A stretch of 33,316 nt of DNA from a virus. Shown here one piece after another: positions 1 to 33,316 of this stretch (position 1 is the stretch's first letter; each line of letters begins with the position of its first letter). The notes under the pieces were generated by a model that saw only the letters and a list, made by a program, of their open reading frames with translations, searched no databases and had not been told where the DNA came from. The stretch spans positions 1 to 33,316 of IMG/VR virus record IMGVR_UViG_3300032560_000077. The stretch is one strand, 5' to 3'. A program made the position numbers and the translations under genes.

Positions 1-20
1 AAAAAGTAAACAACCAAAAT

Positions 21-356
21 ATGTATAAGTCAGTGTTCCCTCCCGTTTGTGTGTTCGGTCCGCACAGCAAAAAGTGGTACGTCATAGCGGACGGGAGGTG
101 GAACGAAGTGGATAGGAATTACGATTGGGAAGAACTTTCTAAACTGTGGGAAAAAATAGTTTACGGTCCGATCGAAAGAAACGAAAAGAAAAAAACAAAG
201 GCCATTTCATATTCTGTTGAGGGCAGCAGGGGGAATTCCTACGCTGTCGTGAACAGCGGAAACATTTGGACTTGTTCTTGCCCTGCCCACGGTTTCGGTA
301 GGGGTAAGGAATGCAAGCACATATTGGCAATAAAATCAAAAAATAAGTCTACTTAA
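21..356 (+). CDS. SWIM zinc-finger protein
   Basis: A 111-residue protein. The C-terminal part (about residues 75-105) carries a CxC...CxH pattern (CSCPAH followed by ECKH), which is the SWIM zinc-finger signature CxCx(n)CxH, preceded by the short beta-rich stretch usual in SWIM domains (YAVVNSGNIWTC). SWIM domains bind nucleic acid or mediate protein contacts, often in recombination-linked or DNA-processing proteins. The N-terminal half (about 1-60) is aromatic-rich and unassigned. The ATG is 20 bases from the window edge and its stop abuts the next ATG, so the genes are probably co-transcribed. The zinc finger is seen directly; a role in phage DNA metabolism is inference. Confidence 0.75.
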   Translation: MYKSVFPPVCVFGPHSKKWYVIADGRWNEVDRNYDWEELSKLWEKIVYGPIERNEKKKTKAISYSVEGSRGNSYAVVNSGNIWTCSCPAHGFGRGKECKHILAIKSKNKST

Positions 357-602
357 ATGCAAGACAAATTGAAGATATACAGTACTACCGAACCCGAAGA
401 TATGTTGGGATTCAACGAATGGATGAATAAATTTAACGTAAGTACTTTGTATTTCGATAAAAATTCTAACCATCTGGCGGTAGAGATCATGAAACATTAC
501 AAATCCCAACCCGGATATTTGTACAAATTAGCTAAAATAATAAATGAAGATTATGAAGATAGTAAAATAGATTCCTGGTTCAGAAGTCTTGGAGGAATTT
601 GA
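357..602 (+). CDS. small acidic protein of unknown function
   Basis: An 81-residue protein whose ATG directly follows the TAA of the SWIM protein and whose end overlaps the next gene by 14 bases. Composition is mixed and soluble, with a Trp- and Asp-rich C-terminal half. I do not recognise a family. Its position between a SWIM zinc-finger protein and an acetyltransferase says only that it belongs to the same transcript. Confidence 0.6.
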   Translation: MQDKLKIYSTTEPEDMLGFNEWMNKFNVSTLYFDKNSNHLAVEIMKHYKSQPGYLYKLAKIINEDYEDSKIDSWFRSLGGI

Positions 603-1008
603 AAGTTATCATCCGGAACCCATAAGGTGGAGCCTTGAATATAAAAAACAATTCATAGGCAATAAAAATACAAAAGCAATTTACGTCAGACAACCAGAAC
701 CCGACCGCGAATACGTAGGAGAAATATTCCTTTCGTGGAATTCGGACAACGTGGTCGAAGTTTGCAGCATCACGGTTAAACCCCAATATCGCGGAAAAAA
801 TTATGGTAAATTATTGATAGCGATTGCCATGAATTGGGCAAGAACTCACAGATTTGAAATTATGGTGGGTGATGCCAGGGAGGGAGCCAGTTGGAACGCG
901 TTTAAATACTTTGGAGCGTGGTCGGTATACAGAAACAAAAATTGGTCAAATACAGGAGAAACGTACGTACATTTTTTTATAAGCCTAAATACTGACAAAC
1001 AAGGATGA
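589..1008 (+). CDS. GNAT-family N-acetyltransferase
   Basis: A 139-residue protein with the core of a Gcn5-related acetyltransferase. The acetyl-CoA binding motif A is visible as VKPQYRGKNYGKLLI (about residues 63-77; the R/Q-x-x-G-x-G/A type pyrophosphate loop), preceded by the beta-4 strand VVEVCSITV. Length fits the family (140-170). The substrate is unknown; phage GNATs may modify host proteins or small molecules. The only start that keeps the domain is TTG at 589, which overlaps the preceding gene by 14 bases, so the true N-terminus is uncertain. The stop TGA lies inside an ATGA shared with the next gene. Confidence 0.75.
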   Translation: MEEFESYHPEPIRWSLEYKKQFIGNKNTKAIYVRQPEPDREYVGEIFLSWNSDNVVEVCSITVKPQYRGKNYGKLLIAIAMNWARTHRFEIMVGDAREGASWNAFKYFGAWSVYRNKNWSNTGETYVHFFISLNTDKQG

Positions 1009-1403
1009 AGAAAGCGAAAAAGAGTTTAATTAACATGACGACTGCTTACCAAATACTTTTTTGGTGCATATCAGAATACGGTAGAAGTAAACTAAACGGC
1101 AAATATCCCCACATAGAGTTCTTAAAAAAGAACGAAGAGGAGGATTTGTACGGGTACTTTGATGAAGTGGAAAGTACCATTTACATATACAAGAATAAAA
1201 TGAACAGCCTTGAAAATTTGGCAAAAACCATAATTCACGAATACACCCACTACGTTAAGCACTCAATGGCCGAATACAAAGTGTTGTCCAAATACTTGAG
1301 TCACGAAAGGAATCCCCTGGAAATCGATGCTAGAAAGGTAGAAAGACAGGACTATGGAAAGTGTCTGAGATTTTTAAAGAATGAGCACGGAATTTATGAG
1401 TAA
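1005..1403 (+). CDS. HExxH zinc metallopeptidase-like protein
   Basis: A 132-residue protein with a clear zinc-protease helix TIIHEYTHYVKH (about residues 76-87), where the two His and the Glu of HEYTH form the HExxH motif. A distal acidic or histidine ligand is likely in the following region (HERNPLEIDARK), as in gluzincin-type minimal peptidases. Similar small HEYTHY proteins are common in phages and some relate to SprT or ImmA-type domains, but the target is unknown. It overlaps the acetyltransferase gene by 4 bases (ATGA). A second possible start lies at residue 11. The catalytic motif is seen directly; protease activity is inferred. Confidence 0.75.
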   Translation: MKKAKKSLINMTTAYQILFWCISEYGRSKLNGKYPHIEFLKKNEEEDLYGYFDEVESTIYIYKNKMNSLENLAKTIIHEYTHYVKHSMAEYKVLSKYLSHERNPLEIDARKVERQDYGKCLRFLKNEHGIYE

Positions 1404-1546
1404 GCGAATGCTTGTGATATTTATTGTTGGAGTCGCCAGGGCCAAATAAAAATAGTTTGTGAATACGCAGTAGATCTACTGTAAAAGGTCGGGTAAAACT
1501 CTAAAAAATTAATCATTAAACTCGTATTTCACAAACTCCTTAGATC
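1404..1546 (+). ncRNA. Structured leader or small RNA with nested inverted repeats
   Basis: A gene-free interval of 143 bases. Bases 1454-1467 are complementary to 1523-1537 (14 pairs with one bulged base). Immediately inside the left arm lies a perfect 14-base palindrome, CAGTAGATCTACTG (1468-1481). The right arm ends 9 bases before the ATG at 1547, so the structure would sit in the leader of the holin-like gene. A TATTTATTG stretch at about 1419-1427 resembles the CATATTTATAA motif seen elsewhere. It could be a translation-control element, an operator or an independent small RNA. Confidence 0.45.
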
Positions 1547-1897
1547 ATGATTCTATTGCAGCTACCAACAGAGACAGTTAACAATTCATTTTTACAGTAC
1601 GGAATTTTGGGAATAGTGGCGCTTTCACTGGCTTATTTTGCGTGGACTCAGTACAATAGATTGGTGGAGAAGAACGACACTCTGGAAAAGAAAATAGACA
1701 GACTTCAAGAGGAAATGTTAAAAATACTTGTCGAAGAAAGGGATAGAATGTCAGAGTTGATAGAAAATAACAGCAAGGCTCTAAGGGACCTGCACAGCAC
1801 CATACTCACCTATTTGATTAAAATGGGAGCAAACGAAGAAGCAAATGAAGAACCAAAAGGCCCGGGCCCTAGAAAGGGAAGCAGACAAACTACTTAA
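1547..1897 (+). CDS. holin-like membrane protein with coiled coil
   Basis: A 116-residue protein. Residues about 18-37 form one transmembrane helix, followed by a long charged heptad-rich helix (about 38-95, ending in KALRDLHSTILTYLIKM) and a polar tail. One N-terminal membrane helix plus an amphipathic coiled coil is the architecture of BhlA/UviB-type holin-like proteins and of some spanin-like lysis proteins. No peptidoglycan hydrolase lies next to it in this window, so the lysis role is inference. Its 3' end is overlapped by a second reading frame beginning at 1845. Confidence 0.5.
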   Translation: MILLQLPTETVNNSFLQYGILGIVALSLAYFAWTQYNRLVEKNDTLEKKIDRLQEEMLKILVEERDRMSELIENNSKALRDLHSTILTYLIKMGANEEANEEPKGPGPRKGSRQTT

Positions 1898-2000
1898 AGC
1901 ATATTCCACTCTTGAAAAGTGGAAATCAAACAGAAAAAATAAAAGTTACGATGAAATTATCCCGCGCAAAAAGAAGACGGATAAAAATAAAAGCGTGTAG
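1845..2000 (+). CDS. small basic protein overlapping two genes
   Basis: A 51-codon frame starting at an ATG inside the 3' end of the holin-like gene (53-base overlap) and ending 50 bases inside the next gene. The peptide begins MKNQKARALEREADKLL, is helical and lysine-rich, and looks like a real protein rather than a random frame. It bridges what would otherwise be an out-of-phase gap. No family is recognised. Confidence 0.5.
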   Translation: MKNQKARALEREADKLLKAYSTLEKWKSNRKNKSYDEIIPRKKKTDKNKSV

Positions 2001-2118
2001 TCAAAACGGGTCCAGTTGCGATTATCACATTGCTCTGTTCGGTTACCCGTGCAAATCGTGCTCCGTCCACAATAAAAAAACCAAAATCTCCCAGAAACTA
2101 TTGGGCACTGTCAATTGA
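1951..2118 (+). CDS. small cysteine-rich, probably zinc-binding protein
   Basis: A 55-residue protein with a basic N-terminus (KLSRAKRRRIKIK) and cysteines spaced CSQNGSSC and CKSCSVH, suggesting a small zinc ribbon. I chose the ATG at 1951 because it follows AAAATAAAAGTTACG, nearly the leader seen before many other starts here (AATAAAAGTT then ATG). A TTG at 1912 would extend it by 13 residues. It overlaps the preceding small gene by 50 bases in another frame. Function unknown. Confidence 0.55.
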   Translation: MKLSRAKRRRIKIKACSQNGSSCDYHIALFGYPCKSCSVHNKKTKISQKLLGTVN

Positions 2119-2262
2119 ATTTGACGATGTTTCTATTATCCATTAATTTATAGTGAGACCATGAGCTCCCAATGAGCTCCAAATTTGAATGGTAACCAAC
2201 GCTTTACAAACCGTTGAAAACCAATTAAATTTCATTCCATAATAGATTAATTTCCAAATTTT
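2119..2262. other. Intergenic region with ATGAGCTCC repeat
   Basis: No gene seen. It contains a tandem repeat ATGAGCTCC at about 2160-2180, each copy preceded by CC or CA, and a segment at about 2191-2209 (GGTAACCAACGCTTTACAA) almost identical to one upstream of another promoter copy at about 20450. This suggests an extended shared regulatory block. Confidence 0.5.
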
Positions 2263-2354
2263 TATAACAGATTGATTATCAGGGAAGAATTTTTAAAAAA
2301 AGCTAAAATAAATTTTTTTCTTTCAAATAAACGCAGTATATTTACCCTGTATCA
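2263..2354 (+). promoter_or_regulatory. Repeated promoter module, copy A
   Basis: It consists of an ATTGATTATCA box, an A/T-rich stretch (AAGAATTTTTAAAAAAAG, then AAATAAATTTTTTT) and the core GTATATTTACCCTGTATCA (2336-2354). The core's TATATTTA matches the Bacteroidetes -7 consensus TAnnTTTG except for the last base. The gene start lies 16 bases downstream at 2371. Other copies lie before the genes starting at 8666, 13926, 20572, 21987 and 22884. Confidence 0.75.
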
Positions 2355-2370
2355 CAATCAAAAATAAGTT

Positions 2371-3249
2371 ATGAAATTTCTTCACACAACGCTTGATGCA
2401 CTAAAATTGCAATTGGAGGCCGACAAGCACGCACAATTGGAATACAGCGATAACGTTTGCAAAAAACAGGTAGAGGGTCTCAATAAAAAAATTGCTTCTT
2501 GGTTCTTAAAAGAATTGGGAATCAGTAACGAGATCCATTTTTCCAGGGAAAATTTAAGGCTCATAGTAATACCGGGCACTTCTGTGGAAATTTACCTCAG
2601 AATTCCTTGGAGGGATTACGAAAAGGATACCGTAAAACCGAAAATCGAACTGAATTGGTACGGTTCAAGTTGCCGCGTGTGAGAGGACAAGCACACCCAG
2701 TATTTGGCCCTGTTGGGAAAAATCGCCCCGCACCTTCAAAAAATTGAGGACGAGTGCCGTCTGTGGTATTTGGAGTACGAGGGGTACAGAAAGGGATTGG
2801 TTCCTTTCTCCACTAAAGTGCGTGAGACAGAAAACGCAATACGCGACACTGAAAGGGCCATAAAGGCACAGGACATCGAATTGTACAAGAGGGTGGGGTT
2901 CAAGTGCGATTTGAAAAACGACACGGACACACGGAGAAATTACGAAATTGAGGGAAGTCCTTACGAATTTAAGGAGTACAAAAAGCACATTAAGTTGTAC
3001 TACGGTTACGGTAAGCACGATTACATTCAAATCAATTCGTTTGAAATACTGATGGATTTGAAGCGGGGAAAATTGAGAATCAAATACAAGAACGAATACC
3101 ATGGTCAGACCGAGGAATCGTTTTCCACGGTGGACGTGACCCCTAAATTTTTCGTACCGTTCATTCAAGAAGTTTACGATTTGCAAACTTGCGGCGCCGA
3201 CGAAAAGAGGAAGCGGGAAATTTTAAGGTCGGAAATGTACAACAAGTAA
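2371..3249 (+). pseudogene. Gene of unknown function interrupted by in-frame TGA
   Basis: One continuous frame of 292 codons broken by a TGA at 2680-2682. The 103-residue first part and the long second part are in the same phase, and the sequence across the stop (SSCRV, stop, EDKHTQYLALLGK) reads as coding, so this is probably one gene. The protein is charged, with a helical middle (about residues 108-170) and no recognised domain. It is the first gene behind promoter copy A. The stop could be a nonsense mutation, a recoded codon or a sequence error. A restart would have to use TTG near 2704. Confidence 0.6.
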
Positions 3250-3691
3250 GAATTTAGTTCTTTGAATAAAAAATATTAACGATCCGGGCCGGGCTCACAT
3301 TCCTGGGCTGAGGGGTCCGGTACCAGGCCCCCTCGGAAACTAGGGAGTTAACGGATCGTTATTTTTAATGCATCGCAACTCACGTAGAAATGAAGACTTC
3401 TTAATAAAAAGGGTAGGACAGAACCTTAGCCTGCGAGTAAGTAAAAAAGTTGGGGAGCAGCTGTCTAACACATAGCTGTCTTTAAATAACCCTTGAAGCT
3501 ATTAAGATGCGAAACTACCTGATTATTTCCCTGTAAGTGGGTACCGAACCTGAAATAGTGGTAGCGAGTAGGGCACCCATAATAATAATTTAATCAGCTC
3601 CCAAGGGTGAGCAGTTACGTTAAGAAAGACTAACGTAGGTACCCCCCGTTTGAGGGTGCCAGCTTTAAAGCGTAACTGAATGCAGAGGGAC
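3250..3691 (+). ncRNA. Large structured non-coding RNA candidate
   Basis: About 440 bases without a plausible gene, followed at once by a tRNA-like gene. Long complementary segments are visible: 3277-3286 with 3352-3361 (10 perfect pairs); 3310-3315 with 3329-3334; loop 3323-3327 with 3302-3306 (possible pseudoknot); 3409-3414 with 3489-3494; 3497-3505 with 3590-3599 (one bulge); 3515-3519 with 3560-3564; 3525-3529 with 3552-3556; 3572-3578 with 3654-3660; 3612-3619 with 3671-3678. Some are mutually exclusive (3617-3622 can also pair with 3631-3636, and 3539-3545 with 3638-3644). I did not find tmRNA, RNase P, group I or group II hallmarks. GOLLD and ROOL RNAs are known large phage-associated RNAs often found near tRNAs; membership here is only a hypothesis. 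Exact ends are unknown. Confidence 0.6.
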
Positions 3692-3800
3692 GGTCAGATG
3701 GCGGAATTGGTAGACGCACTGGGGAGATTAAACTTGGAAACATTTGTTAATCTTAATAGTTAATCCTCTTTATTTACGGGTTCGAATCCTGTTCTGACTA
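3692..3800 (+). tRNA. Leu-type tRNA-like gene with oversized centre
   Basis: The acceptor arm (3692-3698 with 3793-3799), TG at 8-9, the D arm GCGGAATTGGTAGACGC typical of tRNA-Leu, and the T arm ACGGG-TTCGAAT-CCTGT are all intact, with discriminator A at 3800. CCA is not encoded. The centre (3719-3775) is 57 bases, about 20 longer than a normal anticodon plus long variable arm. No canonical 5-bp, 7-base anticodon arm is obvious. GATTAA (3726-3731) can pair with TTAATC at 3747-3752 or at 3760-3765, and GGGGA (3721-3725) with TCCTC (3764-3768). A TAA anticodon (Leu) can be read at 3729-3731, but only with a weak stem. It may be an unusual tRNA, one with an insertion, or the tRNA-like end of the upstream RNA. 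Confidence 0.55.
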
Positions 3801-3853
3801 CAAATACAAAACAAGAAATAGAAGACATTTTTAACCATCAAAAAAAGTAAACA

Positions 3854-4366
3854 ATGAAAAAAATAGTTTTGAGCATCGGTCTGATCATGACCGTTTTATC
3901 CGTAGCAGTATCGCAAACCGTCGATAGTGCCAAATTAAAAATTGACAGTACAGTAAAATTACAAACGGTGGCGCTACCCGATTCAGCAAAGTTGACAGCA
4001 TACATGGTCTATTCGGACATCAAATCAAAGATTGAGGGCTTAGGCGCTGGATTAAAAATCGGTGCTGAACACATTTATTCTGTGTTTGTCAGACAACAAT
4101 TGGTAAATTCCATTGTGTACTGCTCGTTTGCTATAGTATCATTTTTGACTCTATCATCATTTTTCAGAGGAGCCAAAAGAAAGGACGAACCTTGGAGTGA
4201 TGAAAGTGGTGGTCCTACTAGTGTTGGTATTTTTAGAGTGATACAGATGATAATTGGAATAATCATGTTCATTCTCGTTCTCATATTTTCAAGGGACATC
4301 ATAACAGGCTTTGTCAATCCGGAGTATGGCGCCATAAAAGAAATAATTGGATTCATAAAACAATAA
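3854..4366 (+). CDS. secreted or membrane protein with two C-terminal membrane helices
   Basis: A 170-residue protein. It starts with a signal-peptide-like segment (about 1-20, possible cleavage near SQ at 20-21), then a polar region to about 80, a first membrane helix at about 84-104, a basic/acidic loop (FRGAKRKDEPW) and a second helix at about 126-146. The leader is TCAAAAAAAGTAAACA before the ATG. No family is recognised. It could be an envelope-modifying or lysis-associated protein. It is the first gene after the tRNA-like element. Confidence 0.6.
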   Translation: MKKIVLSIGLIMTVLSVAVSQTVDSAKLKIDSTVKLQTVALPDSAKLTAYMVYSDIKSKIEGLGAGLKIGAEHIYSVFVRQQLVNSIVYCSFAIVSFLTLSSFFRGAKRKDEPWSDESGGPTSVGIFRVIQMIIGIIMFILVLIFSRDIITGFVNPEYGAIKEIIGFIKQ

Positions 4367-4378
4367 TTGTGTTTTTAA

Positions 4379-5017
4379 ATGAAAATAAAATTAAAATTAA
4401 GGGAAGGTCAAAGTGTGTGGTTCACTAGCGACAGTCACTACCACCATCCGAACATTTGTTCGGCGACCACCAAGTGGATTAATCCAGTGACTATAAGAGA
4501 GTTTAAATCTTTGGAGCACATGAACGCTACGATTGTTGAAAACATCAACGAATTCGTGGGGCAGGATGACATACTGTTTCACTTGGGGGATTGGTCTTTT
4601 GGGGGGTTCGACAAGACCAGAGAATTCAGGGACAGGTTGGTGTGCAACAACATTCATTTGGTCCTTGGAAATCACGACGATCACATAGAAAAAAACAAGG
4701 ACGGTATAAGAAGTTTGTTCGCTTCCGTTAATGAATACGTTGAATTGGAAGTTAACTACCCCTGGTTGGGCTCCGTAATTCACAATTTCGTTCTCATGCA
4801 CTTTCCGATAGCGAGTTGGAATCACTTGACTAAGGGGCACATGCACCTTCACGGTCACTTGCACCTCAAGAAAAATGTTAGGGCGAATAAGGGAAAAATG
4901 ATGGACGTTGGTGTAGACGGAAACGACATGTACCCAATCGGTTTAAAAGAAGTGGTGTCCATTCTTGGAAACAGACCTCTACAGGGAATGTTTGAATTCG
5001 ATCACCACAAAAAATAA
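4379..5017 (+). CDS. calcineurin-like metallophosphoesterase
   Basis: A 212-residue protein carrying the ordered metal-binding motifs of the metallophosphoesterase superfamily: D-x-H as SDSHYHH (residues 17-23), GD as GDWSFGG (about 71-77), GNHD as GNHDDH (about 97-102) and a terminal GHMHLHGHLH (about 153-162). Such enzymes hydrolyse phosphomono- or diesters using two metal ions. Length and motif spacing match the small single-domain phage and bacterial members. The substrate is unknown; the nearby RNA ligase makes nucleic-acid end processing one possibility (inference). Confidence 0.85.
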   Translation: MKIKLKLREGQSVWFTSDSHYHHPNICSATTKWINPVTIREFKSLEHMNATIVENINEFVGQDDILFHLGDWSFGGFDKTREFRDRLVCNNIHLVLGNHDDHIEKNKDGIRSLFASVNEYVELEVNYPWLGSVIHNFVLMHFPIASWNHLTKGHMHLHGHLHLKKNVRANKGKMMDVGVDGNDMYPIGLKEVVSILGNRPLQGMFEFDHHKK

Positions 5018-5068
5018 GTAAATAAAAGCTATGATAAACAATTTTGATTCTATATTTGATTTGATAAC

Positions 5069-5659
5069 GTGCAGATTGGATCACTTAAAACCGGGGAATT
5101 CTATTTCGTGCAAATATTCAAAAGACGAAAGGACAATCCCCTCATGAAACAGGACTTGGTCACTATTGACAATTTCTTTGTGCAAGGAGCTTTTGATTTA
5201 AAAGAAAAGCAGGACAGAATAATAGAGGTGTGCGATCTTAATAACGCTAGGGCGTACATAAGATTGAACAGGCGCAGCGATAAAAAAGTTGCTTTGCAAA
5301 CTCTTAGATTAATGGCAGAGAACATAGCTGCAGAACAGTACGACATAAAGAATTGTTATTTGAGTTGTTGTGGTCAGTTTCATTCGGAAGACAACCATAA
5401 AACTTGGTTGATAGACGTCGATGACAAGGACTATGAAGGCATGGACCAAGAATTGGCAAAAGAGGCACAACTAAAAATGCTTTCCTTGGCCCAAGAACTC
5501 ATAAAGTGGACGGGTCGGGACAGTAGAATGAGAGTATTACCGACCAAAAACGGTTACCACGCGGTGTGCAGGCCATTTAACCTTAAAGCGTTCAGAGAGA
5601 GCTATCCGCACCACCCGGACGTGCATAAGGACAATCCAGTTCTTTTGTATTGTCCATAA
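5069..5659 (+). CDS. primase-like (AEP-like?) protein, N-terminus probably frameshifted
   Basis: As read from the GTG at 5069 this is 196 residues. It contains LIDVDDKDY (about residues 114-122) and a later PTKNGYHAVCRPFNL block. An acidic hhDhD motif followed by a small-x-His motif recalls archaeo-eukaryotic primase-type folds; this is a weak, motif-only assignment. The ATG at 5031, in a good leader context, opens a frame (MINNFDSIFDLIT...LKPG) that would join this one exactly if the GGGG run at 5093-5096 had one more G. The intact gene is therefore probably 5031-5659 (about 209 residues), and the short frame ending at 5147 is an artefact of that lesion. Confidence 0.6.
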   Translation: MQIGSLKTGEFYFVQIFKRRKDNPLMKQDLVTIDNFFVQGAFDLKEKQDRIIEVCDLNNARAYIRLNRRSDKKVALQTLRLMAENIAAEQYDIKNCYLSCCGQFHSEDNHKTWLIDVDDKDYEGMDQELAKEAQLKMLSLAQELIKWTGRDSRMRVLPTKNGYHAVCRPFNLKAFRESYPHHPDVHKDNPVLLYCP

Positions 5660-5669
5660 AATAAAAGTT

Positions 5670-5885
5670 ATGACTCAAAAGATGGTATCGCAAGAGTTAA
5701 TAGAACAGATGAACAAACAATTCTTGGGAAAAAGAATTTCTGTGGAAGGGGACGTTGGTGTGGTCAGTGGCACTTGCCAATTCATGGGTTACAATTTAAC
5801 TTTCCCAAGTTGGGGTTTTCAAGTGACCGTGGACAGAATGCCGGTCACCAATGTAAAATTAAAGTCTATAAAATTAATAGATTAA
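5670..5885 (+). CDS. small protein of unknown function
   Basis: A 71-residue protein preceded by the recurrent leader AAAATAAAAGTTATG, which fixes the start. After a helical N-terminus (QELIEQMNKQFLGK) the rest looks like alternating strands, suggesting a small beta-barrel (SH3- or OB-like). It lies 3 bases upstream of the RNA ligase gene and is probably translated with it. No family recognised. Confidence 0.6.
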   Translation: MTQKMVSQELIEQMNKQFLGKRISVEGDVGVVSGTCQFMGYNLTFPSWGFQVTVDRMPVTNVKLKSIKLID

Positions 5886-5888
5886 AAA

Positions 5889-7040
5889 ATGGAAAACGTT
5901 AATAGTTGCTGCTTTGTAGCGAAAATAAGTGAATTAAAACCCATAGAGGGTGCCGACATGATCGAAATGGCGATCATTGAGGGTTGGAATTGCATAACCC
6001 AAAAGGGTAATTACAAATCGGGGGATTTGGTGGGTTGCGCGACTACGGACGCGGTGATACCCGAAGAATTGGCGGAAAAAATGAATGTGACCGGTTATCT
6101 AAGAAAGGGAAACCGAGTTAGAACGGTCAAATTGAGGGGAGTTTACTCTGAGTGCTTGATAATTCCAATGTCGTATGTACCGAATTCGCAGAGTTTCAAA
6201 GAGGGTTCTGATCTCATGAAAGCCCTTGGCGTATTTAAGTACGAACCTCCTGTTAAAAACATTCAATTGACATCAGGAAAGAAAATAAGATACCACGAAA
6301 ATCCAAATTTTTTGGTGTATTACAAATTTCCAAACATTAAGAATGTGCCTGGAATGTTCACCAAAGAGGACGAAGTTCAAATTACCAGAAAATTGCACGG
6401 TACTAATGCAAGGTACGGCATAGTGAAAAAAACAAAGTTGTCGTTCTTGGACAGAATAAAGAAATTCCTGTACAAATACGTTAATCACACGCCCGAATCG
6501 TGGAAGTTTGTGGATTACGATTTTGTGGTTGGATCCCACAACGTGGAAAAGGGTTCTGATTCTCAAGGATTCTACGATACCAACGTGTGGTTCGATGTTG
6601 CCAAAAAATACAGTTTGAAGGAAAAACTTTGGAACTATGTAATGTTGTTGGAAGATGAGGGTTTGCTGGGCTCTGGCTTCGTCATTTACGGAGAGATATA
6701 CGGTCCAGGAATTCAGGCCAATTACGATTACGGTTTGAAAGAAATAGAATTTGCTGTGTTTGATACTTGGTTTAACGGGGAATACTTGGATGTGTACGAT
6801 ACTGCATTCATAGTTGATTTCATATTGAATTTGCCTTTAGTGCCGGTTCTTTATACGGGACCGTGGAGTCAAGAAGTGCAGGACAAGTTTCTATTGAATA
6901 ACTTTGTTGAGGGCACAAAAGTACCCCACGAGGGAATAGTGATTAAACATATTTCCGGTGCTAGGGAAAAAGTGGCGAAGGTCATAAATCCTCAGTACGC
7001 GGTATTTTCCGAAAAGAACAACGTTGGGGATTCACACTAA
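5889..7040 (+). CDS. RNA ligase with N-terminal OB-like module (Rnl5-like)
   Basis: A 383-residue ATP-dependent RNA ligase. The nucleotidyltransferase motifs are all present: motif I RKLHGTN with the nucleotidyl lysine at about residue 168; VGSHN; motif III/IIIa FVIYGEIYGPGIQ followed by EFAVFD; motif IV HEGIVIK; motif V KVINPQY. Residues 1 to about 110 (FVAKISELKPIEGADMIEMA) match the tRNA-synthetase-like OB module found before the ligase domain in Deinococcus radiodurans RNA ligase, the type member of Rnl5, which seals nicks having a 3'-OH RNA end. The likely role is repair of nicked RNA, perhaps host tRNA cleaved as an antiphage defence (inference). No end-healing kinase is seen in the window. 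Confidence 0.85.
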   Translation: MENVNSCCFVAKISELKPIEGADMIEMAIIEGWNCITQKGNYKSGDLVGCATTDAVIPEELAEKMNVTGYLRKGNRVRTVKLRGVYSECLIIPMSYVPNSQSFKEGSDLMKALGVFKYEPPVKNIQLTSGKKIRYHENPNFLVYYKFPNIKNVPGMFTKEDEVQITRKLHGTNARYGIVKKTKLSFLDRIKKFLYKYVNHTPESWKFVDYDFVVGSHNVEKGSDSQGFYDTNVWFDVAKKYSLKEKLWNYVMLLEDEGLLGSGFVIYGEIYGPGIQANYDYGLKEIEFAVFDTWFNGEYLDVYDTAFIVDFILNLPLVPVLYTGPWSQEVQDKFLLNNFVEGTKVPHEGIVIKHISGAREKVAKVINPQYAVFSEKNNVGDSH

Positions 7041-7051
7041 AAAATAATAAC

Positions 7052-7271
7052 ATGGGTGACATCAAAACAAAAAATTTCAGTTCGCTTGACAAACTAAACA
7101 AGTTCGTTAAGGAGAATTCCGCGAAAGTAATAAACGTACAGAGCGTGACGGTTTCCGTTAACACTGGATTGCCCCCTACCTAAGGGAGGTTCTTTCTATT
7201 GCGACGAGGAACAATTCAAACTTTTTTACCAATTACCAGTTTGGAAATTGGAAGAAATACACGAGCCATGA
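7052..7271 (+). pseudogene. Small conserved-looking protein split by a +1 frameshift
   Basis: The ATG at 7052 opens a frame ending at TAA 7181-7183 after ...VSVNTGLPPT. Dropping T7181 gives ACC AAG GGA GGT and continues in the +1 frame as KGGSFYCDEEQFKLFYQLP, ending in an ATGA overlap with the next gene at 7268. Both halves look coding, and the restored product has about 71 residues. This could be a one-base insertion, a sequencing error or a programmed +1 shift at the UAA; the local sequence (CCU ACC UAA G) is not the classic prfB site. Confidence 0.55.
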
Positions 7272-7702
7272 TTGACCTAGAAAAATTAAAAGCTTTTTTT
7301 GACAGCGAAGAGGGAAAGGAGTTCAATAAAAATTTTGTAAAAAAGCTTGAGATGGAAAGAACTCACACCGATAGGTGGACAGAGAAGTTTAAACTTTGGG
7401 CAGAATCATTTGGATTGGACGCAGCGATAGAAAAATTGCTTCAAAAGTACTATTCAAAGAAATACGTCGCAGGGGAATATAAGTTGGGGTACGAACCACG
7501 GGAGCCATTAATTTGGGTCCTGTGGGAGTACGCCGTTAAGTACGGTAAAAAGTGCAGAGCGAAGAAGTACGCCAACACGTTCACTTCAGAAATGTATTAC
7601 GTTGGTTCGTACGTCATTCAACTCATGCACGGTCAGGGATCGGTAATTAGATTGGACAAAATTAAAGAAAGGCAAAATGGCAAAAAAGTGCAAAGTTTGT
7701 AA
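7268..7702 (+). CDS. hypothetical protein
   Basis: A 144-residue soluble protein. The ATG at 7268 forms an ATGA overlap with the upstream frameshifted gene, which is why I chose it over an upstream alternative start. The protein is rich in Lys, Tyr and Trp, with a helical N-terminus (IDLEKLKAFFDSEEGKEF) and a compact C-terminal half (PLIWVLWEYAVKYGKKC). It overlaps the following zinc-ribbon gene by 26 bases. No family recognised. Confidence 0.65.
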   Translation: MIDLEKLKAFFDSEEGKEFNKNFVKKLEMERTHTDRWTEKFKLWAESFGLDAAIEKLLQKYYSKKYVAGEYKLGYEPREPLIWVLWEYAVKYGKKCRAKKYANTFTSEMYYVGSYVIQLMHGQGSVIRLDKIKERQNGKKVQSL

Positions 7703-7880
7703 AGAGGACCTCCACCCCGTAAGGGTGAAATTGGGTTACGACACATGCGTTAAACACTCAAAATCGGAAAGGTACGCTGGAATAATTTCTGGGACCGAGG
7801 ACGATAACTTTGAGCTATACATAGTAAAGGATCAGGAATCAGCAAAGTACCTAAAGGAACTTTCTCCGGTGTACGAGTAG
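7677..7880 (+). CDS. small zinc-ribbon-like protein
   Basis: A 67-residue protein starting MAKKCKVCKEDL, with CKVC near the N-terminus and YDTCVKH after about 14 residues, a CxxC...CxxH pattern that fits a small zinc knuckle. The remainder is acidic. It overlaps the previous gene by 26 bases in another frame. Function unknown; such mini-ribbons often modify transcription or translation in phages (inference). Confidence 0.65.
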   Translation: MAKKCKVCKEDLHPVRVKLGYDTCVKHSKSERYAGIISGTEDDNFELYIVKDQESAKYLKELSPVYE

Positions 7881-7891
7881 CATATTTATAA
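7881..7891 (+). promoter_or_regulatory. CATATTTATAA motif, candidate second-class promoter
   Basis: CATATTTATAA lies 17 bases before the ATG at 7909. The same motif occurs at 27369-27379 and 32542-32552 just upstream of other genes. It may be the -10-like element of a second promoter class (early or late). It is recognised only by recurrence. Confidence 0.35.
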
Positions 7892-7908
7892 CTACACAAT
7901 AGTTGAAA

Positions 7909-8367
7909 ATGAATTACATCAGTCCTGTAGCGTACGCAGAAACACTAAATACCTTTAGGGGAAATTACACAAATTTAAAGGAATCCGACGAAGATAATAT
8001 TTGTTTGGACGCCAAACAGCACGAGTGGAAGAAAGTAGGCAAAGAAAAGGCCAAGTGCAAAAAGTGCGGGATGGAAAAGGTGATCTCGTACGGTTACGAA
8101 CCCGAAAAATCGTTTGAGTACGGGCAAAAAAATAAAATGCGAGAGGGCAAAATGAGCGAATCGAGAATAAGATTCGAGTCCCTAAAACAGAAATTGTCCC
8201 CTGAAGAACAAGAACAGTTGAGCGAATACCTTGATTCTTTGAAGGAGATCAAAAAAACTATTAGGGAACTCTTGATGAAGGGAGCTTCCAAACCCAGAGG
8301 CGCGGAAATAGAGGAAACCGGTGGGAACATGATGAGAAAGTGGATGAAAGAAAGTAAGAAAAAATAA
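7909..8367 (+). CDS. hypothetical protein with CxxC zinc-finger-like segment
   Basis: A 152-residue protein (ATG at 7909; TTG at 7903 would add two residues). Residues about 40-60 read HEWKKVGKEKAKCKKCGMEK, a His...CxxC arrangement resembling half of a zinc ribbon. After it comes a long charged helix (LSPEEQEQLSEYLDSLKEIK) and a basic tail. It is followed by a clear terminator. Role unknown. Confidence 0.6.
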   Translation: MNYISPVAYAETLNTFRGNYTNLKESDEDNICLDAKQHEWKKVGKEKAKCKKCGMEKVISYGYEPEKSFEYGQKNKMREGKMSESRIRFESLKQKLSPEEQEQLSEYLDSLKEIKKTIRELLMKGASKPRGAEIEETGGNMMRKWMKESKKK

Positions 8368-8403
8368 GTTTTTAGTACTTCATAACTACTGTCATAATAA
8401 ATT

Positions 8404-8427
8404 GGCTTCCAATGGGAAGCCTTTTTT
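8404..8427 (+). terminator. Rho-independent terminator
   Basis: GGCTTCC (8404-8410) pairs perfectly with GGAAGCC (8415-8421) around a 4-base loop, followed directly by six T. It ends the block of genes that begins after the tRNA-like element. Confidence 0.9.
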
Positions 8428-8437
8428 ATGTCCCGTG

Positions 8438-8551
8438 ATGAAACGGGCTCATTGGGCAGCGCAAAAGTCCAAAGATTGGGAAACCATCGACCAAATCCAA
8501 AAAGTGGCCCATGAGCTCAAAAATTCTCTATTGGGATCCAATGAGTTATGA
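8438..8551 (+). CDS. small peptide of 37 residues
   Basis: The ATG at 8438 opens a 38-codon frame (MKRAHWAAQKSKDWETIDQI...) with balanced, coding-like composition and a predicted helix. It lies between the terminator at 8404-8427 and promoter copy B, so it may be a solitary gene. No homology claim is possible; the lack of a good leader lowers confidence. Confidence 0.4.
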   Translation: MKRAHWAAQKSKDWETIDQIQKVAHELKNSLLGSNEL

Positions 8552-8570
8552 ATTCATCCAAAGAATATCC

Positions 8571-8652
8571 ATAACTGATTGGTTTCCAAGGGAAAATTTT
8601 TCACAAAAATTTTTTTATTTGAAAAAAGCGTCGTATATTTACCCCGTATCAA
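8571..8652 (+). promoter_or_regulatory. Repeated promoter module, copy B
   Basis: ATAACTGATTGGTTTCCAAG, an A/T tract, then the core GTCGTATATTTACCCCGTAT (from 8630). It differs from the other copies mainly by CCCC in place of CCCT. Its downstream leader CAATCAAATAAAGGTCATG is identical to that of copy C, showing duplication of the module together with the start region. Confidence 0.8.
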
Positions 8653-8665
8653 TCAAATAAAGGTC

Positions 8666-9592
8666 ATGTCAAAAGAGTACTACGAAATTCACAAGCGCGA
8701 GGCCAAAAAATTGGGCCTCACAATCAAAGAATATTTCGCACAGCGAAAGGGAAACAAATCCAAAGCCATCCCAATCCAAAAAAGCAAGCCCGTCGAAATT
8801 GACTTTTCAAAAGTACAAACGATTGACAAAATCGCAATCGACGAGAATATGCTCAAAATCTACAAATCGGGCCAAGTCGTCGACGACATGTTTTCGTTCG
8901 AAGGCGGAATTCCCGTTTGTACCAATGTAATGATCACTGGTGACCCGGGCGCGGGTAAGACCACGATCATGCTTCACACGATGGCAAATTTGCAAATGAA
9001 AAACAAGCACCTAAAGTGCCTTTTCATTTCAGCGGAAATGGGCTGCAAGGGGATCCTCAGTTACAAAAAAAGGTTCCCAATCATTGGGTGCCTTCAGACG
9101 CTGTTCGCTTCTGAATTTGCTGAGCACAACATGAAGGACGTCATCGAGCAATTGTTCGAAAAGGGCTTCGACTACATTTTGGTGGACAGCATCGCAGAAC
9201 TTTTGGCCACGGTCAGAGAGGACTCGGGCATGTCCCAGGCGCGAGCGGATAAGTGGATACTGGACCTCTGCGTCAAGCACAACAAAGGAGAAAACTCCCG
9301 TAAAGTGTACAGCACCATGCTGCTCATCCAGCAGGTGACCAAGAGCGGTCAGTTCATTGGGTCCAACAAACTCAAGCACATTTGCGATGCACACATGGAA
9401 CTCAAGAAGAGAAAGAGGGAGACCCCTGATGAAGTACAGAGGTTCTACATGTTCTTTTCAAAGAATAGGAACGGTAACGCGTTTGTGGAGTGCGAATTTA
9501 CCATCAACGCCGACAACGTTAAATACGGCCAGATATCCCAGGAAGCGCCAGAAATTGTGGACGAGGAGGAAGTATTTCAATTATCGATTTAA
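8666..9592 (+). CDS. RecA-superfamily ATPase (RadA/DnaB/Sak4-like)
   Basis: A 308-residue protein. Walker A is GDPGAGKT (residues 92-99) and Walker B is in FDYILVDSIAEL (about 172-183); a polar TMLLIQQV strand follows, as in RecA-fold enzymes. The N-terminal 60 residues are basic and helical. Size and the single RecA core fit phage recombinases/annealing factors (Sak4-type), RadA-like or KaiC-like ATPases; I cannot choose between them by eye. The ATG at 8666 is placed by the promoter module and the leader AATAAAGGTC; the upstream extension would be promoter DNA. It is the best recombination or replication candidate in the window. Confidence 0.75.
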   Translation: MSKEYYEIHKREAKKLGLTIKEYFAQRKGNKSKAIPIQKSKPVEIDFSKVQTIDKIAIDENMLKIYKSGQVVDDMFSFEGGIPVCTNVMITGDPGAGKTTIMLHTMANLQMKNKHLKCLFISAEMGCKGILSYKKRFPIIGCLQTLFASEFAEHNMKDVIEQLFEKGFDYILVDSIAELLATVREDSGMSQARADKWILDLCVKHNKGENSRKVYSTMLLIQQVTKSGQFIGSNKLKHICDAHMELKKRKRETPDEVQRFYMFFSKNRNGNAFVECEFTINADNVKYGQISQEAPEIVDEEEVFQLSI

Positions 9593-9604
9593 AAATGTTT
9601 GGAA

Positions 9605-10022
9605 ATGGACACAAAAAAAGAGAACATAAAGATTGAGGAAAAAGCAAGAGAGCTTAGGAATCAATTTATTGATTACGTGGATTGGGGGAATGGAGGAACT
9701 ATTTATCTAAGCCTACGAAAACGCAACAAAGTGCGCTATTGAGTGCTGCGATCAGGTGATTAGAACCGTAGAAACTGAAATTGATCCGAGGCTCGACGTA
9801 GTTGGATTTTGGTACAAAGTTAGAGAATCTTTATTAAGAAGCGTTATTCCCGAACAAATATGGAGTGATATATTTTGGGGTCTTTCCATAGGAAGTATTA
9901 GTGGAGTTTTATTAAAGACGGAAACAACCGCGGAATTTAAAGGCAAAAAAATTAAAGTCGCTTTGTATTTGGATAAGAATATAACACCTCAAGAAATAAC
10001 TTTTGAATTAAGAAAAAAATAA
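9605..10022 (+). pseudogene. Small phage protein broken by a frameshift and a nonsense codon
   Basis: The ATG at 9605 gives MDTKKENIKIEEKARELRN...DYVDWGN, then shifts phase within or near the GGGGG run at 9684-9688. In the second phase the protein reads MEELFI, stop (TAA 9708-9710), AYENATKCAIECCDQVI and continues to 10022. The restored protein (about 138 residues) looks like a single helical gene of a kind common in phages (AYENA...C block). With two independent lesions, a working product is unlikely unless one is a sequence error. Confidence 0.6.
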
Positions 10023-10063
10023 GCGCGAAAAATTTAATACAACTCTCAGATAATCTAATAGCG

Positions 10064-10390
10064 GTGATAGTATCGAAGTACGCGAAAAACATTCAAATTG
10101 AATATCCATTCTATATAAATTACCCAGACCTAAATAAAAATCAACGACTTTCATATAATGAGGGAGGGTATGCATTTAATTACATTACACTACCACTGGG
10201 AAAGTGGGAAATGGTGGCCATTGTAAATAAGGACGAAGTTGATACTCCTTTAGAGCTCGGAAGAATGGCATCTATTTTAAAGGATTCCGGTTATGTGGAC
10301 GCTTACGTTCTTTTGGATTGTCATCGCATAGATTTGGAATCAGATGAAATGAAATGGAGTGATTGTGTTATACTCACTAAAATTGATTAA
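10064..10390 (+). CDS. hypothetical protein, possibly with a lost ATG start
   Basis: A 108-residue protein if begun at GTG 10064. The same frame is open upstream to ATA at 10019-10021 (SAKNLIQLSDNLIA...). That ATA lies exactly where an ATGA overlap with the previous gene would be if base 10021 were G, so the original start was probably 10019 and the protein 123 residues. The sequence has alternating strands (NYITLPLGKWEMVAIVNK) and an acidic C-terminus. No family recognised. Confidence 0.55.
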   Translation: MIVSKYAKNIQIEYPFYINYPDLNKNQRLSYNEGGYAFNYITLPLGKWEMVAIVNKDEVDTPLELGRMASILKDSGYVDAYVLLDCHRIDLESDEMKWSDCVILTKID

Positions 10391-10392
10391 TC

Positions 10393-10569
10393 ATGAGACC
10401 TTTTGGAGAGGACAAAAAAATAAAAGGAAGCGGTAAGTGGAAAGTTGATTACCGAATCAGAACTAACAATAGAAAAATTCCCAATTGGTGGGAAGGGTTA
10501 AGTGGATTTGTATCACGCAGAAAAATGAAACAGGACCTAAATCGAGAAATTAAATCGAACATTAAATAA
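10393..10569 (+). CDS. small basic protein of unknown function
   Basis: A 58-residue protein beginning MRPFGEDKKIKGSGKWK and ending in a basic helix. The start ATG lies 2 bases after the previous stop, so translation is probably coupled. It is rich in Lys, Arg and Trp (NWWEGLSGF), suggesting nucleic-acid contact, but no motif is diagnostic. It was found by direct reading. Confidence 0.55.
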   Translation: MRPFGEDKKIKGSGKWKVDYRIRTNNRKIPNWWEGLSGFVSRRKMKQDLNREIKSNIK

Positions 10570-10575
10570 CCGATT

Positions 10576-10881
10576 ATGGTAAAGAAAGAATTCGTTCAAG
10601 ATCTAGAATTGGGAATGGTGGTATTTCACGAAAAGATATACAATGGTCGCGAACCCATGAAAATCGTCGGTATTAGGGAAAAAGAAGTGTAACTGGAGGG
10701 GGATTTTTCAGGCGGTGTACGTCCTGATATAATTGAAAAAGATTGGTTACCCATTGATGGATTGTTTAGACTTAGAAAAGTGTGTTGGGAACACAGTCAT
10801 TTTGGGTCTTGTACACTACCAAATGTGCATTGCAGTTATCCTCACTGCGAACCCTACGTAACGAAAGACGATCATTCTTAA
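10576..10881 (+). pseudogene. Hypothetical gene interrupted by in-frame TAA
   Basis: A 102-codon frame from the ATG at 10576 to TAA 10879-10881, interrupted by TAA at 10690-10692. The junction reads GIREKEV, stop, LEGDFSGG, and both sides are clearly coding in the same phase. The C-terminal half has CWEHSHFGSC...CSYPHC, a His/Cys-rich segment that may bind zinc. No reinitiation ATG follows the stop, so the second half would be untranslated without readthrough. Confidence 0.6.
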
Positions 10882-10905
10882 AGAGGAAGAGATTAAAAAT
10901 AATTT

Positions 10906-11118
10906 ATGAAAAATAAAGGGCGTAAACATAAACATGTAAGAACTGTTAATGAAACAGATATGAAAGGAGCTTGGGATGCTGGTGGTTCATTAGTACATAT
11001 TACACGTCCTATTACTTATATGTCTTCTAGAGGATACGCAACAGGCAGATTTGATAAAAAGAAATGGTCAAAAAGAATAAGAGGTTATTTTAAATCACAA
11101 ACAAAAGAAATTTTTTAG
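10906..11118 (+). CDS. small basic protein, A/T-rich codons
   Basis: A 70-residue basic protein (MKNKGRKHKHVRTVNETD...). Its codons (AAA, GAT, ATT, TTA, AGA, TCT) are richer in A/T than those of the flanking genes, hinting at acquisition by recombination from a related replicon. The stop is 3 bases before the GTG of the phosphatase gene. Function unknown. Confidence 0.6.
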   Translation: MKNKGRKHKHVRTVNETDMKGAWDAGGSLVHITRPITYMSSRGYATGRFDKKKWSKRIRGYFKSQTKEIF

Positions 11119-11121
11119 AAA

Positions 11122-11859
11122 GTGAAAAAAACAGTAGTAATTCCCGACCTACATGGTCGTAGCGATTGGAAATTGATAGTGTACACGGAAAAACCGGACG
11201 AAGTGATATTTTTGGGCGATTACTTTGACTCTTACAACATTTCCGGTGTTGAACAACTGCACAATTTCAAAGAAATAATCGAGTACAAAGAGACGTTCCC
11301 CAATGTCATCATGTTAATAGGTAACCACGATCATCACTACTTCTCTTCGGTTGGGTACAACGGCACTTCGGGTTACCAAGCGGGAATCGCCCATAACATA
11401 ACTCAAGCGTTAGAGGAGAACATTCATCACTTACAGATGGCCCACAAGGGGGGAGAATTCTTGTTCACACACGCGGGCGTTAGCGAAATTTTCATGGACA
11501 AAATTTTTGGTGAAGATGGCTGGAATCCTGATAACATTGCTGAAGATCTGAACGAGTTGTGGAAGCACAAACCCAAAGCGTTTTGTTTCAACGGGTATAT
11601 ATCCGACACGGGAGACGAAGTGATGCAAACCCCAATATGGATAAGACCGACCAGTTTGATGAGGGCGGGTAAAATGAAGAGGGAATTGTACAAGAAATAC
11701 ATTCAAGTTGTGGGTCACACACAGCAAAAACAAATAGACACAAAGGGAAAATCCACAGGTGGTAGGTATTACTTCGTGGATGCACTCGGAACCTCGGGTC
11801 AATACATGGTGATAGAAGACGGTAAGATTGGTTTCAATTTTTCCGGAATTACCAAATAA
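11122..11859 (+). CDS. PPP-type metallophosphatase
   Basis: A 245-residue protein with the full order of calcineurin-like/PPP phosphatase motifs: PDLHG (residues 8-12), GDYFDS (32-37), GNHDHH (67-72), THAG (116-119) and VVGHT in the last quarter. The spacing matches small bacterial and phage serine/threonine or polynucleotide phosphatases (lambda PP-like or PrpE/ApaH-like). GTG is used as the start, 3 bases after the preceding stop. The substrate may be phosphoprotein, diadenosine polyphosphate or nucleic-acid ends. It is distinct in sequence from the phosphoesterase at 4379. Confidence 0.8.
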   Translation: MKKTVVIPDLHGRSDWKLIVYTEKPDEVIFLGDYFDSYNISGVEQLHNFKEIIEYKETFPNVIMLIGNHDHHYFSSVGYNGTSGYQAGIAHNITQALEENIHHLQMAHKGGEFLFTHAGVSEIFMDKIFGEDGWNPDNIAEDLNELWKHKPKAFCFNGYISDTGDEVMQTPIWIRPTSLMRAGKMKRELYKKYIQVVGHTQQKQIDTKGKSTGGRYYFVDALGTSGQYMVIEDGKIGFNFSGITK

Positions 11860-11988
11860 ATACATTTTTTGGGCTCAATGGAATTCATTATTTTTAACCA
11901 TAACAAAAAACAAAAACAAACTGAATTCTTTGATAAACGAGTGCAATAAACTCGGAAAATTCAAGTACTACTCAACAATAAAATAACA

Positions 11989-12426
11989 ATGAACATTCAA
12001 AAAACAAAGCAAAATCCAGTTAAACTTGCTATTTGCTGGTTGGTAGTTCTTTATTACGAACTGTTTAAATCCAAAGAATTGGAAAAGTACAAATTGCAAG
12101 CGAGGGCGGGAATCGTTTCGATCGGAGCCCGGTACAAAAAATACTTTGAATCCAAAGAGTACGTCGTCAACTACAAAATGTTAAAAGCGTGGATAGGCGA
12201 GTACGAAGTTAACAATAAAACTTACCTAAAGTACATCGCCACCGGACAAGTACCGCAAAAACAATTGACAAAGCTCGCGTACAAGATAGCCAGAAAGGAG
12301 AAGTTAACTTCTCAAGAAACGGAAATTTTTTCTGGCTGTGTAAGGGAAATTAACGAGATCATTTCAAAATTTCCGACGAATTCTTTGATCGATAAATTAC
12401 CGGCAAATGTTGATCTTTTTGTGTAA
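11989..12426 (+). CDS. hypothetical helical protein
   Basis: A 145-residue, Lys/Tyr-rich, mostly helical protein with a hydrophobic patch at residues 11-25 (VKLAICWLVVLYYELF) that may be a buried helix. The leader AACAATAAAATAACA precedes the ATG, and the gene ends in an overlap with the next gene (shared base in TAATG). The 129-base gap upstream holds an A-rich stretch and a small hairpin (CGAGT...ACTCG at about 11939-11955). No family recognised. Confidence 0.6.
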   Translation: MNIQKTKQNPVKLAICWLVVLYYELFKSKELEKYKLQARAGIVSIGARYKKYFESKEYVVNYKMLKAWIGEYEVNNKTYLKYIATGQVPQKQLTKLAYKIARKEKLTSQETEIFSGCVREINEIISKFPTNSLIDKLPANVDLFV

Positions 12427-12845
12427 TGACAAGAATAAACGCTACCGTACCGCCCAAAAAACTGTGCGATCAGCATTTGATTGCTGAGTACAGGGAGATT
12501 TTAAGGGTTTTTAAATTGGCGAGACGCACAAACACCGCTCCAAAAAAATTTACGCTTGGAACGGGACACGTGAGTTTCTTTTACGATAAGTTAAAGTACG
12601 CTCACAATAGATTTCAATTGTTGAGGCGAGAAGTATTGGACAGGGGATTTACGGCTAACATGGAATTCGATAGTTCAATTTTATTGGGCAAGGAAAACTT
12701 GTACAACGATTGGATCGGTACTAAAGAGGCGAACAAATTGGTTACGAACAGAATGCTAGAAAGGGCGAAGTCAATGGGAAAGTTACGTTACATGGGCAAA
12801 TTGATAACAAAAGAAGATTACGAAAAAATGTTGCAAGGGTTTTAA
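12426..12845 (+). CDS. hypothetical protein
   Basis: A 139-residue basic protein translated in a TAATG-type overlap with the previous gene. Helices are rich in Lys, Arg and Leu (EYREILRVFKLARR; KLKYAHNRFQLLRREVL), and the C-terminus ends in KLITKEDYEKMLQGF. Paired with its upstream neighbour it may form a two-protein unit, but nothing identifies its role. Confidence 0.6.
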   Translation: MTRINATVPPKKLCDQHLIAEYREILRVFKLARRTNTAPKKFTLGTGHVSFFYDKLKYAHNRFQLLRREVLDRGFTANMEFDSSILLGKENLYNDWIGTKEANKLVTNRMLERAKSMGKLRYMGKLITKEDYEKMLQGF

Positions 12846-12861
12846 TTAAAAAATTGGTACC

Positions 12862-13038
12862 ATGGACTTTGTCCTTTCTTTGCTATTACGCACGACCTCT
12901 TGGTTAATGAGAGTTTTTGTCAAACACAAAAAATGGAAATTAGTGGCTTCAATACTTGAATTTAGAAAGAAAAAACTTGCCACAGTATTAAGACAAAAAA
13001 TAAAAAATAATGAGCAGTCAACAGTTAAAAATAGGTGA
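12862..13038 (+). CDS. small basic, possibly membrane-associated protein
   Basis: A 58-residue protein from the ATG at 12862 with a hydrophobic N-terminus (MDFVLSLLLRTTSWLMRVF) and a basic C-terminal helix (LEFRKKKLATVLRQKIKN). It overlaps the next gene by 29 bases in a different frame. It could be a short membrane-anchored peptide. Confidence 0.5.
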   Translation: MDFVLSLLLRTTSWLMRVFVKHKKWKLVASILEFRKKKLATVLRQKIKNNEQSTVKNR

Positions 13039-13239
13039 TCGATTAAAGATCAAAGAATTGGGGAACGCATTAACCGCGAGTTGGCACTATTTTAATCTCA
13101 ATGACATTGTTGTTATCACAAAAATTGAGAATCAAAAGACACTCCGTATTACGAAAAGGGTTGGGTTGTCACTGCTAAGGACGACCGAGGCACATTACAG
13201 ATGTTAAAATTAAGGCAATTCGAAAAAATAAACGAGTAG
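13010..13239 (+). pseudogene. Small protein with one-base frameshift
   Basis: The ATG at 13010 gives MSSQQLKIGDRLKIKELGN...NDIVVITKIENQ, an SH3-like KIGDRLKI...DIVVITKI pattern. After RIT at about 13150 the original frame degenerates and stops at 13207. The next frame continues sensibly as EKGWVVTAKDDRGTLQMLKL and stops at TAG 13237-13239, just before the next ATG. One missing base (probably G before GAAAAGGG) explains both. The restored protein has about 76 residues and would be a small beta-barrel. Confidence 0.6.
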
Positions 13240-13242
13240 AAC

Positions 13243-13518
13243 ATGATTCACTTACTTTTGGCGTTGGCCACCCTTCAAAACCCAGAAAATTATTACGATA
13301 GTCTTTACAAGTACAAGTTACTTTGGAGAAAGGAAGTCGACAGCCTGAAGGTGTACAGTCACAAAATAATAAAAATGGAAGAAAACAAAAAAGAAGTAAA
13401 GAAAAAAAGGGAACTGTTCAATAAGTGCATGGACAGGAGCGTTGATGATTTTCAAAAATATTTTGAGTACAAAAAGAAAGTCGACAGCATAAAATTGGCA
13501 AAATCATTCACAACTTAA
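13243..13518 (+). CDS. small helical protein with N-terminal signal-like segment
   Basis: A 91-residue protein. The first 10 residues (MIHLLLALAT) are hydrophobic and could be a short signal or anchor; the rest is a continuous charged coiled coil (LLWRKEVDSLKVYSHKIIKM; KKEVKKKRELFNKCM). This resembles o-spanin/Rz1- or Rz-like lysis accessory proteins in shape only. It starts 4 bases after the stop of the frameshifted gene. Confidence 0.5.
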   Translation: MIHLLLALATLQNPENYYDSLYKYKLLWRKEVDSLKVYSHKIIKMEENKKEVKKKRELFNKCMDRSVDDFQKYFEYKKKVDSIKLAKSFTT

Positions 13519-13531
13519 AATTGATATAACT

Positions 13532-13801
13532 ATGAAAACGCACACGGTAAAAGTTTTTAAAAACGAGGGAGAATTTTTGGTGGTAGACACGGTCGTTAAG
13601 GCGGATTACGTTACTGTGATGGACGAATATTATGATTTTGGAGTGCACTATACCGATAAACAGGGAGCTGATTGTTATTTGAGCGTTGCTTACTACCCAA
13701 TAAGAAACACTTGTGTGACGCTTGTTAATTTGTCTGACCAAGAAAATCTAAGCGTCGAAGCAAGACAAAAACTTTTGATGGCCATTGGAGTAATCGATTG
13801 A
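13532..13801 (+). CDS. hypothetical beta-rich protein
   Basis: An 89-residue protein with alternating strands (THTVKVFKNEGEFLVVDTVV; DCYLSVAYYPIRNTCVTLV) and an acidic C-terminus. It is the last gene before promoter copy C. No family recognised. Confidence 0.55.
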   Translation: MKTHTVKVFKNEGEFLVVDTVVKADYVTVMDEYYDFGVHYTDKQGADCYLSVAYYPIRNTCVTLVNLSDQENLSVEARQKLLMAIGVID

Positions 13802-13811
13802 TTTCTAATGA

Positions 13812-13912
13812 ATTATAACTAATTGGTTCCCAATAAAGAATTTTAAAAAAAGGCCAAAATAAATTTTTATTTTTTATTCTCAAGAATCTGTCGTATATTT
13901 ACCCTGTATCAA
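13812..13912 (+). promoter_or_regulatory. Repeated promoter module, copy C
   Basis: ATAACTAATTGGTTCCCAA, AAGAATTTTAAAAAAAGGCC, an AAATTTTTATTTTTTATTC tract, then CAAGAATCTGTCGTATATTT and ACCCTGTATCAA. The CAAGAATCTG segment is shared exactly with copy F, and the downstream leader CAATCAAATAAAGGTCATG with copy B. It drives the gene at 13926 and probably the following accessory operon. Confidence 0.8.
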
Positions 13913-13925
13913 TCAAATAAAGGTC

Positions 13926-14150
13926 ATGAAAAATTTCTTATTGGTGTACGTAATAGGGTTCCTTTTGGTCCTAACGTTTTTGAAATTGTTCGGTAAAAAA
14001 ATTGGCCTAAATCACCAAGAGGACCACGATTATTCGAATTCTTTGATGTGGCCGATGACTGTGCCACTGTTCTTGATAGTGGGATTCGTTAAAGTACTTT
14101 TCATGATCGACGATTGGCGCATGACAAAAAGAAAAAATAAATTCAAATGA
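13926..14150 (+). CDS. small membrane protein with two hydrophobic segments
   Basis: A 74-residue protein. Segments at about residues 3-21 (FLLVYVIGFLLVLTFLKLF) and 42-62 (PMTVPLFLIVGFVKVLFMI) are membrane helices, separated by an acidic loop (HQEDHDYSN). The basic C-terminus (RMTKRKNKFK) predicts it faces the cytoplasm. First gene behind promoter copy C, ending in an ATGA overlap. Function unknown; a holin-like role is only one possibility. Confidence 0.6.
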   Translation: MKNFLLVYVIGFLLVLTFLKLFGKKIGLNHQEDHDYSNSLMWPMTVPLFLIVGFVKVLFMIDDWRMTKRKNKFK

Positions 14151-14278
14151 TAGAAGCAATCATGCACGCTTTGGGACTGTGCGGTGAATCTCACGCTAAT
14201 CTGTGGAGCGTGCTAATAGAGTTTCCAAATTTGCAATCCATAATTAACTTCTTCAAATTTAAAATAAAAAGGAAATGA
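14147..14278 (+). CDS. small protein of 43 residues
   Basis: The ATG at 14147 overlaps the previous stop (ATGA); the frame ends at TGA 14276-14278, again in an overlap with the next ATG. The peptide contains HALGLCGESHANLWSVL, a compact helical segment of a type common in phage small proteins, and a basic tail. Function unknown. Confidence 0.6.
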   Translation: MIEAIMHALGLCGESHANLWSVLIEFPNLQSIINFFKFKIKRK

Positions 14279-14439
14279 AACACGTATTAAATTTAATAAT
14301 TACGCTTGCGCTCATATTTTTTGGGATTTGACTGAGCATCATTTGTACTCAGACGCCTCAAACTTCTATGGGTTTACTATACGTGCCGCTAATAGCACTT
14401 TACATTCTTTGGGGCATGCACATAATACGGAGAAGTTAA
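14275..14439 (+). pseudogene. Small membrane protein interrupted by in-frame TGA
   Basis: The ATG at 14275 (ATGA overlap) gives MKHVLNLIITLALIFFGI, then TGA at 14329-14331, and continues in phase as LSIICTQTPQTSMGLLYVPL and on to TAA 14437-14439. Both parts are hydrophobic and would form two membrane helices. Trp (TGG) at the stop position would fit the membrane-helix context. The first 18 residues alone could still insert in a membrane. Confidence 0.5.
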
Positions 14440-14451
14440 AAAAGACGCACT

Positions 14452-14822
14452 ATGACAAATTACGCAACAGTAGACGAACTGCTTGGAAAGACCTTATCTT
14501 CCATAGATGCCGAGATAAGGAATCTCCAGAAATTATATTCACCACCACGGAAGGACATAGGTACAAAATGTATCACGATCAGGATTGCTGTGAAAGTGTT
14601 TATGTGGATGACATTGACGGTGATTTATCCGATCTCATAGGAAGCCCGATTACACTAGCGGAAGAGAGAACGGATAATGATCAAAACCCCGGGCGATGGT
14701 GCGAATCTTTTACTTGGACGTTTTACACGTTCGCAACCGTAAAGGGGTACGTGACAATCAAGTGGTTCGGTTCCAGCAACGGGTACTATTCTGAATCGGT
14801 TACGTTTGCCAAGATAGACTAA
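14452..14822 (+). pseudogene. Phage protein with one-base frameshift
   Basis: The ATG at 14452 gives MTNYATVDELLGKTLSSIDAE; near 14513 the phase changes, and the other frame carries DKESPEIIFTTTEGHRYKMY and a long conserved-looking C-terminus (ESVYVDDIDGDLSDLIGSP; SFTWTFYTFATVKGYVTIKW). One lost G in GAG(G)AT restores a single protein of about 124 residues. It appears to be a beta-rich phage protein containing DQDCCESVY. The TTG-started frame from 14328 is not the native N-terminus. Confidence 0.65.
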
Positions 14823-14823
14823 A

Positions 14824-15072
14824 ATGAAAAGGGAAGAAAAAGTAAAGCGCAAAATTGAAAGGGCAAAGAAGCGTAGGGACAATAGGAACAAAAAGTATAA
14901 AGAGAAAATATCAAAAGTTTCAGAATGCGGTAGTAACGTTCCGTTGTGGGTATTGACCAATGACGGTATGTTCGATTGTTGGCCAGATTCTAGCAGTTCA
15001 ACTGGGTATTTTCAAAAGTGTTCTTACGAAGCCTGGGGAATTTGTGAAGCCCCCTGCAACGGGGATTGTTAA
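14824..15072 (+). CDS. small basic protein with Cys-rich C-terminus
   Basis: An 82-residue protein with two parts: a very basic helix at residues 1-29 (MKREEKVKRKIERAKKRRDN) and a Cys-containing globular tail (SECGSNVPLW...CSYEAWGICEAPCNGDC). The basic arm suggests nucleic-acid binding and the six Cys suggest zinc or disulfides. It begins 1 base after the previous stop and ends 5 bases before a truncated tRNA gene. Confidence 0.55.
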   Translation: MKREEKVKRKIERAKKRRDNRNKKYKEKISKVSECGSNVPLWVLTNDGMFDCWPDSSSSTGYFQKCSYEAWGICEAPCNGDC

Positions 15073-15077
15073 AAAAG

Positions 15078-15135
15078 AGCGGGATAGCTCAATTGGTAGA
15101 GCTCATCATTGGAGGTTCGAATCCTTCTCCTGCCA
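15078..15135 (+). tRNA. Truncated tRNA lacking the anticodon arm
   Basis: Acceptor (15078-15084 with 15128-15134, one mismatch at the first pair), TA at 8-9, D arm GCTC-AATTGGTA-GAGC, and T arm GGAGG-TTCGAAT-CCTTC are all present with discriminator A at 15135. Between the D arm and the T stem only T plus CATCATT remain, so the anticodon arm and variable loop (about 15-20 bases) are missing. It cannot decode. The flanking GAGCTCATCA resembles the 5' side of a Met/Ile-type (CAT anticodon) arm, suggesting an internal deletion. It may be a tRNA relic, an RNase P decoy, or an assembly deletion. Confidence 0.6.
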
Positions 15136-15158
15136 CAAAAGTAAAAAATTAATTTCAA

Positions 15159-15752
15159 ATGACCCAATTACAAAGGAAAGAATTGCTTGAGTACATTTAC
15201 GAGTACGCCGAGAGATACGATTCAAAGTGGTATACCCCAATGAGCGTGCTAAATCCCATTCCCGAACCGGAAGATTTCTTGGACGCATGGGAAAAAAAGT
15301 ACGAGGTCGGGGTAGGAGCTGCTCAACCGCCCGAATTACACGCGACCGCGTACTTGGACAAAGATGATTTTTGGAGGTAGGTCTATTGGAAGTACGTCAT
15401 GGACAGCATGGAACTTTTAAAATCGGGCAAAAAAGAGGACATCAAAGTTAAAAGTAAAGATAGCTTTGTTCTTTCCATGTTGGAGGACGATAAGTTTCTT
15501 GAGACCGTCGGTATGAAGTTTTCAGTGGAACTTTTAAAATCCAGTGAGAGGTGTTCTCTTTACGCCCACGAATCCTACGAATTTGGGGACGGGAATTTTG
15601 ATAAGCACAGGGATTGGCCCTACTGGGTGAACGAGACCAAAGAATTGAACAATCATGAGGTTCACAGTTGGCTGGACAGGTGCGCACCTCACGTGCCGAA
15701 GATCAAAATGACGGTCGAAACAAAGGACTCCGTGATAGTAACTTACGAATAA
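15159..15752 (+). pseudogene. Hypothetical gene interrupted by in-frame TAG
   Basis: An ATG at 15159 and a stop at 15750-15752 bound one frame of 198 codons, broken by TAG at 15378-15380. The junction reads DKDDFWR, stop, VYWKYVMDSMELLK with no phase change, so the two pieces look like one protein. It is acidic and aromatic-rich (HRDWPYWVNETKELN). No domain recognised. An ATG at 15399 could restart translation of the second part. Confidence 0.55.
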
Positions 15753-15765
15753 AAAACATAAAAGT

Positions 15766-16089
15766 ATGAAAAATAAAATTGATTTGAAATTAAGTGCAGC
15801 CGATGAGGCACCCATTGACAAAAATGCGTATCCGTTTGAGAAAACAGAGGAGATTAGTAGCGGTGAAGTCGATACAGGAGATGAATTGATAAACGACGGT
15901 CACCAGCTGGAGGTCATGGACAGAATGAGCATCATTGCTTCTAACTTGAACGATTTTGTCCTTGAACACCCATTAGTGTACGCAAACGAAGAATTGGAAA
16001 TGTTGGTTGAACAGGCACTGGAACTAATTTATCAAGCGTACCAATTGGTGGGAAATCTCAGCGGAACCCTTGTAATTGATGGTGAATGA
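15766..16089 (+). CDS. acidic hypothetical protein
   Basis: A 107-residue protein with a leader AACATAAAAGT before the ATG. The N-terminal 45 residues are acidic and probably disordered, followed by a helical half (MDRMSIIASNLNDFVLEHPL; EELEMLVEQALELIYQAYQLV) suited to oligomerisation. It overlaps the next start (ATGATG). No family recognised. Confidence 0.6.
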   Translation: MKNKIDLKLSAADEAPIDKNAYPFEKTEEISSGEVDTGDELINDGHQLEVMDRMSIIASNLNDFVLEHPLVYANEELEMLVEQALELIYQAYQLVGNLSGTLVIDGE

Positions 16090-16190
16090 TGAAAACAACA
16101 AAAGAAGTTCACCTAATAATAATATTGGTTGTGGTGATATCGGGAATTTTGTACCAATTCTTTTGTAACAGAAAAAACATAAAAAAATGA
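16089..16190 (+). CDS. single-pass membrane peptide
   Basis: A 33-residue peptide: polar start (MKTTKEV), one membrane helix (HLIIILVVVISGILYQFF) and a basic tail (NRKNIKK). It is linked by overlaps on both sides (ATGATG upstream, ATGA downstream). Short one-helix proteins of this kind are frequent in phage accessory operons; the role is unknown. Confidence 0.55.
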   Translation: MKTTKEVHLIIILVVVISGILYQFFCNRKNIKK

Positions 16191-16540
16191 TACACAAAAG
16201 TTCAATAAAGATGATTAAGGAGCATTTGAATGCAATGTGGTGGATCGATGATCAATAGCTTCGCAAAAAAACAGTATTCGATCACATGATAGATTCAGTG
16301 ATTATGGATGCCCTTCGTTCTATGGTAAAAAATGAGGATGCGTTCAAAAGTCTCGGAGAAAACTGCATTAATTTGCGCGCAAAATTGGATCTGGAAATAT
16401 TGGACTCAAACGACCCAAATTTGTTGGAGTTCTACAAATCTTCCATGACAATAGAACAGTTCGAATTGGAACAAGAGATGAGACAGAAACTCAAGGAAGA
16501 GGGCGGCGCAATAGTGACATTAAAAATAACTGCGGATTAA
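16187..16540 (+). pseudogene. Hypothetical gene interrupted by in-frame TAG
   Basis: The ATG at 16187 (ATGA overlap) gives MIHKSSIKMIKEHLNAMWWI and reaches TAG at 16256-16258; the same frame continues through 16540 without a break (LRKKTVFDHMIDSVIMDALR and a helical acidic C-terminus). Restored length is 117 residues. An in-frame ATG at 16286 could restart translation and give 84 residues, so the C-terminal part may still be made. Function unknown. Confidence 0.55.
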
Positions 16541-16558
16541 AAAAGAATCGACTTTACG

Positions 16559-16765
16559 ATGCAGTATAACATTAGCGTAATGGACAGCTCCACGCTGCAG
16601 GGATCCATGAATCTGTACAAGCTGATCTTCCAGTTGGCCAATCTGTCGAGATGGCCAAACGGTGAGTGCCCGCACGGGTCGTACAAGAACTGTGGTACGT
16701 GCGGCAGGTTCAGAAAAATGTTTGCTTACGAAAGGGGCGTGACAAAGAAAAAACCCATAACATGA
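16559..16765 (+). CDS. small Cys/His-rich, probably zinc-binding protein
   Basis: A 68-residue protein. The C-terminal half has CPHGSYKNCGTCGRF (CxH...CxxC) followed by a basic tail, consistent with a small treble-clef or ribbon. The N-terminal half is helical (LYKLIFQLANLSRW). The stop shares ATGA with the next gene. Function unknown. Confidence 0.6.
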   Translation: MQYNISVMDSSTLQGSMNLYKLIFQLANLSRWPNGECPHGSYKNCGTCGRFRKMFAYERGVTKKKPIT

Positions 16766-16995
16766 AAAAGCAATACGACGACAAAGAGGAAATTTTGATG
16801 GGAATTCACTTTGACAGAAGAGACACAAAGGTAGTCGTGACGTCAATGAACGTAAGTGTGCTAGAAAACACTGTTACGATCACAGCGGAAACAAAAATGG
16901 GAACAGATAGAGCTGTCACTAGCCTTCAAGGCGCAATCGAATTAGGTTTGATAAATTTGAAGGCCATAAAAAAATTGTTCAGTTATGAAAAATAA
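16762..16995 (+). CDS. hypothetical protein
   Basis: A 77-residue protein starting at the ATGA overlap (16762), MKKQYDDKEEILMGIHFD, then two Val/Thr-rich strands (KVVVTSMNVSVLENTVTITA) and a helical end. I prefer this start to any upstream one because of the overlap with the zinc-binding gene. It overlaps the next gene by 11 bases. Confidence 0.6.
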   Translation: MKKQYDDKEEILMGIHFDRRDTKVVVTSMNVSVLENTVTITAETKMGTDRAVTSLQGAIELGLINLKAIKKLFSYEK

Positions 16996-17254
16996 AATTT
17001 ATCGAATAATTCTAAAAGAGAACTTCGACGCGTACGGAAGGGTGACAAAGTCCTACTACACAATCAAGGAATCTGTAAAACTTTTCGGACTCACTTCTTG
17101 GGCTACAATGACCGAATATTTGTACGACACTTCTAAACCCCTAGTATTTAACACATTGCAGGAAGCGGAGAGGTTCGTAGAAGACCTAAAAAACGAAAAG
17201 ATAACGGTCAGACAGGGCTCCAAGTACACAATTGTAAAAGAAATAATCGCATGA
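16985..17254 (+). CDS. hypothetical protein, possible family of operon paralogues
   Basis: An 89-residue protein with the order strand - Tyr-rich segment - helix around KPLVFNTLQEAERFVEDLK - strand. The pattern 'Y.I...  then A..A helix' recurs in proteins at 17501, 18252, 18646 and 19006, though here without a membrane anchor. It overlaps its neighbours (11 bases upstream, ATGA downstream). Function unknown. Confidence 0.6.
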   Translation: MKNKIYRIILKENFDAYGRVTKSYYTIKESVKLFGLTSWATMTEYLYDTSKPLVFNTLQEAERFVEDLKNEKITVRQGSKYTIVKEIIA

Positions 17255-17478
17255 TAATGTACGAATACTACACAGAAAATAACAGAAATCTTCCCATGGA
17301 GGAGTCAGAATTAAATTCCCTTGGCAGAAAGGGGTGGGAATTGGTCACGCACTCAGTGGAACCCGATCCCCTTGCGTACACACTACACCACTACGTGTTC
17401 AAGAGGGTGAGAAGGGTGCAAACTTCGATGGACAGAATCTCAGTGTCCGAAACCGGGGATTTTAAAACGGCATGGTAA
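17251..17478 (+). CDS. DUF4177-like small protein
   Basis: A 75-residue protein (ATG at 17251, ATG at 17257 also possible). It carries the LNSLGRKGWELVTHS...HHYVFKR pattern, in which the G-W-E-L-V strand and a terminal hydrophobic strand ending in FKR are typical of DUF4177-type small domains found widely in bacteria and phages. Function of the domain is not established. The C-terminal extension is polar. Confidence 0.6.
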   Translation: MIMYEYYTENNRNLPMEESELNSLGRKGWELVTHSVEPDPLAYTLHHYVFKRVRRVQTSMDRISVSETGDFKTAW

Positions 17479-17500
17479 CATTTCAATAAAAATAAAATTT

Positions 17501-17875
17501 ATGTTAGAAGTAAAATTAATTTTTGGAACTTTATTTGCTTTGATCTTCATCGGAGCCATGTTATTCATGATGTGGGACGTGGATATCTTTGTTTCGGTTG
17601 GGCCCAACCTGAGAATTGTGAGAGTTGAATTGCCCAAGGACTACGAGAGTCAATTGGAAATGTATGCATACCAAATACAAAAAAGAAATTTGATCACCAA
17701 AAAATGGAAACCAGTCAAATCGAATTTGGACGGAAAGATAGTGTCTGATTCAATCAACCCGTATTACCAGTCTTACCAAGACGCGAAGAATCACTTTGAC
17801 AGAATAGTCTTCGCATCAACAAAGAAAAACACCAAAAATGTAAACGTTAAGGTTCTTTTGCAAGACACAATTTAA
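17501..17875 (+). CDS. membrane-anchored protein of the operon family
   Basis: A 124-residue protein: one N-terminal membrane helix (about 5-26, LIFGTLFALIFIGAMLFMMW), then a soluble domain with YAYQIQKRNLITKKWKPV...YYQSYQDAKNHFDR. The 'Tyr-x-Ile-Gln strand, Trp strand, then helix with Ala/Lys repeats' layout matches the proteins at 18252, 18646 and 19006. The leader AATAAAATTT precedes the ATG. Function unknown. Confidence 0.6.
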   Translation: MLEVKLIFGTLFALIFIGAMLFMMWDVDIFVSVGPNLRIVRVELPKDYESQLEMYAYQIQKRNLITKKWKPVKSNLDGKIVSDSINPYYQSYQDAKNHFDRIVFASTKKNTKNVNVKVLLQDTI

Positions 17876-17885
17876 AATAAAATTT

Positions 17886-18122
17886 ATGAAAAAGATAATT
17901 TCGTTTCTTATAAGGTTAATCGTGGTCTTTGGGCTATTTTCTTTACCAGCTGTTGTGGGATCGTGGTTGATAGTCCCCAAAATTACCGGATTCTCCGCTT
18001 ATGTTTTCATGTGGATAGTGGGTTTTTGTGCTATACTTGGAGGATTTGCCGCTATCATATTATTTTTGATTATATGCGCGTTTCTGTTCTCTGATGAAGA
18101 TTTATTCGATTTTGTATTTTAA
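17886..18122 (+). CDS. small two-helix membrane protein
   Basis: A 78-residue, strongly hydrophobic protein with helices at about 5-30 and 37-69 (FMWIVGFCAILGGFAAIILF) and an acidic end (DEDLFDFVF). It begins after the recurrent leader AAATAAAATTTATG. Holin-like size and shape, but no specific family. Confidence 0.6.
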   Translation: MKKIISFLIRLIVVFGLFSLPAVVGSWLIVPKITGFSAYVFMWIVGFCAILGGFAAIILFLIICAFLFSDEDLFDFVF

Positions 18123-18132
18123 AATGTAACCC

Positions 18133-18255
18133 ATGTTCACGAGACACCAATCGTTTATTTTGATAGGGTTGATATTCGTTGGCTACGGATTGTTACTTGC
18201 GTTTGGCCTTTTGTTGAACGTTTACAATAATTACAGATTTAAACCAAAAAAATGA
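18133..18255 (+). CDS. single-pass membrane peptide
   Basis: A 40-residue peptide: MFTRHQ, then a membrane helix (SFILIGLIFVGYGLLLAFGL) and a basic tail (YNNYRFKPKK). It overlaps the next start by ATGA. No family. Confidence 0.55.
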   Translation: MFTRHQSFILIGLIFVGYGLLLAFGLLLNVYNNYRFKPKK

Positions 18256-18731
18256 ATTATAATTACAATGAAATGTCGTTTGCCTAATTTATTGGTTGGA
18301 CAGTTAGTTTGATCATAGTTGGAGTTGCAATGGTATTGGCCACCTCTGAAAAACCAAAAAAGAAGCAAAAACTGTTCAGGATACTTAAGGTGAACAGACC
18401 AACAACACCGGAGTACTACCTAATTCAAAGGAAAAGGTGGTACGGTTGGACCACAGTGAATTGTTGGCACAATGGCTGGCACCTTCCAGAGGGGAATTAT
18501 ACCAGGTACAAAGAGAGGTTTTGGTACAGCCGATACAGCCTGGACACGGCGATGAAAGTCCTTGAAGAGCAGACGCAAAAAGCGGAGAATCGACCAAAAA
18601 AACTGTGGTGTACACAACTTCAATGTAAACAGAAACATAACTTATATGGACGTAGTTTATTTTATGATGATTGGATTACTGGTGCTGATATTCTGTTGGT
18701 TCGGAATGTTGTGGTTGGAGGACAACATTGA
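18252..18731 (+). pseudogene. Membrane-anchored family member with in-frame TAA
   Basis: The ATG at 18252 (ATGA overlap) gives MNYNYNEMSFA, TAA at 18285-18287, then FIGWTVSLIIVGVAMVLATS in the same phase, a membrane helix, and a soluble domain (YYLIQRKRWYGWTTVNCW; RYSLDTAMKVLEEQTQKAE). Near the A7 run at about 18597-18603 the frame runs on into the next gene, whereas a neighbouring phase gives KKTVVYTTSM and a stop, like the basic tails of its paralogues. So it probably has two lesions, and the native end is near 18630. A restart without the first lesion would lack the N-terminus. Confidence 0.5.
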
Positions 18732-18993
18732 TTCTACGCTGCCCCGCGTGATCAGCAGAACGGTAAAGAACCGCTTCAAAAAAAGATTGAGGATAGTGGA
18801 AATAACAGAAAGCGGAAAAAATTTCCCGCTGTATTCGGTTCAAGAGAGCTTTCTATTTTTTTGGTGGGTGTCCTCCGGTTATCTATATTATGATCGCAAG
18901 GGCGCAGAATACGCATTGGAAATAGACATCAAGAGGCTCAGAAAATCAAAGAGAAAGAAAACAAAAGTGGTCGTCAGGGAAGAAGTAATTTAA
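18646..18993 (+). CDS. membrane-anchored protein, paralogue of 19006
   Basis: A 115-residue protein from the ATG at 18646 (MDVVYFMMIGLLVLIFCWFG is the membrane helix), then RLRIVEITESGKNFPLYSVQ, a Trp-rich strand, AEYALEIDIKRLRKSKRKK and a short tail ending VVVREEVI. It aligns by eye with the protein at 19006 (RYRIQEITQDG; AEYALEKVLQKERKRR; LKEEIV). Clear tandem duplication followed by divergence. Confidence 0.65.
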   Translation: MDVVYFMMIGLLVLIFCWFGMLWLEDNIDSTLPRVISRTVKNRFKKRLRIVEITESGKNFPLYSVQESFLFFWWVSSGYLYYDRKGAEYALEIDIKRLRKSKRKKTKVVVREEVI

Positions 18994-19005
18994 AAATTTA
19001 AATTC

Positions 19006-19341
19006 ATGAACAGCATACTAATAGCAGCAGTGTACGTAACGACCACTTTACTGGTTACTCTGTTTGTGGGGTTAACCGCATCGGACCCCAAATTTCCTGC
19101 TGGCGCGTGGAGGGCGATCAAGGACAGGTTCAAGGAAAGGTACCGGATACAGGAGATAACCCAAGACGGATTCACAAGGTACGAAGTGCAGAGCAAGAAC
19201 CCATTTTTTGGAGATTCCCACGCCCTTTACAGTTACCTCCAGTACCAGGAAGCCGAGTACGCACTAGAAAAAGTGCTGCAAAAGGAAAGGAAGAGAAGAC
19301 AGAAGAAAACATCCAGAACCTTAAAAGAGGAAATAGTGTAA
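19006..19341 (+). CDS. membrane-anchored protein, paralogue of 18646
   Basis: A 111-residue protein: N-terminal membrane helix (SILIAAVYVTTTLLVTLFVG), then RYRIQEITQDGFTRYEVQSK and AEYALEKVLQKERKRRQKK, ending EEIV. Same architecture as the upstream gene. The basic C-terminal tail would be cytoplasmic with the soluble domain on the same side. Codons are richer in G/C than in the 17-18 kb genes. Confidence 0.65.
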   Translation: MNSILIAAVYVTTTLLVTLFVGLTASDPKFPAGAWRAIKDRFKERYRIQEITQDGFTRYEVQSKNPFFGDSHALYSYLQYQEAEYALEKVLQKERKRRQKKTSRTLKEEIV

Positions 19342-19366
19342 ATTTTTAAACAAAACAGTGTTTATT

Positions 19367-19705
19367 ATGCTTGTATACATCGCATCGATAGCAAAAAAAC
19401 TTAGGGACCTCGCAACCACCGTGGGAACGGAGGGAAAGGTGCACGACAGGGAAACGATAGCCAACGACCTTGAGAACTTGGCCACCTCCATCGAGGAAAA
19501 CCCAAAAGACATACAAACGTTGGACGAAGCAAGAAACGAACTGCAGGCCATCAGCCTGGAATTCCCAACCGAAGACGAAGAACACTCAATCATTTTGGAA
19601 ATCATGGACTACATCCTAGATGAACAGTACTGGATAGGATCAGCAAGGGCGGACGAGGAACTGTACGCTGATTGGGAATGGGTGGATTCAAGTTGGCCAG
19701 AATAA
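19367..19705 (+). CDS. acidic hypothetical protein
   Basis: A 112-residue acidic protein from the ATG at 19367 (GTG at 19358 would add three residues). Helices dominate (IAKKLRDLATTVG; RETIANDLENLATSIEE; LDEARNELQAISLEF) and the C-terminus is Asp/Glu/Trp-rich (ADWEWVDSSWPE). Acidic, helical, soluble small proteins of this type can be DNA mimics or antirepressors, but this is speculation. Confidence 0.6.
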   Translation: MLVYIASIAKKLRDLATTVGTEGKVHDRETIANDLENLATSIEENPKDIQTLDEARNELQAISLEFPTEDEEHSIILEIMDYILDEQYWIGSARADEELYADWEWVDSSWPE

Positions 19706-19720
19706 ATTTAAATTGAGACC

Positions 19721-20074
19721 ATGACACGAGAACAGAAAAATTAAAGGAGATAATCTCTGCAATTGGAATTAGCGGCAAAGGAAATAGCGGAGACCTTGAG
19801 TGAAGTTACAAACTGTGCTTTACATACTAGAAAACGGTCATTTCCGAAACAAAGATACTGGCACAGATGTTGGGAAATTTCTGAACGAATACACAAGAAC
19901 CAAGGGAGGACACTGCCAGAAGAATCAAAAAAGCTATTGGAGGAACTCATAGACGATACAATACACAAACTAATGGAGGGAATCCCAATAGACCCAAGGA
20001 TCTTACCTCGCAAGGTTATCGTAAAAATGGAAGAAAAAAGACAAAGGGAGGAGAAAATAAGGGAAGCCACGTAG
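19721..20074 (+). pseudogene. Frameshifted small gene
   Basis: The ATG at 19721 hits TAA at 19742 after seven codons; inserting one A in the A5 run at 19736-19740 gives MTREQKKLKEIISAIGISGK, which soon stops (19799). A third phase from about 19763 is open to 20074 and looks helical and charged (LPEESKKLLEELIDDTIHKL; KMEEKRQREEKIREA). More than one lesion must have occurred, or two short genes overlap. I cannot reconstruct a single product. Confidence 0.4.
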
Positions 20075-20448
20075 AGAACGGTTCTTTCATGCCCATTGAC
20101 AGGTTCTGCGAAAGCTGGTGGTCAAAAACGAAGAATTTTCAAAGTTGAACCTGGTCAAGAAATTGCAGTGTACAGAACAAACCGCGCGGGAAGTGAGAAG
20201 AACAAGATAGGGATGGGCTTTTTACTGAATACGGTGAAATAACACAACACCAAAAAGAAATAAAGTTGTAGATTCCCACCCAAGACGAAGGGAGGAACCA
20301 AAATTCTTAAGTCACCCAAGGAGGGAAACACCCACAGAAAGCACCAAAAATCAGCCGCCAGAACATCTTCCCGTACCCTAAGCAACCATAACCAATCGCA
20401 GTACAGCGCCCAGCAGCGCGGGTGCAAACACTTGAAAGGACACTAGTT
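20075..20448. other. Degenerate region without an intact gene
   Basis: About 370 bases with only broken frames. An ATG at 20089 gives MPIDRFCESWWSKTKNFQS then stops at 20146; another phase then reads VEPGQEIAVYRTNRAGSEKN to a stop near 20241. After 20250 the DNA is A/C-rich with scattered stops in all plus frames. It looks like the remains of one or two genes. No clear hairpin or terminator was found. Confidence 0.5.
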
Positions 20449-20555
20449 TGGTAACCAACGCTTTGCAACTGATCGGTTCCCAATGAAGAATTTTTAAAAA
20501 AGGCCAAAATAAATTTTTTTATTCGAAAAAAGCGTCGTATATTTACCCTGTATCA
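20449..20555 (+). promoter_or_regulatory. Repeated promoter module, copy D
   Basis: The fullest copy: TTTGGTAACCAACGCTTTGC (as at about 2191 and, with changes, at about 22755), CAACTGATCGGTTCCCAATG, AAGAATTTTTAAAAAAGGCC, AAAATAAATTTTTTTATTCG, then AAAAAAGCGTCGTATATTTA and CCCTGTATCAA. It contains TTGGTAACCAA, a near-perfect inverted repeat suited to a dimeric regulator. It precedes the gene at 20572. Confidence 0.8.
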
Positions 20556-20571
20556 AACAAAAATAGTCAAC

Positions 20572-20784
20572 ATGAGGGTAACAAACTACAACGAGCTTTT
20601 ATGGTCGACCCCGGCCACAGAGAAAACGGTCTACAACTCCTTCGCCGCCAGTAAGTTAAAAGAGCCCAAGAGCGGTTCCGTGGCCATCGAGGTAACGCTC
20701 GCCGACGGGAGCAAAATCATAGAGAGGTACAAAAACATGGCCCAGATGACAAGGGTGCGCAATTCAAGGCTAAAGATCGCTTGA
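20572..20784 (+). CDS. small hypothetical protein behind promoter D
   Basis: A 70-residue protein with a strand-rich middle (GSVAIEVTLADGSKIIERYK) and a basic end. Codons are G/C-rich compared with the genes at 14-18 kb. First and only gene directly behind promoter copy D before a structured intergenic segment. No family recognised. Confidence 0.6.
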   Translation: MRVTNYNELLWSTPATEKTVYNSFAASKLKEPKSGSVAIEVTLADGSKIIERYKNMAQMTRVRNSRLKIA

Positions 20785-20909
20785 TCGCGATTTTGTTTAG
20801 CTAGCGCGGGAAATATTTTGTAATTGTTTGCCGACTGGCCCTGACTCAGTCGCGAATGTTCGCAGTCGATACAGGGGGTCCACGTGGGTTCATCTAATAA
20901 AAAGTTTTT
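20785..20909 (+). ncRNA. Structured intergenic segment, candidate leader RNA
   Basis: CCCTG (20839-20843) can pair with CAGGG (20872-20876), enclosing a GCGA-ATGT-TCGC hairpin (20852-20863); GACTG at 20833-20837 can alternatively pair with CAGTC at 20847-20851 or 20863-20867. GCTAGC at 20800-20805 recurs at 24430, 24463 and 24495. It ends in an AAAAAGTTTTTATG start context for the gene at 20910. It may be a regulatory leader with alternative folds. Confidence 0.4.
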
Positions 20910-21878
20910 ATGTTGATAAAGGAAATGATATTTGACATAGTAAAAGAGAAGCACGGTGTATATGCCTCTTCGGTCCAGATACGCAAGATAGCGTACGAGA
21001 TCACGCATTTGAAGAGGTTCGACCCCATAAAGAACAGGGGTTGGTACTGCACCAACCTGTTCACAGAAGAGGGTTCTTTGAGGACCAAGTATTCAAAGTC
21101 GGGCAGGTACTTCGTTCCGCACAGAAAGATGAACGGGGCGAGCTTTTTCAAGCTTATAGAGCCCGCCAAACCGAAGGCGATGGGAGTCCTTTTGTCCCAC
21201 GCGGAATCCCTTGAGCACAAGGGCATCAAGCCCGGCGACAGGTTGAGAGTGGTGATGAAGGCCGCTGATTACGAGAGGGGCTGGGACAATACGTGGCCGG
21301 CCAGAATGGACGATTACGTGGGTAGGACCATGACGGTGAAGAGAGTCAATTCCAAGAGGGGAGTGTATTTCAAAGAGTCGGGAATATACGCCTTCCCTGC
21401 CTTCGTCCTTGAGGTAGTCGCAAGGGCAAAAGAGCAATCATTACCATCACAAATAAATAAAAAAGAACAAGTTATGAAAGAAGTTAAGCATCCGTCGGTG
21501 CACAGCCAATTTTTAGAGGAAATGGGCCTGAAAGCGGGTGATAAAGTAAGGGTCTTGAGAAGGGGAAAGAGCAACGAGTTCGGTTGGAACGACTCCTGGG
21601 TATCGCACGCCATGGACTCCGCAGTGGGCAACGAGTACACAATTTCCTCCATTTCCCCATCGAGCGGTGTCAAATTCGAAGAGCGCTTGCGCTACAATTT
21701 CCCGGTCACCGTGCTGGAAAAGTTGGAATCGGAATTCACCCCGGTCAACGTGAAGTTGAATCGCGAGTACACCGCAACGATCACCAAAAAGAACGTCGAG
21801 GTGGGCTGCCAGAAGATTCCCTTCAAGGTGGTCATTGAACTGGCGGCCGCCGTCAAAAAGGTGATGGAAACCAAGTAG
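20910..21878 (+). CDS. tandem-duplication protein, apparent fusion of two genes
   Basis: A 322-residue protein. Residues 1-90 form an N-terminal module (helical, with a WYCTNLF...GRYFVPHRK part). Then come two related domains: about 106-170 (GIKPGDRLRVV...GWDNTWPARMDDYVGRT...GVYF...YAFP) and about 207-272 (GLKAGDKVRVL...GWNDSWVSHAMDSAVG...GVKF...YNFP). The linker between them is encoded by DNA that looks like an intergenic leader (AAATAAATAAAAAAGAACAA, then GTTATG) with an internal ATG at 21474. This suggests two genes fused by loss of a stop, or an internal start making a second product of 134 residues. Function unknown. Confidence 0.7.
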   Translation: MLIKEMIFDIVKEKHGVYASSVQIRKIAYEITHLKRFDPIKNRGWYCTNLFTEEGSLRTKYSKSGRYFVPHRKMNGASFFKLIEPAKPKAMGVLLSHAESLEHKGIKPGDRLRVVMKAADYERGWDNTWPARMDDYVGRTMTVKRVNSKRGVYFKESGIYAFPAFVLEVVARAKEQSLPSQINKKEQVMKEVKHPSVHSQFLEEMGLKAGDKVRVLRRGKSNEFGWNDSWVSHAMDSAVGNEYTISSISPSSGVKFEERLRYNFPVTVLEKLESEFTPVNVKLNREYTATITKKNVEVGCQKIPFKVVIELAAAVKKVMETK

Positions 21879-21880
21879 TT

Positions 21881-21972
21881 ATAAACGATTGGTTATCAAG
21901 GAAGAATTTTTAAAAAAAAGTCGTAAAATATTTTTTTGGTAAGCAAATCTGTCGTATATTTACCCTGTACCA
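21881..21972 (+). promoter_or_regulatory. Repeated promoter module, copy E
   Basis: ATAAACGATTGGTTATCAAG, AAGAATTTTTAAAAAAAAGT, CGTAAAATATTTTTTTGGTA, AGCAAATCTG, then GTCGTATATTTACCCTGTAC. It begins within 3 bases of the preceding stop, so the upstream and downstream genes are separate units. It drives the gene at 21987. Confidence 0.8.
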
Positions 21973-21986
21973 AACAAATAAAATGT

Positions 21987-22361
21987 ATGATAAAAGCAAA
22001 AAGCAGCAATTCATTGGTTGTCAACAAAATGCAGGCCACCGTTAAGGACATTTACAACAAAGAGATTTACAAAGTTATGGACGCCGAGCTCAAACCGGGA
22101 ACGGACCTTGAGGACCTCGCTCACGCTCTAAGGGACAAGTACCCGGACTGCTTCGTCACAGTGTACGCGGACAGCAAAAACTTCTACTGCCTGATGCCGA
22201 AGAACATGGACCGCGACCAGAAATTGGTGGACAGCGGGAGAGCGAGCATGGAACAGTTCATGGAGAAGTGGTACCCGATGGAACCAAGGGCAAAAAAGAA
22301 ATTGAGGGACGAAATCGAAATGCTCGAGGAGCAGGAGGCATTTGAGAGAGAATTATATTAA
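21987..22361 (+). CDS. hypothetical acidic protein behind promoter E
   Basis: A 124-residue protein. The ATG at 21987 is chosen because the upstream part of the open frame is promoter DNA. It has an early beta-rich part (VKDIYNKEIYKVMDAELK; CFVTVYADSKNFYCLM) and a helical, acidic C-terminus (KKLRDEIEMLEEQEAFEREL). No domain recognised. Confidence 0.6.
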   Translation: MIKAKSSNSLVVNKMQATVKDIYNKEIYKVMDAELKPGTDLEDLAHALRDKYPDCFVTVYADSKNFYCLMPKNMDRDQKLVDSGRASMEQFMEKWYPMEPRAKKKLRDEIEMLEEQEAFERELY

Positions 22362-22398
22362 CGGACCGAATAGTTATTCTTTAAGTTGCGAATATAAT

Positions 22399-22420
22399 GT
22401 CGTAGATTTATACCTACACA
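22399..22420 (+). promoter_or_regulatory. Variant promoter core, copy G
   Basis: TGTCGTAGATTTATACCTAC resembles the GTCGTATATTTACCCTGTAT core but lacks the upstream A/T module. It precedes the helix-turn-helix gene at 22444 by about 25 bases. It may be a weaker or differently regulated relative. Confidence 0.55.
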
Positions 22421-22443
22421 TTGTTAATTAAAAGAAAAGCAAC

Positions 22444-22683
22444 ATGAGCAACAACAACAGACCGGAGACCTACAACAAATTGACCTATTTACAAAAGGTG
22501 TCACGCATCAACAGGAAACTGAGGGTCGGCGACATCACGAACGTCTCCAACGTGACCGGTTACAGCACCACTCACGTCTCGGACGTGGTCGCTGGTAAGT
22601 ACATCAACGATCGCATCGTTAACGAGGCTTACGATGTGACCCGTGGGCGCATCTCCAACGCGGAGAAACTGGCCACTGTCTAG
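22444..22683 (+). CDS. small helix-turn-helix DNA-binding protein
   Basis: A 79-residue protein. Residues about 29-52 (GDITNVSNVTGYSTTHVSDV then VAGK) fit a helix-turn-helix: a first helix, a turn at TGYS, and a recognition helix THVSDVVAG like that of Cro/CI or LacI-type repressors. N- and C-terminal helices flank it. It has its own variant promoter and terminator, as expected of a regulator. An obvious hypothesis is that it binds the GGTTNCCAA-type boxes of the repeated promoters (inference). Confidence 0.65.
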   Translation: MSNNNRPETYNKLTYLQKVSRINRKLRVGDITNVSNVTGYSTTHVSDVVAGKYINDRIVNEAYDVTRGRISNAEKLATV

Positions 22684-22716
22684 TGGATCGCCCGGATTTT
22701 TGACTTGATACAGAAC

Positions 22717-22747
22717 GGGGAGGCCTAAAAAACCTCCCCCTTTTTTT
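22717..22747 (+). terminator. Rho-independent terminator
   Basis: GGGGAGG (22717-22723) pairs with CCTCCCC (22733-22739), followed by seven T at 22741-22747. It ends the helix-turn-helix gene and lies directly before promoter copy F. Confidence 0.93.
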
Positions 22748-22751
22748 GTAC

Positions 22752-22861
22752 ATTGGTTACCAACCGCTTATAACTCGTTGGTTATCTACCAAGAATTTCT
22801 AAAAAAGGTCAAAATAAATTTTTTATTCTCAAGAATCTGTCGTATATTTACCCTGTATCAA
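22752..22861 (+). promoter_or_regulatory. Repeated promoter module, copy F
   Basis: ATTGGTTACCAACCGCTTAT, AACTCGTTGGTTATCTACCA, AGAATTTCTAAAAAAGGTCA, AAATAAATTTTTTATTCTC, then AAGAATCTGTCGTATATTTA and CCCTGTATCA. TTGGTTACCAA is a perfect palindrome. The leader ending AGCAATAAAAGTTATG leads to the gene at 22884. Confidence 0.8.
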
Positions 22862-22883
22862 TTAACAAAAAGCAATAAAAGTT

Positions 22884-23579
22884 ATGCCAACATTTAAATT
22901 TAAGATAGGCGACCTGGTCATAGGTAACAAGGACGCCAATTACTACTGTAAAACAAGACAGGGGTGGATAGGTAAAGTCACCAACGTCGGCCCTCACGAA
23001 TTCGACGCCACGCAATTGGTGACAGGTACCTTAGTGGGAGGGGCCCTTTACACAAATTTGGACTACGATTCGTTCGACCTTTACGTAGAAAAAACCGTAT
23101 TTAAAGTGGGCAACCCAAACGCCAACAATTACGGAATTACAAGGCAAGGACGGACCGGGAGGGCCACCCACGTAAGTGCCGATGGAGATCACATAAGGGC
23201 AATCTCCGCGGCCAAGGGGTCCGGAGACACTGAATTTTCGTTGTGTCCTTATTGCTTCGACCTGGACCGCGCCGCCGACGATGTGATCGTGAACAGGGAA
23301 TTCCTAAAGTTCATCTACTCCAAGGGCACCGTCGAGATCAGGCAATTGATCGAACAGAAATTTCCGGACGTATCGCTAGAGCCAGAGTACTTCGAATTCA
23401 AGGAGGACTCAAGGATACTCAGCCATTACGGTGAGCTTCCCTTTTGCATAGGCATCAACAATGCGATAGTGCCAAATGAATTCTCAAGGAAGAGCCTGTA
23501 CGTTCAGGAGGACTACACGGCTTCGATAGGGACAGCGCTCAACGGCAAGAACCAGTACATCACGTTCAAGAAAAAGTAA
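22884..23579 (+). CDS. repeat-containing protein, unknown function
   Basis: A 231-residue protein. Two related N-terminal modules: about 5-42 (FKIGDLVIGNKDANYYCKTR then QGWIGKVT) and about 72-105 (VFKVGNPNANNYGITRQGRT then GRATHVS), each with a strand - NANxY - RQG - strand layout typical of SH3/KOW-like barrels. The C-terminal half is acidic/aromatic (IEQKFPDVSLEPEYFEF). The start is fixed by the leader AATAAAAGTTATG. Function unknown; a role binding nucleic acid or another protein is possible. Confidence 0.65.
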   Translation: MPTFKFKIGDLVIGNKDANYYCKTRQGWIGKVTNVGPHEFDATQLVTGTLVGGALYTNLDYDSFDLYVEKTVFKVGNPNANNYGITRQGRTGRATHVSADGDHIRAISAAKGSGDTEFSLCPYCFDLDRAADDVIVNREFLKFIYSKGTVEIRQLIEQKFPDVSLEPEYFEFKEDSRILSHYGELPFCIGINNAIVPNEFSRKSLYVQEDYTASIGTALNGKNQYITFKKK

Positions 23580-23606
23580 TTACAATCACTCACAAATAAA
23601 AGTTAT

Positions 23607-24413
23607 ATGATAAAAGTAGAACAGAAATCGCAGATCACGGTCATGACCATGGAAACCGCAAAGACAAAGGCACCCGCTATATTCGCCACCAAACCGGCCG
23701 GGCACATCAACCCCAACCGGTACAAGTTCACACCCACCACGGACATCATAGCCCACATGGACTCAATGGGCTGGAAACTCACCAACGCCAAACAGAGCAA
23801 GACCAAAGTGCCACTGCGCAGGGACTACGGGGTCCACATCACAGAGTTCCAACACCCCGACCTGTACATCAAGGACCAGACCGGCAACGTAGAGGCAAGG
23901 CCAACGGTCATCTTCGTCAACAGCCACGACGGCTCAAGGCCAAGGGACTTTGAAATGGGTCTGTTCAGGCTAGTGTGCTCCAACGGCATGATAGTAAAGG
24001 ACAGAGGCTTCGGCGGTTTCAGGGAGCGCCACACCAAACTGACCTTGGAAGAGGTCAAGGCCTTGATAGACCAAAGAATGGAAAGCCTGAACTCCACCGT
24101 GGAGAAGATCAACCTGTGGACCGGAAGGGAGATGACGGCCAAGGACAGAAGGCAGTTCGCGGTCTCCGCCCTCATCCTCAGGATAGGAGAGGACAGGCAG
24201 CCCGAAGAGTACGAAATCATGGACATCCTCAACCCCCGCAGGGAACAGGACAAGCCCAACACCCTGTGGCACACCTTCAACCGGGTGCAGGAGAACCTAA
24301 TAAAGGGCGGCTTCCAAATGAACAACAGGACCGCACGGCCGATAACCAACCCAATACAGGACATGGTGTTGAACCGGGGCCTTTGGCAGTTGGCGGACGC
24401 CTACGCATCCTAA
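23607..24413 (+). CDS. DUF932-family protein
   Basis: A 268-residue protein. The segment TVIFVNSHDGSRPRDFEMGL with the following FRLVCSNGMIV and the RERHTKLTLEEV block is the hallmark of DUF932 proteins, which occur in phages, plasmids and ciliate-like elements with unknown function. Length fits the family's usual 250-350. It is preceded by AATAAAAGTTATATG. G/C-rich codons match the 20.5-24.4 kb genes. It probably forms one operon with the gene at 22884 behind promoter copy F. Confidence 0.75.
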   Translation: MIKVEQKSQITVMTMETAKTKAPAIFATKPAGHINPNRYKFTPTTDIIAHMDSMGWKLTNAKQSKTKVPLRRDYGVHITEFQHPDLYIKDQTGNVEARPTVIFVNSHDGSRPRDFEMGLFRLVCSNGMIVKDRGFGGFRERHTKLTLEEVKALIDQRMESLNSTVEKINLWTGREMTAKDRRQFAVSALILRIGEDRQPEEYEIMDILNPRREQDKPNTLWHTFNRVQENLIKGGFQMNNRTARPITNPIQDMVLNRGLWQLADAYAS

Positions 24414-24645
24414 CCTTGAAAAATTTTTAGCTAGCTCTTCGCAAGCAATCAGCAAGCGGTGAGCTAGCTCCCAGAAAAAGCAAAGGTTGTCGGAGCTAGC
24501 AGGGGCCCTAGCTGGGGCCCTATCCCTTGGTACGACCCCGAGGAATTCCCCGGTTTTTCCTGGCCAAAAAAATGTATCCAAGTACATAAAAACTGCCCGG
24601 GAGAAATCGCTCCCAAAAAAATTGGTAAAAATTAAATATACAAAA
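24414..24645. other. Intergenic region with GCTAGC repeats and hairpins
   Basis: No gene seen in 232 bases. GCTAGC occurs at 24430, 24463 (inside the palindrome GAGCTAGCTC) and 24495; AGCTAGCT at 24429-24436 can pair with AGCTAGCT at 24462-24469. GGGGCCCTA is repeated at 24502 and 24514. GGGAG/CTCCC (24599-24603 with 24610-24614) forms a hairpin followed by seven A. It might be a structured RNA, a recombination or replication site, or a regulatory leader for the gene at 24646. Confidence 0.45.
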
Positions 24646-24708
24646 ATGAGCAATACAAACAAAATATGTGTAAGGCACTACGATTTTAAAGTCATAACCA
24701 AAAAATAA
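24646..24708 (+). CDS. 20-residue peptide
   Basis: MSNTNKICVRHYDFKVITKK, starting in an A-rich context (TATACAAAAATG) and ending 4 bases before the next ATG. It could be a real small peptide or a leader peptide. Too short to judge by composition. Confidence 0.3.
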   Translation: MSNTNKICVRHYDFKVITKK

Positions 24709-24712
24709 TTTC

Positions 24713-24923
24713 ATGAAAGCATCAGAATTAAGGATCAGTGAAAAGTACGTTCCGGTCCAGATACGTCAATTTGGACGAATCCACAGAGTGGGAGGCGGCC
24801 AGGGTTTCCAATGCTTCCTTCAAAAACAGGGTCTGTGCCAACCCGGAAGACAGGCTGGCCTGGAAATGCAATGGGATCAACCCTTATTTTTTTACCCAAT
24901 CCGGAAAATTTCTCAATTTTTAA
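24713..24923 (+). pseudogene. Small protein with +1 frameshift, next to gmd
   Basis: The ATG at 24713 gives MKASELRISEKYVPVQ, after which the phase should change near 24762: the neighbouring frame reads SRYVNLDESTEWEAARVSNA and ends sensibly at TAA 24921-24923. Unshifted, the frame runs to 24931 with a nonsensical Gly/Gln-rich sequence. It is about 70 residues when restored. The lesion is close to the boundary of the imported gmd/fcl segment, and the gene may have been damaged when that DNA was acquired. Confidence 0.6.
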
Positions 24924-24932
24924 TAAAATAAT

Positions 24933-26048
24933 ATGGCTAAGATTGCTCTGATAACTGGTGTTACGGGACAGGATGGTGCTTATCTCAGTGAGTTTTTATT
25001 AAAAAAGGGGTATATCGTGCATGGGATCAAACGAAGGACTTCCCTGTTTAATACGGACCGGATTGACCATTTATACCAGGATCCTCATGAATCCAATGTA
25101 CATTTTCACCTGCATTACGGCGATTTGACGGATTCTACCAACCTCATCCGCATCATCCAGGAAACCCAACCCGATGAAATCTATAACCTGGGGGCCATGA
25201 GTCATGTGCAGGTCAGCTTTGAAACGCCTGAATATACCGCCAACGCGGATGGGATAGGGACCCTGCGTATCCTCGAAGCGGTGCGCCTGCTGGGGCTCAC
25301 ACAAAAAACAAAAATCTACCAGGCATCCACTTCCGAATTATATGGACTGGTACAAGCCGTACCTCAAACCGAAACGACTCCTTTCTACCCGCGTTCCCCC
25401 TATGCGGTCGCTAAATTATACGCTTACTGGATTACGGTTAATTACCGTGAAGCTTACCAAATGTATGCCACCAATGGCATTTTGTTCAATCATGAATCCC
25501 CGCTGCGCGGGGAAACCTTTGTCACCCGGAAGATTACCCGGGGGGTCGCAAAAATTGCCCTTGGCTTACAGGAAAAAATATTTCTGGGCAATCTGGATTC
25601 CAAACGGGATTGGGGCCATGCAAAAGATTACGTCGAAGCCATGTGGTTGATTTTGCAACAACCCCAACCGGAGGATTATGTGATTGCTACTGGTATTACG
25701 ACTTCCATTCGCGAATTTGTAAATATGGCTTTCCGGGAAGTGGGCATTGAACTGGAATTCAAAGGCAGCCAGGAAAATGAAAGAGGTATCGTGAAGACGG
25801 TTACCCAGGAGGAACATCTTTCACTGGTTGGGAAAGAAGTCATTGCGGTTGATAAGAAATACTATCGTCCCACCGAAGTGGATTTACTTATTGGGGATGC
25901 CAGCAAGGCTTATGAAAAGTTGGGCTGGAAGCCAAAATATGATTTGGCCATGCTGGTGAAGGAGATGGTTCATTCCGATATTGACCTCTTCAAAAAAGAA
26001 AAAGTGTTGAAAGAATACGGTTTTCATATAAAAAATCAATACGAGTAA
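24933..26048 (+). CDS. gmd: GDP-mannose 4,6-dehydratase
   Basis: A 371-residue enzyme converting GDP-D-mannose to GDP-4-keto-6-deoxy-D-mannose, the first step to GDP-L-fucose and related sugars. The Rossmann motif [11 protein letters not shown] (about 8-18), [22 protein letters not shown], the catalytic ASTSELYG with its Thr, and [15 protein letters not shown] with the Tyr-x3-Lys pair are all intact, as is the [11 protein letters not shown]-terminal block. Length is normal for Gmd. Codon use (CGG, CCC, GGG, ACC) differs from the flanking phage genes, indicating recent acquisition from a bacterium. Followed by fcl, 20 bases downstream. Confidence 0.95.
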
Positions 26049-26068
26049 ACAGTTTTAATAGCGGAATA

Positions 26069-27007
26069 ATGAACCATACAGATAAGGTATATGTGGCAGG
26101 GCACCGGGGAATGGTCGGTTCTGCCCTCCTTCGTAAATTAAGGCAGGAAGGATTTGATAACCTGGTATTCAAAACCTCTTCAGAGCTGGATCTTAGAAAT
26201 CAGTCTGAAGTCCACCGGTTCTTCCAAGAGGAAAAACCAGCATATGTATTTCTTGCGGCAGCCAAAGTGGGAGGCATCCTGGCAAATAATACCTACCGGG
26301 CGGATTTTTTGTATGATAATCTGATGATCCAGAATAATATCATCCATGCCGCCTTTGAAAATGGCGTTCGCAAATTGATGTTTCTGGGATCTTCCTGCAT
26401 CTATCCAAAAAATGCGCCGCAACCCCTTAAAGAGGAATACCTTCTCACGGGAGAACTGGAGCCTACGAATGAACCCTATGCGATTGCAAAAATTGCAGGC
26501 ATAAAATTATGCGATGCATACCGTGCCCAGTATGGATGCAATTTTATTTCGGTGATGCCCACCAATCTATATGGCCCTAATGACAATTATGACTTGGCCA
26601 GCTCTCATGTGCTGCCCGCCCTTCTCCGAAAGTTCCATGAAGCCAGGACCAGGGGTGAACAGTTTGTTACTCTTTGGGGAACCGGTAAACCCCGGAGGGA
26701 TTTTTTACATACCCATGACCTGGCAGATGCCTGCTTTTTCCTCATGGAACATTATAATGAAGCAGGACTCGTGAATATTGGAACAGGTACTGATATCGAA
26801 ATCCGTGAACTGGCCCTGCTTATTAAAAACATTACCGGATATGAAGGAGATCTCATCCAGGATCTTGAAAAACCGGATGGTACTTTCCGCAAACTGATGG
26901 ATGTGTCAAAATTGAATCGAATGGGCTGGACAGCAGGTATTGGCCTGGAAGAAGGTATTCGGCACGTATATGCCGATTTTGTAAAATTGCAAGGAATCGG
27001 AATTTAA
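26069..27007 (+). CDS. fcl: GDP-L-fucose synthase
   Basis: A 312-residue bifunctional epimerase/reductase finishing GDP-L-fucose synthesis from the Gmd product with NADPH. Visible: GHRGMVGSALLRKL (NADP loop), FLAAAKVGGI, the catalytic SSCIYP (Ser, Cys), EPYAIAKIAGIKLC (Tyr-x3-Lys), PTNLYGPNDNYD, SSHVLPALLRK (His) and RRDFLHTHDLADA. Normal length. Encoded as a pair with gmd, so the two form a complete GDP-fucose cassette. The phage may use it to glycosylate its own particles, DNA or the host surface; no fucosyltransferase is seen here. Confidence 0.95.
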   Translation: MNHTDKVYVAGHRGMVGSALLRKLRQEGFDNLVFKTSSELDLRNQSEVHRFFQEEKPAYVFLAAAKVGGILANNTYRADFLYDNLMIQNNIIHAAFENGVRKLMFLGSSCIYPKNAPQPLKEEYLLTGELEPTNEPYAIAKIAGIKLCDAYRAQYGCNFISVMPTNLYGPNDNYDLASSHVLPALLRKFHEARTRGEQFVTLWGTGKPRRDFLHTHDLADACFFLMEHYNEAGLVNIGTGTDIEIRELALLIKNITGYEGDLIQDLEKPDGTFRKLMDVSKLNRMGWTAGIGLEEGIRHVYADFVKLQGIGI

Positions 27008-27056
27008 GAAAATTGGTAAATAACGAAAAGTTATAAATTGTAACCGAAATCTTAAA

Positions 27057-27088
27057 TTTTTGGTTTTCGAAAAAGTGAATTACATTTA
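27057..27088 (+). promoter_or_regulatory. Bacteroidetes-type promoter candidate
   Basis: TTTTTGG at 27057-27063 and TACATTTA at 27081-27088, 17 bases apart, resemble a -33 TTTG and a -7 TAnnTTTG pair. It precedes the ATG at 27101. Confidence 0.5.
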
Positions 27089-27100
27089 AATAAAACAAAC

Positions 27101-27313
27101 ATGGCTCAAATCATCACCTATCACGTACTTCAAGCGCCCAACAGCGATGCGCTGGCCGGCCTGGTACAGAAAGCAATCAAGGACGGTTGGCAACCCCACG
27201 ATTCGCTTGCCGTCAGCAGCGATAAGTCGGGAACGACCTACTCGCAACCCATCGTTCAGTACCTACCCGAGCCCCCCGCTTTACCGCAGGGCGGCGCTGC
27301 CGCGGTAGTGTAA
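27101..27313 (+). CDS. DUF1737-like small protein
   Basis: A 70-residue protein with ITYHVLQAPNSDALAGLVQK and KDGWQPHDSLAVSS, the two-part strand/helix - GWQP strand pattern of the small DUF1737 domain (function unknown, common in bacteria and phages). It is a single gene with its own promoter-like element and terminator. Its G/C-rich codons resemble gmd/fcl, so it may have arrived with them. Confidence 0.65.
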   Translation: MAQIITYHVLQAPNSDALAGLVQKAIKDGWQPHDSLAVSSDKSGTTYSQPIVQYLPEPPALPQGGAAAVV

Positions 27314-27322
27314 AAAAACAAC

Positions 27323-27354
27323 GGCCGGTGATTAATTTCCCCGGCCATTTTTTT
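27323..27354 (+). terminator. Rho-independent terminator
   Basis: GGCCGG (27323-27328) pairs with CCGGCC (27341-27346), followed by A then seven T (27348-27354). A run of seven A just upstream makes it potentially bidirectional. Confidence 0.92.
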
Positions 27355-27368
27355 GCGCTGCTGATAAA

Positions 27369-27379
27369 CATATTTATAA
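27369..27379 (+). promoter_or_regulatory. CATATTTATAA motif
   Basis: Same motif as at 7881-7891 and 32542-32552, here only 4 bases before the ATG at 27384. If it is a -10 element, the mRNA would be nearly leaderless or start within the gene. Confidence 0.35.
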
Positions 27380-27383
27380 TTGC

Positions 27384-27620
27384 ATGACAAACTCAGGGTC
27401 TTACGACATTCAAAAGTGGTTAATGGAGTACTCAAACGACAGTTTGGACTATTCGATTGAAGGGCTCGCGAACGAGTGCGTTGAATTCGTAGAGGAAATG
27501 CAAAGGAACCTGTCCGCCGCGCCAAACACAAAAATAAAGCAAGAACTCAAAGCGGACATAAACGCAAACTTGGAATCCCTAAAGAAAAAATTGAACCAAT
27601 TGGCCTCCATGGGGTCTTAA
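27384..27620 (+). CDS. hypothetical coiled-coil protein
   Basis: A 78-residue protein, helical throughout (YDIQKWLMEYSNDSLDYSIE; CVEFVEEMQRNL; ANLESLKKKLNQLASM), with an amphipathic pattern. The N-terminal part IQKWLMEY recalls the start of the three following proteins. Possibly a structural or scaffold component. No family recognised. Confidence 0.6.
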   Translation: MTNSGSYDIQKWLMEYSNDSLDYSIEGLANECVEFVEEMQRNLSAAPNTKIKQELKADINANLESLKKKLNQLASMGS

Positions 27621-27644
27621 CAACCAATAGAAAACAAAAATACA

Positions 27645-28184
27645 ATGTCAGACAATTTTAACATTACAAGCTACTTAAAGAAGAACAGCATAGGCCCGTA
27701 CTCAGCGGTAAAACAGGTCCAAAAAAAGAAAAAACAGCTCAAAGAGAGCGTCGGCGGGTACGTTGACCTAAAACCGGTTGGGGCGGGGGCGCCGGCGGGC
27801 AGCTACACCTCAATGAAGGAAGCGGACATTTACCCAAAGAAACCGGCCGCGGATAAAATATACGCTGCCGACGAGGACGATTGGGTACCCACGAAACCGG
27901 AGGACATGGAATTTCCCGGTCACGAAGAAGAGTGGGATTGGGACGAAGTATATACTCATGGTGACACTAAAAAAGATACAGAGGATGATGATTCTAGAAA
28001 TTTCGCTCCTGGCGCAAAATATTTTGACTTCGCTTTAGAAAGAGCAGAAGAGATAGTGTCTCGTGTAGACAAACAAAACTTTTCTAACGCTGTATCTTGT
28101 ATTAATACAATTTTAACAAAATACGGATTTAACGAAGAGTTCGTTAGAGAGTATTTAATTTACATGATAGGAACAATTATTTAA
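27645..28184 (+). CDS. virion-associated-like protein with N-terminal tag
   Basis: A 179-residue protein. The N-terminus FNITSYLKKNSIG is followed by a basic stretch (QVQKKKKQLKES), then a Gly/Pro linker and an acidic region (DEDDWVPTKPEDMEFPGHEE), and a helical C-terminus. The N-terminal pattern FNIxxYLKxN is shared with the next two proteins and resembles N-terminal tags of internal or scaffold proteins of T4-like phages (inference). Codon use changes sharply to A/T-rich at about 27945, inside the gene, suggesting a recombination joint. Confidence 0.55.
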   Translation: MSDNFNITSYLKKNSIGPYSAVKQVQKKKKQLKESVGGYVDLKPVGAGAPAGSYTSMKEADIYPKKPAADKIYAADEDDWVPTKPEDMEFPGHEEEWDWDEVYTHGDTKKDTEDDDSRNFAPGAKYFDFALERAEEIVSRVDKQNFSNAVSCINTILTKYGFNEEFVREYLIYMIGTII

Positions 28185-28189
28185 GACTA

Positions 28190-28474
28190 GTGAAAGAGTT
28201 TAACTTTGTTAAGTACATTAAGTCGAATCCTCTTCTAAAAGAGGACGCTTTGGACACGTTGGACATATCTAACGTGCACAACGTAGACAACTCCATAGAC
28301 TACAAAGCAGACAAATTTTGGGAGTTGGGCGGACAAAAGATATACGACGCAATTGGAGAACTTATAGAGAACGGATATTCCACAGACGATATAGCTAGAC
28401 AGTGCAGCAATTACGCAAACGCTCAGACTAACCTAGTGTCTCAAGACAACGACTCTTACGAACAACAGTCGTAA
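28190..28474 (+). CDS. N-terminally tagged protein, paralogue of 28476
   Basis: A 94-residue protein starting at GTG with MKEFNFVKYIKSNPLLKEDA, then FWELGGQKIYDAIGELIENG and an acidic tail. The FWxxGGxxIYDxI block aligns with the next gene. The first 20 residues look like a detachable tag: LLKE then DA resembles the L-x-E/A-G-type prohead protease sites of T4 phages, though this is weak. Function unknown. Confidence 0.6.
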   Translation: MKEFNFVKYIKSNPLLKEDALDTLDISNVHNVDNSIDYKADKFWELGGQKIYDAIGELIENGYSTDDIARQCSNYANAQTNLVSQDNDSYEQQS

Positions 28475-28475
28475 A

Positions 28476-28886
28476 ATGAAAAACGAATTTGACATAGTAA
28501 AGTACGTAAAAGAACAAAAACAAGAATTTTGGGGTAAAAACTTCAAGTACGACGAAAAAGGCGGTAATACTTTCGACAACGATTACGCCGAAAAGTACTT
28601 TGTTATGGAGGCGGACCCAGAATGGGACAGGGTCGATTATGATAAAGCCGACCAGATGATAAGGGGTGAGTTTTGGCAGGAGGGAGGAGCAAGGCTTTAT
28701 GATGTTATATGCAAGATGGTAGACGCTGGCCAGGATGACCGGGTCATCGTTGGGAAAGTTTTAAAAGCGGCCCGGGGAATAGAATCAAGGGTCAAGGACC
28801 CAAAGGCGGACGGTAACCTTGGGGCCGGCACCAAAGAATTGATAAAAATGTACATAAACAACGCAAAACAAAGGCATCACAGGTAA
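28476..28886 (+). CDS. N-terminally tagged protein, paralogue of 28190
   Basis: A 136-residue protein with MKNEFDIVKYVKEQK, then RGEFWQEGGARLYDVICKMV, aligning with FWELGGQKIYDAIGELI of its neighbour. The middle is acidic and the C-terminus basic. It starts 1 base after the previous stop and is followed by a strong terminator, so 27384-28886 forms a transcriptional unit. Possibly a capsid-interior or scaffold protein family (inference). Confidence 0.6.
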   Translation: MKNEFDIVKYVKEQKQEFWGKNFKYDEKGGNTFDNDYAEKYFVMEADPEWDRVDYDKADQMIRGEFWQEGGARLYDVICKMVDAGQDDRVIVGKVLKAARGIESRVKDPKADGNLGAGTKELIKMYINNAKQRHHR

Positions 28887-28907
28887 CGAACGATTGTTAA
28901 ACGGATT

Positions 28908-28938
28908 AATCCCCTAATTTTTAGTGGGATTTTTTTTG
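28908..28938 (+). terminator. Rho-independent terminator
   Basis: AATCCC (28908-28913) pairs with GGGATT (28926-28931), with additional inner pairs CTAA/TTAG, followed by a run of T to 28938. Confidence 0.85.
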
Positions 28939-28957
28939 TCACCACTTGAAAAATCTA

Positions 28958-28989
28958 TTGTAAAAGATCGTTTAAATTCAGTACATTTA
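28958..28989 (+). promoter_or_regulatory. Bacteroidetes-type promoter candidate
   Basis: TTG at 28958-28960 and TACATTTA at 28982-28989, spaced 21 bases, before the leader AAATAAAAGTTATG of the glycosylase gene at 29005. The -33 element is weak, but the -7 matches TAnnTTTG except for the last base. Confidence 0.5.
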
Positions 28990-29004
28990 ACACAAATAAA
29001 AGTT

Positions 29005-29778
29005 ATGAAATTACCCATGTCCCCCTACGAAACTAGGCAAGAACAGTTTAGGGATTATCCGTTTAGGATGATGGTGATTTGCTTCATGCTCAACCAAACC
29101 CATCACAGGCAAGTGGACGCCATTTCCGATGCGTTCTTCGCAAGGTGCCCCGATGCACAATCTCTGTTGGATTGCCCGGACGAAGACATGATAGAAATTA
29201 TAAAACCCCTTGGGTTCTACAACAGAAGGACAAAACAGTGGAAAAAATTTGCCCAACAGTGGTTGGAAGCCGCCGATAAATACGGTGGGGAGAACAACAT
29301 TCCCGTACAGGAAATAGAAAAAATGAAGGGCGTTGGTAAATACGCGCTGGATTCTTGGAAAATATTTATGTTGTACGATTACGAAGTACAGCCGGAAGAT
29401 CACGTTTTGAATTGGTACGTTCTGTGGGCAAGGGAACAAAAGAAGAAAATACTGAGGGACCTCGGCACCATGAAACCTTACTCGGTGTACTACGCGCACT
29501 ACAGGGACGAAAGGTTCGCGGATCCAAATTGGATGAGGTGCAAGGACTATGCGTGCGTGGTTAGGGCAAGGACCCAAGAGGAGGCCATAGAAAAAACAAA
29601 AACCATAGCGATGAACCAGCCTGAAGCGAAACACATAAAAATACTCGGTATAGGGTTCGCAAGGGAGGAGTGGGTTGACGAAAACAGATGGATGGAAACC
29701 GACCCCGATTATTACAGGGAGCAAGCGCAATTGCTAAAACAAAGGATGGAATCAAGAAGACAACAAGAAACAAAATGA
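29005..29778 (+). CDS. HhH-GPD DNA glycosylase, MBD4-like
   Basis: A 257-residue protein. The HhH motif is MKGVGKYALDS (107-117), followed by the catalytic Asp at 132 in VQPEDHVLNWY. This EDH-x-LN-x-Y context is characteristic of MBD4-type (thymine/uracil) glycosylases rather than EndoIII or MutY. LNQTHHRQVD (29-38) and LGFYNRRTKQW (69-79) match the family core. No iron-sulfur Cys cluster is visible. The extra C-terminal part is helical and charged. It probably excises mismatched or modified pyrimidines from DNA. The start is fixed by AAATAAAAGTTATG, and the gene overlaps the next by ATGA. Confidence 0.8.
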   Translation: MKLPMSPYETRQEQFRDYPFRMMVICFMLNQTHHRQVDAISDAFFARCPDAQSLLDCPDEDMIEIIKPLGFYNRRTKQWKKFAQQWLEAADKYGGENNIPVQEIEKMKGVGKYALDSWKIFMLYDYEVQPEDHVLNWYVLWAREQKKKILRDLGTMKPYSVYYAHYRDERFADPNWMRCKDYACVVRARTQEEAIEKTKTIAMNQPEAKHIKILGIGFAREEWVDENRWMETDPDYYREQAQLLKQRMESRRQQETK

Positions 29779-31028
29779 CAATAACGGCAAACCCAAAGTG
29801 GATAAAAACCACCAAATACTACGATGAATTCATTCGCTATTACCAAATGGCGAAGACGCAACAGGAGGAGTGCAACCTTGGAATAATTGCGCACGAAAAT
29901 TCTTCTGTGCCCGACGACTTAATGAAACACGTGCACCTGTACGACGTTGTGGAAAGGAAATACGCTGGATTTTCCCAAATCGTTAACGACGTGTTTTACG
30001 GTTGGAGCGAGGACCACCCCTACTGGCACAAAATGGAACAGGGTCTAATGACCAAACAGAGGGACGCGATTTCTCGCAATTGGACGGGCAAAAGATCCAA
30101 GTTCGATCTCAGCGATTGGCTTTACCTATTTCTTTTTCACAGACTCACCGGCTCGGGAATAAACTATTCCATGAAACCGTCCGGTTATCACAACACGCTT
30201 TTACCGGACATGCACGTGGCCGACAACGTTCCCCAATTGATAGAAGTGATAAAAGCTGCCAAGCGACCTTTCTACACTTCTGTGGGTTACCAATTCCCCA
30301 GCTTCCCCAAACCGGTGGGGAATTACAAAAGGGGAGGCGATTACTTTCTGTGCGAATTTGCCCCGCAATTGGCCAAAGATGTGGCCATGTTCTTGGAAAA
30401 TGGGGAAAAGAAAAATTTAAGGGAGATAGGCGATTTCATGTTCAAGTGGAATGCGGATAGGGGATTGAGAGCGTACAGGTTCCAATACGCTGCCTTCATC
30501 GCCGACATAGCCGATTGGTTTCCAGAATTTGTTAACAAGGAAAGTCCATTTTATTACGGTAAAAACGCAAAGGAGTGCATAAGTTATTTGGCGACCAAGT
30601 CAAACAGAATGGACGAAATTACATTTTTGGATTCCGTCATGATGAAAATATACGAGGACACGGGTAGCTATCCGTACAACGCCGAGGACGTGGCGTGCGA
30701 TGCGATTCGTTGGATAGAAAATTACTGCAAGATGGGTTCGGATTACGATCATTTGGACCTTGATCACGTTTGGAACAGTTCGAACATAAAGGACCACCCG
30801 TACGGTAGACAAAAAGCAATGCTTGAACTTAAATTGGTGCACACTTTCAATAACTTGACCAATCACCCTTCGGACGATAAAATCATAAAGTCTTTGCTCA
30901 TTACCCCAGAACAGTACAAAGAAAAAGTGGGACAACTTTACAATCAAAAACAAAATCATGTCAATCACACCGTCTTACAAACAACCTCTACTATTAAAGT
31001 ACAAGAGATCGTTCCTGAACATGTGTGA
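29775..31028 (+). CDS. conserved large protein of the glycosylase operon, possible base-modification enzyme
   Basis: A 417-residue protein (ATG at 29775, ATGA overlap). Motif-rich: LFHRLTGSGINYSMKPSGYH, RPFYTSVGYQFPSFPKP, GGDYFLCEFAPQLAKDVAMF, REIGDFMFKWNADRGLRAYR, and FQYAAFIADIADWFPEFVN. Such dense Trp/Tyr/Phe and Asp/His motifs suggest an enzyme or DNA-binding scaffold. Phages encode predicted base-hypermodification enzymes (aGPT-PPlase and amino acid:DNA transferase families, described from comparative genomics); the layout recalls them, but I could not confirm membership. The last 24 residues overlap the next gene by 71 bases in a different frame. Confidence 0.6.
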   Translation: MTITANPKWIKTTKYYDEFIRYYQMAKTQQEECNLGIIAHENSSVPDDLMKHVHLYDVVERKYAGFSQIVNDVFYGWSEDHPYWHKMEQGLMTKQRDAISRNWTGKRSKFDLSDWLYLFLFHRLTGSGINYSMKPSGYHNTLLPDMHVADNVPQLIEVIKAAKRPFYTSVGYQFPSFPKPVGNYKRGGDYFLCEFAPQLAKDVAMFLENGEKKNLREIGDFMFKWNADRGLRAYRFQYAAFIADIADWFPEFVNKESPFYYGKNAKECISYLATKSNRMDEITFLDSVMMKIYEDTGSYPYNAEDVACDAIRWIENYCKMGSDYDHLDLDHVWNSSNIKDHPYGRQKAMLELKLVHTFNNLTNHPSDDKIIKSLLITPEQYKEKVGQLYNQKQNHVNHTVLQTTSTIKVQEIVPEHV

Positions 31029-31530
31029 GCGCCAACTTGGGGAACTTCTTCTCATGGACAAACTGTCCTTGAGCGGAAGGGTAACCAGAACGGGTAATTA
31101 CGATCCTTACGATCCTGTGGACATTTTGCACGAACCGTTTGTGCAATTGTCAGAACCATTTTTCACAGAAGCCTCACAGATTCCAAAGAGCATCAAGTGC
31201 CAGTGCAAAACTTGCGTTCCTTATCACAAGGAAAACTGTTGGACCGTACCGTTCAACAAAACTTGGTTGGGAATTGAAAGGTTCTTAAAGGCGGACAAAT
31301 CTTACATCGTGATCGTTGAACAATCCATAAACTCGTGGGAAAACGAATTTGACGGTTGGATAATCAAGATACTTACGAACCAATTGAGCGATAAGTTCGT
31401 AACGGAAGTGAACGGTTCAAAGTGCCTAAAAATACCAAGAACTCGCTCTTACGCAATTAAAAGGTGGAAATTGACAGAACAGGAAAACGCAATGCTGAGA
31501 ATTCTGAGTTCCAGCGAGTACACATATTAA
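30958..31530 (+). CDS. hypothetical protein with Cys cluster
   Basis: A 190-residue protein (an alternative ATG at 31021 would give 169 and reduce the 71-base overlap with the previous gene to 8). It has a Cys/His cluster IKCQCKTCVPYHKENCW (about residues 79-95; CxCxxC...H...C) that is probably a metal site. The N-terminal part contains ERQLGELLLMDKLSLSGRVT and the C-terminal part RTRSYAIKRWKLTEQE. It may bind DNA alongside its neighbours. Confidence 0.65.
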   Translation: MSITPSYKQPLLLKYKRSFLNMCERQLGELLLMDKLSLSGRVTRTGNYDPYDPVDILHEPFVQLSEPFFTEASQIPKSIKCQCKTCVPYHKENCWTVPFNKTWLGIERFLKADKSYIVIVEQSINSWENEFDGWIIKILTNQLSDKFVTEVNGSKCLKIPRTRSYAIKRWKLTEQENAMLRILSSSEYTY

Positions 31531-31538
31531 AAATTACC

Positions 31539-32537
31539 ATGAACGACATAATTTACGAAAATACTTGCACCCCAGAATTTAAGGGGAAAAAACCAAAGGA
31601 CTCTTGGATGGCCAATTGGCCCCTTGAAAAGAGGATAGAAAAGTTCTTCGAATTTTGCCAAAAGTTCGATTCCAGGGAGGATTCGCTGTTAAGGGACGAG
31701 TACCAAATTTTTAGTCACAGACTCCATTGGCACGAACACCCGTACTGCGAAGTCATGCAATCGGTCAAGGACAACGAACTTAGGCTGTTCTATACGCTAG
31801 TGTTCAGTTTCACAAACGAGCACTGGGGCACTTTTACGAAACTAAAAAACGAAGGAGTAGAGGCAACGAGAAAACACTTCTTAAACAATCGCCACGCCAG
31901 GAACGATCTGTTTCAAATATACTACCCAAAGGGCACAAACGTAAAGCAGTGGATCCTTGAGGGCCCGATGAAAGCGGCAAAGGACCTATCTTATGTGCTT
32001 CAATCGGTAGAGGACGGAGAGAGGGGCCCTTACACAATGATGAAATTCGCGAAGATTTTGGAAGTATACTTTAAAGCGCGCCAGGGATTCAGAAGTCCCT
32101 TGTACCCGTGCAAAAACGCGGCGCGGTACATAGCAATGAGCTATCCGCACCTGGTAGACCCGGAGTCCGTACTTTTCGGGGGCACGGGTCACTTTGACGG
32201 GCTTCACCAGATATTCGGAGGGCAAAATTTAAACGGAAAGGTGAAGTACGTAATAAACCAAGCGGGGGAATTTTTACCGGAGAACAAACAGGCCGAGCAG
32301 TGGCTGTACCAAATGGACCTATTGGTGAATCACCCGTTGAATCCAATTCATATGCAAAAATATCTTAATATAGAGGACAAAACTTGTTTTTTTTACAAGG
32401 CGATTGCTATTAAACATGGAGCAAAAAAACCCACAAAAAACATACCGTACACTTGGATATTTTCGGACAATTTCAGTTTGGGAAATAACAGTAAGGAGTT
32501 TTTACAGACCGTACGGGACAGAAGTCTTATGTACTAA
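31539..32537 (+). CDS. conserved protein of the glycosylase operon
   Basis: A 332-residue protein (ATG at 31539 after AAAAATTACC). The N-terminus holds SHRLHWHEHPYCEVMQSV; later segments include YPKGTNVKQWILEGPMKAAK, KAAKDLSYVLQSVEDG, GPYTMMKFAKILEVYFKARQ, LFGGTGHFDGLHQIFGGQNL and LLVNHPLNPIHMQKYLN. The GxGHFDG and NHPLNPIH parts look like catalytic or ligand motifs. The helical TMMKFAKILE region, located like the HhH of glycosylases, makes a glycosylase-like or transferase fold possible, but this is only inference. Confidence 0.6.
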   Translation: MNDIIYENTCTPEFKGKKPKDSWMANWPLEKRIEKFFEFCQKFDSREDSLLRDEYQIFSHRLHWHEHPYCEVMQSVKDNELRLFYTLVFSFTNEHWGTFTKLKNEGVEATRKHFLNNRHARNDLFQIYYPKGTNVKQWILEGPMKAAKDLSYVLQSVEDGERGPYTMMKFAKILEVYFKARQGFRSPLYPCKNAARYIAMSYPHLVDPESVLFGGTGHFDGLHQIFGGQNLNGKVKYVINQAGEFLPENKQAEQWLYQMDLLVNHPLNPIHMQKYLNIEDKTCFFYKAIAIKHGAKKPTKNIPYTWIFSDNFSLGNNSKEFLQTVRDRSLMY

Positions 32538-32541
32538 TTTA

Positions 32542-32552
32542 CATATTTATTA
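32542..32552 (+). promoter_or_regulatory. CATATTTATTA motif
   Basis: Third copy of the CATATTTATAA-type motif, 13 bases before the GTG at 32566 and just after the stop of the preceding gene. Confidence 0.35.
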
Positions 32553-32565
32553 AAAATATTTTACA

Positions 32566-32811
32566 GTGCAAGAAATAAAATTGGTCGACCTTTTACAAGA
32601 GGGACTTTTTGATAAGGTCGCCGTTGCAAAAATTGAAAACGGGATAACAAAAGCATTTTCAAAAATGGGAATAGTCGTGACTCCCGACAATAAGATAAAA
32701 GCCACCAGTAGATTTGCCAGGTTCCTGTGCCAACAGGCGGTTAAGGACGGGGATTTTAAACAATTGGACAAAAACACATTTTTGGTGCTTCACTTACAAC
32801 CCACAAAATAA
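32566..32811 (+). CDS. small hypothetical protein
   Basis: An 81-residue protein starting at GTG. Its N-terminus IKLVDLLQEGLFDK is a short helix similar in kind to the tags on the proteins at 27645-28476. Then AKIENGITKAFSKMGIVVTP and a helical KATSRFARFLCQQAV. No family recognised. Confidence 0.6.
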   Translation: MQEIKLVDLLQEGLFDKVAVAKIENGITKAFSKMGIVVTPDNKIKATSRFARFLCQQAVKDGDFKQLDKNTFLVLHLQPTK

Positions 32812-32817
32812 TAATAA

Positions 32818-33063
32818 ATGTCAATTAAGTTAATAAGTGTTTTAAAATCCTTAAAAGAAAACGATCAAGACGGAATAATAAATTTTCAAATAAGCGAGGG
32901 GACGGTAATATTTGAATGTAATTTCAAGTGTAAAATATCATTTCCTGGCAAGTGGGAAGAAGTTCATGATTCAGCAGGATTTGAATTTAATTATGTGGTT
33001 GATAAAAAATACGCAAAAATTGCGGCTGCCTGGGCCGCTATGAATCACATTCAAAAAATATAG
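32818..33063 (+). CDS. small hypothetical protein
   Basis: An 81-residue protein (ATG at 32818, 6 bases after the previous stop) with strand-rich centre (IINFQISEGTVIFECNFKCK) and a helical C-terminus (KYAKIAAAWAAMNHIQ). It forms a pair with the preceding gene and is followed by a terminator. Function unknown. Confidence 0.6.
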   Translation: MSIKLISVLKSLKENDQDGIINFQISEGTVIFECNFKCKISFPGKWEEVHDSAGFEFNYVVDKKYAKIAAAWAAMNHIQKI

Positions 33064-33090
33064 AAAACAACAGCGTATATAAATGATTAC

Positions 33091-33112
33091 GGGCTCTTTT
33101 GGAGCCCTTTTT
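33091..33112 (+). terminator. Rho-independent terminator
   Basis: GGGCTC (33091-33096) pairs with GAGCCC (33102-33107) around a 5-base loop, followed by five T. It ends the plus-strand operon before an opposing gene. Confidence 0.9.
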
Positions 33113-33148
33113 AATTTCATTTATGTTCCATCATAATTTCTATTTTAA

Positions 33149-33316
33149 CTATTCCTGTGAGTCCTGGACGCTTGGATGAACATCCCGTCTGTAGAATTTG
33201 CCCAATACGTTTTCATTGTACGAATCCACGTGTAACACCTCAAACTTAAATTGAAAATAGGTCTCCCAATAGCTCATTTGTTTTTTGGTCGTGCAGATGA
33301 GAAGAATGTCCCGATC
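33149..33316 (-). CDS. partial minus-strand gene entering from the right edge
   Basis: On the minus strand 55 codons are open from the window edge to TAG (33151-33149): the peptide includes DILLICTTKKQMSYWETYFQ, FKFEVLHVDSYNEN and GKFYRRDVHPSVQDSQE. It reads as a real protein C-terminus and converges on the terminator at 33091-33112. It is the only convincing minus-strand gene here. The product cannot be named from this piece. Confidence 0.6.
   Translation of the reverse strand, partial: DRDILLICTTKKQMSYWETYFQFKFEVLHVDSYNENVLGKFYRRDVHPSVQDSQE

Follow-up and report, generated by a model that had tools for sequence, protein, structure and literature searches.

GOLLD (RF02032) and ROOL are large structured phage RNAs of unknown function that often lie near tRNA islands, as PMC12286853 describes them. 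The DNA analyzed here (the window) is a complete IMG/VR record of 33,316 bases, in which a preliminary description had noticed a structured RNA candidate at 3250-3691 running into a Leu-type tRNA-like gene. Contigs with relatives that share the window's phosphoesterase-like gene (4379-5017) reach 287 kb, which makes it probable that the window is one piece of a phage with a large genome. The upstream open reading frame stops at 3249, the next starts at 3854, and no convincing reading frame was found in 3250-3853; the region is therefore non-coding, as had been claimed, and no gene covering it speaks against an RNA. The upstream gene itself (2368-3249) is open only with readthrough of an in-frame TGA (2680-2682), and could be a broken gene or a case of recoding.

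Like GOLLD and ROOL, the locus carries a large structured phage RNA near tRNA-type genes. Unlike them, the family described below has no Rfam match, a much smaller constant core and swappable arms, and no description of such arms was found for GOLLD or ROOL in the consulted text of PMC12286853. A permissive cmscan of 3150-3950 against Rfam (E up to 10) returned only tRNA and noise, with nothing but tRNA below E = 1, and the covariance models of RF02032 and ROOL had no hit in the region at E up to 10. The Rfam group I intron models did not match the region, and neither RF00023 nor ARAGORN called a tmRNA in the window, in agreement with the preliminary description, which had seen no hallmarks of either. 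A scan of 17 homologous loci with Rfam found tRNA matches only. The size, the phage origin and the nearness to tRNA-like genes do recall GOLLD and ROOL, and a relative of the window (L004) has a true GOLLD at 714-1229 (278.6 bits), directly followed by a tRNA-Gly-like sequence with an extra D-loop hairpin, a layout that parallels that of the window. Given the results of the Rfam scans, however, we give almost no weight to a divergent GOLLD, ROOL or other Rfam family, and of the two options offered at the outset, a new class ranks above a divergent GOLLD or ROOL.

Homologues of the RNA in viral contigs

The folding energy of the region is not unusual (z = -1.35 for 3250-3805 and -0.66 for 3366-3691, relative to shuffled sequences), so a lone sequence could neither reveal the structure nor test the stems that had been proposed. 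Blastn of the region against phage records gave no match. When 3250-3691 was compared by blastn with 50 records of relatives, the best match was one of 18 nt in the L117 record, which on reading was extended into a common motif. The other matches of the region among relatives were mostly tiny, and L002 and L003 (99.96-99.98% identical over the compared stretch) were set aside as uninformative homologues. A degenerate pattern of the motif occurs in 109 viral contigs, and the reversed pattern, used as a control, in none; the P6 stem is extended by at least 3 bp in 102 of 110 pattern matches. A second anchor pattern, for the type B domain, occurs in 61 contigs, and the two patterns together give 132 loci (about 130 viral loci), among which are the window itself and a small number of overlapping pieces.

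The window is 84% identical to L242 over 116 nt (E = 7e-28). R2, a type A model from which the window was left out, finds the window at 3586-3691 (34.5 bits, E = 6.6e-8), a match that carries P6 and the conserved motifs, the real 5' strands of P1 and P2 lying further upstream. The window has the P1-P2-P6 core with CCCAAGG and TGCAGAGG as well as the P3-P4-P5 domain of type B, and stands as a row in the type B alignment (A3). Thus, 3366-3690 of the window is in a large RNA family that is absent from Rfam 15. Within the collections searched, the family was shown to be restricted to viruses, and a search of the phylum to which a Chitinophagaceae MAG belongs (395 genomes) gave no match. The family consensus matched none of the 50,697 phage records by blastn, and the R2 hit in Lbo-JY46, a cultured Leptolyngbya phage, lies within a coding sequence and is spurious. 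In one element-bearing contig (L183), the terminase has 34-41% identity to the terminases of Cellulophaga phages phi17:2 and phi4:1 and of Lbo-JY46. Positions 6000-8650 of L221 are largely free of coding sequence and hold an island of RNAs: two or more of type B, one reduced type A RNA and another variant.

Constant core and hypervariable arms

Type A RNAs (about 90-120 nt) consist of P1, P2 and P6, and type B RNAs, to which the window belongs (Table 1), have in addition a domain of P3, P4 and P5 within P2. In the type A alignment, 97.6% of the cells are paired, 12 of the 19 pairs changed on both sides, and the covariation is 0.352, versus 0.134 after shuffling. The type B alignment, with the window as its first row, used sequences with shortened arms and tests the core only, arms excluded; here 91.9% of the cells are paired and 18 of the 36 pairs changed on both sides, the counts for P5 being lowered by a one-column shift in about 10 rows. 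None of 500 shuffles reached the observed double-sided change in types A and B. Core motifs that formed part of the search patterns are necessarily conserved among the matches. The alignments show that the constant core is a three-way junction of P1, P2 and P6 with strong covariation. Among the core pairs, GU far outnumbers AC (8 versus 0 and 15 versus 4), which points to an RNA of this strand.

Table 1. Positions of the RNA features in the window
Feature	Position	Strand	Remarks
Terminator-like strong hairpin	3277-3362	+	10-bp outer stem, then T-rich TTATTTTTAA; MFE -42.4 kcal/mol, 86 nt
Type B modular RNA: conserved core with HV1, HV2, HV3	3366-3690	+	about 130 viral loci; covariation
P1, 5' strand TGCAT	3369-3373, with 3680-3684	+	fifth pair CG, changed to UA in 6 of the 40 type B rows
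P2, 5' strand CTCAC	3379-3383, with 3607-3611	+	5 of 5 pairs with double-sided changes, both types
P3, 5' strand GTAG	3384-3387, with 3515-3518 (CTAC)	+	paired in all 160 cells; third pair GC (29 rows) or AU (11 rows)
P4 stem and arm HV1	3400-3506 (stem 3400-3405/3501-3506; HV1 3406-3500)	+	hypervariable, exchangeable arm
Proposed H-type pseudoknot in HV2	3529-3579 (S1 3529-3532/3570-3573; S2 3538-3542/3575-3579)	+	
P5 stem and arm HV2	3519-3597 (stem 3519-3525/3591-3597; HV2 3526-3590)	+	81% identity with HV2 of L242; HV1 and HV3 at background
Joining motif CTCCCAAGG	3598-3606	+	invariant columns in A3; CCCAAGG in search pattern or row selection, partly conserved by construction
P6 stem and arm HV3	3612-3678 (stem 3612-3619/3671-3678; HV3 3620-3670)	+	double-sided changes in 6 of the 9 P6 pairs
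3' tail (family AGAGGG; window GAGGGA)	3685-3690 (AGAGGG 3684-3689)	+	near-invariant in alignments A2 and A3
Leu-type tRNA-like without anticodon arm	3692-3800	+	RF00005 35.5 bits; model R1 81.7 bits (window among the rows of R1)
tRNA-like, acceptor	3692-3698/3793-3799	+	
tRNA-like, D stem	3701-3703/3715-3717	+	
tRNA-like, variable centre	3718-3775	+	
tRNA-like, T arm	3776-3792	+	
tRNA-like, discriminator A	3800	+	

The preliminary description had proposed an Infernal search of Rfam, which matched only tRNA in the region, and a search for covariation in relatives, which found homologues whose core stems covary. Its large structured phage RNA next to a tRNA-like sequence is supported by this comparative evidence, and its boundaries and most of its stems have to be corrected: the true extent is 3366-3690, with the 3' end 1-2 nt upstream of the tRNA-like sequence. 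The stem 3612-3619/3671-3678 is real and covaries as P6, and P1-P5 were absent from the list. Segments 3277-3286 and 3352-3361 can pair, but within a separate hairpin upstream of the conserved RNA, the homologues starting at TAATGCA, and the supposed pseudoknot 3302-3306/3323-3327 falls inside that same hairpin. Segments 3572-3578 and 3654-3660 are complementary, yet their pairing would join two independently swapped arms and compete with a pseudoknot stem of the homologues, and is thus probably due to chance.

P4, P5 and P6 each bear one hypervariable arm (HV1, HV2 and HV3, respectively). Among type B RNAs, 15 of the 18 arm-sharing pairs have just one arm in common; the common arm is 91-100% identical and the remaining arms 44-60% (background medians 48-54%). 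L271 and L295 share HV1 (97%; HV2 47%, HV3 56%), L268 and L274 share HV2 (100%; HV1 46%, HV3 56%), and L261 and L302 share HV3 (100%; HV1 49%, HV2 55%), while in the window and L242 the related arm is HV2 (81%; HV1 51%, HV3 48%). Arms also change position: HV3 of L243 resembles HV2 of L273 and L296 (90% over 42 nt), an arm that a third RNA, in L221, shares with L273 (100% over 46 nt), and HV3 of L255 resembles HV2 of L207 (93% over 43 nt). Arm modules occur outside the scaffold in L183, L240, L303 and L280, with stand-alone copies of the HV2 module of L231 in L240 and L303 and of the HV1 module of L242 in L183. In L300, P4 bears a grafted tRNA elbow, whose acceptor stem is at the same time the P4 stem; this links the modular RNA with the tRNA-like family. 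Taken together, the comparisons show that arms have been swapped independently, between RNAs and between positions.

For HV2, a few sequences suggest an H-type pseudoknot, which we put forward as a proposal. Compensating variants of S1 and S2 occur in the window, L242 and L280, and S1 is weak in L314; the compensating stem variants, read from the HV2 homologues in L242, L280, L314 and L315, are CCCT/AGGG, GCTCT/AGAGC and TACT/AGTG, and TGGGT/ACCCA, CAGGT/ACCTG and CGGGT/ACCCG. Examined for antisense matches within the window, the window's arms were no more complementary to its remaining sequence than shuffled sequences were.

The presence of the same arm at differing positions and at stand-alone sites (L240, L303 and L183) could also mean, by analogy with the double-hairpin elements of fungal mitochondria, that the arms are mobile hairpin elements in tolerant loops of an ordinary structural RNA and of tRNAs, their diversity being selfish. 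However, arms are not repeated in the same locus within the loci examined, except for one partial case; they are confined to the same three stems, and some show compensating changes. It appears rather unlikely that mobile hairpins explain the arms. The exchange pattern is what would be expected if the arms were selected units, though neutral or selfish hairpins may also account for it.

The tRNA-like RNA and the genomic neighbourhood

The match to RF00005 establishes the tRNA-like neighbour, and its Leu-type acceptor, D and T arms are as had been described; it is not a normal tRNA-Leu, because the anticodon arm with its 7-nt loop is missing. It shares with tRNA-Leu these three arms, the GG of the D loop and the TTCGAA of the T loop (fixed by the search pattern), and differs from it in having no anticodon arm, with a centre of 58-88 nt among the matches listed. 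The spacing from GGCGGAA to GGTTCGAATCC is 72 nt, and ARAGORN called no tRNA at the window's tRNA-like. The replacement of the anticodon arm by another domain between tRNA-like ends is also seen in tmRNA (RF00023). Unlike tmRNA, which has no match in the window, the tRNA-like RNA keeps a D stem, and an unsystematic look identified no tag reading frame; some phages bearing tRNA-likes have separate tmRNAs.

A long-centre pattern gave, in viral contigs, at least 86 matches with a 7-nt acceptor (at least 6 pairs) and a mostly perfect T stem, the acceptor being AGTCAGG in 49 of 86 among the matches listed. Changes on both sides occur in every one of the 7 acceptor pairs and in 3 of the 5 pairs of the T stem, and the centres are unalignable, with no common fold. 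The covariance model of the tRNA-like RNA gave as many as 16 hits in one phage genome; some hits form arrays next to full tRNA sets, and ordinary tRNAs are among the lower-scoring ones. Among 84,980 species of bacteria and archaea, a stricter pattern found only 3 contigs, all short MAG contigs. Judged by these matches, the tRNA-like family is virus-borne, widespread and often multi-copy, with a variable centre. Three pairs (L145/L143, L027/L109 and L111/L117) have the same centre on differing acceptor stems, which suggests that centre and scaffold recombine here too. An antisense role of the centres was considered and rejected, since against their own locus only a few scored slightly above shuffled sequences.

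Several further RNAs and a gene were noted. A second tRNA-like sequence in the window (15078-15135, 58 nt; RF00005 39.8 bits) has acceptor, D and T arms, but only a few nucleotides are left of its anticodon arm, and L020, L050, L065, L081, L133 and L146 have tRNA-likes whose D loop contains an additional hairpin or an insert. The window encodes an RNA ligase at 5889-7040 (phrog_968, 4.2e-60), which is of interest beside tRNA-like RNAs.

A tRNA-like sequence lies within a few nucleotides 3' of AGAGGG in only two loci, the window and L227, and in L242 it lies 5' of the modular RNA; the coupling of the two is therefore not general. A small hairpin with a compensating stem, TGACAGC-N-GGAAAGAC-N-GC, stands a few nucleotides before tRNA-likes or modular RNAs in 12 distinct cases (L139, L273, L301, L242, L142, L145, L192, L225, L053 and L130). 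In 88 of the 117 elements, a same-strand reading frame of at least 60 aa follows within 600 nt (median distance 136 nt), as might be expected of a cis-acting leader or riboswitch-like control of the next gene in which the variable loops are unimportant. However, the downstream genes are diverse, with no dominant family (largest cluster 7), and the lack of a single neighbouring gene argues against cis-control of one gene. Tandem copies stand in non-coding islands such as that of L221, and in the window the tRNA-like sequence intervenes. We regard a cis-acting leader as quite unlikely.

Y RNAs bear tRNA-like modules, and bacterial YrlA, which works with Ro60, resembles the present RNAs as a non-coding RNA that joins a tRNA-like module to another module. 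The modular RNA might accordingly be a phage Y RNA with a Ro60-like protein as partner, and a Ro-like protein (DUF2828 and DUF7788, with a vWA-like DVSGSM motif) is encoded in 8 element loci (L161, L167, L196, L201, L210, L238, L276 and L277), adjoining the element in some. Unlike what such a pairing would require, the Ro-like protein is found in just 2 of the 50 records searched, and a Pfam TROVE match in 1 of 50; a general partnership of Ro protein and Y RNA was rejected on these counts, and a phage Y RNA seems to us very improbable.

Proposed scaffold function and its meaning

Weighing these readings, we think it probable that the RNA at 3366-3690 of the window represents a new non-coding RNA family of phages, whose members act in trans as a scaffold with a fixed core and exchangeable binding arms. 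In the window, one precursor transcript would span the modular RNA and the tRNA-like RNA, and RNase P could plausibly release the 3' end of the modular RNA by cleaving 5' of the tRNA-like at about 3691/3692, the product being a stable modular RNA that ends just past AGAGGG. A common partner or a tertiary fold would hold the core constant, and each arm may be a self-contained binding module, similar to an aptamer, a decoy or an antisense RNA, that acts in trans on a target of the host or of a competitor, perhaps on host systems. An arm swap by recombination would then give new targets with the scaffold unchanged. More tentatively, phages could share a combinatorial RNA toolkit in which two constant RNAs, the three-way junction and the tRNA-like without an anticodon arm, are scaffolds for plug-in arms, each of them binding a target of the host or of a competitor, and in which the arms pass between phages as tail-fibre domains do.

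Domain shuffling is familiar in proteins. To our knowledge, and judging from open-access literature covered mainly by titles and abstracts, a natural RNA that keeps its core while arms are swapped freely at several positions is not a familiar design, although it may have been described before. It appears that uncultivated phages trade RNA arms like spare parts, and that this is new. The family is common in these phages, yet it is absent from Rfam 15 and unmatched by blastn in the phage records searched, and has thus been overlooked so far. If the arms do bind, phage evolution would have supplied a collection of natural RNA ligands, probably directed at host factors, and the scaffold would be a ready-made display platform.
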